DNA of 40,177 bases. It comes from an uncultured Mucilaginibacter sp. (GTDB taxonomy: Bacteria; Bacteroidota; Bacteroidia; Sphingobacteriales; Sphingobacteriaceae). Positions 1-40,177 of this stretch are shown here, in pieces. The stretch lies in the NCBI RefSeq assembly GCF_946481715.1, contig NZ_CAMLOV010000034.1, positions 1 to 40,177 on the forward strand, given 5' to 3'. The notes under the pieces were generated by a model. The model had not been told where the DNA came from. It saw only the letters and a list, made by a program, of their open reading frames with translations, and did not search any database. Within the stretch, counting starts at the first letter, position 1. Every line of letters begins with the position of its first letter. A program made the position numbers and the translations under genes.

Positions 1-1618
1 TATAAGTAAGCCCCAAACTACCGGAGATACCGTGGTAATAATGGTTAAAATTGGGGAACTGCAGCCGCCCGCCAGGCGTATTGGCAGCTACCCTTTGCTC
101 AAAACCGTTGGCAGCATTTGGCCCCACATAAAAATCATCCCAGCGGATGTTGCGGGTATCGTACCGGATACCGCCCGAAATATCGGCGTTGCCGATGGTC
201 TTTTTCGCGAAAAAGAAAGCCCCCACATCGAACAAATTATAATCGGGGATGGGGAAATCGGTAGCCGCCTTGCTTCGGTTGGTTTGGTAAATACCGTTTA
301 CACCAAAAGAGGTCTCTATTCCTGCAAACACCGGCGGGCTGTATCTGAGATCGTAATTCAATGTATTCAGCGTAACGTACAAGCCCGCCTGCTGCGGCTG
401 TGTGGGGTGGTTATACTCGCGGCGCACGCTTTGCTGCCCGCCAATGGATGCATCAAGCACACCATCGCCCAGTTTAAACTCGTTTTTACTGTAGATGCGG
501 TAATGCTGAATGTGCTGGTGCAGTGGCGTAATTGCATACGATTTTAATAAATCTTCGGGAGCGAAAGGCCGGCTCTTGATGTTATCGTTAGGCCCCTCGG
601 CTACCTGTTTGGTAAATTTACGGGTAAGCGAATCGCGGCTGCCATCGGGGATCTCCTGCTGGTTGTTATAAATTGTAGCGGCCAATTGCGAGTACCCCCA
701 TTTTTTATCGGTACGCACCATGCCCGAGGCGATATACTCGCGGAATGCAGAATTATAAACCGGTCCGTCAATCTTATTCTGGTAATTATGCGCCAGTTTA
801 CCGGTGATGCGAAAGGCGTATTTCCAATCGCTTTTTTTGTACGATAAGCCAAGCGACGAGCCAATGAGCCCGTTATTGGTATGGTAATCAGTCGCAAAAT
901 CGCCTTTTAGTTTGCCTTCATCGCCATTGGGGATATAAGGGATCAGGTTAATTACCCCCGCCAGCGCATCCGAGCCATAGGTTAAACTTGCCGGGCCTTT
1001 GATCACTTCGGCGCGCGAGATGCCATACTGGTCTATCTCAATCCCATGCTCATCGCCCCATTGCTGCCCTTCCTGGCGAATGCCGTCGTACAACGTTAAA
1101 ACGCGGTTATAGCCCAGCCCCCTGATGAAGGGCTTGGAGATATTTGGTCCTGTGGTAACGGCGGTAACACCCGGCACGCCCTTAATAATGGCATCGATGA
1201 TGTTGTTGTTTACGTGCTGATCTATATCCGTTTTGGTCATTACCGCAATGGGCACCGGGTTGCTGCGCAGTTCGGTAGCACGCGATACACCTGTAACCAC
1301 CACTTCGTTTAATTTGGAACTACCCTCTTTTAATTCGGCGCTGAGCGTTACTGCCTTGCCGCCGGTAACGATTGCCTTTATCCTTTCGGGATAATAACCT
1401 ACGCTGCTAAATACCACGGTATACTGCCCGGCAGGCAGGTTTTTAATTTCATAGTAACCCTGCTCGTTTGTTGTAGCGCCATGCCTGGTGCCCCAGAGCG
1501 TAACCGTAGCATAAGCCAGCGGCGTGCTATTAGCCGTTACGCTGCCGGATAAACTTGCGCTTTGGGCGAAAGCCGTTGATACACAAAGTAAATATAAAGC
1601 AAGTATTAGATAGCGCAT
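1..1618 (-). CDS. TonB-dependent receptor, partial (C-terminus beyond left edge)
   Basis: Outer-membrane active transporter, energised by TonB, for a metal complex or other scarce nutrient. Translating leftward from the ATG at 1618 gives 539 residues before the window ends. Residues 1-19 (MRYLILALYLLCVSTAFAQ) form a signal peptide. Residues about 20-110 are a carboxypeptidase-regulatory-like beta domain, with YATVTLWGT and NEQGYYEIKNLPAGQYTV. The plug domain follows from about 117 (LNEVVVTGVSRATELRSNP) with FIRGLGYNRVLTLYDGIRQE and the typical VIKGPASLTYGSDALAGVIN. Barrel strands fill the remainder. It is divergent from the DtxR-type regulator at 1744, and its promoter carries that regulator's probable operator, so a metal-related substrate (Mn or Fe) is the best inference. 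The true length is unknown. Confidence 0.9.
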   Translation of the reverse strand, partial: MRYLILALYLLCVSTAFAQSASLSGSVTANSTPLAYATVTLWGTRHGATTNEQGYYEIKNLPAGQYTVVFSSVGYYPERIKAIVTGGKAVTLSAELKEGSSKLNEVVVTGVSRATELRSNPVPIAVMTKTDIDQHVNNNIIDAIIKGVPGVTAVTTGPNISKPFIRGLGYNRVLTLYDGIRQEGQQWGDEHGIEIDQYGISRAEVIKGPASLTYGSDALAGVINLIPYIPNGDEGKLKGDFATDYHTNNGLIGSSLGLSYKKSDWKYAFRITGKLAHNYQNKIDGPVYNSAFREYIASGMVRTDKKWGYSQLAATIYNNQQEIPDGSRDSLTRKFTKQVAEGPNDNIKSRPFAPEDLLKSYAITPLHQHIQHYRIYSKNEFKLGDGVLDASIGGQQSVRREYNHPTQPQQAGLYVTLNTLNYDLRYSPPVFAGIETSFGVNGIYQTNRSKAATDFPIPDYNLFDVGAFFFAKKTIGNADISGGIRYDTRNIRWDDFYVGPNAANGFEQRVAANTPGGRLQFPNFNHYYHGISGSLGLTY

Positions 1619-1634
1619 CGGATGTTGTGTTGTA

Positions 1635-1665
1635 CAAACGTATTAATAAAAACTGACAAACTAAA
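1635..1665 (-). promoter_or_regulatory. Bacteroidota-type promoter of the TonB receptor
   Basis: On the minus strand the -7 box reads TACGTTTG (1642-1635), an exact match to TAnnTTTG. A TTTA -33-like box lies 19 bases upstream at 1665-1662, or 23 bases upstream at 1669-1666. These -33 candidates touch or lie inside the left arm of the inverted repeat, so a bound repressor would block them. Predicted transcription starts near 1628, about ten bases before the receptor ATG. Confidence 0.5.
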
Positions 1666-1698
1666 TAAATAAAATTAGTCTTGCCTAATTTTATTTAT
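1665..1698. promoter_or_regulatory. Probable DtxR/MntR operator (inverted repeat)
   Basis: Perfect 14-base arms (1665-1678 and 1685-1698) around a 6-base spacer TCTTGC. The core reads TTAG-N6-CTAA, resembling the TTAG...CTAA ends of known DtxR-family operators. It sits between the divergent TonB receptor and DtxR-type regulator and overlaps the -33 region of both predicted promoters. Autoregulation plus control of the receptor is the inference. Confidence 0.65.
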
Positions 1699-1723
1699 AA
1701 CGGCGGTTTTTTGTTTATGTTTG
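1694..1723 (+). promoter_or_regulatory. Bacteroidota-type promoter of the DtxR-family regulator
   Basis: TTTA at 1694-1697, an 18-base gap, then TATGTTTG at 1716-1723, an exact TAnnTTTG match. Transcription would start near 1730, which excludes upstream in-frame starts and supports the ATG at 1744. The -33 element lies within the right arm of the operator. Confidence 0.5.
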
Positions 1724-1743
1724 TATTACCCACAATAAGAAAC

Positions 1744-2400
1744 ATGCATACGCTATCGGAAGAGAATTACCTGAAATGTATTTACCGCCTTTGGCAGGAC
1801 AAGGGCGAGAAAATTACGCCCACCGCCATTGCCGAATGGCTGGGCAATAACCCGGCGTCGGTAGTGGATATGATACGCAAGCTTACCGATAAGCAGCTGA
1901 TCATCTACGATAAAAAGAAGGGTGTTGAACTTACTGCCCTGGGGCAAAAAGACGCTGCGCTAATCGTTCGGCGCCACCGTTTGTGGGAGGTGTTCTTGTT
2001 GGAAAAACTGGGTTACGATTGGGATGAGATACACGATATTGCCGAACAACTGGAGCATATAAAAGATGCCACGCTGGCCGACAGGCTGGATAAATTCCTG
2101 GGGTTCCCGGAGTACGACCCGCATGGCGACCCGATACCCAAAGCCAATGGCAAAATGGCCAAGCGCCACTCCACCACCTTAACCGACCTAAAGCCCGGCA
2201 CCACCTGCCGCGTGGCGGCCGTTAAAGATACAACCAGCGCTTTTTTGCAATACCTGCAAAAGCTGGATATCAGCATCGGCACCAAAGTGCAACTGGTAGA
2301 GAAAATTCAGTTTGACGGTTCGCTGGTGATCAGCATAAACGGGGGCGAACGCACAACCGTGTCGCAAAAATTTGGTGAGAATATTTTGGTAGATATGTAA
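1744..2400 (+). CDS. DtxR/MntR-family metal-dependent transcriptional regulator
   Basis: A 218-residue metalloregulator that represses metal-uptake genes when Mn(II) or Fe(II) is plentiful. The N-terminal winged helix (about 5-65, with NNPASVVDMIRKL) is followed by the dimerisation and metal domain (70-135) and an FeoA/SH3-like C-terminal domain (150-218, starting LKPGTTCRV). By alignment with DtxR/MntR I see H78 and E82 (RRHRLWE), then H97, E101, E104 and H105 (IHDIAEQLEH). Glu at the position of DtxR Cys102 is the MntR-like state, favouring manganese. Position 8 is Asn rather than the MntR Asp or DtxR Met, so the primary site may differ. The ATG at 1744 is chosen because the predicted promoter ends just upstream. 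It faces the TonB receptor across a shared operator. Confidence 0.88.
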   Translation: MHTLSEENYLKCIYRLWQDKGEKITPTAIAEWLGNNPASVVDMIRKLTDKQLIIYDKKKGVELTALGQKDAALIVRRHRLWEVFLLEKLGYDWDEIHDIAEQLEHIKDATLADRLDKFLGFPEYDPHGDPIPKANGKMAKRHSTTLTDLKPGTTCRVAAVKDTTSAFLQYLQKLDISIGTKVQLVEKIQFDGSLVISINGGERTTVSQKFGENILVDM

Positions 2401-2415
2401 AAAGGCAGCGTGCTG

Positions 2416-2649
2416 TTATTGGTCGAACGGGTTCTCCGAGCTTTCCTCGTGCGCCTTGTCCTGGTATTTATATTTCATAATTACCAAAATAGTAGCAGCG
2501 CTAAACATCAATGTAGGGATAACTGCTATAACCAAACGCCAGGTTTGGTGCGAATCGATAGCCTTATTAATAGAATTAACACCAACAGCAACCATCCCGA
2601 TGAAGATCATCAGCGGGACTATTAACTTGCGGTTTTCTGGTGTTGCCAT
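2416..2649 (-). CDS. Small two-helix membrane protein, unknown function
   Basis: 77 residues with two hydrophobic segments, about residues 9-29 (LIVPLMIFIGMVAVGV) and 37-57 (RLVIAVIPTLMFSAATILVI), and a charged C-terminus rich in Lys, Glu and Asp (YQDKAHEESSENPFDQ). I do not recognise the family. It converges on the DtxR-type gene with a 15-base gap. The hydrophobic pattern and plausible ATG support a real gene, but no motif gives a function. Confidence 0.6.
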   Translation of the reverse strand: MATPENRKLIVPLMIFIGMVAVGVNSINKAIDSHQTWRLVIAVIPTLMFSAATILVIMKYKYQDKAHEESSENPFDQ

Positions 2650-2753
2650 ATCTAAAGGTACAAATATTTACGATACAATTAATATTAATTTAACAGATTT
2701 AGTTAATTAACAGGACTATACAGTTAGGAAACACGGCCGTTTTGCTTAAAAAG

Positions 2754-2972
2754 CTACCTTTTCTTCAAAAATTCGGTACGCAATACAATGCTCATTCCGT
2801 CAACCTTGCAATCAACTTCTTCGTCGTTATCGGTAAGGCGTATCTTTTTCACCAGCGTGCCTTGCTTTAGCGTGGTACCGCCTCCTTTTACCTTTAAACT
2901 TTTTATCAGGGTTACGCTATCACCATCTTTTAATTGGTTGCCATTGCTGTCTTTTACTATCAATTCGCTCAT
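2754..2972 (-). CDS. PhnA/YjdM-family C-terminal domain protein
   Basis: 72 residues matching the conserved C-terminal domain of the PhnA/YjdM family: [19 protein letters not shown], then [19 protein letters not shown], and [19 protein letters not shown] at the end. The N-terminal zinc ribbon of E. coli YjdM is absent, so this is the short single-domain form seen in many Bacteroidota. The name alkylphosphonate utilisation is historical; no biochemical role is established by the sequence. It stands alone, divergent from the gene at 3149. Confidence 0.82.
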
Positions 2973-3148
2973 GGGGCAAAGTTACAGAGATAATTGGAAT
3001 AGTTTAGGCTAGTGATTATCCCGGGAGACTAAATATATTTCTCTAAAGCCCATTCTTTATTTACCCATTATATTTTCTTAAATTGCTCAAATCAGCATTC
3101 CTGTTGCCGATTTAACCAATTGTAAACCAGTACCTAAACTACGCCTTT

Positions 3149-5599
3149 ATGAAAAATGTAATTGCCTGTATTGCCTGTGTTTTATTACTGGCCTGCCATG
3201 CTTTTGCACAAACGGAAAAACCTGTTACGTTAAAAGAGCGGGCATCCGGTTTAAAGGCGTTTTTAGATCAGCATGAAATAGAGAAGGCTTACCTGCATTT
3301 TGATAAGCCGTATTACGCAGCGGGCGATACCATTTATTTTAAAGCGTATGTTTTGGCGGGCGAAAAAAATGCTCTGTCGCCATTAAGCGGCGTATTATAT
3401 GCCGACTTGATAAGCCCTGAGGATAAAGTTGCCAAAGCTATAAAACTACAGGTAATTGATGGGCTGGCCTGGGGCGATATTACCCTGCCCGATTCGCTCC
3501 CCGGCGGAAACTACCGCATACGTGCCTATACCAAATTGATGCAGAACTATGGCAGCGAACTGTTTTTTGATAGGGTAATACCTATTGGCGCTATTATAAA
3601 AATACCGGTTGCTAAGGCAACAAAAAGTACCGCCGTTGCAGCAACCCGGCCCGATATGCAGTTCTTCCCCGAAGGCGGCGGGATGGTAGCAGGCGTTGCT
3701 TCAAAAATAGCCTTTAAAGCCATTATACCGGGCGGCGGGGGCATCAACGTCAACGGAACTATCTTCAACAATAGCAATAAGCCGGTTGCCAAATTTGCGT
3801 CGGCACATTTAGGTATGGGTGCGTTTACTATCACCCCGGTTGCAGGCGAAACTTACCGTACCGAACTTGTTTACGGCAATGGCACTAAGGCAAGCATTGC
3901 CCTGCCCGCCGCCAATACCGATGGCGTAGCAGTAGCTGTGTTTGATTCCACCTCAAAAATATCGGTGCATATCAATCCGTCGAAAAGTTTTTACGAGCAG
4001 AGCAAAGGCCAGCCGCTGGGGCTGTTTATTTATTCGGGTGGGAGGCTTACTACGGTTTCTGATGTGATGGACGGGACAGATATGCGTTTCGATATCCAAA
4101 AATCGGGGCTGCACTCGGGTATCACCCAAATAACGTTGCTATCCGCCAAAGGCGAGCCGCTTTGCGAACGGCTGGTGTTTATAAATAAAGATGATAAGCT
4201 GGACCTGAGCCTAAGCACCGATAAAAAGGTGTACAGGCAGCGTGAAAAAGTTAAGGTGAGCTTTCATGTAGACGATACCGGTTTTGAAGCCCTCCCCGCC
4301 CATTTTTCGGTAGCAGTTATCGATAGAAGCAAAGTATTGGTAGATGAAGATAAGGAAGAGAACATACTCACCTACCTGTTGCTTACCTCTTGCTTAAAAG
4401 GCAATATAGAAGAGCCCGGTTATTATTTTAACAAGCCGGATGCTAAAAAACGGGCGGAGCTTGACCTGGTGATGCTTACACATGGCTACCGCCGCTTTAC
4501 CTGGAAGGCACTGGCCAACAATGATGTACCGCCGCCAACCATTGCGGCCGAAAAGAATTTAAGTATAGCAGGTACGGCTAAATCATTGTGGGGTAAGCCC
4601 ATTGATAACGGGGTGATTACGCTTATCCCACAAGCCGGCGGGAATTTGCTGAGCGAAAAAACCGATAAATCGGGCACTTTCAATTTTAGCAACCTGGTGT
4701 TTTTTGATAGTACACGTTTTGTGCTGAACGCTGTAAATGCTAAGGGAAAAAACAATACGCAGCTAATGTATAAACGCGAATTGACGCCCCCGGTTGATCC
4801 TGTTCAATACTTTGCAGGAACCGATACTTCTTCTGCTGGAATTATACAGGCATACCTGCAAAACAGCAAAAACCGGCACAATGATTACCTTAAATATAAC
4901 GGGCCGGGCAAGCAATTAAAAGAGGTGGTTATCCGGTCGGTAAAAAAAGCAGCTTACCGTACGCAAAGCCTGGCAGGTGCCGGAAACGCAGATGTTTTGA
5001 TAAAAGGGGAAGACCTGCATTCCGGCTTTTTGGCACTCACTCTTACTGGGCGTATTGGAGGGGTATATTTTGCAGCCGCAGATCAGCCTGATGGCGGTGT
5101 TCCTAAAATGCAGATTGGAAGTGGCCCAATGTTAGTGGTAGTTGATGGCGTTCAACGCGCTCCGCTTCCCGGCAAACCGGTTGGGATAAACGATATTAAC
5201 CCCGATGATGTAGAAACAATAGAGGTGCTTAAATATGCCAGCGCAGCCATTTACGGGATGAGCGGCGGCAACGGAGTAATAGTGATCACAACCAAACAGG
5301 GTGTGGGCCGCGATCCAAAGGATATTCAATCGCGTGGTATACTTCCTATAACTATTAACGGCTTTTATAAAGCGCGTGAATTTTATGCGCCGCGCTATGA
5401 TTTTGTAAACAACCACACCCGGCCCGACCTGCGCAGCACCATCCACTGGCTGGCGGAAATAAGCCCCGATAAAAATGGTAACGCTTCCTTCGACTTTTAC
5501 AATGCCGACGGTGTTGGGCAATACCAAATAATTATCGAAGGCATTAATAACGTTGGCACTGCAGGGGCAGCAAAGTTTAGTTATGAGGTGAAGGAGTAG
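3149..5599 (+). CDS. MG2-domain protein with C-terminal TonB plug-like domain
   Basis: 816 residues with a signal peptide (MKNVIACIACVLLLACHAFAQ). After it comes a macroglobulin MG2-like region (about 45-150: KAYLHFDKPYYAAGDTIYFK, then LPGGNYRIRAYTKLMQN), further beta domains to about 480, and a carboxypeptidase-like repeat (SIAGTAKSLWGKPIDNGVI). A TonB-receptor plug-like domain at about 590-705 includes LKEVVIRSVKK, MLVVVDGVQ and the closing YGMSGGNGVIVITTKQG. A short beta region ends the protein, with no beta-barrel. Large proteins of this architecture are common in Bacteroidota and are usually annotated only as plug-domain proteins. It is probably periplasmic or outer-membrane associated. 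The gene is monocistronic, with repeat-rich DNA after it. Confidence 0.85.
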   Translation: MKNVIACIACVLLLACHAFAQTEKPVTLKERASGLKAFLDQHEIEKAYLHFDKPYYAAGDTIYFKAYVLAGEKNALSPLSGVLYADLISPEDKVAKAIKLQVIDGLAWGDITLPDSLPGGNYRIRAYTKLMQNYGSELFFDRVIPIGAIIKIPVAKATKSTAVAATRPDMQFFPEGGGMVAGVASKIAFKAIIPGGGGINVNGTIFNNSNKPVAKFASAHLGMGAFTITPVAGETYRTELVYGNGTKASIALPAANTDGVAVAVFDSTSKISVHINPSKSFYEQSKGQPLGLFIYSGGRLTTVSDVMDGTDMRFDIQKSGLHSGITQITLLSAKGEPLCERLVFINKDDKLDLSLSTDKKVYRQREKVKVSFHVDDTGFEALPAHFSVAVIDRSKVLVDEDKEENILTYLLLTSCLKGNIEEPGYYFNKPDAKKRAELDLVMLTHGYRRFTWKALANNDVPPPTIAAEKNLSIAGTAKSLWGKPIDNGVITLIPQAGGNLLSEKTDKSGTFNFSNLVFFDSTRFVLNAVNAKGKNNTQLMYKRELTPPVDPVQYFAGTDTSSAGIIQAYLQNSKNRHNDYLKYNGPGKQLKEVVIRSVKKAAYRTQSLAGAGNADVLIKGEDLHSGFLALTLTGRIGGVYFAAADQPDGGVPKMQIGSGPMLVVVDGVQRAPLPGKPVGINDINPDDVETIEVLKYASAAIYGMSGGNGVIVITTKQGVGRDPKDIQSRGILPITINGFYKAREFYAPRYDFVNNHTRPDLRSTIHWLAEISPDKNGNASFDFYNADGVGQYQIIIEGINNVGTAGAAKFSYEVKE

Positions 5600-5620
5600 G
5601 GAGCGCCTGTAGTAGAAGAA

Positions 5621-5771
5621 CGTCCTTGCGAGGTACGAAGCAATCTCTACATAGGACGGGCCGCCTTGCAATCGAATATGCAAAGCTCAGAGATTATTAA
5701 TATTTTGATTTTTCTTTAAGGTATTAATGAGCTCCCTTTGGTCGGTTGTCTTCGTGCCCCGCAGCAATGAC
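5621..5771. repeat. Degenerate copy of a 27-base interspersed palindromic repeat
   Basis: 5621-5647 matches 26 of 27 bases of the left arm of the element at 19327-19421 (core TTGCGAGGTACGAAGCAAT). A decayed right arm is recognisable around 5747-5771 (TCTTCGTGCC...CAATGAC). It fills the gap between the convergent genes at 3149 and 5840. Confidence 0.6.
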
Positions 5772-5784
5772 TTGGACGAAAACA

Positions 5785-5832
5785 AAACGCCCCGCGACAG
5801 GATGTCGAGAGGCGTTTCAAATATTTGAAACG
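5785..5832 (-). terminator. Probable terminator after pdhB, with adjacent palindrome
   Basis: Read leftward after the pdhB stop: a 20-base perfect palindrome (5832-5813), then an outer stem GGCGTTT/AAACGCC (5811-5817 with 5785-5791) enclosing an inner CGACA/TGTCG hairpin, followed on the minus strand by a T-rich GTTTTGTTTT tail. This fits an intrinsic terminator for the leftward gene. Confidence 0.5.
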
Positions 5833-5839
5833 TTACAAA

Positions 5840-6823
5840 CTATTTTGCAACGTACATTACTTCTTTAACCGCTTTAATTACGCGCTCCGGGTTTGGCAGG
5901 TATTCCTGTATCAGGGTTGGTGCGTAAGGCAATGGTACATCGCCGCCCATAATGCGCAGGATAGGTGCATCTAAATAATCAAATGCATCTTTTTGCACTT
6001 TAAATGCTATTTCGGTTGCGATAGAACCTAATGGCCAGCTTTCTTCTACAATTACCAAACGGTTTGTTTTCTTAACCGATTCGATGATGCAAGGGTAATC
6101 GATAGGGCGCACGGTACGCAAATCGATAACCTCGGCGTGGATGCCTTCTTTTTCTAATTCGGCGGCAGCAGCGTTAACCACTTTCATGATCTTGCCGAAA
6201 CCAACCAGGGTAACATCGCTGCCTTCTTTAGTTACAGCAGCTTTACCAATTGGTATATAATATGTTTCTTCGGGTACTTCGCCTTTATCACCGTACATCA
6301 ATTCCGATTCCATGAAAATACACGGGTCCGGGTCGATGATACATGATTTTAATAAGCCTTTTGCATCTGCAGGGTTTGATGGTACCACCACCTTTAAGCC
6401 CGGGCAGTTTGCATACCAGTTTTCGAAACACTGGCTATGCTGAGAGCTTAGCATACCCGCGTTGCCTGTTGGGCCACGGAATACGATAGGCACCGAGAAC
6501 TGGCCACCGCTCATGCTCATGATCTTGGCAGCGCCGTTGATGATCTGGTCGATAGCAACCAGCGAGAAGTTGAAAGTCATGAATTCGATAATAGGCTTTA
6601 AACCATTCATGGCCGAGCCTATGCCTATACCGGCAAAACCCAATTCAGAGATAGGTGTATCTATTACGCGTTTTGCGCCAAACTCGTCCAACATACCCTG
6701 GCTTACTTTGTAGGCACCGTTATATTCGGCAACCTCTTCGCCCATTAGGTAAATGTTTTCGTCCTTGCGCATTTCTTCCTGCATGGCTTCCCTAAGCGCT
6801 TCCCTGAATTGTATTTCTCTCAT
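5840..6823 (-). CDS. pdhB: Pyruvate dehydrogenase E1 component, beta subunit
   Basis: 327 residues, full length for the E1-beta family. With E1-alpha it performs the thiamine-diphosphate-dependent decarboxylation of pyruvate and reductive acetylation of the E2 lipoyl domain. Recognisable blocks are the N-terminal REALREAMQEEMRKDENIY, the cofactor-region EEVAEYNGAYKVSQGM, DTPISELGFAGIGIGSAMNG, FRGPTGNAGMLSSQHSQCFE, and the C-terminal transketolase-like domain with VIDLRTVRPID and VEESWPLGSIATEIA. The alpha subunit is not in this window, so the complex is encoded at several loci. A strong promoter match lies just upstream. Confidence 0.95.
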   Translation of the reverse strand: MREIQFREALREAMQEEMRKDENIYLMGEEVAEYNGAYKVSQGMLDEFGAKRVIDTPISELGFAGIGIGSAMNGLKPIIEFMTFNFSLVAIDQIINGAAKIMSMSGGQFSVPIVFRGPTGNAGMLSSQHSQCFENWYANCPGLKVVVPSNPADAKGLLKSCIIDPDPCIFMESELMYGDKGEVPEETYYIPIGKAAVTKEGSDVTLVGFGKIMKVVNAAAAELEKEGIHAEVIDLRTVRPIDYPCIIESVKKTNRLVIVEESWPLGSIATEIAFKVQKDAFDYLDAPILRIMGGDVPLPYAPTLIQEYLPNPERVIKAVKEVMYVAK

Positions 6824-6852
6824 TATTATTTAAAATGAAGTTTTTGCGATGG

Positions 6853-6881
6853 CAAATATAATCAAAATGTGGAAAATGCAA
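6853..6881 (-). promoter_or_regulatory. Promoter of pdhB
   Basis: On the minus strand TTG (6881-6879), an 18-base gap, then TATATTTG (6860-6853), an exact match to the Bacteroidota TAnnTTTG -7 box. Transcription would start near 6845, about 22 bases before the pdhB ATG. Confidence 0.55.
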
Positions 6882-6950
6882 TCAGCCGCGCAATACACTT
6901 ATTGTTTATCTATTATTTGTTACATTGCCCTAACCAAAACCCGTTCCCCA

Positions 6951-8822
6951 ATGAAATTCCCATCGGTAAAAAACTTGTTCCAAAGCGTAGGCCTAACCGT
7001 GGAGCGATTCCCCTTCGAATCGATATTCGCGCTGGCCGGCACCGTAGCGGCAACCATCAAAATAGAGCTTACCTACACCAGCCGCATACAGGAGAACTGG
7101 AGCCTCCGCGCTATTTTGGTGGCCAACCTGGGTTTGCTGCTCAGCCTTTCGGCTACGCTGTTTACCGAAAGCAAGGGCATTGCCGGCAGCAAGAAACTGC
7201 TCATCCGCATAGCAACTGCAACCGCGGCATGCCTGTTCATCGTTATCATCAATCCCGGCGAGCACGAGTCAGATTATATCCGTTTCGCGCTGCTGTGCCT
7301 TTCGTTCCACTTGCTGGTGGCCTTTGCGGCTTTTACGGATAAGGGCCACATCAATGCTTTCTGGCAGTTCAATAAAACGCTTTTCTTACGGTTTTTAACC
7401 GCCGTATTATACGGCATCGTACTGTACGGCGGGCTCGCAGCGGCAATTGGCGCCATGAATTTCCTGTTCAGTTTCAAATTCGAGTGGGACACCTTCGCAG
7501 TACTTTTTGCCTGGATAGTAGGCATCTTCAGCACCCTGTTCTTCCTGGCCGGCGTGCCTGGCGACTTCGAAAGCCTGGATGCAGACGATAGTTACCCCAA
7601 GGGCCTCAAAATTTTTACCCAATACGTGCTGATACCGCTGGCTACGGTTTACGTGGCTATACTGCTGGCCTATGAGGTAAAGATATTGCTGCAATGGGAG
7701 TTGCCAAAGGGCCTGGTATCAAACCTGATATTGGGCTACGCCGTGTTCGGCATCCTTTCGCTGCTGCTGGTTTACCCCATCCGCGAGCGCGAAGAGAATA
7801 AATGGCTCAAAACCTATGCGCGTTACTTTTATTTTTTGCTCATCCCTCTGCTGGGCTTGTTGTTCGCTGCGGCCGGGACACGCATCTTCAGGTATGGCAT
7901 AACCGAAATGCGCTATTTTTTGATAACGCTTGCTATTTGGCTGCTGTTTATTACGCTTTACTTCCTCATCGCCAAAAAGCAAAGCATTAAAATTATACCC
8001 ATATCTCTATCCCTGCTGATATTGCTATCGGCCTACGGCCCGCAAAGCGCGTTTACGGTGGCTATGCATTCGCAGCAAAGGGTGTTGACAGGCTTATTTA
8101 TAAAATATAAGGCACTTGATAAAGATATGCTGATGCCGATAGACAGCAATAAAATAAAAACCGAAGATGCAACACGGGCGGTTTCTACCATAGATTACCT
8201 CATCGACAAACACGGGCTGTCGTCCCTGCAGCCTTTTTTCAAGGAAAATTTAGGTAAAATACACGATTCGCTGGCCGTTGGTAAAACCCCAGGTAACATT
8301 ACATTTGACGTTTCTGACTGGGAGTTGCGTTGGCGACAACTCGATTGGGCAAAAAAGCAACTCGGGCTGCATAAGTTCTCGCAATACGACGATTATGCAA
8401 CTGTAGACACCGTTGCAGAGCAATCAAAAACCTATAAATTCCAAATCAGGAATATGGTAGTACTTGATGTAAAAGGGTATGATTTTATTATAGCGGAAAA
8501 TATGAACTACGAGGACACCGCAACCTACACCATCAATACGCATAGTTTCAAACAAATAGTTAACAACAACGTCTATGCGCTGCAAATTGATGGGCAAACT
8601 GCATACTTTGACGTGTTGAAACACTTAAAACAGCTTGTGACGGATAAACCGGGCAAGGCTAACGATAGAGAGCGCATACTACCCGATAGCATGCTTGCGC
8701 TTACACAAAGCATAAAAGGCTACACCATAACTTTTAAGATTAAACAGGCAAGCTTTGGTACGGATGGCGGTGACTATTCCATCAGATCGATTGATGCCGA
8801 TTACCTGGTAAAAAAGGATTAA
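6951..8822 (+). CDS. DUF4153-type polytopic membrane protein
   Basis: 623 residues from the ATG at 6951. An in-frame ATG at 6849 would lengthen it by 34 residues, but that stretch overlaps the pdhB promoter and looks non-coding. The N-terminal two-thirds (to about 380) carries roughly eleven hydrophobic helices, beginning VERFPFESIFALAGTVAATI, which resembles the first helix of DUF4153 proteins. The C-terminal 200 residues are soluble, with SNKIKTEDATRAVSTIDYLI and VSDWELRWRQLDWAKKQ. The function of the family is unknown. It converges with the M23 peptidase, and the two stop codons share the four bases TTAA. Confidence 0.78.
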   Translation: MKFPSVKNLFQSVGLTVERFPFESIFALAGTVAATIKIELTYTSRIQENWSLRAILVANLGLLLSLSATLFTESKGIAGSKKLLIRIATATAACLFIVIINPGEHESDYIRFALLCLSFHLLVAFAAFTDKGHINAFWQFNKTLFLRFLTAVLYGIVLYGGLAAAIGAMNFLFSFKFEWDTFAVLFAWIVGIFSTLFFLAGVPGDFESLDADDSYPKGLKIFTQYVLIPLATVYVAILLAYEVKILLQWELPKGLVSNLILGYAVFGILSLLLVYPIREREENKWLKTYARYFYFLLIPLLGLLFAAAGTRIFRYGITEMRYFLITLAIWLLFITLYFLIAKKQSIKIIPISLSLLILLSAYGPQSAFTVAMHSQQRVLTGLFIKYKALDKDMLMPIDSNKIKTEDATRAVSTIDYLIDKHGLSSLQPFFKENLGKIHDSLAVGKTPGNITFDVSDWELRWRQLDWAKKQLGLHKFSQYDDYATVDTVAEQSKTYKFQIRNMVVLDVKGYDFIIAENMNYEDTATYTINTHSFKQIVNNNVYALQIDGQTAYFDVLKHLKQLVTDKPGKANDRERILPDSMLALTQSIKGYTITFKIKQASFGTDGGDYSIRSIDADYLVKKD

Positions 8823-9520
8823 AGCAATAAGCCGGAGGCCTTTAATAGCAGTGCGGGGTTGGGGATGTTCTGCAGCAGCAGCTCTTTTTCTGAGTACTTA
8901 CCCACACCCGGATAATCGCCTTTGGCATCGGCTATATCCAGCATCAACTGAAAGTGGAGGTGCGGTGGCCAATGCCCGTTTTCGGTAGCATCACCCAGCG
9001 TGGCAATATGTTGGTTAGCCTCAATGTGTCGCCCCACTGCTAATCCCGCAAGGCTTGTCCGGCTCAGATGCCCGTACAGGCTATAGAGGTTAAAGCCATC
9101 CAAATTATGTTGCAGAATGATGGTTGGCCCATAATCGCCAAAGTTGTCGTTGTCCTGAAAGCTGTGGATAATGCCAGCCAGCGGCGCGTAAACCGGTGTG
9201 CCGGCATCGCCCCAAATATCAACGCCTAAGTGGAGACGGCGGGGTTCGTCCGCAGTATCGAAATGGGCACTGCGGGCATAAATGGTACGGTGCTCCATAT
9301 AACCGCCAATGGCGTAACGGCAATTGTTTTGGGCAAGTTTTTGATTGATATAATTGCTGAAGGCTTCGGTATCGGCAACCATATCCGGGCCAAGTTCGGT
9401 ATTGGCAGAGGTGAGATCGAGCGCGAATAGTTTATCTTTAGCTGCATCAAAATCCACAACTTTGCCAATGGTGCCTGTATAGGTTGCCAGGCATGCCGCT
9501 AATTTTTCTGTAGCACCCAT
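8819..9520 (-). CDS. M23-family metallopeptidase
   Basis: 233 residues with a LytM/M23 zinc endopeptidase domain, the family that cuts peptidoglycan cross-links. The ligands are visible: H97 and D101 in HLGVDIWGD, and H187/H189 in PPHLHF, with H151 in LYGHL as the catalytic helper. The N-terminal 90 residues are not recognised. No signal peptide or membrane segment is apparent at the chosen start, which is unusual for a cell-wall enzyme. The rbfA stop lies only four bases upstream, so the two are probably cotranscribed and a longer start is unlikely. A cytosolic role or a cryptic export route are alternatives. Confidence 0.85.
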   Translation of the reverse strand: MGATEKLAACLATYTGTIGKVVDFDAAKDKLFALDLTSANTELGPDMVADTEAFSNYINQKLAQNNCRYAIGGYMEHRTIYARSAHFDTADEPRRLHLGVDIWGDAGTPVYAPLAGIIHSFQDNDNFGDYGPTIILQHNLDGFNLYSLYGHLSRTSLAGLAVGRHIEANQHIATLGDATENGHWPPHLHFQLMLDIADAKGDYPGVGKYSEKELLLQNIPNPALLLKASGLLL

Positions 9521-9524
9521 GGGT

Positions 9525-9905
9525 TTAACTTTCTTCGGTGGTATCGGGCTGGCGCTCTTCCTTGCTTATCTTATCAAATATCTTATCCATGCGCTCTACG
9601 TATTCGCTGGTATCGTCAACAAAAAACTCCAGTTGGGGTACTACCCTAACCTGGTCCTTTATGCGGGCGCCAAGCTTATACCGAATCTCTGATGCATGCA
9701 GTTTTATGGTAGCCAGTGCGTGCTGGTTATCGGTACCATTAAAAAAACTCAAGAATATGCGCGCGATGGCCAAATCGGGCGTTACGCGTACTTTGGTAAT
9801 AGTTACTAAAGTATTAGGCAGGTAGTTCATGCCTTCGCGTTGAAATATGGCGGCCAGGTCCTGTTGAATTACCCCGGCAAATTTTTGCTGACGTTTTGAT
9901 TCCAT
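9525..9905 (-). CDS. rbfA: Ribosome-binding factor A
   Basis: 126 residues, the usual size. RbfA is a KH-fold 30S assembly factor needed for late maturation of 16S rRNA and for cold adaptation. Diagnostic blocks are the N-terminal KRQQKFAGVIQQDLAAIFQRE, VTITKVRVTPDLAIARIFLS, and the C-terminal LGARIKDQVRVVPQLEFFVD. A short acidic tail follows (QPDTTEES). It lies upstream of the M23 gene with a four-base gap and probably shares a transcript with it. Confidence 0.95.
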   Translation of the reverse strand: MESKRQQKFAGVIQQDLAAIFQREGMNYLPNTLVTITKVRVTPDLAIARIFLSFFNGTDNQHALATIKLHASEIRYKLGARIKDQVRVVPQLEFFVDDTSEYVERMDKIFDKISKEERQPDTTEES

Positions 9906-9991
9906 GATGATTAATAACGCCCGGTAGGCAAATGAGTTTAAATTATTATGTATTGCAAGGCAAAAAGATAAAGCTAATGATTTTGGCCGCT

Positions 9992-10048
9992 GATTTTACT
10001 GATTTTTTTGTTTTTTGATTTCACTGATTACTTTTTGATTCTACCGAT
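9992..10048. repeat. Degenerate short direct repeats GATTnnACnGAT
   Basis: Three related 12-mers, at 9992-10003, 10017-10028 and 10037-10048, separated by T-rich DNA, fill the gap between rbfA and the permease gene. Read on the other strand they resemble the ATCGGTGTAATC units at 19433-19490. The rest of the 208-base gap shows nothing I can name. Confidence 0.45.
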
Positions 10049-10113
10049 TTCTTTGCCAATCTTAAAATATTAGCCGCAAAACGAACCAGTCACCATTCTC
10101 AATCCGCCACTCG

Positions 10114-11340
10114 CTACAGGTCCTGCTTAATATCATCCAGCCTCCGCACGCTCAACCTCGAACTGATGCCGGAGGCGATAACCGCTATTACCGCAACCGT
10201 AACAAACACCAATATAAAGTCGCTGCCTTTAAAGGCAACAGGGTACGCATCCAATACCGACATCTTTGCGCCCATCTTTACAAAGTTAAATTCGAGCTGA
10301 AGTAGGCATACTATTGTACCGATAATAACACCCGTTACGCACCCTATGGCGGATATCATCATCCCCTCGAAAAAGAAGATACCCTGTATAAGCCGCTTGC
10401 CTGCGCCAAGGCTGGTTAAAATGGCAATATCCTTGCGTTTATCCATTACCAGCATAGTGAGCGAACCAATAATGTTGAATATGGCAATAATGAGCACAAA
10501 CACCAAAATCATAAATATCGACCAGCGCTCGTAATTGATGGTTTTGTACAACTCGGTGTTTTGCTCTTTGCGGTTTTTTACTACATAGTTACCGCCTATT
10601 TTTTCCTGTACCTCTTCCTCCGCATTATCTATATCGGTGCCTTTTTTAAAGTTTATTTCTATCGACGATACATTTTTTGGTTCATCCAGCAATCCACGGG
10701 TAAATTCTATCGGCGTAACCATTTCATCGTCGAATTCCTGCTGTATGCCAAAAACGCCCGAGGGGGTGATGGTGCGGAAGATAAAATCGTTCATCGGGTT
10801 GGTAGCACTTCCGGAAGTACGGCGCGGCGAGTACACCTGCAATGGCGTAAACTGGTCCTTTAAACTTACGCCGAGGCTGTTTTGGATGGTGGTGCCAATT
10901 ACCGCAAACTGAAACCCGCTATCCTTTAGGGTAAAAGATCCGTATTGGATAATGCTATCCAGCTCCGCCTTCTTCAAAAAATCGTCGCTAACGCCTTTTA
11001 TGGTGGCTATGAAAGGTTTCTCGCCATATTTTATCAGTACTTTCTCCTGCAAAACGTAAGTGTAAGAGAATATGCGCCCGTCTTTACTCAGGTGCTTTAA
11101 ATAGGGGGTATTGGGGTCGAAGGTTTTGCCCAGGCGGGGCTCTATTTTAAGTTCGGGGGTGAAATCGCTGTAGAGCGAAAGGATCACCTTTTCGAAACCA
11201 TTAAACACCGAAAGGATAATGATGAGCGCGGCACTGCCCACCAGTACACCCAGCATAGATATGCCCGAAATGATATTGATGGCATGCGTCTGTTTTTTAC
11301 TGAACAGGTACCTTTTGGCTATGTAAATAGAGGTGTTCAA
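10114..11340 (-). CDS. FtsX/LolE-type ABC transporter permease
   Basis: 408 residues with the architecture of lipoprotein-releasing permeases. There is one N-terminal helix (about 20-45, AINIISGISMLGVLVGSAAL), a large extracytoplasmic domain (about 50-265), and three C-terminal helices forming the FtsX domain (near 275-300, 325-350 and 375-400, with IIGSLTMLVMDKRKDIAIL and LTSLGAGKRLIQGIFFFEG). Such permeases work with a LolD-like ATPase to extract lipoproteins from the inner membrane. No ATPase gene is adjacent, so the assignment to Lol rather than another FtsX-family task is an inference. Its start lies two bases after the MBL hydrolase stop, implying coupled translation. Confidence 0.88.
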   Translation of the reverse strand: MNTSIYIAKRYLFSKKQTHAINIISGISMLGVLVGSAALIIILSVFNGFEKVILSLYSDFTPELKIEPRLGKTFDPNTPYLKHLSKDGRIFSYTYVLQEKVLIKYGEKPFIATIKGVSDDFLKKAELDSIIQYGSFTLKDSGFQFAVIGTTIQNSLGVSLKDQFTPLQVYSPRRTSGSATNPMNDFIFRTITPSGVFGIQQEFDDEMVTPIEFTRGLLDEPKNVSSIEINFKKGTDIDNAEEEVQEKIGGNYVVKNRKEQNTELYKTINYERWSIFMILVFVLIIAIFNIIGSLTMLVMDKRKDIAILTSLGAGKRLIQGIFFFEGMMISAIGCVTGVIIGTIVCLLQLEFNFVKMGAKMSVLDAYPVAFKGSDFILVFVTVAVIAVIASGISSRLSVRRLDDIKQDL

Positions 11341-11342
11341 TT

Positions 11343-11978
11343 TTACAGGTAGGGGTTATATTGTTTTTCGTGGCCGATGGTGGTTTCGGGGCCATGCCCA
11401 GGGTATACTGTACAATCATCGGGCAGGGCAAAAAGTTTTTCTTCAATGCCTTTTACCAGGGTACCGTAATCGCCGCCCGGCAGGTCGGTGCGGCCAATGC
11501 TATTGCGGAACAGCACATCGCCACCGATAAGGATGTTGGCATCCTTATCATAAAAACACAAATGGGCGGGCGAATGGCCGGGGGCAAATATCAGCTGCAA
11601 CGTAGTATTGCCAAAGGCGATGGTGCCTTCTTCCGGCAAAAACTCATCCGGCAATGGCGATGCATCGTACCTGAAACCCATAGCGGGAGCATAAGCTACA
11701 ACAGCCGCTAACGTTTCCGACTCGCCTTTATGGAACTTTGGCTTCAGCCCATACTGGTCAAACACAAAACGGTTGCCCAGCACATGGTCTACATGGCAAT
11801 GGGTGTTCAATAGCAAAACCGGTTTAAGCCCGTTTTCTTTTATAAAACTTACCACAATATTTTGCTCGGCAGCAGTGTACATGCCCGGGTCGATGATTAC
11901 GCAGTCCTTACTATCGTCGAATAAAATATAGGTGTTTTCCTGGTAAGGGTTATTTACAAAGGATTGAACGTTTGCCAT
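11343..11978 (-). CDS. MBL-fold hydrolase, glyoxalase II-like
   Basis: 211 residues of metallo-beta-lactamase fold. The binuclear metal motif is H60-C-H62-V-D64-H65, with further ligands H135 (APGHSPAH), D154 (IGGDVLF) and H195 (YPGHGPET). Length and motifs fit the short glyoxalase II-like group that hydrolyses thioesters such as S-lactoylglutathione or bacillithiol conjugates. The true substrate cannot be read from sequence. The gene is immediately upstream of the permease with a two-base gap. The region between it and gldD is occupied by a palindromic repeat. Confidence 0.9.
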   Translation of the reverse strand: MANVQSFVNNPYQENTYILFDDSKDCVIIDPGMYTAAEQNIVVSFIKENGLKPVLLLNTHCHVDHVLGNRFVFDQYGLKPKFHKGESETLAAVVAYAPAMGFRYDASPLPDEFLPEEGTIAFGNTTLQLIFAPGHSPAHLCFYDKDANILIGGDVLFRNSIGRTDLPGGDYGTLVKGIEEKLFALPDDCTVYPGHGPETTIGHEKQYNPYL

Positions 11979-12056
11979 GCCGCAAAGCTAAGGATTTTTT
12001 GGAGGGCGGCTGTATACCCTTTGCCAGGGGAGACGAAAAATACATTTCGTTCTTCA

Positions 12057-12163
12057 CCGTAGAGACACACTATTTTGTGTCTCCCGCAGGACAGGCGGCT
12101 TTGCAATGCCGGATCACATTGGTGCTATGCAGGTGGGAGACGCAAAATGTTGCGTCTCTACGG
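12057..12163. repeat. Interspersed palindromic repeat with 29-base imperfect arms
   Basis: Left arm 12057-12085 and right arm 12135-12163 are near-perfect reverse complements that both begin CCGTAGAGAC. Each arm also folds on itself (GAGACACA...TGTGTCTC on the left). The 49-base centre is unlike either arm. The right arm overlaps the end of gldD and contains its TAG stop (12158-12160). Confidence 0.75.
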
Positions 12164-12760
12164 CTTCCACTTAAACGTTTTTATCATCACATCCACATCT
12201 TTCTTTAAAAAATTCAAAACGGGCTGTATCGAATCGAGGCGTGGCTCCGAATTAAAATATAATGCCCCGCGCAGGTAATGTTTGGTGCTGTCTGTAAGGA
12301 AAAACTGTGCCGAGGAAGCGGCATTGCCATCTATGGTATAATAAACGCCATACACCTTTTTTTCGGGGTAGGCAATAATGCCTTCATCTATGGATGTTGC
12401 CTTTACGGTATGCTTAAAACTCAGTTTGTGCGCATCCTCCACCAGTTCGTCAAACTCTTTTTTGGAGGTTACCGGCTGATAACTTAAATGCAGCGTGGCG
12501 TTAAACTGGCCGAACTGGATGTTTTGCCAGCAGGGCTTAGCTTCGCGCGATCTATCCTGCTCTATCCTGCCGTATTTGGGGTAGTCAAAAGTAAAGGGGC
12601 AGCCTTCGGTGTAGGCCTGGTATTCCTTTTTTGGATATACAATGCGGAAATACCCCCGCGGTTTGGGCGAATAATCGGGTGTGCCGCCGCATGCAGCAAT
12701 AAGTAGTACAAGTATAAAAAGGGCAAAGTATTTCAAGGCGGTTAATCGTTTGTGTTCCAA
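12158..12760 (-). CDS. gldD: Gliding motility lipoprotein GldD
   Basis: 200 residues. A lipoprotein signal peptide ends at the lipobox LLIAAC, followed by GGTPDYSPKPRGYFRIVYP. The GldD signatures are clear: GCPFTFDYPKYG, KPCWQNIQF, LHLSYQPVTSKKEFDEL, DAHKLSFKHTVKA, KKVYGVYYTIDGNAASSAQF and the C-terminal LRGALYFNSEPRLDSI. GldD is required for gliding and type IX secretion in Flavobacterium, and homologues persist in many Bacteroidota that do not visibly glide. The ATG at 12760 lies inside the end of aroE (19-base overlap). The stop codon falls in the end of an interspersed repeat, so the final residues may have been set by repeat insertion. Confidence 0.93.
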   Translation of the reverse strand: MEHKRLTALKYFALFILVLLIAACGGTPDYSPKPRGYFRIVYPKKEYQAYTEGCPFTFDYPKYGRIEQDRSREAKPCWQNIQFGQFNATLHLSYQPVTSKKEFDELVEDAHKLSFKHTVKATSIDEGIIAYPEKKVYGVYYTIDGNAASSAQFFLTDSTKHYLRGALYFNSEPRLDSIQPVLNFLKKDVDVMIKTFKWKP

Positions 12761-13533
12761 ATTTCCCAGGCTTTTTCTGCCTGCAGTACCAGCATTTCGT
12801 AACCATTTTTGGTGGTTGCCCGGTGCTCATCGCCTTTTTTCAAAAACAGGGTAAGCGGCGGGTTGTACACCAAATCAAACAACAGGTGGTCGCTGGAGAT
12901 GGCTTCATAAGGTATGGGCGGGCATTCGTCCACATTTGGGTAAGTGCCAATGGGCGTTGTGTTAATAATGAGTTTGTACTCCTTAATATGCTTCTCCGTC
13001 AGGTCCTGAAAAAGGATATTGCCATTGCCGGGTTTGCGGGTAACGCATACATGGTCAATCCCCTTGTTTTCCAGTACACATTTTACGGCTTTGGCAGCGC
13101 CGCCATCGCCCAATATCAAGGCCTTATCGTGGTGGCGGGTAAGCAGGGGGCTCAACGAGCCCTCAAACCCATGGATATCGGTATTATACCCCTCCAGCCT
13201 AAAATCATGCCCCTTTATACCCAACTCACCCGAGAATGCGGCAGATACCGGGCTTTCGGATATCACTTTGATACAGTTTACAGCGCCTGCATTTTTGGCA
13301 TCGTGTTCTATCCAATCCAGGTGTTGCATTACATTCACCTTGTGGGGGATGGTGACATTTAAGCCGCAAAGGTTGGGGTTGGCGTGCAGCAGTGCAGGCA
13401 AACCCGCAATGTCTTCTAATGGGTATAAATCGTAAGCAGCATCCTTTATATGCTCCGCAATAAATTTTTCTGTAAAATATTTTTTAGAGAAGGAGTGCGA
13501 AAGCGGATAGCCGATAAGCCCATAATTTTTCAT
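12742..13533 (-). CDS. aroE: Shikimate dehydrogenase
   Basis: 263 residues, a typical length. The enzyme reduces 3-dehydroshikimate to shikimate with NADPH in aromatic amino-acid synthesis. The substrate site shows S12 and S14 (YPLSHSFSK), K65 as the catalytic lysine (NVTIPHKVNVMQ), N86 (NAGAVNCIK) and D119 (GYNTDIHGF). The Rossmann glycine loop is ILGDGGAAKAV, and NTTPIGTYPNVDECPPIP precedes the C-terminal GYEMLVLQAEKAWEIW. Its 3' end overlaps the start of gldD by 19 bases, so the two are cotranscribed. Confidence 0.95.
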   Translation of the reverse strand: MKNYGLIGYPLSHSFSKKYFTEKFIAEHIKDAAYDLYPLEDIAGLPALLHANPNLCGLNVTIPHKVNVMQHLDWIEHDAKNAGAVNCIKVISESPVSAAFSGELGIKGHDFRLEGYNTDIHGFEGSLSPLLTRHHDKALILGDGGAAKAVKCVLENKGIDHVCVTRKPGNGNILFQDLTEKHIKEYKLIINTTPIGTYPNVDECPPIPYEAISSDHLLFDLVYNPPLTLFLKKGDEHRATTKNGYEMLVLQAEKAWEIWNTND

Positions 13534-13617
13534 CTTCTGCGGTAATAAAATTAGGATATGTTGATAACGGTAATATTACCAACAAAGGATGAGGATTTAT
13601 AATTTTATTATCAACCG

Positions 13618-15819
13618 CTATTGGTGTGCCTGCAGTAGCGCCAGGTAAAGCCGCTCTATCTCGATTGGTTTGCGTAAAAAGCCGTTAAAATAGTTTTTAT
13701 AATCTTCGTTGCTTTCGGCAGTAATATCGGCCGTGAGGGCAAAAACGGGGGTCCCTTTGTTAGGGTTGCCATTCAGCCGTATTTGTTCGGCAGCATCAAA
13801 GCCGTTCATTTCGGGCATGTGGATATCCATCAGTATAAAATCGAAGGTTTTCAGCTGCGCTTTCTCCACCGCTTCCATGCCGTTTACCGCATGTTCGGAT
13901 ATAATACCCCAGTTGGCCAATAGCTTACGCGCCACCATAGCGTTTATCATATTGTCCTCGGCCAATAAAACGGTTTTGCCTTTAAGCCCCTCGGCCGTCA
14001 TAGGTATGGCCCGGCCGGGGATACGGGCCTGTTGTAATTTTAAGTCGAATGCGAACTCCGAACCAACGCCTATTTTGCTTTTCACATTAACCTTGCTACC
14101 ATAAAGCCCGGTTAGTTTTTTTACAATGGCAAGCCCCAGCCCCGAGCCGCCCTGCTTGCGCGTGGTGATGGCTTTTGGCTGCGAAAATGTTTCAAATATC
14201 TCTTCAAAATGCTCTTCGTGTATGCCGGTGCCGGTATCGGTTACGGCAAAGCGCAGCAAATCAACATCTTCATCGGTACCTAACTTTTGTATATGGAGCG
14301 TTACGGTGCCGGTATCGGTGTATTTTACAGCGTTGCTGATAAGGTTCCCCAATATCTGCGATAACTTAGTTTCGTCCAGGTGGTAGCCCTCCGCAATCCC
14401 GGCATCAAGCTCCAGCGACAATTCTATCCCCTTTTTATGGGCCAGGCTGTTATAGGTTTTTATTACGCGGCCCAGCAGCTCGTTAAGGGCGCATGGGCGG
14501 TTCTCTATCTCCACCTTGCCCGAATCGAGCTTGGTAAAATCCAGTATATCGTTTATTACCAGCAGCAGGTTGTTTGATGCCGATTTAAGCGACTCCATCA
14601 ACTCCTCGTCGTAAGCCGATTTTGTGGTGATCAGGGAGGTGATGGTAGTAACGGCGTTCAATGGCGTACGTATCTCATGGCTCATGGTAGATAAAAACTC
14701 CTGCTTCATCCGGGCAGATTGCTCGGCACGCTTTTGCTTTTCCTCAATGGCCTCCCGCTCCTTTTGCAGCTTCGCCTCTTTTTCCATCGATTCCATCTTG
14801 GTAATCAGTTCGTAGTTCTCTATCACCTTTAGAGTTTGCGTGTTTATCACCGCCTCCTTTTGGTGCAGGTAAAGCTCCAGGTACTCTAAGGATTTAACGG
14901 TGTCGTTCTCCATTTTGCTTACCTGGTACAGCAGGTAATTGCACTTAAAGCGTATAATAGCAATGGTATAGCGGTTGCTAAAATCGAGGCATTTTTGCAG
15001 GATGGCTTTGGCTTTGTCTATCCGGCCCATGGCAATGTACAACTCGCCCATTTTTTGGTAGGCCATACCCAGGCCCAGCTTTTCGCCGGCGTTAATGTGT
15101 ATCTCTATGGCGTTCTTAAAATCATTTTCGGCTTCTTGCAGGCGGCCGGTAAAAGCGTACACCTTACCGCGGCCGTAAAGCGCAAAAGCCAGCCCGCGGA
15201 TATCGCCGGTTTTTGATTTTATGGCGATTGAATCCTGTATCACGCGCAAGGCTTTTTCTACCTTGCCCTGTTTAAGGTAAATGCCCGATAGCGGGTTGTA
15301 CGCGTTGGATACCAGGTTAAGGTCCTTTACCCGGCGGGCCGCCTCTATAGCCGCTTCGTAAGAACGTACAGCGTTTTTTGGGTCGCCAAAGTACTCGTAA
15401 ATGGTCCCCAACGATTTTAGGGTACGCGCCTGGTTGTGGTGGTCTTCGTACTTGCGGTATATCTTCAGGCAATCAAACAGGCAAATTAAACCCAAATGGT
15501 AATTGTCGGTTTTGTAGTAAACGCCGGCTATACTGTATTTGGCATCGGCTATGCCCTTGTCGTCATGCAGGTCCTCAAAAAAGCGGATGGCTTCCTTAGC
15601 CATGTTTAGCGAACGTTTATAGCTGCCCTGTATCATGTAAAACAGCGATAGCTGGTTAAGGCTTTTGCCTATAAGGGCTTTTTCGTGGTGTCTGCGGCTT
15701 AGCAGCAGGGCCTCGTTGGCAAGTTTTATGCTGTATTTTAGGTTATGCACACGGTTAGTGTACGCATCATCCAGCAATTGGTTGATGGTAGCAAATACCG
15801 TAATGCCTGTAGCCTCCAT
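13618..15819 (-). CDS. Soluble TPR hybrid histidine kinase with receiver domain
   Basis: 733 residues with no signal peptide and no membrane helix, so a cytosolic sensor. Tetratricopeptide repeats span about 30-320, with units such as LGTIYEYFGDPKNAVRSYE. A coiled coil (about 340-375) leads into the HisKA domain with phosphoacceptor H381 (STMSHEIRTPLNAV). The ATPase domain has its N-box near 489-500 (ILGNLISNAVKY), DTGTG at 528-532 and GGSGLGL at 557-563. A C-terminal receiver follows with the acidic pair near E621-D622, phosphoacceptor D665 (ILMDIHMPEMNG), T697 and K717. No separate output gene lies next to it. The signal is unknown and is likely sensed through protein contacts of the TPR array. 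Confidence 0.93.
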   Translation of the reverse strand: MEATGITVFATINQLLDDAYTNRVHNLKYSIKLANEALLLSRRHHEKALIGKSLNQLSLFYMIQGSYKRSLNMAKEAIRFFEDLHDDKGIADAKYSIAGVYYKTDNYHLGLICLFDCLKIYRKYEDHHNQARTLKSLGTIYEYFGDPKNAVRSYEAAIEAARRVKDLNLVSNAYNPLSGIYLKQGKVEKALRVIQDSIAIKSKTGDIRGLAFALYGRGKVYAFTGRLQEAENDFKNAIEIHINAGEKLGLGMAYQKMGELYIAMGRIDKAKAILQKCLDFSNRYTIAIIRFKCNYLLYQVSKMENDTVKSLEYLELYLHQKEAVINTQTLKVIENYELITKMESMEKEAKLQKEREAIEEKQKRAEQSARMKQEFLSTMSHEIRTPLNAVTTITSLITTKSAYDEELMESLKSASNNLLLVINDILDFTKLDSGKVEIENRPCALNELLGRVIKTYNSLAHKKGIELSLELDAGIAEGYHLDETKLSQILGNLISNAVKYTDTGTVTLHIQKLGTDEDVDLLRFAVTDTGTGIHEEHFEEIFETFSQPKAITTRKQGGSGLGLAIVKKLTGLYGSKVNVKSKIGVGSEFAFDLKLQQARIPGRAIPMTAEGLKGKTVLLAEDNMINAMVARKLLANWGIISEHAVNGMEAVEKAQLKTFDFILMDIHMPEMNGFDAAEQIRLNGNPNKGTPVFALTADITAESNEDYKNYFNGFLRKPIEIERLYLALLQAHQ

Positions 15820-15986
15820 GCGCTTGTTATATATAAATACTAATGTACTAAATATTAATTCCCCAAAAAATATCCCGGTATAAACAGCACTGCTTTAATA
15901 AGTTGTAGCGGAAAGCAGGGATGATAAAAGTTATATCATCCTGCTAAGGGGCAATATAGCCTTTTGAATTGCTTTAGATGAATTTG

Positions 15987-16637
15987 TTATTTTATGGCTT
16001 CAAATTTTACTACCAGTTCCCAGCGCTTTTTGTTTTCTACCAGCTTAAACATCGGGTCGGCACTGTCGTTAAATTCGCAGCGGCGGATGTTGGTAAAGCC
16101 GGCATCGCGCAGCTCTTTCTCAGTCGATTCCCAATCCCAAAGCCAAAGGTGCTCCAGGTAACCAAACAAGTGCTTGGTTACGGCCATAAAATTGCGTGGC
16201 CGTACTTCTACGCCCATCATCATTCGTTTTATCAGGGTTATAGATGCTTCAGGGTCTTTTTTTACGTCTTTATCATTGATGTAATCGCGAACCAATACTT
16301 CCAGGTCGGGCATAATGATGCGGAAGATACCGCCCGGTTTCAGCATTTTATAGGTGTTGCGCAAAGCGATACGGAAATGCTCCAGCGACATATGCTCCAG
16401 CACGTGCGAGCAATACGCGCCATCAACTGTACCATCTTTGATGCCCGGCAGCCCCTCGGTAATATCACCGAATTGAACGTTCTTATCAAACCTTTGCCCG
16501 AGGCTGCTTTTTAATATCGCGCCTAAAATTGGCGTTTTCTGGATCCTTAACGTTGGCGAAACATCAAAATTCTTCCACTCGGGCGGGGCAGCCTGGCCGC
16601 AGCCATAATGCACGTATATTTTTTCTTCGATTGGCAT
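15987..16637 (-). CDS. SAM-dependent class I methyltransferase
   Basis: 216 residues with a class I methyltransferase fold. The SAM-binding loop is HYGCGQAAPPEWKNFD at the N-terminus, the acidic strand end gives GDITEGLP, and the characteristic CSHVLEHMSLEHF and MLKPGGIFRIIMPDLE follow. The overall form resembles the Methyltransf_11 proteins often placed with glycosyltransferases of surface polysaccharides. It is divergent from a glycosyltransferase, which favours a sugar or lipid substrate. That substrate is an inference. Confidence 0.85.
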   Translation of the reverse strand: MPIEEKIYVHYGCGQAAPPEWKNFDVSPTLRIQKTPILGAILKSSLGQRFDKNVQFGDITEGLPGIKDGTVDGAYCSHVLEHMSLEHFRIALRNTYKMLKPGGIFRIIMPDLEVLVRDYINDKDVKKDPEASITLIKRMMMGVEVRPRNFMAVTKHLFGYLEHLWLWDWESTEKELRDAGFTNIRRCEFNDSADPMFKLVENKKRWELVVKFEAIK

Positions 16638-16806
16638 TTTTAAGATTAAACTATCCGGTTTTCCGTTATAAATAAAAGCGGTGTAAATTACCGTTTTAAA
16701 GATAAGCGATTTTAATATTTAATGCCGAAGTTTTAAACCATATTGAGGGCAATACACGTATAAGTTGTTAATAATATCATTAGTTTAGCAAAAAACAAAT
16801 ACCGGC

Positions 16807-18015
16807 ATGCTATCCAACCGTAATATACTGTGCATAAGCGGCACCGAATGGCATGGCAACTACATAAAAGCGGTGGTTGAGCTGATGAAAGTTTTATCGG
16901 CAGGCAACAAAGTTTTGTTTGTAGAGAACGCCTACACCTACAAGGATGCCATTGCGGGTGTAAAAGACAAAAACAAAGTAGATTATGTACAGGCCCTGGG
17001 GCTAAAAAGCCGCATCAGCCAAATACACCCCGAGCATGGCGGCACGGTGCATATCCTCACCCCACCGCTGGCATTCCCTGTAAGTTTTTTACCGCCGGGC
17101 AAGGTTCACCAGGCTATGTTAAATTACAATGGCTGGCAGCTGCGCCGTAGCATACGCAAGGCCTTAAAGCAGCTTGATATGAACCACGAGCTTATCAACT
17201 TTGTATCGTTTAACCCGGGCATGGGCCTGCAAACGGGGCGCAGGTTTAACGAGAAAACACTCATTTACCATTGTTACGACGAAATTAAAGGCGCAGGCCT
17301 CTGGCTGAGTAAACACGGCATAAAGCTGGAGCAAATGTTCATGAAAATGGTGGATGCGGTTATCGTAACCTCAAAAGGCTTATACACCAGTAAATGTGCA
17401 GAAACCAAACGCTGTTATATAGTACACAATGCCGTTAAGGCCTCGCTTTTTCGCCAGGGTTTTAACCCCGTTGTTAGCCCCGATAAAAAGATAATTGGCT
17501 ACGTAGGCAGTGTGGACGACAGGTTGGATTACGACATACTTCAATACCTGTTTACGCAAATGCCCGATGCTACTTTCACCTTTGTTGGCCGGATAATGAG
17601 CGAGCGGGGCGAGGCTATCCTTAAAAAATACAACAACGTAAAGCTGGAAGGTGCCAAAACACCAGAACTGCTGCCCGCTTACTCCAAAGACTTCTCTGTG
17701 GGGATAATTCCTTTTATAAAGGATGATTTTACGCGGGGCATTTACCCCATGAAGATAAACGAGTACCTGGCCGCCGGCTTGCCCGTGGTAAGTACCGATT
17801 TTAGCGACTTGTCGGATTTTGAGGAGATCATCAAGATATCGGATAACAAAGAGGGTTTCCTGAAATATATTTTGGAAGAAATAAACACAGATACTACCGC
17901 CAAGCGCGAAAGCCGGCTGGCCATGGCCGAAGGCAACACTTGGGGCAAACGCGCCGACGAACTTTCTGAGGTGATAGAAAAGGTGGAGAAAGAACTGTAT
18001 CCCGCCAAACCCTGA
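16807..18015 (+). CDS. Glycosyltransferase, GT-B fold (family 1/4-like)
   Basis: 402 residues. The C-terminal Rossmann half (about 225-380) has the donor-site pattern IIGYVGSVDDRLDYD, ATFTFVGRIMSE, LLPAYSKDFSVGIIPF and the acidic MKINEYLAAGLPVVSTDF, as in retaining GT4-type enzymes. The N-terminal half begins ILCISGTEWHGNYIKA. It is probably a cytosolic enzyme that adds a sugar to a lipid-linked or surface glycan; donor and acceptor cannot be read. The Crp/Fnr gene begins eight bases after its stop, suggesting cotranscription. Confidence 0.85.
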   Translation: MLSNRNILCISGTEWHGNYIKAVVELMKVLSAGNKVLFVENAYTYKDAIAGVKDKNKVDYVQALGLKSRISQIHPEHGGTVHILTPPLAFPVSFLPPGKVHQAMLNYNGWQLRRSIRKALKQLDMNHELINFVSFNPGMGLQTGRRFNEKTLIYHCYDEIKGAGLWLSKHGIKLEQMFMKMVDAVIVTSKGLYTSKCAETKRCYIVHNAVKASLFRQGFNPVVSPDKKIIGYVGSVDDRLDYDILQYLFTQMPDATFTFVGRIMSERGEAILKKYNNVKLEGAKTPELLPAYSKDFSVGIIPFIKDDFTRGIYPMKINEYLAAGLPVVSTDFSDLSDFEEIIKISDNKEGFLKYILEEINTDTTAKRESRLAMAEGNTWGKRADELSEVIEKVEKELYPAKP

Positions 18016-18023
18016 GCCCCCTA

Positions 18024-18590
18024 ATGCCCGAAGTATTAAAGCGGTACCTTAGCCACAACGCCAGCATCGGCGATACGGAGCTTGATATCATTGCCGGCCA
18101 TTTTAAACCGCTAAAGGCCAAACGCGGTACCCTTTTATGCAGCCAGGGCGAAATTTGCAACAAGCTTTACTTTATTAACAAAGGCAGCCTTCGGGTTTAT
18201 TACCTGTCAGAGCAGGGGCAGGAGCGTACGCGGTTTTTTGCCTTTGAGGGGATGGTGGCAACTTCGCTTGCGGGTTTTGTATCGGCCGAACCCTCGTTCG
18301 AGTTTGTGGAGGTATTGGAGGCTGCCGAACTGCTGGCCATTACCCGTGCCGATTTTTTTAAACTAACGGAGGAGTTTACATCCTTTAAGGATTTTTATTG
18401 CCGCCTGCTGGAATCGGCCTACATCCACAACAACCACCGGCTGGAAAGTACCGTAATGCTTACGGCGATAGAACGGTACCGGCAACTGCTGGCTCAAAAC
18501 CCGCGGGTTGTACAGCGCCTGCCAAATAAGATCGTTGCCTCATACCTCGATATCAGCCCCGAAACCTTAAGCCGCCTAAAATCCGTATGA
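18024..18590 (+). CDS. Crp/Fnr-family transcriptional regulator
   Basis: 188 residues. The cyclic-nucleotide-binding-type beta barrel spans about 10-125 (KRGTLLCSQGEICNKLYFIN, KGSLRVYYLSEQGQERTRFF), and the helical hinge reaches 150. A short C-terminal HTH ends at LPNKIVASYLDISPETLSRL. There is no N-terminal cysteine cluster, so it is not an oxygen-sensing Fnr. The cAMP-contact Arg-Ser/Thr pair is not evident, as is common in Bacteroidota members. The wing after the HTH is truncated relative to E. coli Crp, a usual feature of this subgroup. Confidence 0.88.
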   Translation: MPEVLKRYLSHNASIGDTELDIIAGHFKPLKAKRGTLLCSQGEICNKLYFINKGSLRVYYLSEQGQERTRFFAFEGMVATSLAGFVSAEPSFEFVEVLEAAELLAITRADFFKLTEEFTSFKDFYCRLLESAYIHNNHRLESTVMLTAIERYRQLLAQNPRVVQRLPNKIVASYLDISPETLSRLKSV

Positions 18591-18656
18591 TTTTATTGAC
18601 CTGCATCAATGCGCAGCAAGTTGCGCCGGGCTATCCTTGTTAAAAATTATTTAACC

Positions 18657-19304
18657 ATGAATTTCGACCCGGAAAACAAAGTAGTAAAATTATGCGCCCA
18701 AGGCATGCAGGCAGAGGCTGAAGGTAAAATTGAAGAAGCAAACGCCCGCTTTAAGCAAGCCTGGGAGGCTGCCACAGATGATTTTGAGCGCTTCACCGCA
18801 GCCCACTATTGCGCCCGCAACCAACCCGACCCATTAGTAAACCTGCAGTGGAATTTGGATGCGCTGAAATATGCCGATGCCGTTAATGAGGAGTCGCTGA
18901 AAGGGCACTACCCCTCGCTGTACCTCAACATCGCCAAATCGTACGAAACGCTGGCAGACCTCGCCACCGCCGCCGCCTATTACCAGTTGGCTGCCGACAA
19001 CGCCATACACTTGCCTGAAGGCGGCTACGGCAATATGCTAAAAGCCGGCATAGCTGATGGCTTAAAACGCACCGGGATAAGGCCCTTCAGCAATTCGGTT
19101 TTGGATGAACTGATAAACGCCTGGTGCGAGCGAAAAGACCTGCGCCCGTTATCGCTGGTGCTACCTGCCTACCTGCAATGCATGGGTACGGAAGGCGATA
19201 TCAATAAACTTATAACTGCCCTGAGCTATTTAAGTGCAACGAGATGCCTTGGCGCGGAAGAGCAGGGGAAGGTGGAGGGGGTGATAACAGAGCTCGCGGG
19301 TTGA
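18657..19304 (+). CDS. TPR-like conserved protein, unknown function
   Basis: 215 residues from the ATG at 18657. An in-frame ATG at 18609 adds 16 residues (MRSKLRRAILVKNYLT) that do not resemble the family start, so I chose MNFDPENKVVKLCAQGM. The protein is helical and TPR-like: GKIEEANARFKQAWEAA, then YPSLYLNIAKSYETLADLA with AAAYYQLAADNA. Close relatives are often labelled rRNA adenine methyltransferase, but I see no SAM-binding motif, so that label is not supported. It follows the Crp/Fnr gene by 66 bases. Confidence 0.75.
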   Translation: MNFDPENKVVKLCAQGMQAEAEGKIEEANARFKQAWEAATDDFERFTAAHYCARNQPDPLVNLQWNLDALKYADAVNEESLKGHYPSLYLNIAKSYETLADLATAAAYYQLAADNAIHLPEGGYGNMLKAGIADGLKRTGIRPFSNSVLDELINAWCERKDLRPLSLVLPAYLQCMGTEGDINKLITALSYLSATRCLGAEEQGKVEGVITELAG

Positions 19305-19326
19305 TTGCCGCCTGTCCTACCCCCAA

Positions 19327-19421
19327 CGTCATTGCGAGGTACGAAGCAATCTCCCGATAAGCAGAGCGGCTTGCAAAGCGGAACGTCCTGCGTAGAGATT
19401 GCTTCGTACCTCGCAATGACG
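19327..19421. repeat. Interspersed repeat with 27-base perfect inverted arms
   Basis: Arms 19327-19353 and 19395-19421 are exact reverse complements (core TTGCGAGGTACGAAGCAAT) around a 41-base centre. The left arm recurs at 5621 with one mismatch. It lies between the convergent TPR-like gene and the second transglutaminase gene. Confidence 0.8.
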
Positions 19422-19432
19422 ACGATGTAAAC

Positions 19433-19490
19433 TCGGTGAAATCATTGCAAAAAGATCGGTGTAATCGGGGAGTTAAAATCGGTGTAATCC
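19433..19490. repeat. Three 23-base-period units TCGGTGnAATC
   Basis: The motif TCGGTGAAATC/TCGGTGTAATC starts at 19433, 19456 and 19479, an exact 23-base spacing. It directly follows the 27-base-arm palindrome and ends just before the stop of the second transglutaminase gene. A related, more decayed set lies at 9992-10048 in the opposite orientation. Confidence 0.55.
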
Positions 19491-19494
19491 CAAC

Positions 19495-20343
19495 CTACAG
19501 ATACGTTACCCCGTCAAATATCGACCGTGTATAATAAATTGGCTTAAAAGCTTCTTCATCTACAAACTCGCAGGCGGCGCGGATATTGGTACAGAAAACG
19601 TCACCGAAAATACTGGCAATGGCGGCATCGGCGGCATCGCGGCCGGTCGCTATTTTAACCAGCCCGTTTAGCGGTATCAGCCTTGTAGCATCAAAAAGCA
19701 CCCAATCGCCACCCAAATAGGCTTCAAAACAGGCATGGAAATCGGGCGGGTTTAGCTGATAAGCATAACCGGTAAAATAACGGGCGGGTATGGTCAAGGC
19801 GCGGCAAAGGGCTATCCCCAGGTGCGCAAAATCGCGGCAAACACCGGCTTGCTGGGTAACGGTATCGTAAGCAGATGTTTCTGAATTGGTGAAACCGCTC
19901 AGGTACTCCACGTTTTTATATATCCAGTCGGTAATGGCAAACACCTGCTCAAACGAGGTGCTTATTTTTCCGAAGGTGTTATTGGCCAAACGGTACAGCT
20001 TGTCCGACTGGCAATACCTGCTTGGGTTAAGGTACGGCAATACCGATGCATCAAACTTGGCAACGGGTATCTCCTCCACGTTAGAGTGGTCTTTCACCTC
20101 GTAGTAATTATCTACAATAGCCTCATACTTTATATTGATGAGCCCGGTTTCCGGGATATCCAGCCGGGCAAAACGGTTCTCGCCGTTCATGGCGTTCAGT
20201 TCTTCAATTTTTATGTAAGGGGAGATCAGCAGCGTCTCGTTCAGTACGGTTTGGTGTGCTGTACGTAGTGCGTGTATGTTTAGTATTAAGGTGCTCGGCG
20301 CCTTCACTTCATATTCCAACTCCGCCGATACTTTAAATTTCAT
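19495..20343 (-). CDS. Transglutaminase-like cysteine protease, second of the operon
   Basis: 282 residues of the transglutaminase superfamily. A beta-rich N-terminal domain precedes the papain-like core with catalytic C169 (QQAGVCRDFAHL), H203 (DFHACFEAYL) and D218 (WVLFDATRL). Bacterial members generally act as peptidases or amidases rather than cross-linkers. It is the last gene of the Anbu operon, four bases after the Anbu stop. It is clearly diverged from the other transglutaminase at 21098: it is shorter and has FHAC in place of the usual THAW around the histidine. A role in processing ATP-grasp products is inferred from the conserved neighbourhood. Confidence 0.9.
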   Translation of the reverse strand: MKFKVSAELEYEVKAPSTLILNIHALRTAHQTVLNETLLISPYIKIEELNAMNGENRFARLDIPETGLINIKYEAIVDNYYEVKDHSNVEEIPVAKFDASVLPYLNPSRYCQSDKLYRLANNTFGKISTSFEQVFAITDWIYKNVEYLSGFTNSETSAYDTVTQQAGVCRDFAHLGIALCRALTIPARYFTGYAYQLNPPDFHACFEAYLGGDWVLFDATRLIPLNGLVKIATGRDAADAAIASIFGDVFCTNIRAACEFVDEEAFKPIYYTRSIFDGVTYL

Positions 20344-20347
20344 TGTG

Positions 20348-21070
20348 CTATTTTGGTAATTTTTTAAACGCTTTGTCCATCCATTCGCCCGGTATATTTA
20401 TCAGGGCATTTTTTAATTCTTCGTCCCACTGGGCAGATATATCCGCCATATCGCGCTGCGTATAACGCTGCTCTACCAGTTCAAATGTGCCCCTTTTATA
20501 CAGCGCCACATCTATAGGGAAGTCTACATTATTACTGCTTACCCGCGTGCTGTCAAAAGAGAGGAAACCGGCCTTTAAAGCCAGTTTCATGTCTGAATCT
20601 TCATTCAATATACGGTTAAGTATGGCCTTGCCATGCCCCGAGTTGCCTATCACTACAAACGGTGCGCCAAGCCCAAGTTCCACCCAGTTCCCCTCGGGGT
20701 AAAGCAAAAATAATTTGTGTTCGTCGTCGTCGCGTAGCTGCCCGCCAATTATAGTGTGCAAGTCAAACTTAAAGCCATTCTTCTCCAATGTTTCACGGTC
20801 CTCATCAGCAACACGCCGCACTTGCTGCCCGAAGGCGTTTACAGCCTGGTAAAGTTTGCTAAATTCTTCGGTCTCCAGCAGCTCATCAAAATAAACAAGG
20901 GCCTTATCCCTTACGCTGCGCAGCCCGCTGGTCATCACAAACAACGAGTAATGCTCTTTTTGAATAATGGTGATCTTCTTCTTAACTGTCGTATCTGTAC
21001 CGGTGGTGATACGGGTATCGGCTATAGCTACTAATCCTTCTTTAACCTTAATTCCTAAGCAGTAAGTCAT
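20348..21070 (-). CDS. Anbu-type proteasome-like peptidase
   Basis: 240 residues of the Ntn-hydrolase proteasome family, matching Anbu (ancestral beta subunit) rather than HslV. The sequence starts MTYCLGIKVKEGLVAIADTR, so removal of Met exposes a nucleophilic Thr2. D18 and a lysine around K32 (KKKI) complete the expected triad. FVVIGNSGHGKAILNR and DFPIDVALYKRG match the later beta-subunit core. No propeptide is present. It lies between two transglutaminase genes, with gaps of 27 and 4 bases. Known Anbu proteins form open or ring assemblies with weak or undetermined substrates; here a role in trimming peptides made by the ATP-grasp partner is an inference. Confidence 0.9.
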   Translation of the reverse strand: MTYCLGIKVKEGLVAIADTRITTGTDTTVKKKITIIQKEHYSLFVMTSGLRSVRDKALVYFDELLETEEFSKLYQAVNAFGQQVRRVADEDRETLEKNGFKFDLHTIIGGQLRDDDEHKLFLLYPEGNWVELGLGAPFVVIGNSGHGKAILNRILNEDSDMKLALKAGFLSFDSTRVSSNNVDFPIDVALYKRGTFELVEQRYTQRDMADISAQWDEELKNALINIPGEWMDKAFKKLPK

Positions 21071-21097
21071 CCTAAAAAAATATATTTATAATCCCGT

Positions 21098-22081
21098 TTA
21101 TTGCTGCTGCTGTTGTTGCTGCTGCTGAATTATTTCCATATACCTTTCGTAACTGTTGCGCGATGCAGTTTTTGGTTCGGCTACCGGAAATGTTGAAACG
21201 GTAAATATATCTTTTTCTTGCGGTAAATAGGTCTCATCCTGGTAACCTACCGAAACCGATACCTCCAGTATATGCCTTGCCGAGCCTTTGTAAACGCCCT
21301 TAACCGGCGAGCAATCGCTAAAATTGCGGCCTACGGCCAGGCGTACGTGCATTTCGTTGGCTACGCAGTTATTGGTAGGGTCTAAACCCAGCCATCCATA
21401 TCCGGGCAGGTAAGCTTCTGCCCAGGCGTGGGTTGCGCCTTCTCCGCGCATGCCATCGCGGTTGGGGCAAATGTAACCGCTTACATAGCGGGCAGGTATG
21501 CCTACCAGGCGCAGCATCACCATTAGTATGTGGGCAAAATCCTGGCAAACGCCGGCTTTAAGCGCCCATATCTCGTCCAGCGTAGTTTCTACAGTGGTTA
21601 CGCCTTTTATGTATTCAAAATTTTTGTAAACGTATTCGGTAAATTTTAAGGCTGCACGGTATGGGGTATCGTTGGTTTGGCGCTCGCCCTCTACAATCGG
21701 GAACAGTTCGCTCAGCCCTTCAAAATATTCCTGTTTTAAGAAATCTATGTATGGTACAATGTATTTAATGCTGTATAATTCATCCCATTGTGCTATCGAA
21801 TCCACCTCATCGGTTGGCAAAGGCCGCGGGTGCGTGTTTACCAATACCTGCGAATTGATCACCAGTATATTATGCGGTTCGGTATAGGTAAAGCTGCCTA
21901 CCTCGTTGCCATAATAATCTACATAAGTATCTATTTGCGGGTGCCCGGTAATATTAAGGTCGTGGTTTAAAACATCCTGGTAGATATCTACAATAGGGAA
22001 TAGGATGATCTTATTGGCACTGTCTCTAACCAGGTTATCATACGAATATTTGGTAATGTGCTGTATCTTAAATTCGGGCAT
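21098..22081 (-). CDS. Transglutaminase-like protein with C-terminal poly-Gln tail
   Basis: 327 residues: the bacterial transglutaminase N-terminal beta domain (1-90, IQHITKYSYDNLVRDSANKI), then the core with C179 (KAGVCQDFAHILM), H218 (GATHAWAEAYLPGYGW) and D234 (LGLDPTNN). The final residues 319-327 are nine glutamines encoded by mixed CAG/CAA codons, outside the catalytic domain. This is the canonical operon transglutaminase that accompanies ATP-grasp and alpha-E genes. It is 27 bases upstream of Anbu and about 100 bases downstream of the alpha-E gene. Confidence 0.92.
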   Translation of the reverse strand: MPEFKIQHITKYSYDNLVRDSANKIILFPIVDIYQDVLNHDLNITGHPQIDTYVDYYGNEVGSFTYTEPHNILVINSQVLVNTHPRPLPTDEVDSIAQWDELYSIKYIVPYIDFLKQEYFEGLSELFPIVEGERQTNDTPYRAALKFTEYVYKNFEYIKGVTTVETTLDEIWALKAGVCQDFAHILMVMLRLVGIPARYVSGYICPNRDGMRGEGATHAWAEAYLPGYGWLGLDPTNNCVANEMHVRLAVGRNFSDCSPVKGVYKGSARHILEVSVSVGYQDETYLPQEKDIFTVSTFPVAEPKTASRNSYERYMEIIQQQQQQQQQ

Positions 22082-22115
22082 GGCTTATCAATGTTTTAAT
22101 TTGACGATTTGGAAA

Positions 22116-22152
22116 TTTGAAAATGGAGCACCGGAATACGTGCATTTTCAAA
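22116..22152. repeat. Inverted repeat TTTGAAAATG...CATTTTCAAA
   Basis: Ten-base perfect arms (22116-22125, 22143-22152) lie in the gap between the alpha-E and transglutaminase genes, flanked by further AATTTGAA-like sequence. It resembles short intergenic repeats of Bacteroidota and could form a processing hairpin within the operon transcript. Confidence 0.5.
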
Positions 22153-22185
22153 CCTTCAAATTATCTCATTTTTGAATTCAATTAG

Positions 22186-23121
22186 TTAGGAGTTTGCAAA
22201 GTAGTATTCGTTTAGCGAATTACCAATTTTATACAGGTCATCTTTTATTAATGTTAAAAATTGGTGCAAACCCTGGTTGGTAATGCTTTTTACCGAACTG
22301 TATTTGATATTGCTTTGCAGCCGGCCTACCTGGAAGGATATCTCGCGGTAATCATTCACATTGCTGTTGTTCTTCAGCCTGTCGAAATACCGCTGGATGT
22401 TGTTTACCGAATAAATAACCGAGCGCGGAAAATCATTGTTTAATATGATTTGCTCTATCACGTTCTGCGCCTCCAGCCCGTCGCGGTAGGTTTTAAGGTA
22501 CAGCTCGTATCCGCCTATAGATAAAAGCAAGTGTTTCCAGTAAGTAATATCGGTTAATAAAGTTGGGTTGCTGTTGGTTGGCTTGTATTTTATATCGAGG
22601 ATATCAATCGACTGGATGGCCCGCTCCAAATACTTGCCAATATTCATAAAGCTGCGCCCCTGCCCGCGCTCCATAGTTATCTCCGCGGTGCCGTAGTATA
22701 GCATTACCTGTTTAATTATAACATCCAGCACCGTTATCGGGTCTTCCCGTTGCAGGCGGATGTCCAGCTTAGGATCTTTTACAGTGTGGTAGTACTCATT
22801 AAGGCATTGCCATAAATCCTTGGGGATATGCTCCTGTACGCTGCGGGCGTTTTCGCGGGCGAAGGTGATGATGTTAAGGATGGAATTTTGGTTGCTTTTA
22901 TCAGTAACCATATAGCGCAAAACAGCACGGCTATCGTTGCCCAGCTTTTCTTCCAGTTCTTCGTCCAGCCCCGAAAAAATACGGATAACCGGCGCCCAGG
23001 TAAACCCTTCGGTAGAATCCTGCGAGGAATTATAGTTTATTTTCAGCATCCTCAGGATACCATCGCTCCGTTCTATATAACGGCTTAACCAATAAAAACT
23101 TGCTGCTACCCTGCTTAACAT
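22186..23121 (-). CDS. Alpha-E domain protein
   Basis: 311 residues, predominantly helical, starting MLSRVAASFYWLSRYIERSD. This is the hallmark N-terminus of alpha-E proteins, where the acidic and Arg residues recur (AENxxR-like ISRYIERS). Further blocks are GRSFMNIGKYLERAIQSID and VIYSVNNIQRYF. The family almost always occurs with circularly permuted ATP-grasp and transglutaminase genes, and its molecular role is unknown. It lies 165 bases downstream of the ATP-grasp gene; that gap holds degenerate ATTTCGGATTT repeats. Confidence 0.92.
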   Translation of the reverse strand: MLSRVAASFYWLSRYIERSDGILRMLKINYNSSQDSTEGFTWAPVIRIFSGLDEELEEKLGNDSRAVLRYMVTDKSNQNSILNIITFARENARSVQEHIPKDLWQCLNEYYHTVKDPKLDIRLQREDPITVLDVIIKQVMLYYGTAEITMERGQGRSFMNIGKYLERAIQSIDILDIKYKPTNSNPTLLTDITYWKHLLLSIGGYELYLKTYRDGLEAQNVIEQIILNNDFPRSVIYSVNNIQRYFDRLKNNSNVNDYREISFQVGRLQSNIKYSSVKSITNQGLHQFLTLIKDDLYKIGNSLNEYYFANS

Positions 23122-23129
23122 AATTTCTC

Positions 23130-23175
23130 TATTTCGGATTTCGAATGTTCGATTTCGGATTTATTTTTAATGTCG
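23130..23175. repeat. Short direct repeats of ATTTCGGATTT
   Basis: The gap between the alpha-E and ATP-grasp genes contains two copies of ATTTCGGATTT with an intervening TTCGAA palindrome. The remainder of the gap is T-rich and shows no gene. Confidence 0.4.
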
Positions 23176-23286
23176 ATTTTTTTATTTCTAATATTTGATA
23201 GTTCGAATAACATCTCTTTTTCCTGATTGTAGCGTATGTTTCTTTCTTGGTTCTTGATTCTCACAGTCTTGCTTCTATCCCCCGCC

Positions 23287-24747
23287 TCACGGTGTTGGCG
23301 GGCTCAATACCCATGTGTCCTTACTGCCGCCACCCTGCGAGCTGTTTACTACCAGCGAGCCCTCGGTTAGGGCCACGCGGGTTAGGCCGCCCGGCACAAT
23401 CTCTATCCCATCCGGGCCGCAAAGGGCGTAAGGCCGCAGGTCTATACGCCTTGGCTGTAATAGGCCGCCTATATAGCACGGGGCTGCCGAGAGGCTTATG
23501 GTTGGCTGCGCAATAAAGTTGCGCGGGTCCTTCATTATCTCCAGCTTATACTCTTCAATTTCCTCTTCGGTTGATGCATGGCCCATTAGCATACCATAGC
23601 CACCGCTGCCATTGGTTTTCTTCACCACCATATTATTGATGTTTTTAAAAACATGCTCCCGTTCGTCGGCATTGCTGAGGCGGTGGGTGGGTACGTTCTT
23701 TAAAATAGGCTCCTGGTTAAGGTAATACCTTATCATATCGGGCACATAAATATAGGTGGCCTTATCATCGGCCACGCCGTTGCCTATTGCATTTACAATG
23801 GCTACGTTGCCTTTGCGGTAAGCGCCCATCAGCCCGGCCACGCCCAATACGCTGTTGGGGTTAAATACCAGGGGATCTAAAAACTCATCATCCACCCGGC
23901 GGTATATTACATCTATCTGCTGCAGCCCGGTAGTGGTTTTCATGTACACCTTGTGGTTGTTCACTACAAGGTCGCGCCCTTCTACCAGTTCCACGCCCAT
24001 TAAGCGGGCAAGGGTGGTATGCTCAAAATAAGCCGAATTGTATATACCCGGACTAAGCAAAACGATAGTAGGGCTGCTTATTTGCCTTGGCGATAGCGAA
24101 AGCAGGTTTTTATAAAGGATGGACGGGTACTCGGTAACGCTGCGTACGTTGCAGTTTGGCAACAAGTCCGGAAACAGGCGCTTGGTTATCTCGCGGTTTT
24201 CCAGCATGTAGCTTACGCCCGATGGTGTGCGCAGGTTATCTTCCAGCACGTAAAAAGTACCATCGTGGTCGCGTATCAAATCTATGCCGGCAATATGTAC
24301 ATAAACATCATAAGGCACATCCAGCTGGTACATCTCTCGCAGGAAATGCGGGCAGGAGTAAATGATATCTATAGGTACTATACCGTCCTTAATGATGAAC
24401 TGGTTATGGTAAATATCTTTAAGGAATAAATTGAGGGCGGTAAGGCGCTGTTTGATGCCACGCTCCACAAACTCCCATTCGTCGGCCGTGATGATGCGGG
24501 GGATAATATCGAAAGGGAAAATTTTCTCGATGCCCTCGCCGCTATTGTAAACGGTAAAGGTGATGCCCTGGGTCATGAACAGCCTTTTAGCCAACTCCTC
24601 TTTTTTATTGAGGTCGTCGGGCGATTCTTTCCCTAAATATTCTATCACTTTCTGATAATGGCTGCGAACGATGCTGTTTTCGTTGTACATTTCGTCCCAT
24701 ACGCCATTTATTAGATTGTATTTGTCAAAATGCTGCGCTTCGTACAT
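23287..24747 (-). CDS. Circularly permuted ATP-grasp ligase
   Basis: 486 residues of the circularly permuted type 2 ATP-grasp family, enzymes thought to join amino acids or peptides with ATP. Visible blocks are the N-terminal YNLINGVWDEMY, FPFDIIPRIITADEWEFVERG and IVPIDIIYSCPHFLREM. The nucleotide-site region is DHDGTFYVLEDNLRTPSGVSY, and VYRRVDDEFLDPL and VVKKTNGSGGYGMLMG match the second half. The end is RPYALCGPDGIEIVPGGLTR with a Ser/Gly-rich close. It is the first gene of the five-gene Anbu operon. A purine-rich AAGAGGGAG lies just upstream of the ATG and may serve as an unusually strong ribosome-binding site for this phylum. The product it makes is unknown. Confidence 0.93.
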   Translation of the reverse strand: MYEAQHFDKYNLINGVWDEMYNENSIVRSHYQKVIEYLGKESPDDLNKKEELAKRLFMTQGITFTVYNSGEGIEKIFPFDIIPRIITADEWEFVERGIKQRLTALNLFLKDIYHNQFIIKDGIVPIDIIYSCPHFLREMYQLDVPYDVYVHIAGIDLIRDHDGTFYVLEDNLRTPSGVSYMLENREITKRLFPDLLPNCNVRSVTEYPSILYKNLLSLSPRQISSPTIVLLSPGIYNSAYFEHTTLARLMGVELVEGRDLVVNNHKVYMKTTTGLQQIDVIYRRVDDEFLDPLVFNPNSVLGVAGLMGAYRKGNVAIVNAIGNGVADDKATYIYVPDMIRYYLNQEPILKNVPTHRLSNADEREHVFKNINNMVVKKTNGSGGYGMLMGHASTEEEIEEYKLEIMKDPRNFIAQPTISLSAAPCYIGGLLQPRRIDLRPYALCGPDGIEIVPGGLTRVALTEGSLVVNSSQGGGSKDTWVLSPPTP

Positions 24748-25374
24748 AAAAACTCCCTCTTGTTGCCTAAAATGCCACCGAAATGGACTATAAGATTGTA
24801 AGTATAATCAATAAACGCATTAAAGCAGTATATTTTTTGGTAAATTATGAAAAAAATAAGGTAATTAATACAAGTTTAATATTTTATTCATAGAAAACAT
24901 CTAAATCGCGGCGGTTTTGCGCGCCATTAAAACGGCTTGCTTTAAAATTTAAAAGTTTTGCCCTTGCCTGTCGAAAATTATAATTGGTTGCCGGCCGCTA
25001 AGCCCTTTGCATTGATAGTATGAGAACACGCCGGGGCGGCAATAGTTTCCTGACCCGGCAGAAACAAAACGCCAATAAAGATTCGGAAACGGAGAGCTAT
25101 TTTAATTAGGCCAACAACAAACATCGGCGCCGGTTATTGGCCGAAACAGGCCGGTGTTCGAAAAGTTATTTTTGCGAAAAATGAAGGGCCTTACGTCCGT
25201 CCCGATTTGTGTTGCAACAATAAAAAACCCCGGTAGAAAAGAACAAATTATATACAAACGAAACGGAGGCTAAAAAGCCCCAGTTTTTCAAAGAAAAACA
25301 CCGAAAAATCAAAGATTTTTGAGGGAAAACACCGATGTTTTCCCTCAAAAGCGCTTGCTTTTTGAATTCCGGCC
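24748..25374. other. Gene-free 627-base gap
   Basis: The upstream region of the ATP-grasp operon and the 3' flank of the oxidoreductase gene. The half nearest the ATP-grasp gene is A/T-rich and should hold its promoter, but no exact TAnnTTTG box was found on the minus strand. The other end contains a series of small inverted repeats (25268-25362). A 60-codon leftward frame there overlaps these hairpins and is rejected as a gene. Confidence 0.7.
25268..25362. other. Tandem array of five small inverted repeats
   Basis: In order: GGCT/AGCC (25268-25279); GTTTTTC-aaa-GAAAAAC (25283-25299); AAAAATC-aaa-GATTTTT (25304-25320); an 11-base-arm hairpin GAGGGAAAACA/TGTTTTCCCTC (25321-25346); and AAAAGC/GCTTTT (25347-25362). 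It lies immediately after the stop of the leftward oxidoreductase gene, where transcription termination or mRNA protection would be useful. Confidence 0.6.
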
Positions 25375-27033
25375 TTAAATTTCGCTCAAATATTTGTGCA
25401 CAAAACTGATGGCCATAGAACCCTCGCCCACCGCCGAGGCCACCCGGTTCATGGCACCTGCGCGTACATCGCCAGCCGCAAATATGCCGGGGATGCTGGT
25501 CTCTAACAGGTACGGGTCACGTTTCGATTTCCACATTTTTTCAAAATCCTGGCAACTATTCAGGTCGCGGCCGGTCTCTACAAACCCGCGGTCGTTCTTA
25601 ATAACGTTTTTGCCCAGCCACTCGGTAAAGGGTTTGGCGCCTATAAAAATATATAACGCGTCGGCATCTACAGTTGTATTTTCCTTATTATCAAGGTTTT
25701 GTATGACGAGTTGTTGCAGGCGGTTCTCTCCTTTGGCCTCTACAATTTCGCTACAGGGCATCAAAGTGATGTTGCTTACGCCGCCAATTTGGTCGATAAG
25801 GTATGACGACATGGTGGCGGCGAGGCTCTCCTTCCGAATCAAAATATAAACGTGTTTGGCAAATTTAGACAGGTACATAGCCCCTTGCCCGGCAGAGTTA
25901 CCCCCGCCTACAATGTATACATTGGCGTCTTTGCAGCTGGCAGCCTCCGTCATGGCTGCACCATAATAGATACCCGCACCAGTGAATTTTTCTATGCCAG
26001 GCGTAGTTAACTGCCTGTAATCCACCCCGGTAGTGATAACTACCGATTTGGTAAGCACCTCGGTATCATCATCCATTACTATGGTTTTGTAATTGTCCTT
26101 CAGCTTAATCTCCTTTACCGACTGTGGTGAAAGGAAATCCGTACCAAAGCGGGTAGACTGGGTGATGGCCCTACGCGTAAGGTCGGCACCGCTTAATCCC
26201 GCCGGGAAGCCAAGGTAATTCTCTATGCGTGAGCTTGTTCCCGCCTGCCCACCGGGTGCCTTGCGTTCTATCAATAAAGTCTTCAAACCCTCCGATGAAC
26301 CATATACCGAAGCCGCCAAACCTGCGGGGCCTGCGCCTATAATAACCACGTCATATAGCTCATTCTTAGCCGATTGGCTTAAACCTATCTTGGTGGCTAT
26401 GTCTTTAACGGTAGGTGTTTTTAGTAAGGAGCCATCAGCAAAAATAATAGCCGGCAGGTCTTTTGAGTCCAGTTTATTTAGGCCGGATAGCTTTTTGGCT
26501 TCCTCAGAGTTGGCATCCAACCATAAATAAGGAACGAGATAACCCGATAAAAACTCCTTAATATCGTGGGATTTCGGTGAAAATTGGTAGCCAATAACCT
26601 TAATGCCCTTAAAATCAGGTCGGTAATTGCCTTGCCAGTCTTCCAGCATATCGGTTATTACCGGATATAATTTTTCTTCGGGCGGGTCCCAGGGTTTGGT
26701 GAGGTAGTAATCCAGTTTTACATCGTTTATGGCTTTGATGGCTGCATCTGTATCTGCATAAGCCGTAAGCAGCACCCGCTTGGCATGGGGGAAAAACGAC
26801 AGTGCTTTGCACAGGAAATCAATGCCTTCCATCTCGGGCATGCGCTGGTCTGATACAAACATCGCCACAACCTCGCCTTTGTTTTTCAGTTCCAGCAGGC
26901 TATCCAAAGCTTCTTTTACTGAGGTGGTGCTTAGTATACGGTAATCCTGGCGGTAGTGGTTTTTTAAGTCGCGCGTAATGGCCCGCAGCACCTGTGGGTC
27001 ATCGTCAATAGCAAATATAATAGGTTGGTCCAT
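25375..27033 (-). CDS. Receiver domain fused to thioredoxin-reductase-like flavoenzyme
   Basis: 552 residues. A CheY-like receiver (1-130) has acidic D10-D12, phosphoacceptor D62 (MFVSDQRMPEME), T90 and K113 (YYLTKPWDPP). A thioredoxin-like segment (about 143-218) keeps a cis-Pro region but shows FSPKSHD in place of a CxxC. A pyridine-nucleotide-disulfide-type domain follows, with the FAD loop G233-A-G235-P-A-G238, GGQAGTSSRIENYLGFP, the NAD(P)H loop G376-G-G-N-S-A-G and the C-terminal FAD motif GIFAAGDVRAG. At the position of the thioredoxin-reductase CATC the sequence is YGAAMTEAASC with one cysteine (C367). Fused receiver/flavoenzymes of this kind are known; the electron acceptor is not. 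It follows the kinase gene by 18 bases, so that kinase is its likely phosphodonor. Confidence 0.9.
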   Translation of the reverse strand: MDQPIIFAIDDDPQVLRAITRDLKNHYRQDYRILSTTSVKEALDSLLELKNKGEVVAMFVSDQRMPEMEGIDFLCKALSFFPHAKRVLLTAYADTDAAIKAINDVKLDYYLTKPWDPPEEKLYPVITDMLEDWQGNYRPDFKGIKVIGYQFSPKSHDIKEFLSGYLVPYLWLDANSEEAKKLSGLNKLDSKDLPAIIFADGSLLKTPTVKDIATKIGLSQSAKNELYDVVIIGAGPAGLAASVYGSSEGLKTLLIERKAPGGQAGTSSRIENYLGFPAGLSGADLTRRAITQSTRFGTDFLSPQSVKEIKLKDNYKTIVMDDDTEVLTKSVVITTGVDYRQLTTPGIEKFTGAGIYYGAAMTEAASCKDANVYIVGGGNSAGQGAMYLSKFAKHVYILIRKESLAATMSSYLIDQIGGVSNITLMPCSEIVEAKGENRLQQLVIQNLDNKENTTVDADALYIFIGAKPFTEWLGKNVIKNDRGFVETGRDLNSCQDFEKMWKSKRDPYLLETSIPGIFAAGDVRAGAMNRVASAVGEGSMAISFVHKYLSEI

Positions 27034-27051
27034 GTTGTTTTTAAAGCTTGA

Positions 27052-28455
27052 TTAATCATCATTTATAGGGAAGCAGATCACAAATTCGGTGCTTCCCGGT
27101 ACCGAATGCACTTTTACAGAGCCATTGTGCTGGCGTATAATGCGGGTAACTACATCCAGCCCTAAACCGGTTCCCTTGCCCATATCCTTAGTGGTAAAAA
27201 ACGGGTCGAATATCTGCGATTGCATCTCTTCGGGTATGCCCGGGCCATTGTCTTTTATGGTAACCTGTACAAACTGCCTGTCCTGCTGTGTTTTAATCTC
27301 CAGTATGCCGCCGCCGTTAACCTCCATGGCATCAATGGCGTTGTCGATAACGTTGGTCCAAACCTGGTTTAGCTCGCCGGCCATTGCTTTTACCTGCGGC
27401 AGTTTCAGGTCGAAATTTTCCACTAATTTAATATTGCCTTTCTTTAATTTATAATCCAGCATGGTAAGGGTATTGCGGATGCCGGCGTGGATATCCAGTA
27501 ATTGTTTGTCGCTATCCCTATCCATGTGCGTAAAGTTTTTTACCGATGTTACCAGTTGCGATACCCGCTGCGAGGATTCTTTAATATCTGCTATCATCTT
27601 GGTGGCCAGCAGGTAATTATTCACCCAAGCCAGTACAATCTCTAACTGTTCCGAAACAGGTGTGCATGCGTTCATGTGGTCGAGGTCCTCGGGCTTAAAG
27701 TCAAAATCAACAAGGTTCTCGGCAAATTCTAGCTTTTTTATCTCATGGTCCATCAGCCAATCTGCCAGGTCATCCTCCCTGTCGGCCTTATCCATCATGC
27801 TTAAAACGGGTCTGTCTGCTTGGTTGGCGCGGGTAACAAGCAGTTCGTTAATGGCATCCACCTTCTCGGGTTTCATATTAAGGCTTACGATGGCTTTAAA
27901 CAGAGCGGGCAGGTTTTGTATCTGCGCATTTAAAGAAGAAGCGCCCCTGCTAATTGCTGCTGCGGGGTTATTCAGCTCGTGCGCCAGCCCGGCGGATAGC
28001 TTACCCAACGCAAACATCTTCTCGTTTTGCTGCTGCAGCGACGTAAAATCGCGTACGCGGCTGGTCATGGTATGAACCAGGGCCTCGGTGAGTTCATAAT
28101 GCAGTTGCGTTGCCTCTTTTATTTTCTCTGCCGGCACCCGGAAAATACGGCCTTTTTTGGTGCATTCGCCAAAGCCGGGCGTTTTTTTTGCCCGGGAGAA
28201 TGGCAGGTAGCCTGTAATGCCCTGCTCACGGATAACGGCTATCTCGCGGAATTTCCCGTTCTGCATAACACAAATACGGATGCGGCCCTCCAGTATAACC
28301 GAGGTCATGTTTACTGGTTCGCCCACTTCAAATACGCGCTGGCCTTCTTCCATCTCTACTATTTCGCCATTATCTATAAACCATTGCAGTTGCTCATCGG
28401 GCACCTCGCTTAGTACCGGGATGGCTTTCAGTTCGTTTAATGTTATTTCGATCAT
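27052..28455 (-). CDS. Histidine kinase with N-terminal cNMP-binding-type domain
   Basis: 467 residues from the ATG at 28455, which overlaps the globin stop as ATGA. A longer in-frame start at 28497 would only add a stretch inside the globin gene. The Crp-like beta domain (about 10-135: IPVLSEVPDEQLQWFIDNGE, GQRVFEVGEPVNMTSVILEG) lacks the cAMP-contacting Arg-Ser/Thr-Ala cassette, so another ligand or none is likely. HisKA has H159 (GKLSAGLAHELNNPAAAI), and the ATPase shows VIDNAIDAME, DNGPGIPEE and GKGTGLGLDVV. There are no membrane helices. Lying between the globin and the receiver-flavoenzyme genes, it probably links haem or redox state to phosphorylation of the latter. Confidence 0.9.
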   Translation of the reverse strand: MIEITLNELKAIPVLSEVPDEQLQWFIDNGEIVEMEEGQRVFEVGEPVNMTSVILEGRIRICVMQNGKFREIAVIREQGITGYLPFSRAKKTPGFGECTKKGRIFRVPAEKIKEATQLHYELTEALVHTMTSRVRDFTSLQQQNEKMFALGKLSAGLAHELNNPAAAISRGASSLNAQIQNLPALFKAIVSLNMKPEKVDAINELLVTRANQADRPVLSMMDKADREDDLADWLMDHEIKKLEFAENLVDFDFKPEDLDHMNACTPVSEQLEIVLAWVNNYLLATKMIADIKESSQRVSQLVTSVKNFTHMDRDSDKQLLDIHAGIRNTLTMLDYKLKKGNIKLVENFDLKLPQVKAMAGELNQVWTNVIDNAIDAMEVNGGGILEIKTQQDRQFVQVTIKDNGPGIPEEMQSQIFDPFFTTKDMGKGTGLGLDVVTRIIRQHNGSVKVHSVPGSTEFVICFPINDD

Positions 28456-28928
28456 GCTTCCGGTATATAAGGTCCACCCGGTACGCCCCACCCCCATTTG
28501 GGCATAGGCGCACCCTCCTGTAAAGGGTTATCGGTTAATTTTGAATTGATTACTGCAATGCGGCTGCCCCACTCGAGGTAGGCCAACAAGGCCGAGCGGA
28601 ATTCCGGGTCATCGGCCAGTTGCAGTTCGTCCACGCTTTGCAGTAATAAGGCTATCCAACGCTGGCGCTGCTCCTCGCTTAGTAATTTGCCTACATGATG
28701 GGCCACCATTTTGGCGTGGCTGCCATCGTCGCCGTGCGTGTACAGTGCGGGGCCACCAAAAACCTCGGCTATAAAATGCGCTACATGTTTGGTATGCGCG
28801 GCAGACATTGTTTTAAACACGGGCTCCAGCAAATCGTCTTTTAATACTTTATCGTAAAAAACTTTGGTGAGGTTTTCTAAAGTATCGTTACCGCCCACCC
28901 ATTCGTACAAGGTTGGTATGTTTTTCAT
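28452..28928 (-). CDS. Group II-like truncated haemoglobin
   Basis: 158 residues with a truncated-globin fold: TLYEWVGGNDTLENLTKVFY at the start, then DLLEPVFKTMSAAHTKHVAH, the FGGP turn and HHVGKLLSEEQRQRWIALL. Aligning the last block with group II globins places H78 as the proximal haem ligand. The C-terminus carries an extra Pro/Gly/Trp-rich tail (PMPKWGWGVPGGPYIPEA) beyond the globin core. Such globins bind O2, NO or peroxide. It is the first gene of a three-gene operon, and its TGA overlaps the kinase ATG, so equal synthesis of globin and kinase is expected. Confidence 0.9.
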   Translation of the reverse strand: MKNIPTLYEWVGGNDTLENLTKVFYDKVLKDDLLEPVFKTMSAAHTKHVAHFIAEVFGGPALYTHGDDGSHAKMVAHHVGKLLSEEQRQRWIALLLQSVDELQLADDPEFRSALLAYLEWGSRIAVINSKLTDNPLQEGAPMPKWGWGVPGGPYIPEA

Positions 28929-28995
28929 AGTTTATAAAATTAGTATAAATAGCTTTTAATATCCAATGGCTAAAAATTTAAATAAACAAGCACCT

Positions 28996-29025
28996 TGCCG
29001 TTTGCAGGCAAATAATGCCGTTTGC
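28996..29025 (+). promoter_or_regulatory. Direct repeat TGCCGTTTGC x2, possible LytTR binding site
   Basis: Identical 10-mers at 28996-29005 and 29016-29025 are offset by 20 bases, about two helix turns. Each contains CCGTTTG, close to the GTT-centred half-site of LytTR regulators, which bind two direct repeats about 21 bases apart. The site lies 39 bases upstream of the LytS gene whose partner is a LytTR protein. Confidence 0.45.
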
Positions 29026-29063
29026 CGAATAATTCATGACTGAGCATTTATATTTCTAATTTT

Positions 29064-30137
29064 ATGCTGAATCATTATAACACATTGTTAAACAACAGCA
29101 TTTATACCGCCCGTACCCCTTTAAAAAGGGTTGTAATGCATATTCTTTTTTGGATAGCGTATTATTTATACGATGGGCCAATCACCTCCAATATAGAGGC
29201 CAACCCGATGAGCCGGCTGCAAATAGCCGCCATTGAGCTGCCGGTAAAAATTCTGGCGGCATATTTTACGCTTTACCTGCTACAGCATTTTTATAACGGA
29301 CAGCGGAAGCCGGCCATATTTTTTTTATACCTCATTCCTTCTATCCTGTTTTTTGGGATGGCGCAACGGTTTGTGAGTTATAAGGTAATTTACCCCATTT
29401 ATTACCCCGAGGGCCTAAGCCGCGCTTTATGGTATGTGCCAAAGGTTATTATCCTCACATTCGGTGTATACTCAGTTGTAGCCATCGTTATTGTCATCCA
29501 CCTGCTAAAGCAGTGGTATATGGACCAGCAGGAGCGCCAGGCGCTAAAAAATGAAAAACTGGAGGCTGAATTAAAGTACCTTAAGGCGCAAATCCACCCT
29601 CACTTTTTATTCAACACCCTTAATAACCTTTATGCGCTCACTATTACCAATTCGAAAAAAGCGCCAGAGATAGTTTATAAACTTTCGCAGCTGATGAGCT
29701 ATATGCTTTATGATAGCAACAAACCCTTTGTGCCGCTACAGAAGGAGATAGATTATATAGAGAATTATATCACACTGGAAAAAATACGTTACGAAGACAG
29801 GCTGGACGTATCATTAAACATCCTTACCGCCACAGAGAGTATCAGCATTGCGCCTTTATTGATATTGCCATTTGTAGAGAATAGTTTTAAGCATGGCTTC
29901 GGCAACGATATTGGCAAGGTATGGGTACATATAGATATTTTGGTGAGCGACGGGCAACTGATTATTAAGGTGGAGAACAGCAAAGGCACACCGGAATTAA
30001 ATTCCGCGCCGGTAAGCGGTATAGGGTTGGTTAACCTAAAGAAACGATTAGAACTGATTTATAAAGACAGGTACGACCTCCAAATTATAGACGGTGACAC
30101 CTACCTGGTTATTTTAAAGCTTAAATTAGAAGGATAG
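29064..30137 (+). CDS. LytS/YehU-type sensor histidine kinase
   Basis: 357 residues. Four hydrophobic segments occupy about residues 22-150 (KRVVMHILFWIAYYLYD, AAIELPVKILAAYFTLYLLQ, IFFLYLIPSILFFGMA, VIILTFGVYSVVAIVIVIHL). A coiled coil (150-172) leads to the His_kinase domain with H180 (QIHPHFLFNTLNNLY), the N-box VENSFKHGFG and GIGLVNLKKRLELIY. This is the typical Bacteroidota LytS-like kinase with an uncharacterised membrane sensor. It overlaps functionally with the response regulator two bases downstream. Confidence 0.93.
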   Translation: MLNHYNTLLNNSIYTARTPLKRVVMHILFWIAYYLYDGPITSNIEANPMSRLQIAAIELPVKILAAYFTLYLLQHFYNGQRKPAIFFLYLIPSILFFGMAQRFVSYKVIYPIYYPEGLSRALWYVPKVIILTFGVYSVVAIVIVIHLLKQWYMDQQERQALKNEKLEAELKYLKAQIHPHFLFNTLNNLYALTITNSKKAPEIVYKLSQLMSYMLYDSNKPFVPLQKEIDYIENYITLEKIRYEDRLDVSLNILTATESISIAPLLILPFVENSFKHGFGNDIGKVWVHIDILVSDGQLIIKVENSKGTPELNSAPVSGIGLVNLKKRLELIYKDRYDLQIIDGDTYLVILKLKLEG

Positions 30138-30139
30138 TT

Positions 30140-30871
30140 ATGAGGTGTTTAGTGATAGACGACGAACCCCTGGCCATACAACTGCTCCGCTCTTATATTG
30201 ATAGGGTTGATGGATTGGTGCTGGTTAAATGCTGCTCTAACGCGGTGGAAGCTTTGAGCAGCTTACGCTCGGGTCAAATAGACCTGCTTTTTTTGGATAT
30301 ACAAATGCCCAAAATAACGGGAATAGACCTGCTTAAATCATTATCCGTAAAACCCAAGGTAATATTTACTACCGCTTACCGCGAGTATGCTATCGAGGCT
30401 TTCGATTTGGACGTGGTTGATTACCTGCTAAAACCTATCAGCTTTGAGCGCTTTTTACGTGCTGTAGGCAAGGTATATACTTTTAAAACCCCCGACGAGC
30501 CGGTCGGCACCGATTATAACTTGCTGCACGATTATAACGCCTCCTACATTTTTTTACGCGCCGAGCGCGAAATGGTAAAGGTGTATTTAAAAGATATATT
30601 ATACATTGAGAGCTTGCGAGATTACGTGCGCGTAAAAACTACCGACAGCCAAATTATCTCTTACAATAAAATAAGCTACCTGGAGCAAAAACTGCCCGAG
30701 AACAAGTTTATCCGGGTGCACCGCTCCTTTATTGTTGCTTTCGATAGGATACTAACCTTTACGCCAAACGCGCTTAAGTTGAGTAATATGCTTATCCCTA
30801 TTGGGCGTAATTATAAAAGCGAAACCATTAAAGCGCTGAACCGCTATAATATCCTTTTCGAGCAGCAATAG
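30140..30871 (+). CDS. LytTR-family response regulator
   Basis: 243 residues. The receiver (1-120) has D8/D9, phosphoacceptor D53 (LLFLDIQMPKITG) and K97 (YLLKPISFERF). The LytTR DNA-binding domain (about 143-240) shows KVYLKDILYIESLRDYVRV and the closing RVHRSFIVAFDRI. It is the partner of the kinase two bases upstream. Its stop codon abuts the stop of the convergent DUF5916 gene with no spacer. A candidate site lies upstream of the pair (28996-29025), suggesting autoregulation. Confidence 0.94.
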   Translation: MRCLVIDDEPLAIQLLRSYIDRVDGLVLVKCCSNAVEALSSLRSGQIDLLFLDIQMPKITGIDLLKSLSVKPKVIFTTAYREYAIEAFDLDVVDYLLKPISFERFLRAVGKVYTFKTPDEPVGTDYNLLHDYNASYIFLRAEREMVKVYLKDILYIESLRDYVRVKTTDSQIISYNKISYLEQKLPENKFIRVHRSFIVAFDRILTFTPNALKLSNMLIPIGRNYKSETIKALNRYNILFEQQ

Positions 30872-33073
30872 TTATAAAAAGTAAATAAACTTTACAATCA
30901 GGCTTTGGTTTTGCCGCTGGCGCAGATCGGTATTTTGATTGTTAGAATACACCACGTACAGGTCTGATAACGGGCGAAACCGCCATTGCACTCGCACAAA
31001 ATAATTGAGGTTGCTGTTTAAATTGGTGTATTGTATATTGGTATTAAGGAACAGTTTTTTACTGAACGATATTTCGGTTTGCGGGCCAATGGCTAAAACA
31101 TCGTTACCCTTATACGGTTGCGGCAGCCTGATAAAACTGGCGTTATACTTTACGCCCACCCTGCCATAAGGCTGAAATTTATAATTTAGGTAGCCGCTGA
31201 ATTGGGCAATAGTACCATTAAAGTATTGCCCAACCTGCATATAGTATTCGCCATACAGCCGCGTGCGCGCATCCGAAAGGTAGTAAAACGCCATGCTTCT
31301 GTAATTGTAAGCGGTGCCGGCCGGCAGAGATAAACCATCGTTCATGGATGGATTGAATGGTGCCTGTAATTTGGTATAATCGCCTACAAACAGCGCATAC
31401 AGCAACGCCGTGTTTTTAAAGTTGACCAGGAATCCGCCTTTATAGAAATGGTCGGTGCGGTTAAACGCCGAATCCACGTAAATTTTATAGTGAACAACGG
31501 GCTGTATGTTATTGATAAAGCTTGAATTAGGGTAGGTGATATAGCTAAACTCGCCATACAAATTGGTAAAATTATTACGCGGAATAAAACCTATCTCAGG
31601 CGCAAAATCCTTTCCCGCTCTGGAAAAACCAGCAAAACTTGCTGTGCGGCGTGTACTGAGGTTTAAAAACCCACCTTCGGATGTTGAGGTTTTACCCGGC
31701 CCGAACATCACATGCTCAAACACTTTGCCCGTCCATTGCCCGTTGCGTGATATTAGGTTATACTCCAGGCCAGCAAGGCGGTTGTAGTTTGGCAGGCCAA
31801 TACTGTCTTTAGCAAACGACTGCCGGTTGGTAAAAATAAAGCCGATGTTAGAACTTGAAAATACTTTTTGCTGCAGTGCCAGTACGCTAAAATTTTCGCC
31901 GGGGTAATGCGCCTTTGTGCCATTAGTATCCGCTGTGTTTAGGCCGCCGGTTTGTATATTCATCAGTCCCAGGCGCAGGTTCGGGGTTAATTTGCCGCTA
32001 AGGCGGGCTCCTGCAACAATGGATGTTTGCTCGAACTGCCCGGTTAGCGGGTTTTGCTTTAGCCCTATTCGCCGCGAATAAAAAGGACGCAACGTAGCAG
32101 AGCCATCGTTCGATACGCCAAACGCAGAGAAAAGGTCGCTGTTCTCGATAAAGAACAAGCGTTTCTCGGGGTACGATAATTCAAAGCGCCCCAGGTTTAC
32201 CTGCGCATCATCAACTTCCGCCTGCGAAAAATCGGGGTTAAGCGTCAGGTCGAGGTTGAGCGATGAAGTTAGCGTTACCTTGGCATCAAGCGATGGTTTC
32301 AGTTTTGTGTTGATATCGTCCTGTTTTAGCTGGCTTGCGTTAAACGTTACGCTGGGTATCAACGAAATATTATTAGGCGTTTGTTTTGGAAGTTCGGGGA
32401 AAGCAAGGCTGCCCGAGTAGCTTAAGTTGGGAAATAAAAAATTACGCGGCGTGGGCGCCCAACTGGAGCGCTCGTTATTGCTTACGTCATTCCGTAAAAA
32501 GTTGATATTCCACGCAGGCAAGCTTTTGCTGAAACGCAGGTAACGGAACGGAATGGCCATTTCCACCACGTAGCCATCGGCGTTACGCTGCACGGCGCTG
32601 TACCATTTAATATCCCAGGTGGCATCGGCTGTAAGCCCGTTATTTATCTGCTCGTCGCGCTGCACGCCGAGGGCGCTCACGTAAAAACCGTAGCCGTTGC
32701 TATGGTCGTTAAACGGATCGAGGATAATCCCGAAAGCATCATTCTCTAAAAAAACAAAATCGCGCTTTAGGGATGATACCACGTAAGGTTTGGCGTTGGC
32801 AGTTGCATTTAAAACATGGCCCGATATGTATAAGTAGCTATCATTATACAAAACCTTCACGCTTGTTTTGCTGCTTGCAAAAGCCGAATCGGAAGGGAAA
32901 TTCATACGGAAATTGGATGCCTCCTCTGAGGTGTTCCATTCCGGCTCATCTATTATGCCATCAATTTTTAGGGTGCCGGTAATTTTTTTGGCGGTTAAAC
33001 TATTGTTCTGTTGCGCTACAGAAACGTATCCCATAGATAAGAAAATAAGTAAAATAAGGGTCTTAAGGTTCAT
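30872..33073 (-). CDS. DUF5916 outer-membrane protein with CBM9-like domain
   Basis: 733 residues with a signal peptide (MNLKTLILLIFLSMGYVSVAQ). Residues about 28-215 form a carbohydrate-binding family 9-like domain (ITGTLKIDGIIDEPEWNTSE, DAFGIILDPFNDHSNGYGF, VVEMAIPFRYLRF). The remaining 500 residues match DUF5916, with LTLNPDFSQAEVDDAQVNL, YPEKRLFFIENSDLF and a beta-strand pattern ending in a terminal aromatic (LIVKFIYFL), as in an outer-membrane barrel. Ligand and transport role are unknown. It is convergent with the LytTR gene and divergent from the ArsR cluster. Confidence 0.9.
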   Translation of the reverse strand: MNLKTLILLIFLSMGYVSVAQQNNSLTAKKITGTLKIDGIIDEPEWNTSEEASNFRMNFPSDSAFASSKTSVKVLYNDSYLYISGHVLNATANAKPYVVSSLKRDFVFLENDAFGIILDPFNDHSNGYGFYVSALGVQRDEQINNGLTADATWDIKWYSAVQRNADGYVVEMAIPFRYLRFSKSLPAWNINFLRNDVSNNERSSWAPTPRNFLFPNLSYSGSLAFPELPKQTPNNISLIPSVTFNASQLKQDDINTKLKPSLDAKVTLTSSLNLDLTLNPDFSQAEVDDAQVNLGRFELSYPEKRLFFIENSDLFSAFGVSNDGSATLRPFYSRRIGLKQNPLTGQFEQTSIVAGARLSGKLTPNLRLGLMNIQTGGLNTADTNGTKAHYPGENFSVLALQQKVFSSSNIGFIFTNRQSFAKDSIGLPNYNRLAGLEYNLISRNGQWTGKVFEHVMFGPGKTSTSEGGFLNLSTRRTASFAGFSRAGKDFAPEIGFIPRNNFTNLYGEFSYITYPNSSFINNIQPVVHYKIYVDSAFNRTDHFYKGGFLVNFKNTALLYALFVGDYTKLQAPFNPSMNDGLSLPAGTAYNYRSMAFYYLSDARTRLYGEYYMQVGQYFNGTIAQFSGYLNYKFQPYGRVGVKYNASFIRLPQPYKGNDVLAIGPQTEISFSKKLFLNTNIQYTNLNSNLNYFVRVQWRFRPLSDLYVVYSNNQNTDLRQRQNQSLIVKFIYFL

Positions 33074-33239
33074 CTTGTCTGGCTTTTAATGCAAGTTGCA
33101 GATAAGGTGAATCCGTTTTTTTGTTATTAGGCCAGTGCCGAAAAACCCCTGTAGACTTCCGTATTCGGCTGATTGAACCGTTGATAATCATAGCCTTGCT
33201 ATTTGTAGGCTACGGTTGTTATTCGTCTAAAACGGCGCA

Positions 33240-33261
33240 AAATTTATTTTAAAATAAATTT
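33240..33261. promoter_or_regulatory. 22-base perfect A/T palindrome
   Basis: AAATTTATTTT followed by its exact complement, centred at 33250/33251. It lies just upstream of the -33 box of the ArsR promoter and may be a regulator site or curved DNA. Confidence 0.4.
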
Positions 33262-33291
33262 GCGTAAGTGATTGCTTACATATTATATTTG
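33259..33291 (+). promoter_or_regulatory. Promoter of the ArsR cluster
   Basis: TTTG at 33259-33262, a 21-base gap, then TATATTTG at 33284-33291, an exact TAnnTTTG match. The -7 box lies across the spacer of the inverted repeat, so an occupied operator would exclude RNA polymerase. Confidence 0.6.
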
Positions 33292-33307
33292 TAAGCAATC
33301 ACTTACG
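33263..33307. promoter_or_regulatory. ArsR-type operator, 18-base perfect inverted repeat
   Basis: Arms 33263-33280 and 33290-33307 are exact reverse complements (core GTAAGCAATCACTTAC) around a 9-base A/T spacer. Each arm also contains a smaller GTAAG...CTTAC symmetry. It covers the predicted promoter and ends 15 bases before the ArsR start codon. Confidence 0.7.
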
Positions 33308-33322
33308 TATTGAGAGGATAAG

Positions 33323-33640
33323 ATGAGAAGAGATGTATTCCAGGCAATAGCCGACCCAACCCGCAGAGATATTATAAATTTAATAGCCTATAAGCCATTA
33401 AACTTAAATGCAATAGCCGACAACTTTGAAGTAAGCCGGCCGGCAATATCCCAGCATATAAAAATACTGATGGAGTGCGGGCTGATAGAAATGAAAAAGC
33501 AAGGCCGCGAACGCTATTGCGAAGCGAAACTTGGGCAACTAAACGAGGTGTCGCAATTTATAGAACAATACCGTAAGCTTTGGGCTGAACGGTTCGACAG
33601 AATGGACGATATATTAGACGAGCTAAAAAACAAGAAATGA
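33323..33640 (+). CDS. ArsR-family winged-helix regulator
   Basis: 105 residues: RDVFQAIADPTRRDIINLIA, the recognition helix in NFEVSRPAISQHIKILMECG, and a wing with EMKKQGRERYCEAK. The ArsR metal motif (ELCVCDL) is absent, and the two cysteines (C53-type and C68-type) do not form a known site, so it is the non-metal ArsR class often linked to SRPBCC genes. It presumably represses its own cluster via the inverted repeat. It overlaps the next gene by ATGA. Confidence 0.9.
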   Translation: MRRDVFQAIADPTRRDIINLIAYKPLNLNAIADNFEVSRPAISQHIKILMECGLIEMKKQGRERYCEAKLGQLNEVSQFIEQYRKLWAERFDRMDDILDELKNKK

Positions 33641-34053
33641 ATACATTAAAAAGCATCGCGGCCGTCCTTGCGGGGATGGTGTTAATTGTGGTACTCTCAA
33701 ACGGTACAGATTTCGTTTTAGAAAATAACGGCGTTTTGCCAAAATACCCGCAGCCATTGGTAAGTACCGGGCTTATCTTACTGGTTACCCTTTACCGGGC
33801 GATTGCCGGTGTCTTAGGCGCTTATATTGCCGCGGCACTGGCGCCAAACCGCCCTATGCGCCATGCCATGATCATTGGGTATATCGGGGTAGTGATAAGT
33901 ACTACAGGTTTGGTTGTGGTGCTGGCGGTTGATAACGAATTTACCCGCGTGGCCAGGCAAACGCCTTTATGGTACACCATAGCCCTGATAATTATAGCAG
34001 TGCCCTGCGCATGGCTGGGCGGAAAATTAAAAACCAGGAACGAGTCGCGTTAA
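33637..34053 (+). CDS. Small four-helix membrane protein, unknown function
   Basis: 138 residues with four hydrophobic segments (about 7-25 SIAAVLAGMVLIVVLSNG, 42-66, 78-102 and 112-130). I do not recognise a named family. It starts within the ArsR stop codon (ATGA overlap), so it is translationally coupled and almost certainly part of what ArsR controls. No catalytic motif is seen. Its charged C-terminus is GGKLKTRNESR. Confidence 0.75.
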   Translation: MNTLKSIAAVLAGMVLIVVLSNGTDFVLENNGVLPKYPQPLVSTGLILLVTLYRAIAGVLGAYIAAALAPNRPMRHAMIIGYIGVVISTTGLVVVLAVDNEFTRVARQTPLWYTIALIIIAVPCAWLGGKLKTRNESR

Positions 34054-34135
34054 GGCCGTTAACATGCCGCATTTACACCCTGTTTAGGCGGGTTGGCGGC
34101 GGTAGTTTTGATAAGTACTTTAAAACCAAAATATT

Positions 34136-34612
34136 ATGCAAAAGATTACCCCATTTTTATGGTTCGATGGCAATGTTGACGAAGCCATCCACTTTTACAC
34201 TTCCGTGTTTAAAAATTCAAAAATTAAGGATGTACGCAATTTTCCGGATGAGCGCCCCGGGAAAAAAGGCAAAGTTTTCACCGCTACTTTTGAGCTGGAA
34301 GGAGTAGAGTTTATGATTTTAGATGGCGGTCCGCATTATAAAATAGATGGCCCCGCTATATCCTTTTTTGTAAAATGTAAAGACCAGGCAGAAGTGGATG
34401 AACTTTGGGATAAAATTGCCGAAGAAGGCACGCCAATGCAATGCGGATGGATAACCGATAAATACGGCGTTTCCTGGCAGATTATTCCGGATATATTAGG
34501 GAAAGTACTGGGCGGCCCAGACGCTGCAGGTGCACAGCGCGCCATGCAGGCCATGATGAAAATGGTAAAATTGGACATAGCCGCGTTGGAGGCTGCTTAC
34601 AATAACGCCTAA
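34136..34612 (+). CDS. VOC-superfamily protein, PhnB-like
   Basis: 158 residues with the PhnB/glyoxalase-like fold: ITPFLWFDGNVDEAIHFYTS, GKVFTATFELEGVEFMILDG and the C-terminal VSWQIIPDILGKVLGGPD. Databases often name these 3-demethylubiquinone methyltransferase, which is not supported here. Ligand and reaction are unknown. A TAGTTTTG box (34103-34110), matching TAnnTTTG, lies 26 bases upstream and could give this gene its own promoter. Confidence 0.88.
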   Translation: MQKITPFLWFDGNVDEAIHFYTSVFKNSKIKDVRNFPDERPGKKGKVFTATFELEGVEFMILDGGPHYKIDGPAISFFVKCKDQAEVDELWDKIAEEGTPMQCGWITDKYGVSWQIIPDILGKVLGGPDAAGAQRAMQAMMKMVKLDIAALEAAYNNA

Positions 34613-34722
34613 CGCGGCCATGCCGGCTAAGGCGCTATGCCGGATGGGATACCGGTAGCAGCAGCAATTTTTTATTAGCGGGCTTATCTACTAAAGCCCG
34701 ATACCCGTAAGTGATACCTGAT

Positions 34723-35391
34723 ATGAAAAAGCCAATCGCCGTAAACGCCGCCCGGCTATCCATAATAGCCATCGTTACCTACCAGGTAATTTTGATATTA
34801 CTCATATTCCTCCGCCCGGATATTGATCCGTCCTGGCATACCATTAGCGAATGGGCTTACGGGCCGTGGGGCTGGCTGATGTCGGCCGGGTTTATGGTAT
34901 CGGGGCTTAGCTACGCGGCATTATTTGTATTGATAAAACCGCACACAAAGGGTTTCCTTGGCTATGCAGGCTTAGTGCTACTGGCAATTTGCACTATCGG
35001 CGCAATAGGCGTAGGTATTTTCACTACCGACCCCATGACCACTAAACCCGAAGACCTCTCTACCATTGGTATGCTGCATATGATTTTTGGCGGTAGCCAG
35101 CTGGCTTTATTCCCGTTCGCTGTGTTATTTATCAGCCTTGGGCTGGCATTAAAAAATGCTGACTTCGCGCCTGCAAAGCGCACTTTATTTTGGATAGCGG
35201 GCTTACCCCTTTTTGGCTTTATATGCTTCATATCTTACCACGGCATTTTTGTGGCGCCTTTAGGCCCATACGCCTACGGGCCGGGGGTGCACATTGGCTG
35301 GCCGCCGCGCTTTGCTTTTTTTTGCTATATGCTTTGGGTAGTAATATTTTGCGCACAGGCCCTAAAGCTTCACAAAACCAAATCAGCATAA
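34723..35391 (+). CDS. DUF998-type membrane protein
   Basis: 222 residues from the ATG at 34723; a GTG four codons earlier is possible but less likely. About six hydrophobic helices are visible, beginning LSIIAIVTYQVILILLIFLR, with DPSWHTISEWAYGPWGW after the first, the usual position of the conserved histidine-rich turn in DUF998. Later segments include YAGLVLLAICTIGAIGVGIF and LGPYAYGPGVHIGWPPRF. Function is unknown. A hairpin CGGGCTT/AAGCCCG (34679-34700) stands just upstream. The next gene begins two bases after its stop. Confidence 0.82.
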   Translation: MKKPIAVNAARLSIIAIVTYQVILILLIFLRPDIDPSWHTISEWAYGPWGWLMSAGFMVSGLSYAALFVLIKPHTKGFLGYAGLVLLAICTIGAIGVGIFTTDPMTTKPEDLSTIGMLHMIFGGSQLALFPFAVLFISLGLALKNADFAPAKRTLFWIAGLPLFGFICFISYHGIFVAPLGPYAYGPGVHIGWPPRFAFFCYMLWVVIFCAQALKLHKTKSA

Positions 35392-35393
35392 TT

Positions 35394-36266
35394 ATGAGAA
35401 TCCCAAAAGATGTTGAAGAATATTTCTCCTGGTTTCCTCAACAAGCGCAGGACGCTATGAAACAGGTTAAAGATACCATCATGAAAGTAGTGCCGCAAGC
35501 CGAGGAAAGCATCAGCTATGCTATACCAACTTACAAGTACAAAGGCCTGCTGTCGCATTTTGCGGCTTACGAGAAGCATATCGGGCTTTACCCGGGCTCT
35601 GCGGCCGTAGAAGTTTTTGCTGCCGATATTGCCGGCTATAAAAGTGCAAAAGGATCGATACAATTCCCCTTGAATAAACCGATGCCTTTAGAGCTGATCG
35701 GAAAAATTGTGGAGTTCAGGTTGATGGAAAATTTAAAAGAAACAAAAAAACGAAATAATAATAACACTACCATGGCAAGTAAAAACGAAACAACCATTAA
35801 AGCCGAGCCCGGCAAACAGGAATTATTTATTACCCGCGAGTTTGATGCACCGCGCGAACTTGTATTTAAAGTATTTACCGACCCCGAACTGGTACCCCGC
35901 TGGCTTGGCCCGCGCGAGTTGACCATGAAGATAGATAAATGGGATGCCCGCAGTGGTGGCCATTATCGTTACGTACATTCGGATGCCCAGGGAAATGCTT
36001 ACGGGTTTCATGGCGTGATGCACGAAGTAACAGCCCCCGAACGGATCATCCAAACTTTTGAATTTGAAGGCATGCCCGAGCCGGGCCACGTGTCGTTAGA
36101 AACCGCGCGGCTGGAAGAATTACCCGGTGGCAGGACACGGGTAGTGGTACAATCTGTTTTTTCTTCCGTTGCCGATAGGGACGGCATGATCCAATCGGGT
36201 ATGGAGCGCGGCGTAAAAGATTCGCACGCGCGGCTGGATGAGCTGTTTGAAGAGCTGGCCAAATAA
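35394..36266 (+). CDS. DUF1801-SRPBCC (AHSA1-like) fusion protein
   Basis: 290 residues. Residues 1-117 match DUF1801/YdhG (IPKDVEEYFSWFPQQAQDAM, SYAIPTYKYKGLLSHFAAYE, KSAKGSIQFPLNKPMPLEL), a small protein family also called iron chaperone-like. The linker KETKKRNNNNTT leads into M127 and an SRPBCC domain (about 140-290: ITREFDAPRELVFKVFTDPE, RWLGPRELTMKIDKWD, GVKDSHARLDELFEEL). The linker follows a run of seven A residues (35744-35750). One extra A there would end the first domain at a TAA and leave the second to start at ATG 35772. It may therefore be a true fusion, a sequencing error or a recent frame fusion. The start at 35394 is chosen over an upstream one inside DUF998. Confidence 0.8.
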   Translation: MRIPKDVEEYFSWFPQQAQDAMKQVKDTIMKVVPQAEESISYAIPTYKYKGLLSHFAAYEKHIGLYPGSAAVEVFAADIAGYKSAKGSIQFPLNKPMPLELIGKIVEFRLMENLKETKKRNNNNTTMASKNETTIKAEPGKQELFITREFDAPRELVFKVFTDPELVPRWLGPRELTMKIDKWDARSGGHYRYVHSDAQGNAYGFHGVMHEVTAPERIIQTFEFEGMPEPGHVSLETARLEELPGGRTRVVVQSVFSSVADRDGMIQSGMERGVKDSHARLDELFEELAK

Positions 36267-36278
36267 GGCCCGGCTTTC

Positions 36279-36326
36279 AATGCAGATGCTTATATTTGGT
36301 AAACAAGGAATATAAGCATCTGCATT
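36279..36326. promoter_or_regulatory. 18-base perfect inverted repeat before the AraC gene
   Basis: Arms 36279-36296 and 36309-36326 are exact reverse complements (AATGCAGATGCTTATATT on the left) around 12 bases. It fills the gap between the fusion gene and the AraC start at 36330. A TATATTTG box (36291-36298) lies at the end of the left arm. It may be an operator, an mRNA stem that hides the start of the AraC gene, or an internal terminator without a T-run. Confidence 0.65.
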
Positions 36327-36329
36327 TTA

Positions 36330-37142
36330 ATGAATTATTACACTATACCGTGCAAACCAAACTTAAGCCCTTATGTGCGCTTTTTTTGGGTGCTTGAGCA
36401 TGATGGCGTAACCGCCGCCCGGCCCTATACCCACCGATCCATGGCGGACGGCTGCTGCGAGATGGTTTTCCATTATAAAGGGCGGTTTAACGATATGGTG
36501 GGCGACGAAATAGCGGGCTTATCCGCAACTGCCGGGCTCGATGGGCCTTCGCAACATTTTACCAGGTATCATATTACAGAAGCTTTTGGAATATTCGGTG
36601 TTTACCTGTATCCTTATGCGGTAACAGCCTTGTTTGGTTTACCTGCATCCGCTGTCGCTAACCAAAAGGTCGGCCTGGCAACCTTATTAGGCAAAACCGG
36701 CAGAGATATTGAAGAACAAATTATGCTGGCCACCAGCAATACAGAACGTGCGGCTATCCTGAACCTATTTTTCGAGGTCCAACTTAAACGTTATTATAAA
36801 CAGCCTCCGGCTGTTTTCAATGCCATTAGTTATATCATAAAAAGCAACGGTACCGTTACGGTTGACAGGCTCGCCCAAAAACATTTCCTCTCCACCCGGC
36901 AGTTCGAACGTAATTTTAAGGAGTTTGCCGGCTTTAGCCCGAAGCTGTATTCGCGCATCATCCGCTTTCAGGCAGCAATTGAGAAATATAAAGATAGAGG
37001 GCGCTCGCTTACGGAGATAGCCTACGATTGCGGCTACTACGACCAATCGCACTTCATCCGCGATTTTAAGGAGTTCTCCGGCTATCATCCCAAAATCTAC
37101 TTCTCGGGCAATAATGAGGGTACAGAATGGAAAGAGGCGTAA
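36330..37142 (+). CDS. AraC-family transcriptional regulator
   Basis: 270 residues. The N-terminal ligand domain (about 1-145, DUF6597-like: YVRFFWVLEHDG, DGCCEMVFHYKGRF, AFGIFGVYLYPYAVTALFG) precedes the double HTH (about 165-260). It includes TVDRLAQKHFLSTRQFERNF and SLTEIAYDCGYYDQSHFIRD with FSGYHPKIYF, the second-helix signature of the family. It lies three bases after a strong inverted repeat and between the SRPBCC and VOC genes. Its effector is unknown. Confidence 0.92.
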   Translation: MNYYTIPCKPNLSPYVRFFWVLEHDGVTAARPYTHRSMADGCCEMVFHYKGRFNDMVGDEIAGLSATAGLDGPSQHFTRYHITEAFGIFGVYLYPYAVTALFGLPASAVANQKVGLATLLGKTGRDIEEQIMLATSNTERAAILNLFFEVQLKRYYKQPPAVFNAISYIIKSNGTVTVDRLAQKHFLSTRQFERNFKEFAGFSPKLYSRIIRFQAAIEKYKDRGRSLTEIAYDCGYYDQSHFIRDFKEFSGYHPKIYFSGNNEGTEWKEA

Positions 37143-37182
37143 TGATGTCGTGTTTTTCCAATTTTGGGCTCGCGCAGCAGGC

Positions 37183-37190
37183 TACTTTTG
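37183..37190 (+). promoter_or_regulatory. Candidate -7 box before the second VOC gene
   Basis: TACTTTTG matches TAnnTTTG, with TTTG at 37163-37166 sixteen bases upstream, slightly closer than usual. It lies 29 bases before the start codon at 37220, in a 77-base gap after the AraC gene. Confidence 0.35.
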
Positions 37191-37219
37191 ATGCATTATT
37201 TAATTAATCAACCAACAAA

Positions 37220-37597
37220 ATGGAGATCCCAAAAGTACACCAGGCCATTATGCCTTACCTGATGCTGAAGAATGCCGCAGGTTTTATTGAATTTACTAAA
37301 ACTGTTTTTAATGCAGATGCCGGTATGCAACGCATGCGCGATGATGTTGATACCATTATGCATGCCGAAATTATGATCAGCGGCAGTACCATTATGTTTT
37401 GCCAGGCTAGCGATCAGTGGGCGGTAGCCAACGCCAATCTGTTTATTTATGTAGAGGATGCAGATGAAACTTATTCTCTTGCCATAGTGAATGGCGCAGC
37501 TACCGTGATGGGGCTAAGCGACCAGGACTATGGCCGCACCTGCGGCGTAACAGATCCATTTGGCAACACCTGGTGGATAACCTCCATAAAAAAGTAA
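37220..37597 (+). CDS. VOC-superfamily (glyoxalase-like) protein
   Basis: 125 residues, PhnB-like with VHQAIMPYLMLKNAAGFIEF, MHAEIMISGSTIMFCQASDQ, LFIYVEDADETYSLAI and the C-terminal RTCGVTDPFGNTWWITSI. The last block is the usual metal-side motif of the fold. The substrate is unknown. It is the second VOC gene of the cluster and the last before a strong terminator. Confidence 0.9.
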   Translation: MEIPKVHQAIMPYLMLKNAAGFIEFTKTVFNADAGMQRMRDDVDTIMHAEIMISGSTIMFCQASDQWAVANANLFIYVEDADETYSLAIVNGAATVMGLSDQDYGRTCGVTDPFGNTWWITSIKK

Positions 37598-37616
37598 GGG
37601 TTTTTTAGGTATTACT

Positions 37617-37649
37617 AAAAGGCAGCCGGGATACGGACTGCCTTTTTTT
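37617..37649 (+). terminator. Intrinsic terminator closing the ArsR cluster
   Basis: The stem AAAAGGCAG/CTGCCTTTT (37617-37625 with 37638-37646) encloses an inner CCG-GGATA-CGG hairpin, and a run of T follows to 37649. It begins about 20 bases after the VOC stop. Confidence 0.8.
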
Positions 37650-37765
37650 GCGTAATTTTTGGCTCGATCGTCAAGGGCTATGCACAAATGCTGTAATATG
37701 TTAGTTACTACCGCTTAAAGTGAAACAAAAAGGCCCGATAACCTTTGTTAGGTAAATAATCGGTA

Positions 37766-40144
37766 ATGCCTAAGTGGTTAAAAATATCTTTAAAAGTACT
37801 GGGAGCAATAATATTGCTCTTCATTCTGCTTGCTGTTGGGGTTACGGTGTATGTGGCAAACAACAAAGAAAAGGTGCTGGCGCAGGTAATCAAAAAATTA
37901 AATGAGAATTTAGATGGCACGCTTACAGTGGGCGATATCAAGCCTTCTTTTTTCTCCAATTTCCCGGATGTTTCACTGGTGCTAAAGAATGTGGTTATCC
38001 GCGACAGGCAATTCCCTAAGCATCATCATACATTATTGGACGCTAAGGACTTTAATGTGTCGGTAAATGCCGCCTCATTATTACGCGGTGTTATCAGCAT
38101 CAACAATATTGATATAGATAATGCAACTATCGACCTCTACACTGATAGCACAGGCTACAGCAATACAGCTGTTTTTAAAAAGAGCAAAAAAGACAGCGTT
38201 AAAGCCGAAGCTAATGAGGGGAACTCCTCAACCCAGTTAAAAAAATTCAGCTTCACAAACGTTAATTTTACAATAAACAACCAACAGCGGTATAAGCTGT
38301 TCAACTTTGCGGTGAGCCAGCTTAACGGAAAAATGACTTACCCCGACACTGGTTGGCATGCCAATGTGCATTTGAATGTACTTGCAAAAAACCTTGCTTT
38401 TAATACAAAGCGAGGCAGTTTTTTAAAAAACCAGCAAATTGCCACCAACCTGGGCGCCGGCTTCAATGAGAAAACCGGCAGGCTCACTGTTACGGCGGGC
38501 GATTTCGATATAGGTGGCGATGTTTTTGGGTTAAACGCCCTCTTTGTTACCGGCAAGCGAGACGACACCTTTGCATTTCATCTAACTAATAATAAGTTGT
38601 TATGGCGGCGGGCATCGGCACTGCTGGCGCCAAACATACAGGTAACGTTAAACAAATTCAATTTAGATAAGCCCATTGCCGTTAGGGCTATTATATCGGG
38701 CAGTTTTGCCGGTGGCGACCCTTACTTTTATGTATCCGCAATAGTAGATAACAATCGACTTACCATCCCCGGAGGGATAATTGATGATTGTAAATTCAAC
38801 GCCGTTTTTACTAATGAAAATATTAAAGGCAAGGGTTTTTCGGATGCAAATTCGGTTATCCGTTTAGCCAAATTCAAGGGGAGTTACAGCCATTTGCCAT
38901 TCGCCATTGATACCGGCAGTATTACCAACCTGGAGGTGCCTATTGCCACAGGCAACATCAAAGCCAATTTCCCGGTTACCGATTTTAACTATTTATTGGG
39001 CAGCAAAGTGGCCAAATTTACCAGGGGCAGCGCCGATTTTAACTTGAGGTATAAAGCAGATATTATTAATCTAAAGCTAACTAAGCCGCTGGTACAGGGT
39101 GCCATTAACTTGAAAGATATCAATATCAGATATATCCCGCGCAACCTTAACTTAACTAATTCTTCTATCTCGCTCAATTTTACCGGAAACGATCTTTTAT
39201 TAAATAACATCCGGCTGCAAAGCGGCAAAAGCATTGTGAGGATGGAAGGACAGGTTAAAAACTTCTTGAATCTGTATTACAGCGCGCCCGAAAAAATCCT
39301 GATTAACTGGCAGGTGACCAGCCCGCAAATATACCTTGGAGAATTTATTGGCTTTTTAAATAGTGCGAAGCCCTCGCGCGCTCCTGCCAGGCCGGCAAAC
39401 AATGGCAATGCAATTGTCCAATTAGCCACAGTATTGAACAGTGCAAAAGCGGATATGCACATGCGCATTAATGAGCTGCATTACAAAAAGTTCCTGGCAA
39501 CGGATGTTAATGCCGACCTGCTTTTATCCGAAGATGGCATCCGCATAAACCACGTTGGCTTAAAAACGTCCCAGGGTTCCTTAAGGCTGAACGGCAACCT
39601 GGTGCAAAAAGGCAACGTAAACGATTTTATTATAGCAACTACTATCAGCAACGTAAACGTAAGTCAATTTTTTTATGCTTTCGATAATTTTGGGCTAACA
39701 GACCTGACCAGCGAGAACCTTAAAGGCTTCCTTTCGGCAAGAACCAGTACAACCGGCTCCATTACCAATACCGGCGATATTGTAAAACATTCGTTGCGTG
39801 GTAAGGTGCTTATCAATTTAAAAGACGGCGCACTGCTTAATTTTAAGCCTATACAAAAGGTAGGCAAATTTGCATTCCCTTTTCGGGATTTGGATAACAT
39901 TACTCTTTCGGCGCTTGATGGCGATTTTGACCTGATGGGCGACCGGATAACCATAAACCCGATGGAAGTAAGTTCCAGCGTTTTAAATATGGATGTGGCA
40001 GGCGTGTACGGGCTAACCAATGGTACCGATATTGCCTTGGATATACCGCTGAGAAACCCCAAAAATGATGCAAAAATAACAGATAAAGAGGAGCTGCAAA
40101 AAAAGCGCTTTAAGGGCATTGTGCTCCACATACGCGCACACTAG
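37766..40144 (+). CDS. AsmA-family protein with apparent premature stop near its end
   Basis: 792 residues. An N-terminal membrane anchor (about 7-32, LKVLGAIILLFILLAVGVTV) is followed by the AsmA start (GTLTVGDIKPSFFSNFPDVS, LVLKNVVIRD) and long repetitive beta structure. The AsmA_2-like C-terminal part is near 640-790 (RTSTTGSITNTGDIVKHSLR, LTNGTDIALDIPLRNPKND). AsmA proteins lie across the envelope and are linked to lipid transport or outer-membrane homeostasis. It ends at TAG 40142-40144 after HIRAH. The same frame continues EEVKLKIG to a second TAG at 40169-40171, giving a tail like the usual family end. The last eight residues may have been lost to a nonsense mutation. Confidence 0.88.
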   Translation: MPKWLKISLKVLGAIILLFILLAVGVTVYVANNKEKVLAQVIKKLNENLDGTLTVGDIKPSFFSNFPDVSLVLKNVVIRDRQFPKHHHTLLDAKDFNVSVNAASLLRGVISINNIDIDNATIDLYTDSTGYSNTAVFKKSKKDSVKAEANEGNSSTQLKKFSFTNVNFTINNQQRYKLFNFAVSQLNGKMTYPDTGWHANVHLNVLAKNLAFNTKRGSFLKNQQIATNLGAGFNEKTGRLTVTAGDFDIGGDVFGLNALFVTGKRDDTFAFHLTNNKLLWRRASALLAPNIQVTLNKFNLDKPIAVRAIISGSFAGGDPYFYVSAIVDNNRLTIPGGIIDDCKFNAVFTNENIKGKGFSDANSVIRLAKFKGSYSHLPFAIDTGSITNLEVPIATGNIKANFPVTDFNYLLGSKVAKFTRGSADFNLRYKADIINLKLTKPLVQGAINLKDINIRYIPRNLNLTNSSISLNFTGNDLLLNNIRLQSGKSIVRMEGQVKNFLNLYYSAPEKILINWQVTSPQIYLGEFIGFLNSAKPSRAPARPANNGNAIVQLATVLNSAKADMHMRINELHYKKFLATDVNADLLLSEDGIRINHVGLKTSQGSLRLNGNLVQKGNVNDFIIATTISNVNVSQFFYAFDNFGLTDLTSENLKGFLSARTSTTGSITNTGDIVKHSLRGKVLINLKDGALLNFKPIQKVGKFAFPFRDLDNITLSALDGDFDLMGDRITINPMEVSSSVLNMDVAGVYGLTNGTDIALDIPLRNPKNDAKITDKEELQKKRFKGIVLHIRAH

Positions 40145-40177
40145 GAAGAGGTCAAACTAAAAATAGGCTAGAACAAA

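What the first reader, a model, noticed from the sequence alone, without database searches (positions are those of the whole stretch)
25375..28928. Candidate haem-linked redox signalling module: globin, kinase and receiver-flavoenzyme
A truncated globin gene overlaps (ATGA) a soluble histidine kinase with a cNMP-type domain lacking the cAMP cassette, and a receiver fused to a thioredoxin-reductase-like flavoenzyme follows after 18 bases. The tight layout argues that globin ligation or redox state alters kinase activity and that phosphorylation of D62 tunes an enzyme directly. Each part is known, but I do not know of a described function for the three-gene combination.
Basis: partly seen in the sequence, partly recalled or inferred. 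Interest (0 to 1): 0.7.

Follow-up and report, generated by a model that had tools for sequence, protein, structure and literature searches.

The report
Kinase-controlled cysteine-less flavoenzyme with added globin
Three bacterial genes form one tight operon: an old, widespread kinase and flavoenzyme signalling pair, joined in one small branch of Mucilaginibacter by a globin, and the flavoenzyme, though often named thioredoxin reductase, lacks the cysteines that such an enzyme needs.

Summary
In detail: globin, histidine kinase and receiver-flavoenzyme lie head to tail on the minus strand (ATGA overlap, 18-base gap), followed by a strong hairpin. Kinase plus receiver-flavoenzyme is a real, old pair: the kinase lies directly upstream in 71 of 80 related loci, and the pair recurs in cyanobacteria, Deinococcus, actinobacteria and Burkholderiales. 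D62 is kept in all 87 receiver-bearing proteins aligned. The globin is a late local addition: it is near the pair in 8 of 149 same-genus genomes and 1 of 395 of a phylum sample; elsewhere in the genus its homologue often lies beside cdaA. The usual third partner is a UBP-type zinc finger (38 of 80 loci). A second finding: the flavoenzyme is not a thioredoxin reductase by chemistry. The CXXC site is absent in 94 of 94 aligned proteins, and its glutaredoxin-like domain reads SPKS where CPxC is expected. Likeliest role: a phosphorelay-gated NAD(P)H:FAD enzyme of redox or electrophile stress, with a co-expressed group II truncated globin. As I recall, the system was predicted in 2011 as a cyclic-nucleotide and ZF-UBP redox signalling system. 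This is a new variant of a known kind.

The parts
28452..28928 (-). truncated globin gene, 158 aa, group II-like; Y25 (B10), H78 (F8, proximal) and W91 (G8) by alignment to solved group II globins; C-terminal tail rich in G, P and W
   Evidence: PF01152; best solved relatives; helix-position names and group assignment recalled
28452..28455 (-). ATGA overlap of globin stop and kinase start
   Evidence: kept in 7 of 8 relatives with this linkage
27052..28455 (-). soluble histidine kinase, 467 aa
28108..28359 (-). degenerate cNMP-type domain of the kinase (aa 33-116), without the cyclic-nucleotide cassette
   Evidence: 28.7 bits against cut-off 27.5; alignment
27979..27981 (-). H159, presumed phospho-acceptor histidine of the H-box (AHELNNP)
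   Evidence: invariant
27664..27912 (-). helical insert (aa 182-264) between the two long dimerisation helices of the kinase
   Evidence: helices 120-180 and 268-313 flank it; W233 invariant and E227 nearly so
27064..27375 (-). HATPase_c catalytic domain (aa 361-464)
25375..27033 (-). receiver-glutaredoxin-like-flavoenzyme fusion, 552 aa
26680..27018 (-). receiver domain (aa 6-118)
   Evidence: D62, T90, K113 in 87 of 87 and D10, D11 in 86 of 87 receiver-bearing proteins, the one miss being an ORF called short
26848..26850 (-). D62, presumed phospho-acceptor aspartate
   Evidence: 87 of 87 receiver-bearing proteins
26389..26604 (-). glutaredoxin/thioredoxin-like domain (aa 144-215, beta-alpha-beta-alpha-beta-beta-alpha) with SPKS at the CPxC place (aa 152-155)
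   Evidence: secondary structure; residues; fold name inferred from the order of strands and helices
25378..26370 (-). thioredoxin-reductase-fold FAD/NAD(P)H domain (aa 222-552)
25951..25962 (-). place of the missing CXXC (aa 358-361, here GAAM)
   Evidence: no CXXC at this place in 94 of 94 aligned proteins
25318..25349 (-). hairpin after the last gene, 14-bp stem followed by a U-rich stretch, probable terminator
   Evidence: -34.4 kcal/mol for the 97-nt stretch, z -4.67, 0 of 200 shuffles fold as well
28929..29063 (.). 135-bp divergent intergenic region that should hold the operon promoter; no match to the recalled Bacteroidota -33/-7 consensus

Best explanation
The core is a two-component pair. 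A soluble kinase with a degenerate cNMP-type sensor domain and an unusual helical insert in its dimerisation domain phosphorylates D62 of a receiver that is fused to a thioredoxin-reductase-fold flavoenzyme. Phosphorylation gates that enzyme directly (inferred). Both sites that would carry thiol chemistry have no cysteine, so the enzyme is most likely an NAD(P)H:FAD oxidoreductase that hands electrons to something other than thioredoxin, in a redox or electrophile stress response. A UBP zinc-finger protein is its usual partner. In one Mucilaginibacter clade a group II truncated globin gene came to lie in front of the kinase gene and was kept there with overlapping reading frames. Its likeliest role is as a co-expressed protein of O2, NO or peroxide chemistry, not as the kinase's sensor. 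Shown here: gene layout, domain content, conservation of the pair, loss of both cysteine sites, rarity of the globin linkage. Inferred: phosphotransfer, gating, substrate, globin role.
For: Pair: kinase directly upstream on the same strand in 71 of 80 loci, 0.75 to 0.96 kb upstream in 5, not visible in 4, of which 2 lie at contig ends. The pair recurs in Nostoc, Gloeothece, Deinococcus, Streptomyces, Tsukamurella and Caballeronia; by coordinates in 9 of 10 plasmid records with a hit over 99 % or more of the length. D62, T90 and K113 in 87 of 87 receiver-bearing proteins. Cysteine loss: 0 of 94 aligned proteins (window included) have CXXC at the active place; the glutaredoxin-like site is S at position 152 in 89 of 94 and never C, and C at position 155 in 2 of 94. 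NCBIfam thioredoxin-disulfide reductase model 234.5 bits against cut-off 343.45. Zinc finger: 38 of 80 loci, 34 of them within 180 bases downstream (PF02148 checked on one member); in the genus 112 of the 115 genomes with the flavoenzyme also have the zinc finger against 19 of the 34 without it, and 60 of 115 have it within 3 kb, all on the same strand. Stress neighbours: histidine-specific methyltransferase with FGE/DinB protein in 7 of 84 loci (Pfam on one member each), OsmC and aldo/keto reductase, S-(hydroxymethyl)mycothiol dehydrogenase. Globin: 8 of 149 near the pair; one origin of the linkage not ruled out by the tree.
Against: No phosphotransfer, haem or flavin measurement exists here. 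The kinase has no recognised sensor ligand. The 80 loci are the best 80 of 585, so they are weighted to Bacteroidota. Co-presence statistics are not corrected for kinship, and draft contigs can hide linkage. Two loci (L041, L046) have the fusion without a kinase beside it. Stress neighbours are a minority of loci and differ between lineages. A single cysteine (C367) is kept in 81 of 94, so some thiol chemistry is not excluded. Against the view of the globin as a bystander: the overlap is kept in 7 of 8 genomes although the flavoenzymes of those seven have drifted to 84 % identity with the window's, and globin and flavoenzyme co-occur more than expected in the genus (62 of 115 against 9 of 34, P 0.006 uncorrected).
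Confidence: 0.62

Rival explanations
1. The flavoenzyme is the globin's reductase: NAD(P)H to FAD to haem, gated by phosphorylation, so that globin and enzyme together act as a split flavohaemoglobin that removes NO or peroxide in this clade.
For: Group II globins need a reductant (recalled). The enzyme keeps FAD and NAD(P)H motifs but has no thiol outlet, so an acceptor other than a disulfide is needed. Tight overlap kept in 7 of 8 genomes. Co-presence in the genus exceeds expectation, P 0.006 uncorrected.
Against: 107 of 115 genus genomes with the enzyme have no globin near it, and 53 of 115 have none detected. In a phylum sample 53 of 395 genomes have the enzyme and 6 of 395 the globin. 54 genus genomes have both, but apart.
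Confidence: 0.15
2. One reading: globin ligation or redox state changes the activity of the kinase by direct contact, making a haem-linked sensor for the phosphorelay.
For: ATGA overlap and gene order globin-kinase; the kinase's own sensor domain lacks a cyclic-nucleotide cassette.
Against: The same kinase family is near the fusion in 76 of 80 loci, of which only 2 have the globin, so the kinase works without it. In 63 of 71 genus genomes with the globin it is not near the pair.
Confidence: 0.1
3. The flavoenzyme is itself the redox sensor: a pseudo-reductase that reads NAD(P)H or flavin redox state and works back on the kinase or on the zinc-finger protein through the receiver.
For: Loss of both cysteine sites while FAD and NAD(P)H motifs are kept; the same flavoenzyme core is elsewhere fused straight to a cNMP-type domain, as a sensor-effector unit would be.
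Against: A receiver is normally the output side of a kinase; strong conservation of the FAD/NAD(P)H domain fits a turning-over enzyme as well.
Confidence: 0.1

Closest known systems
Bacterial cyclic-nucleotide/ZF-UBP redox signalling system (Burroughs, Iyer and Aravind, Mol. BioSyst. 2011, doi 10.1039/c1mb05061c; not held; content recalled from its abstract, title seen in a reference list)
   Same: as recalled: cyclic-nucleotide-type domain, redox enzyme and ZF-UBP protein in one predicted system; the gene neighbourhoods seen here fit it
   Different: in the window the zinc finger is not linked and a globin is; the kinase's cNMP domain has lost its cassette
Receiver-thioredoxin reductase response regulators (Galperin and colleagues 2018, PMC5847659; [quoted passage not shown]
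   Same: same domain fusion
   Different: the passages seen do not mention missing cysteines, a kinase partner or a globin
cNMP-domain 'thioredoxin-disulfide reductase' fusions (plasmid records)
   Same: same glutaredoxin-like plus flavoenzyme core, same missing CXXC
   Different: sensor domain fused directly to the enzyme, no receiver
Low-molecular-weight thioredoxin reductase and AhpF
   Different: CXXC missing; score below the NCBIfam cut-off
Group II truncated haemoglobins
   Same: Pfam match, nearest solved structures, proximal His, B10 Tyr and G8 Trp (residue roles recalled)
   Different: C-terminal tail; operon with a kinase

Membership tests
Thioredoxin-disulfide reductase (TIGR01292) | score above the curated cut-off | tested here: not met
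   234.5 bits against 343.45
Thioredoxin-disulfide reductase (TIGR01292) | redox-active CXXC next to the NADPH domain | tested here: not met
   GAAM at aa 358-361; absent in 94 of 94 aligned proteins
Thioredoxin-disulfide reductase (TIGR01292) | two-domain FAD/NADPH fold | tested here: met
Two-component pair | H-box histidine and HATPase in one protein, receiver with acceptor Asp in the other, genes linked | tested here: met
Two-component pair | phosphotransfer between the two | not testable with these tools
   needs an assay
Group II truncated haemoglobin | PF01152 match, proximal His, G8 Trp, B10 Tyr | tested here: met
   51.3 bits against 21; alignment; residue roles recalled
Group II truncated haemoglobin | haem binding | not testable with these tools
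   needs the protein
Cyclic-nucleotide/ZF-UBP redox signalling system (2011) | linked ZF-UBP gene | tested here: not met
   none beside the window's pair (ORFs of 80 aa and more); linked in 38 of 80 related loci and 60 of 115 genus genomes, in none of the 22 closest; the 8 globin-linked genomes carry it unlinked
Cyclic-nucleotide/ZF-UBP redox signalling system (2011) | cNMP-type domain with TrxR-fold enzyme | tested here: met
   the definition is recalled
Haem-based sensor kinase (globin-coupled sensor) | haem domain fused to, or shown to act on, the kinase | tested here: inconclusive
   no globin or other haem family among the kinase's Pfam matches; action in trans not testable

The most novel reading that the evidence does not exclude
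A two-component system whose output is not gene expression but electrons: phosphorylation of D62 opens a cysteine-free NAD(P)H:FAD enzyme that reduces a separately encoded truncated globin, a split flavohaemoglobin under kinase control, evolved once in a Mucilaginibacter clade from a widespread kinase-flavoenzyme module whose native acceptor is unknown.
Probability: 0.12. Interest if true: 0.8.

Novelty: new variant of a known kind. Interest (0 to 1): 0.4.

Why it matters
The module is widespread, and some sources name it 'thioredoxin reductase (NADPH)' or 'fused response regulator/thioredoxin-disulfide reductase', others 'FAD-dependent oxidoreductase'. All 94 proteins aligned here lack the CXXC that the first two names imply. 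What the enzyme reduces is open, and a redox enzyme gated directly by phosphorylation would be an uncommon kind of response-regulator output. The globin clade offers one candidate acceptor that can be tested with three purified proteins.

Tried and rejected
Globin as a general member of the system: rejected by counts (2 of 80, 8 of 149, 1 of 395; with 65). Haem binding by the kinase itself: no haem family among its Pfam matches, and no His or Cys among the invariant columns of aa 33-116. Cyclic nucleotide as the kinase's ligand: the cassette is absent in the window's kinase, though some relatives there keep its G-E part, so it is unlikely but not excluded. Promoter: the recalled Bacteroidota -33/-7 pattern has 2 matches in the window, none before the globin, with 2.2 expected by chance. 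Unlinked zinc-finger loci of six genomes gave no lead by eye; no family search was run on their neighbours. Fold searches of the kinase matched the catalytic core; whether the helical insert has a known fold was barely tested. That I found no paper on the three-gene combination rests on the searches and 82 of an open-licence library; I saw listings, and passages of three papers. Phage records hold one unannotated relative that covers 80 % or more of the query; not followed.
Full report
What is there. The window reads as Mucilaginibacter-like: the nearest named database proteins are Mucilaginibacter and the nearest named locus is M. gilvus at 96 % for the flavoenzyme. The globin stop and kinase start share ATGA, the next gap is 18 bases, and a hairpin with a 14-bp stem follows the last gene, so the unit is probably a closed three-gene operon. 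A divergent LytTR-type kinase and regulator pair begins 135 bases away.

The flavoenzyme is not a thioredoxin reductase by chemistry. In an alignment of 94 proteins (the window, 80 genome loci, 6 receiver fusions, 4 cNMP fusions and 3 short forms from plasmids) none has CXXC at the active place: position 358 is G in 91 and A in 3, and position 361 is M, T, N or S in 83. The glutaredoxin-like site is S at position 152 in 89 of 94 and S at position 155 in 77 of 94; cysteine appears only at 155, in 2 of 94. The FAD and NAD(P)H regions are kept; R400 is invariant. One cysteine at a different place, C367, is kept in 81 of 94. CXXC motifs elsewhere in the chain occur in 2 proteins. The NCBIfam model for thioredoxin-disulfide reductase is missed by a wide margin.

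The pair is old. Of 80 genome loci (the best 80 of 585 confirmed, so weighted to Bacteroidota) the kinase is directly upstream on the same strand in 71, 0.75 to 0.96 kb upstream in 5, and not seen in 4, of which 2 (L042, L067) start within 200 bases of a contig end and 2 (L041, L046) really lack it nearby. Among plasmid records 10 have hits over 99 % or more of the receiver fusion. The kinase lies beside it in 9 by coordinates; in the tenth (Nostoc edaphicum) the better of two kinase places is 8.7 kb away. I opened seven of the ten (the seventh has no annotation). D62, T90 and K113 are present in all 87 receiver-bearing proteins.

The usual third partner is a UBP-type zinc finger (PF02148 on one member; the others by a profile made here), in 38 of 80 loci, 34 of them within 180 bases downstream of the flavoenzyme. 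By annotation it also follows the pair in Streptomyces and Tsukamurella, lies beside the cNMP fusion in Rhodococcus with thioredoxin and ClpB, and beside a short form in Burkholderia pyrrocinia. It is absent beside the pair in Nostoc, Deinococcus, Caballeronia and Gloeothece. In the genus (149 genomes) 115 have the flavoenzyme at E 1e-100 or better, 131 the zinc finger, 112 both; 60 have them within 3 kb, all on the same strand (Fisher P 7e-9, not corrected for kinship). Other neighbours point to thiol or electrophile stress: a histidine-specific methyltransferase with an FGE/DinB protein in 7 of 84 loci, aldo/keto reductase, OsmC, DoxX, S-(hydroxymethyl)mycothiol dehydrogenase. These are minorities.

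The globin is a late addition. It lies in only 2 of the 80 loci. In the genus 71 of 149 genomes have a homologue, but only 8 have it within 5 kb of the flavoenzyme, all in the group of 22 genomes whose flavoenzyme is at least 80 % identical to the window's. None of those 22 has the zinc finger linked, though all 8 globin-linked ones keep it elsewhere. I read 35 globin loci: 32 in the genus, 3 outside it; two genomes gave two loci each. Of the 32, 8 are next to the kinase or one insert away, 17 lie beside a diadenylate cyclase (cdaA) and 7 elsewhere; a polyprenyl synthetase is a neighbour in 10 (Pfam on one member each). Most of the remaining genus matches were not read. In a phylum sample of 395 genomes 53 have the flavoenzyme (in 5 of them only the part after the receiver matches) and 6 the globin; one, the M. 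gilvus genome itself, has them together. The globin tree does not rule out a single origin of the linkage. Where the linkage exists it is kept tightly: ATGA in 7 of 8, with 1130 bases between the genes in the eighth.

How it likely works. The kinase phosphorylates D62; the receiver changes the access of the flavoenzyme to NAD(P)H or to its acceptor. The acceptor is probably not thioredoxin. This is a signalling chain whose end point is an enzyme. The globin, translated with the kinase, adds O2, NO or peroxide chemistry in this clade. It may take electrons from the flavoenzyme, which is the boldest reading that the evidence leaves open, but the enzyme must have another acceptor in the many genomes without a globin.

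What is known. Receiver-thioredoxin reductase fusions are mentioned in a 2018 census of archaeal two-component systems (PMC5847659; passages read). A 2011 paper by Burroughs, Iyer and Aravind predicted, as I recall its abstract, that bacterial ZF-UBP domains belong to a cyclic-nucleotide-dependent redox signalling system; it is not held, and I saw only its title in a reference list. I found no experimental paper in the searches listed under Tried and rejected. The window is a variant of that system with the zinc finger unlinked, the nucleotide cassette lost and a globin added.

Noticed in passing
window 21098-24747 (-): Circularly permuted ATP-grasp, Alpha-E and transglutaminase-like genes in a row; the transglutaminase-like protein ends in nine glutamines.
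   Followed up: no
window 29064-30871 (+): Divergent His_kinase (PF06580) and LytTR-type regulator pair starting 135 bases from the globin gene; it could regulate the operon.
   Followed up: no
L053, L056, L061, L069: An aldo/keto reductase gene sits between kinase and flavoenzyme in four Aquimarina loci (Pfam on one).
   Followed up: partly
L014, L015, L018, L019, L045, L064, L072: Histidine-specific methyltransferase plus FGE/DinB protein (ergothioneine-type pair, name recalled) near the kinase-flavoenzyme pair in 7 of 84 loci.
   Followed up: partly
L083:3484-4914 and L082:1029-2426: A second kinase of the same family lies upstream of the pair in a Caballeronia and a Deinococcus plasmid, so one flavoenzyme may have two kinases.
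   Followed up: no
window 25273-25334: Two 31-base near repeats ending in AAAACACCG just beyond or within the hairpin region after the last gene.
   Followed up: no
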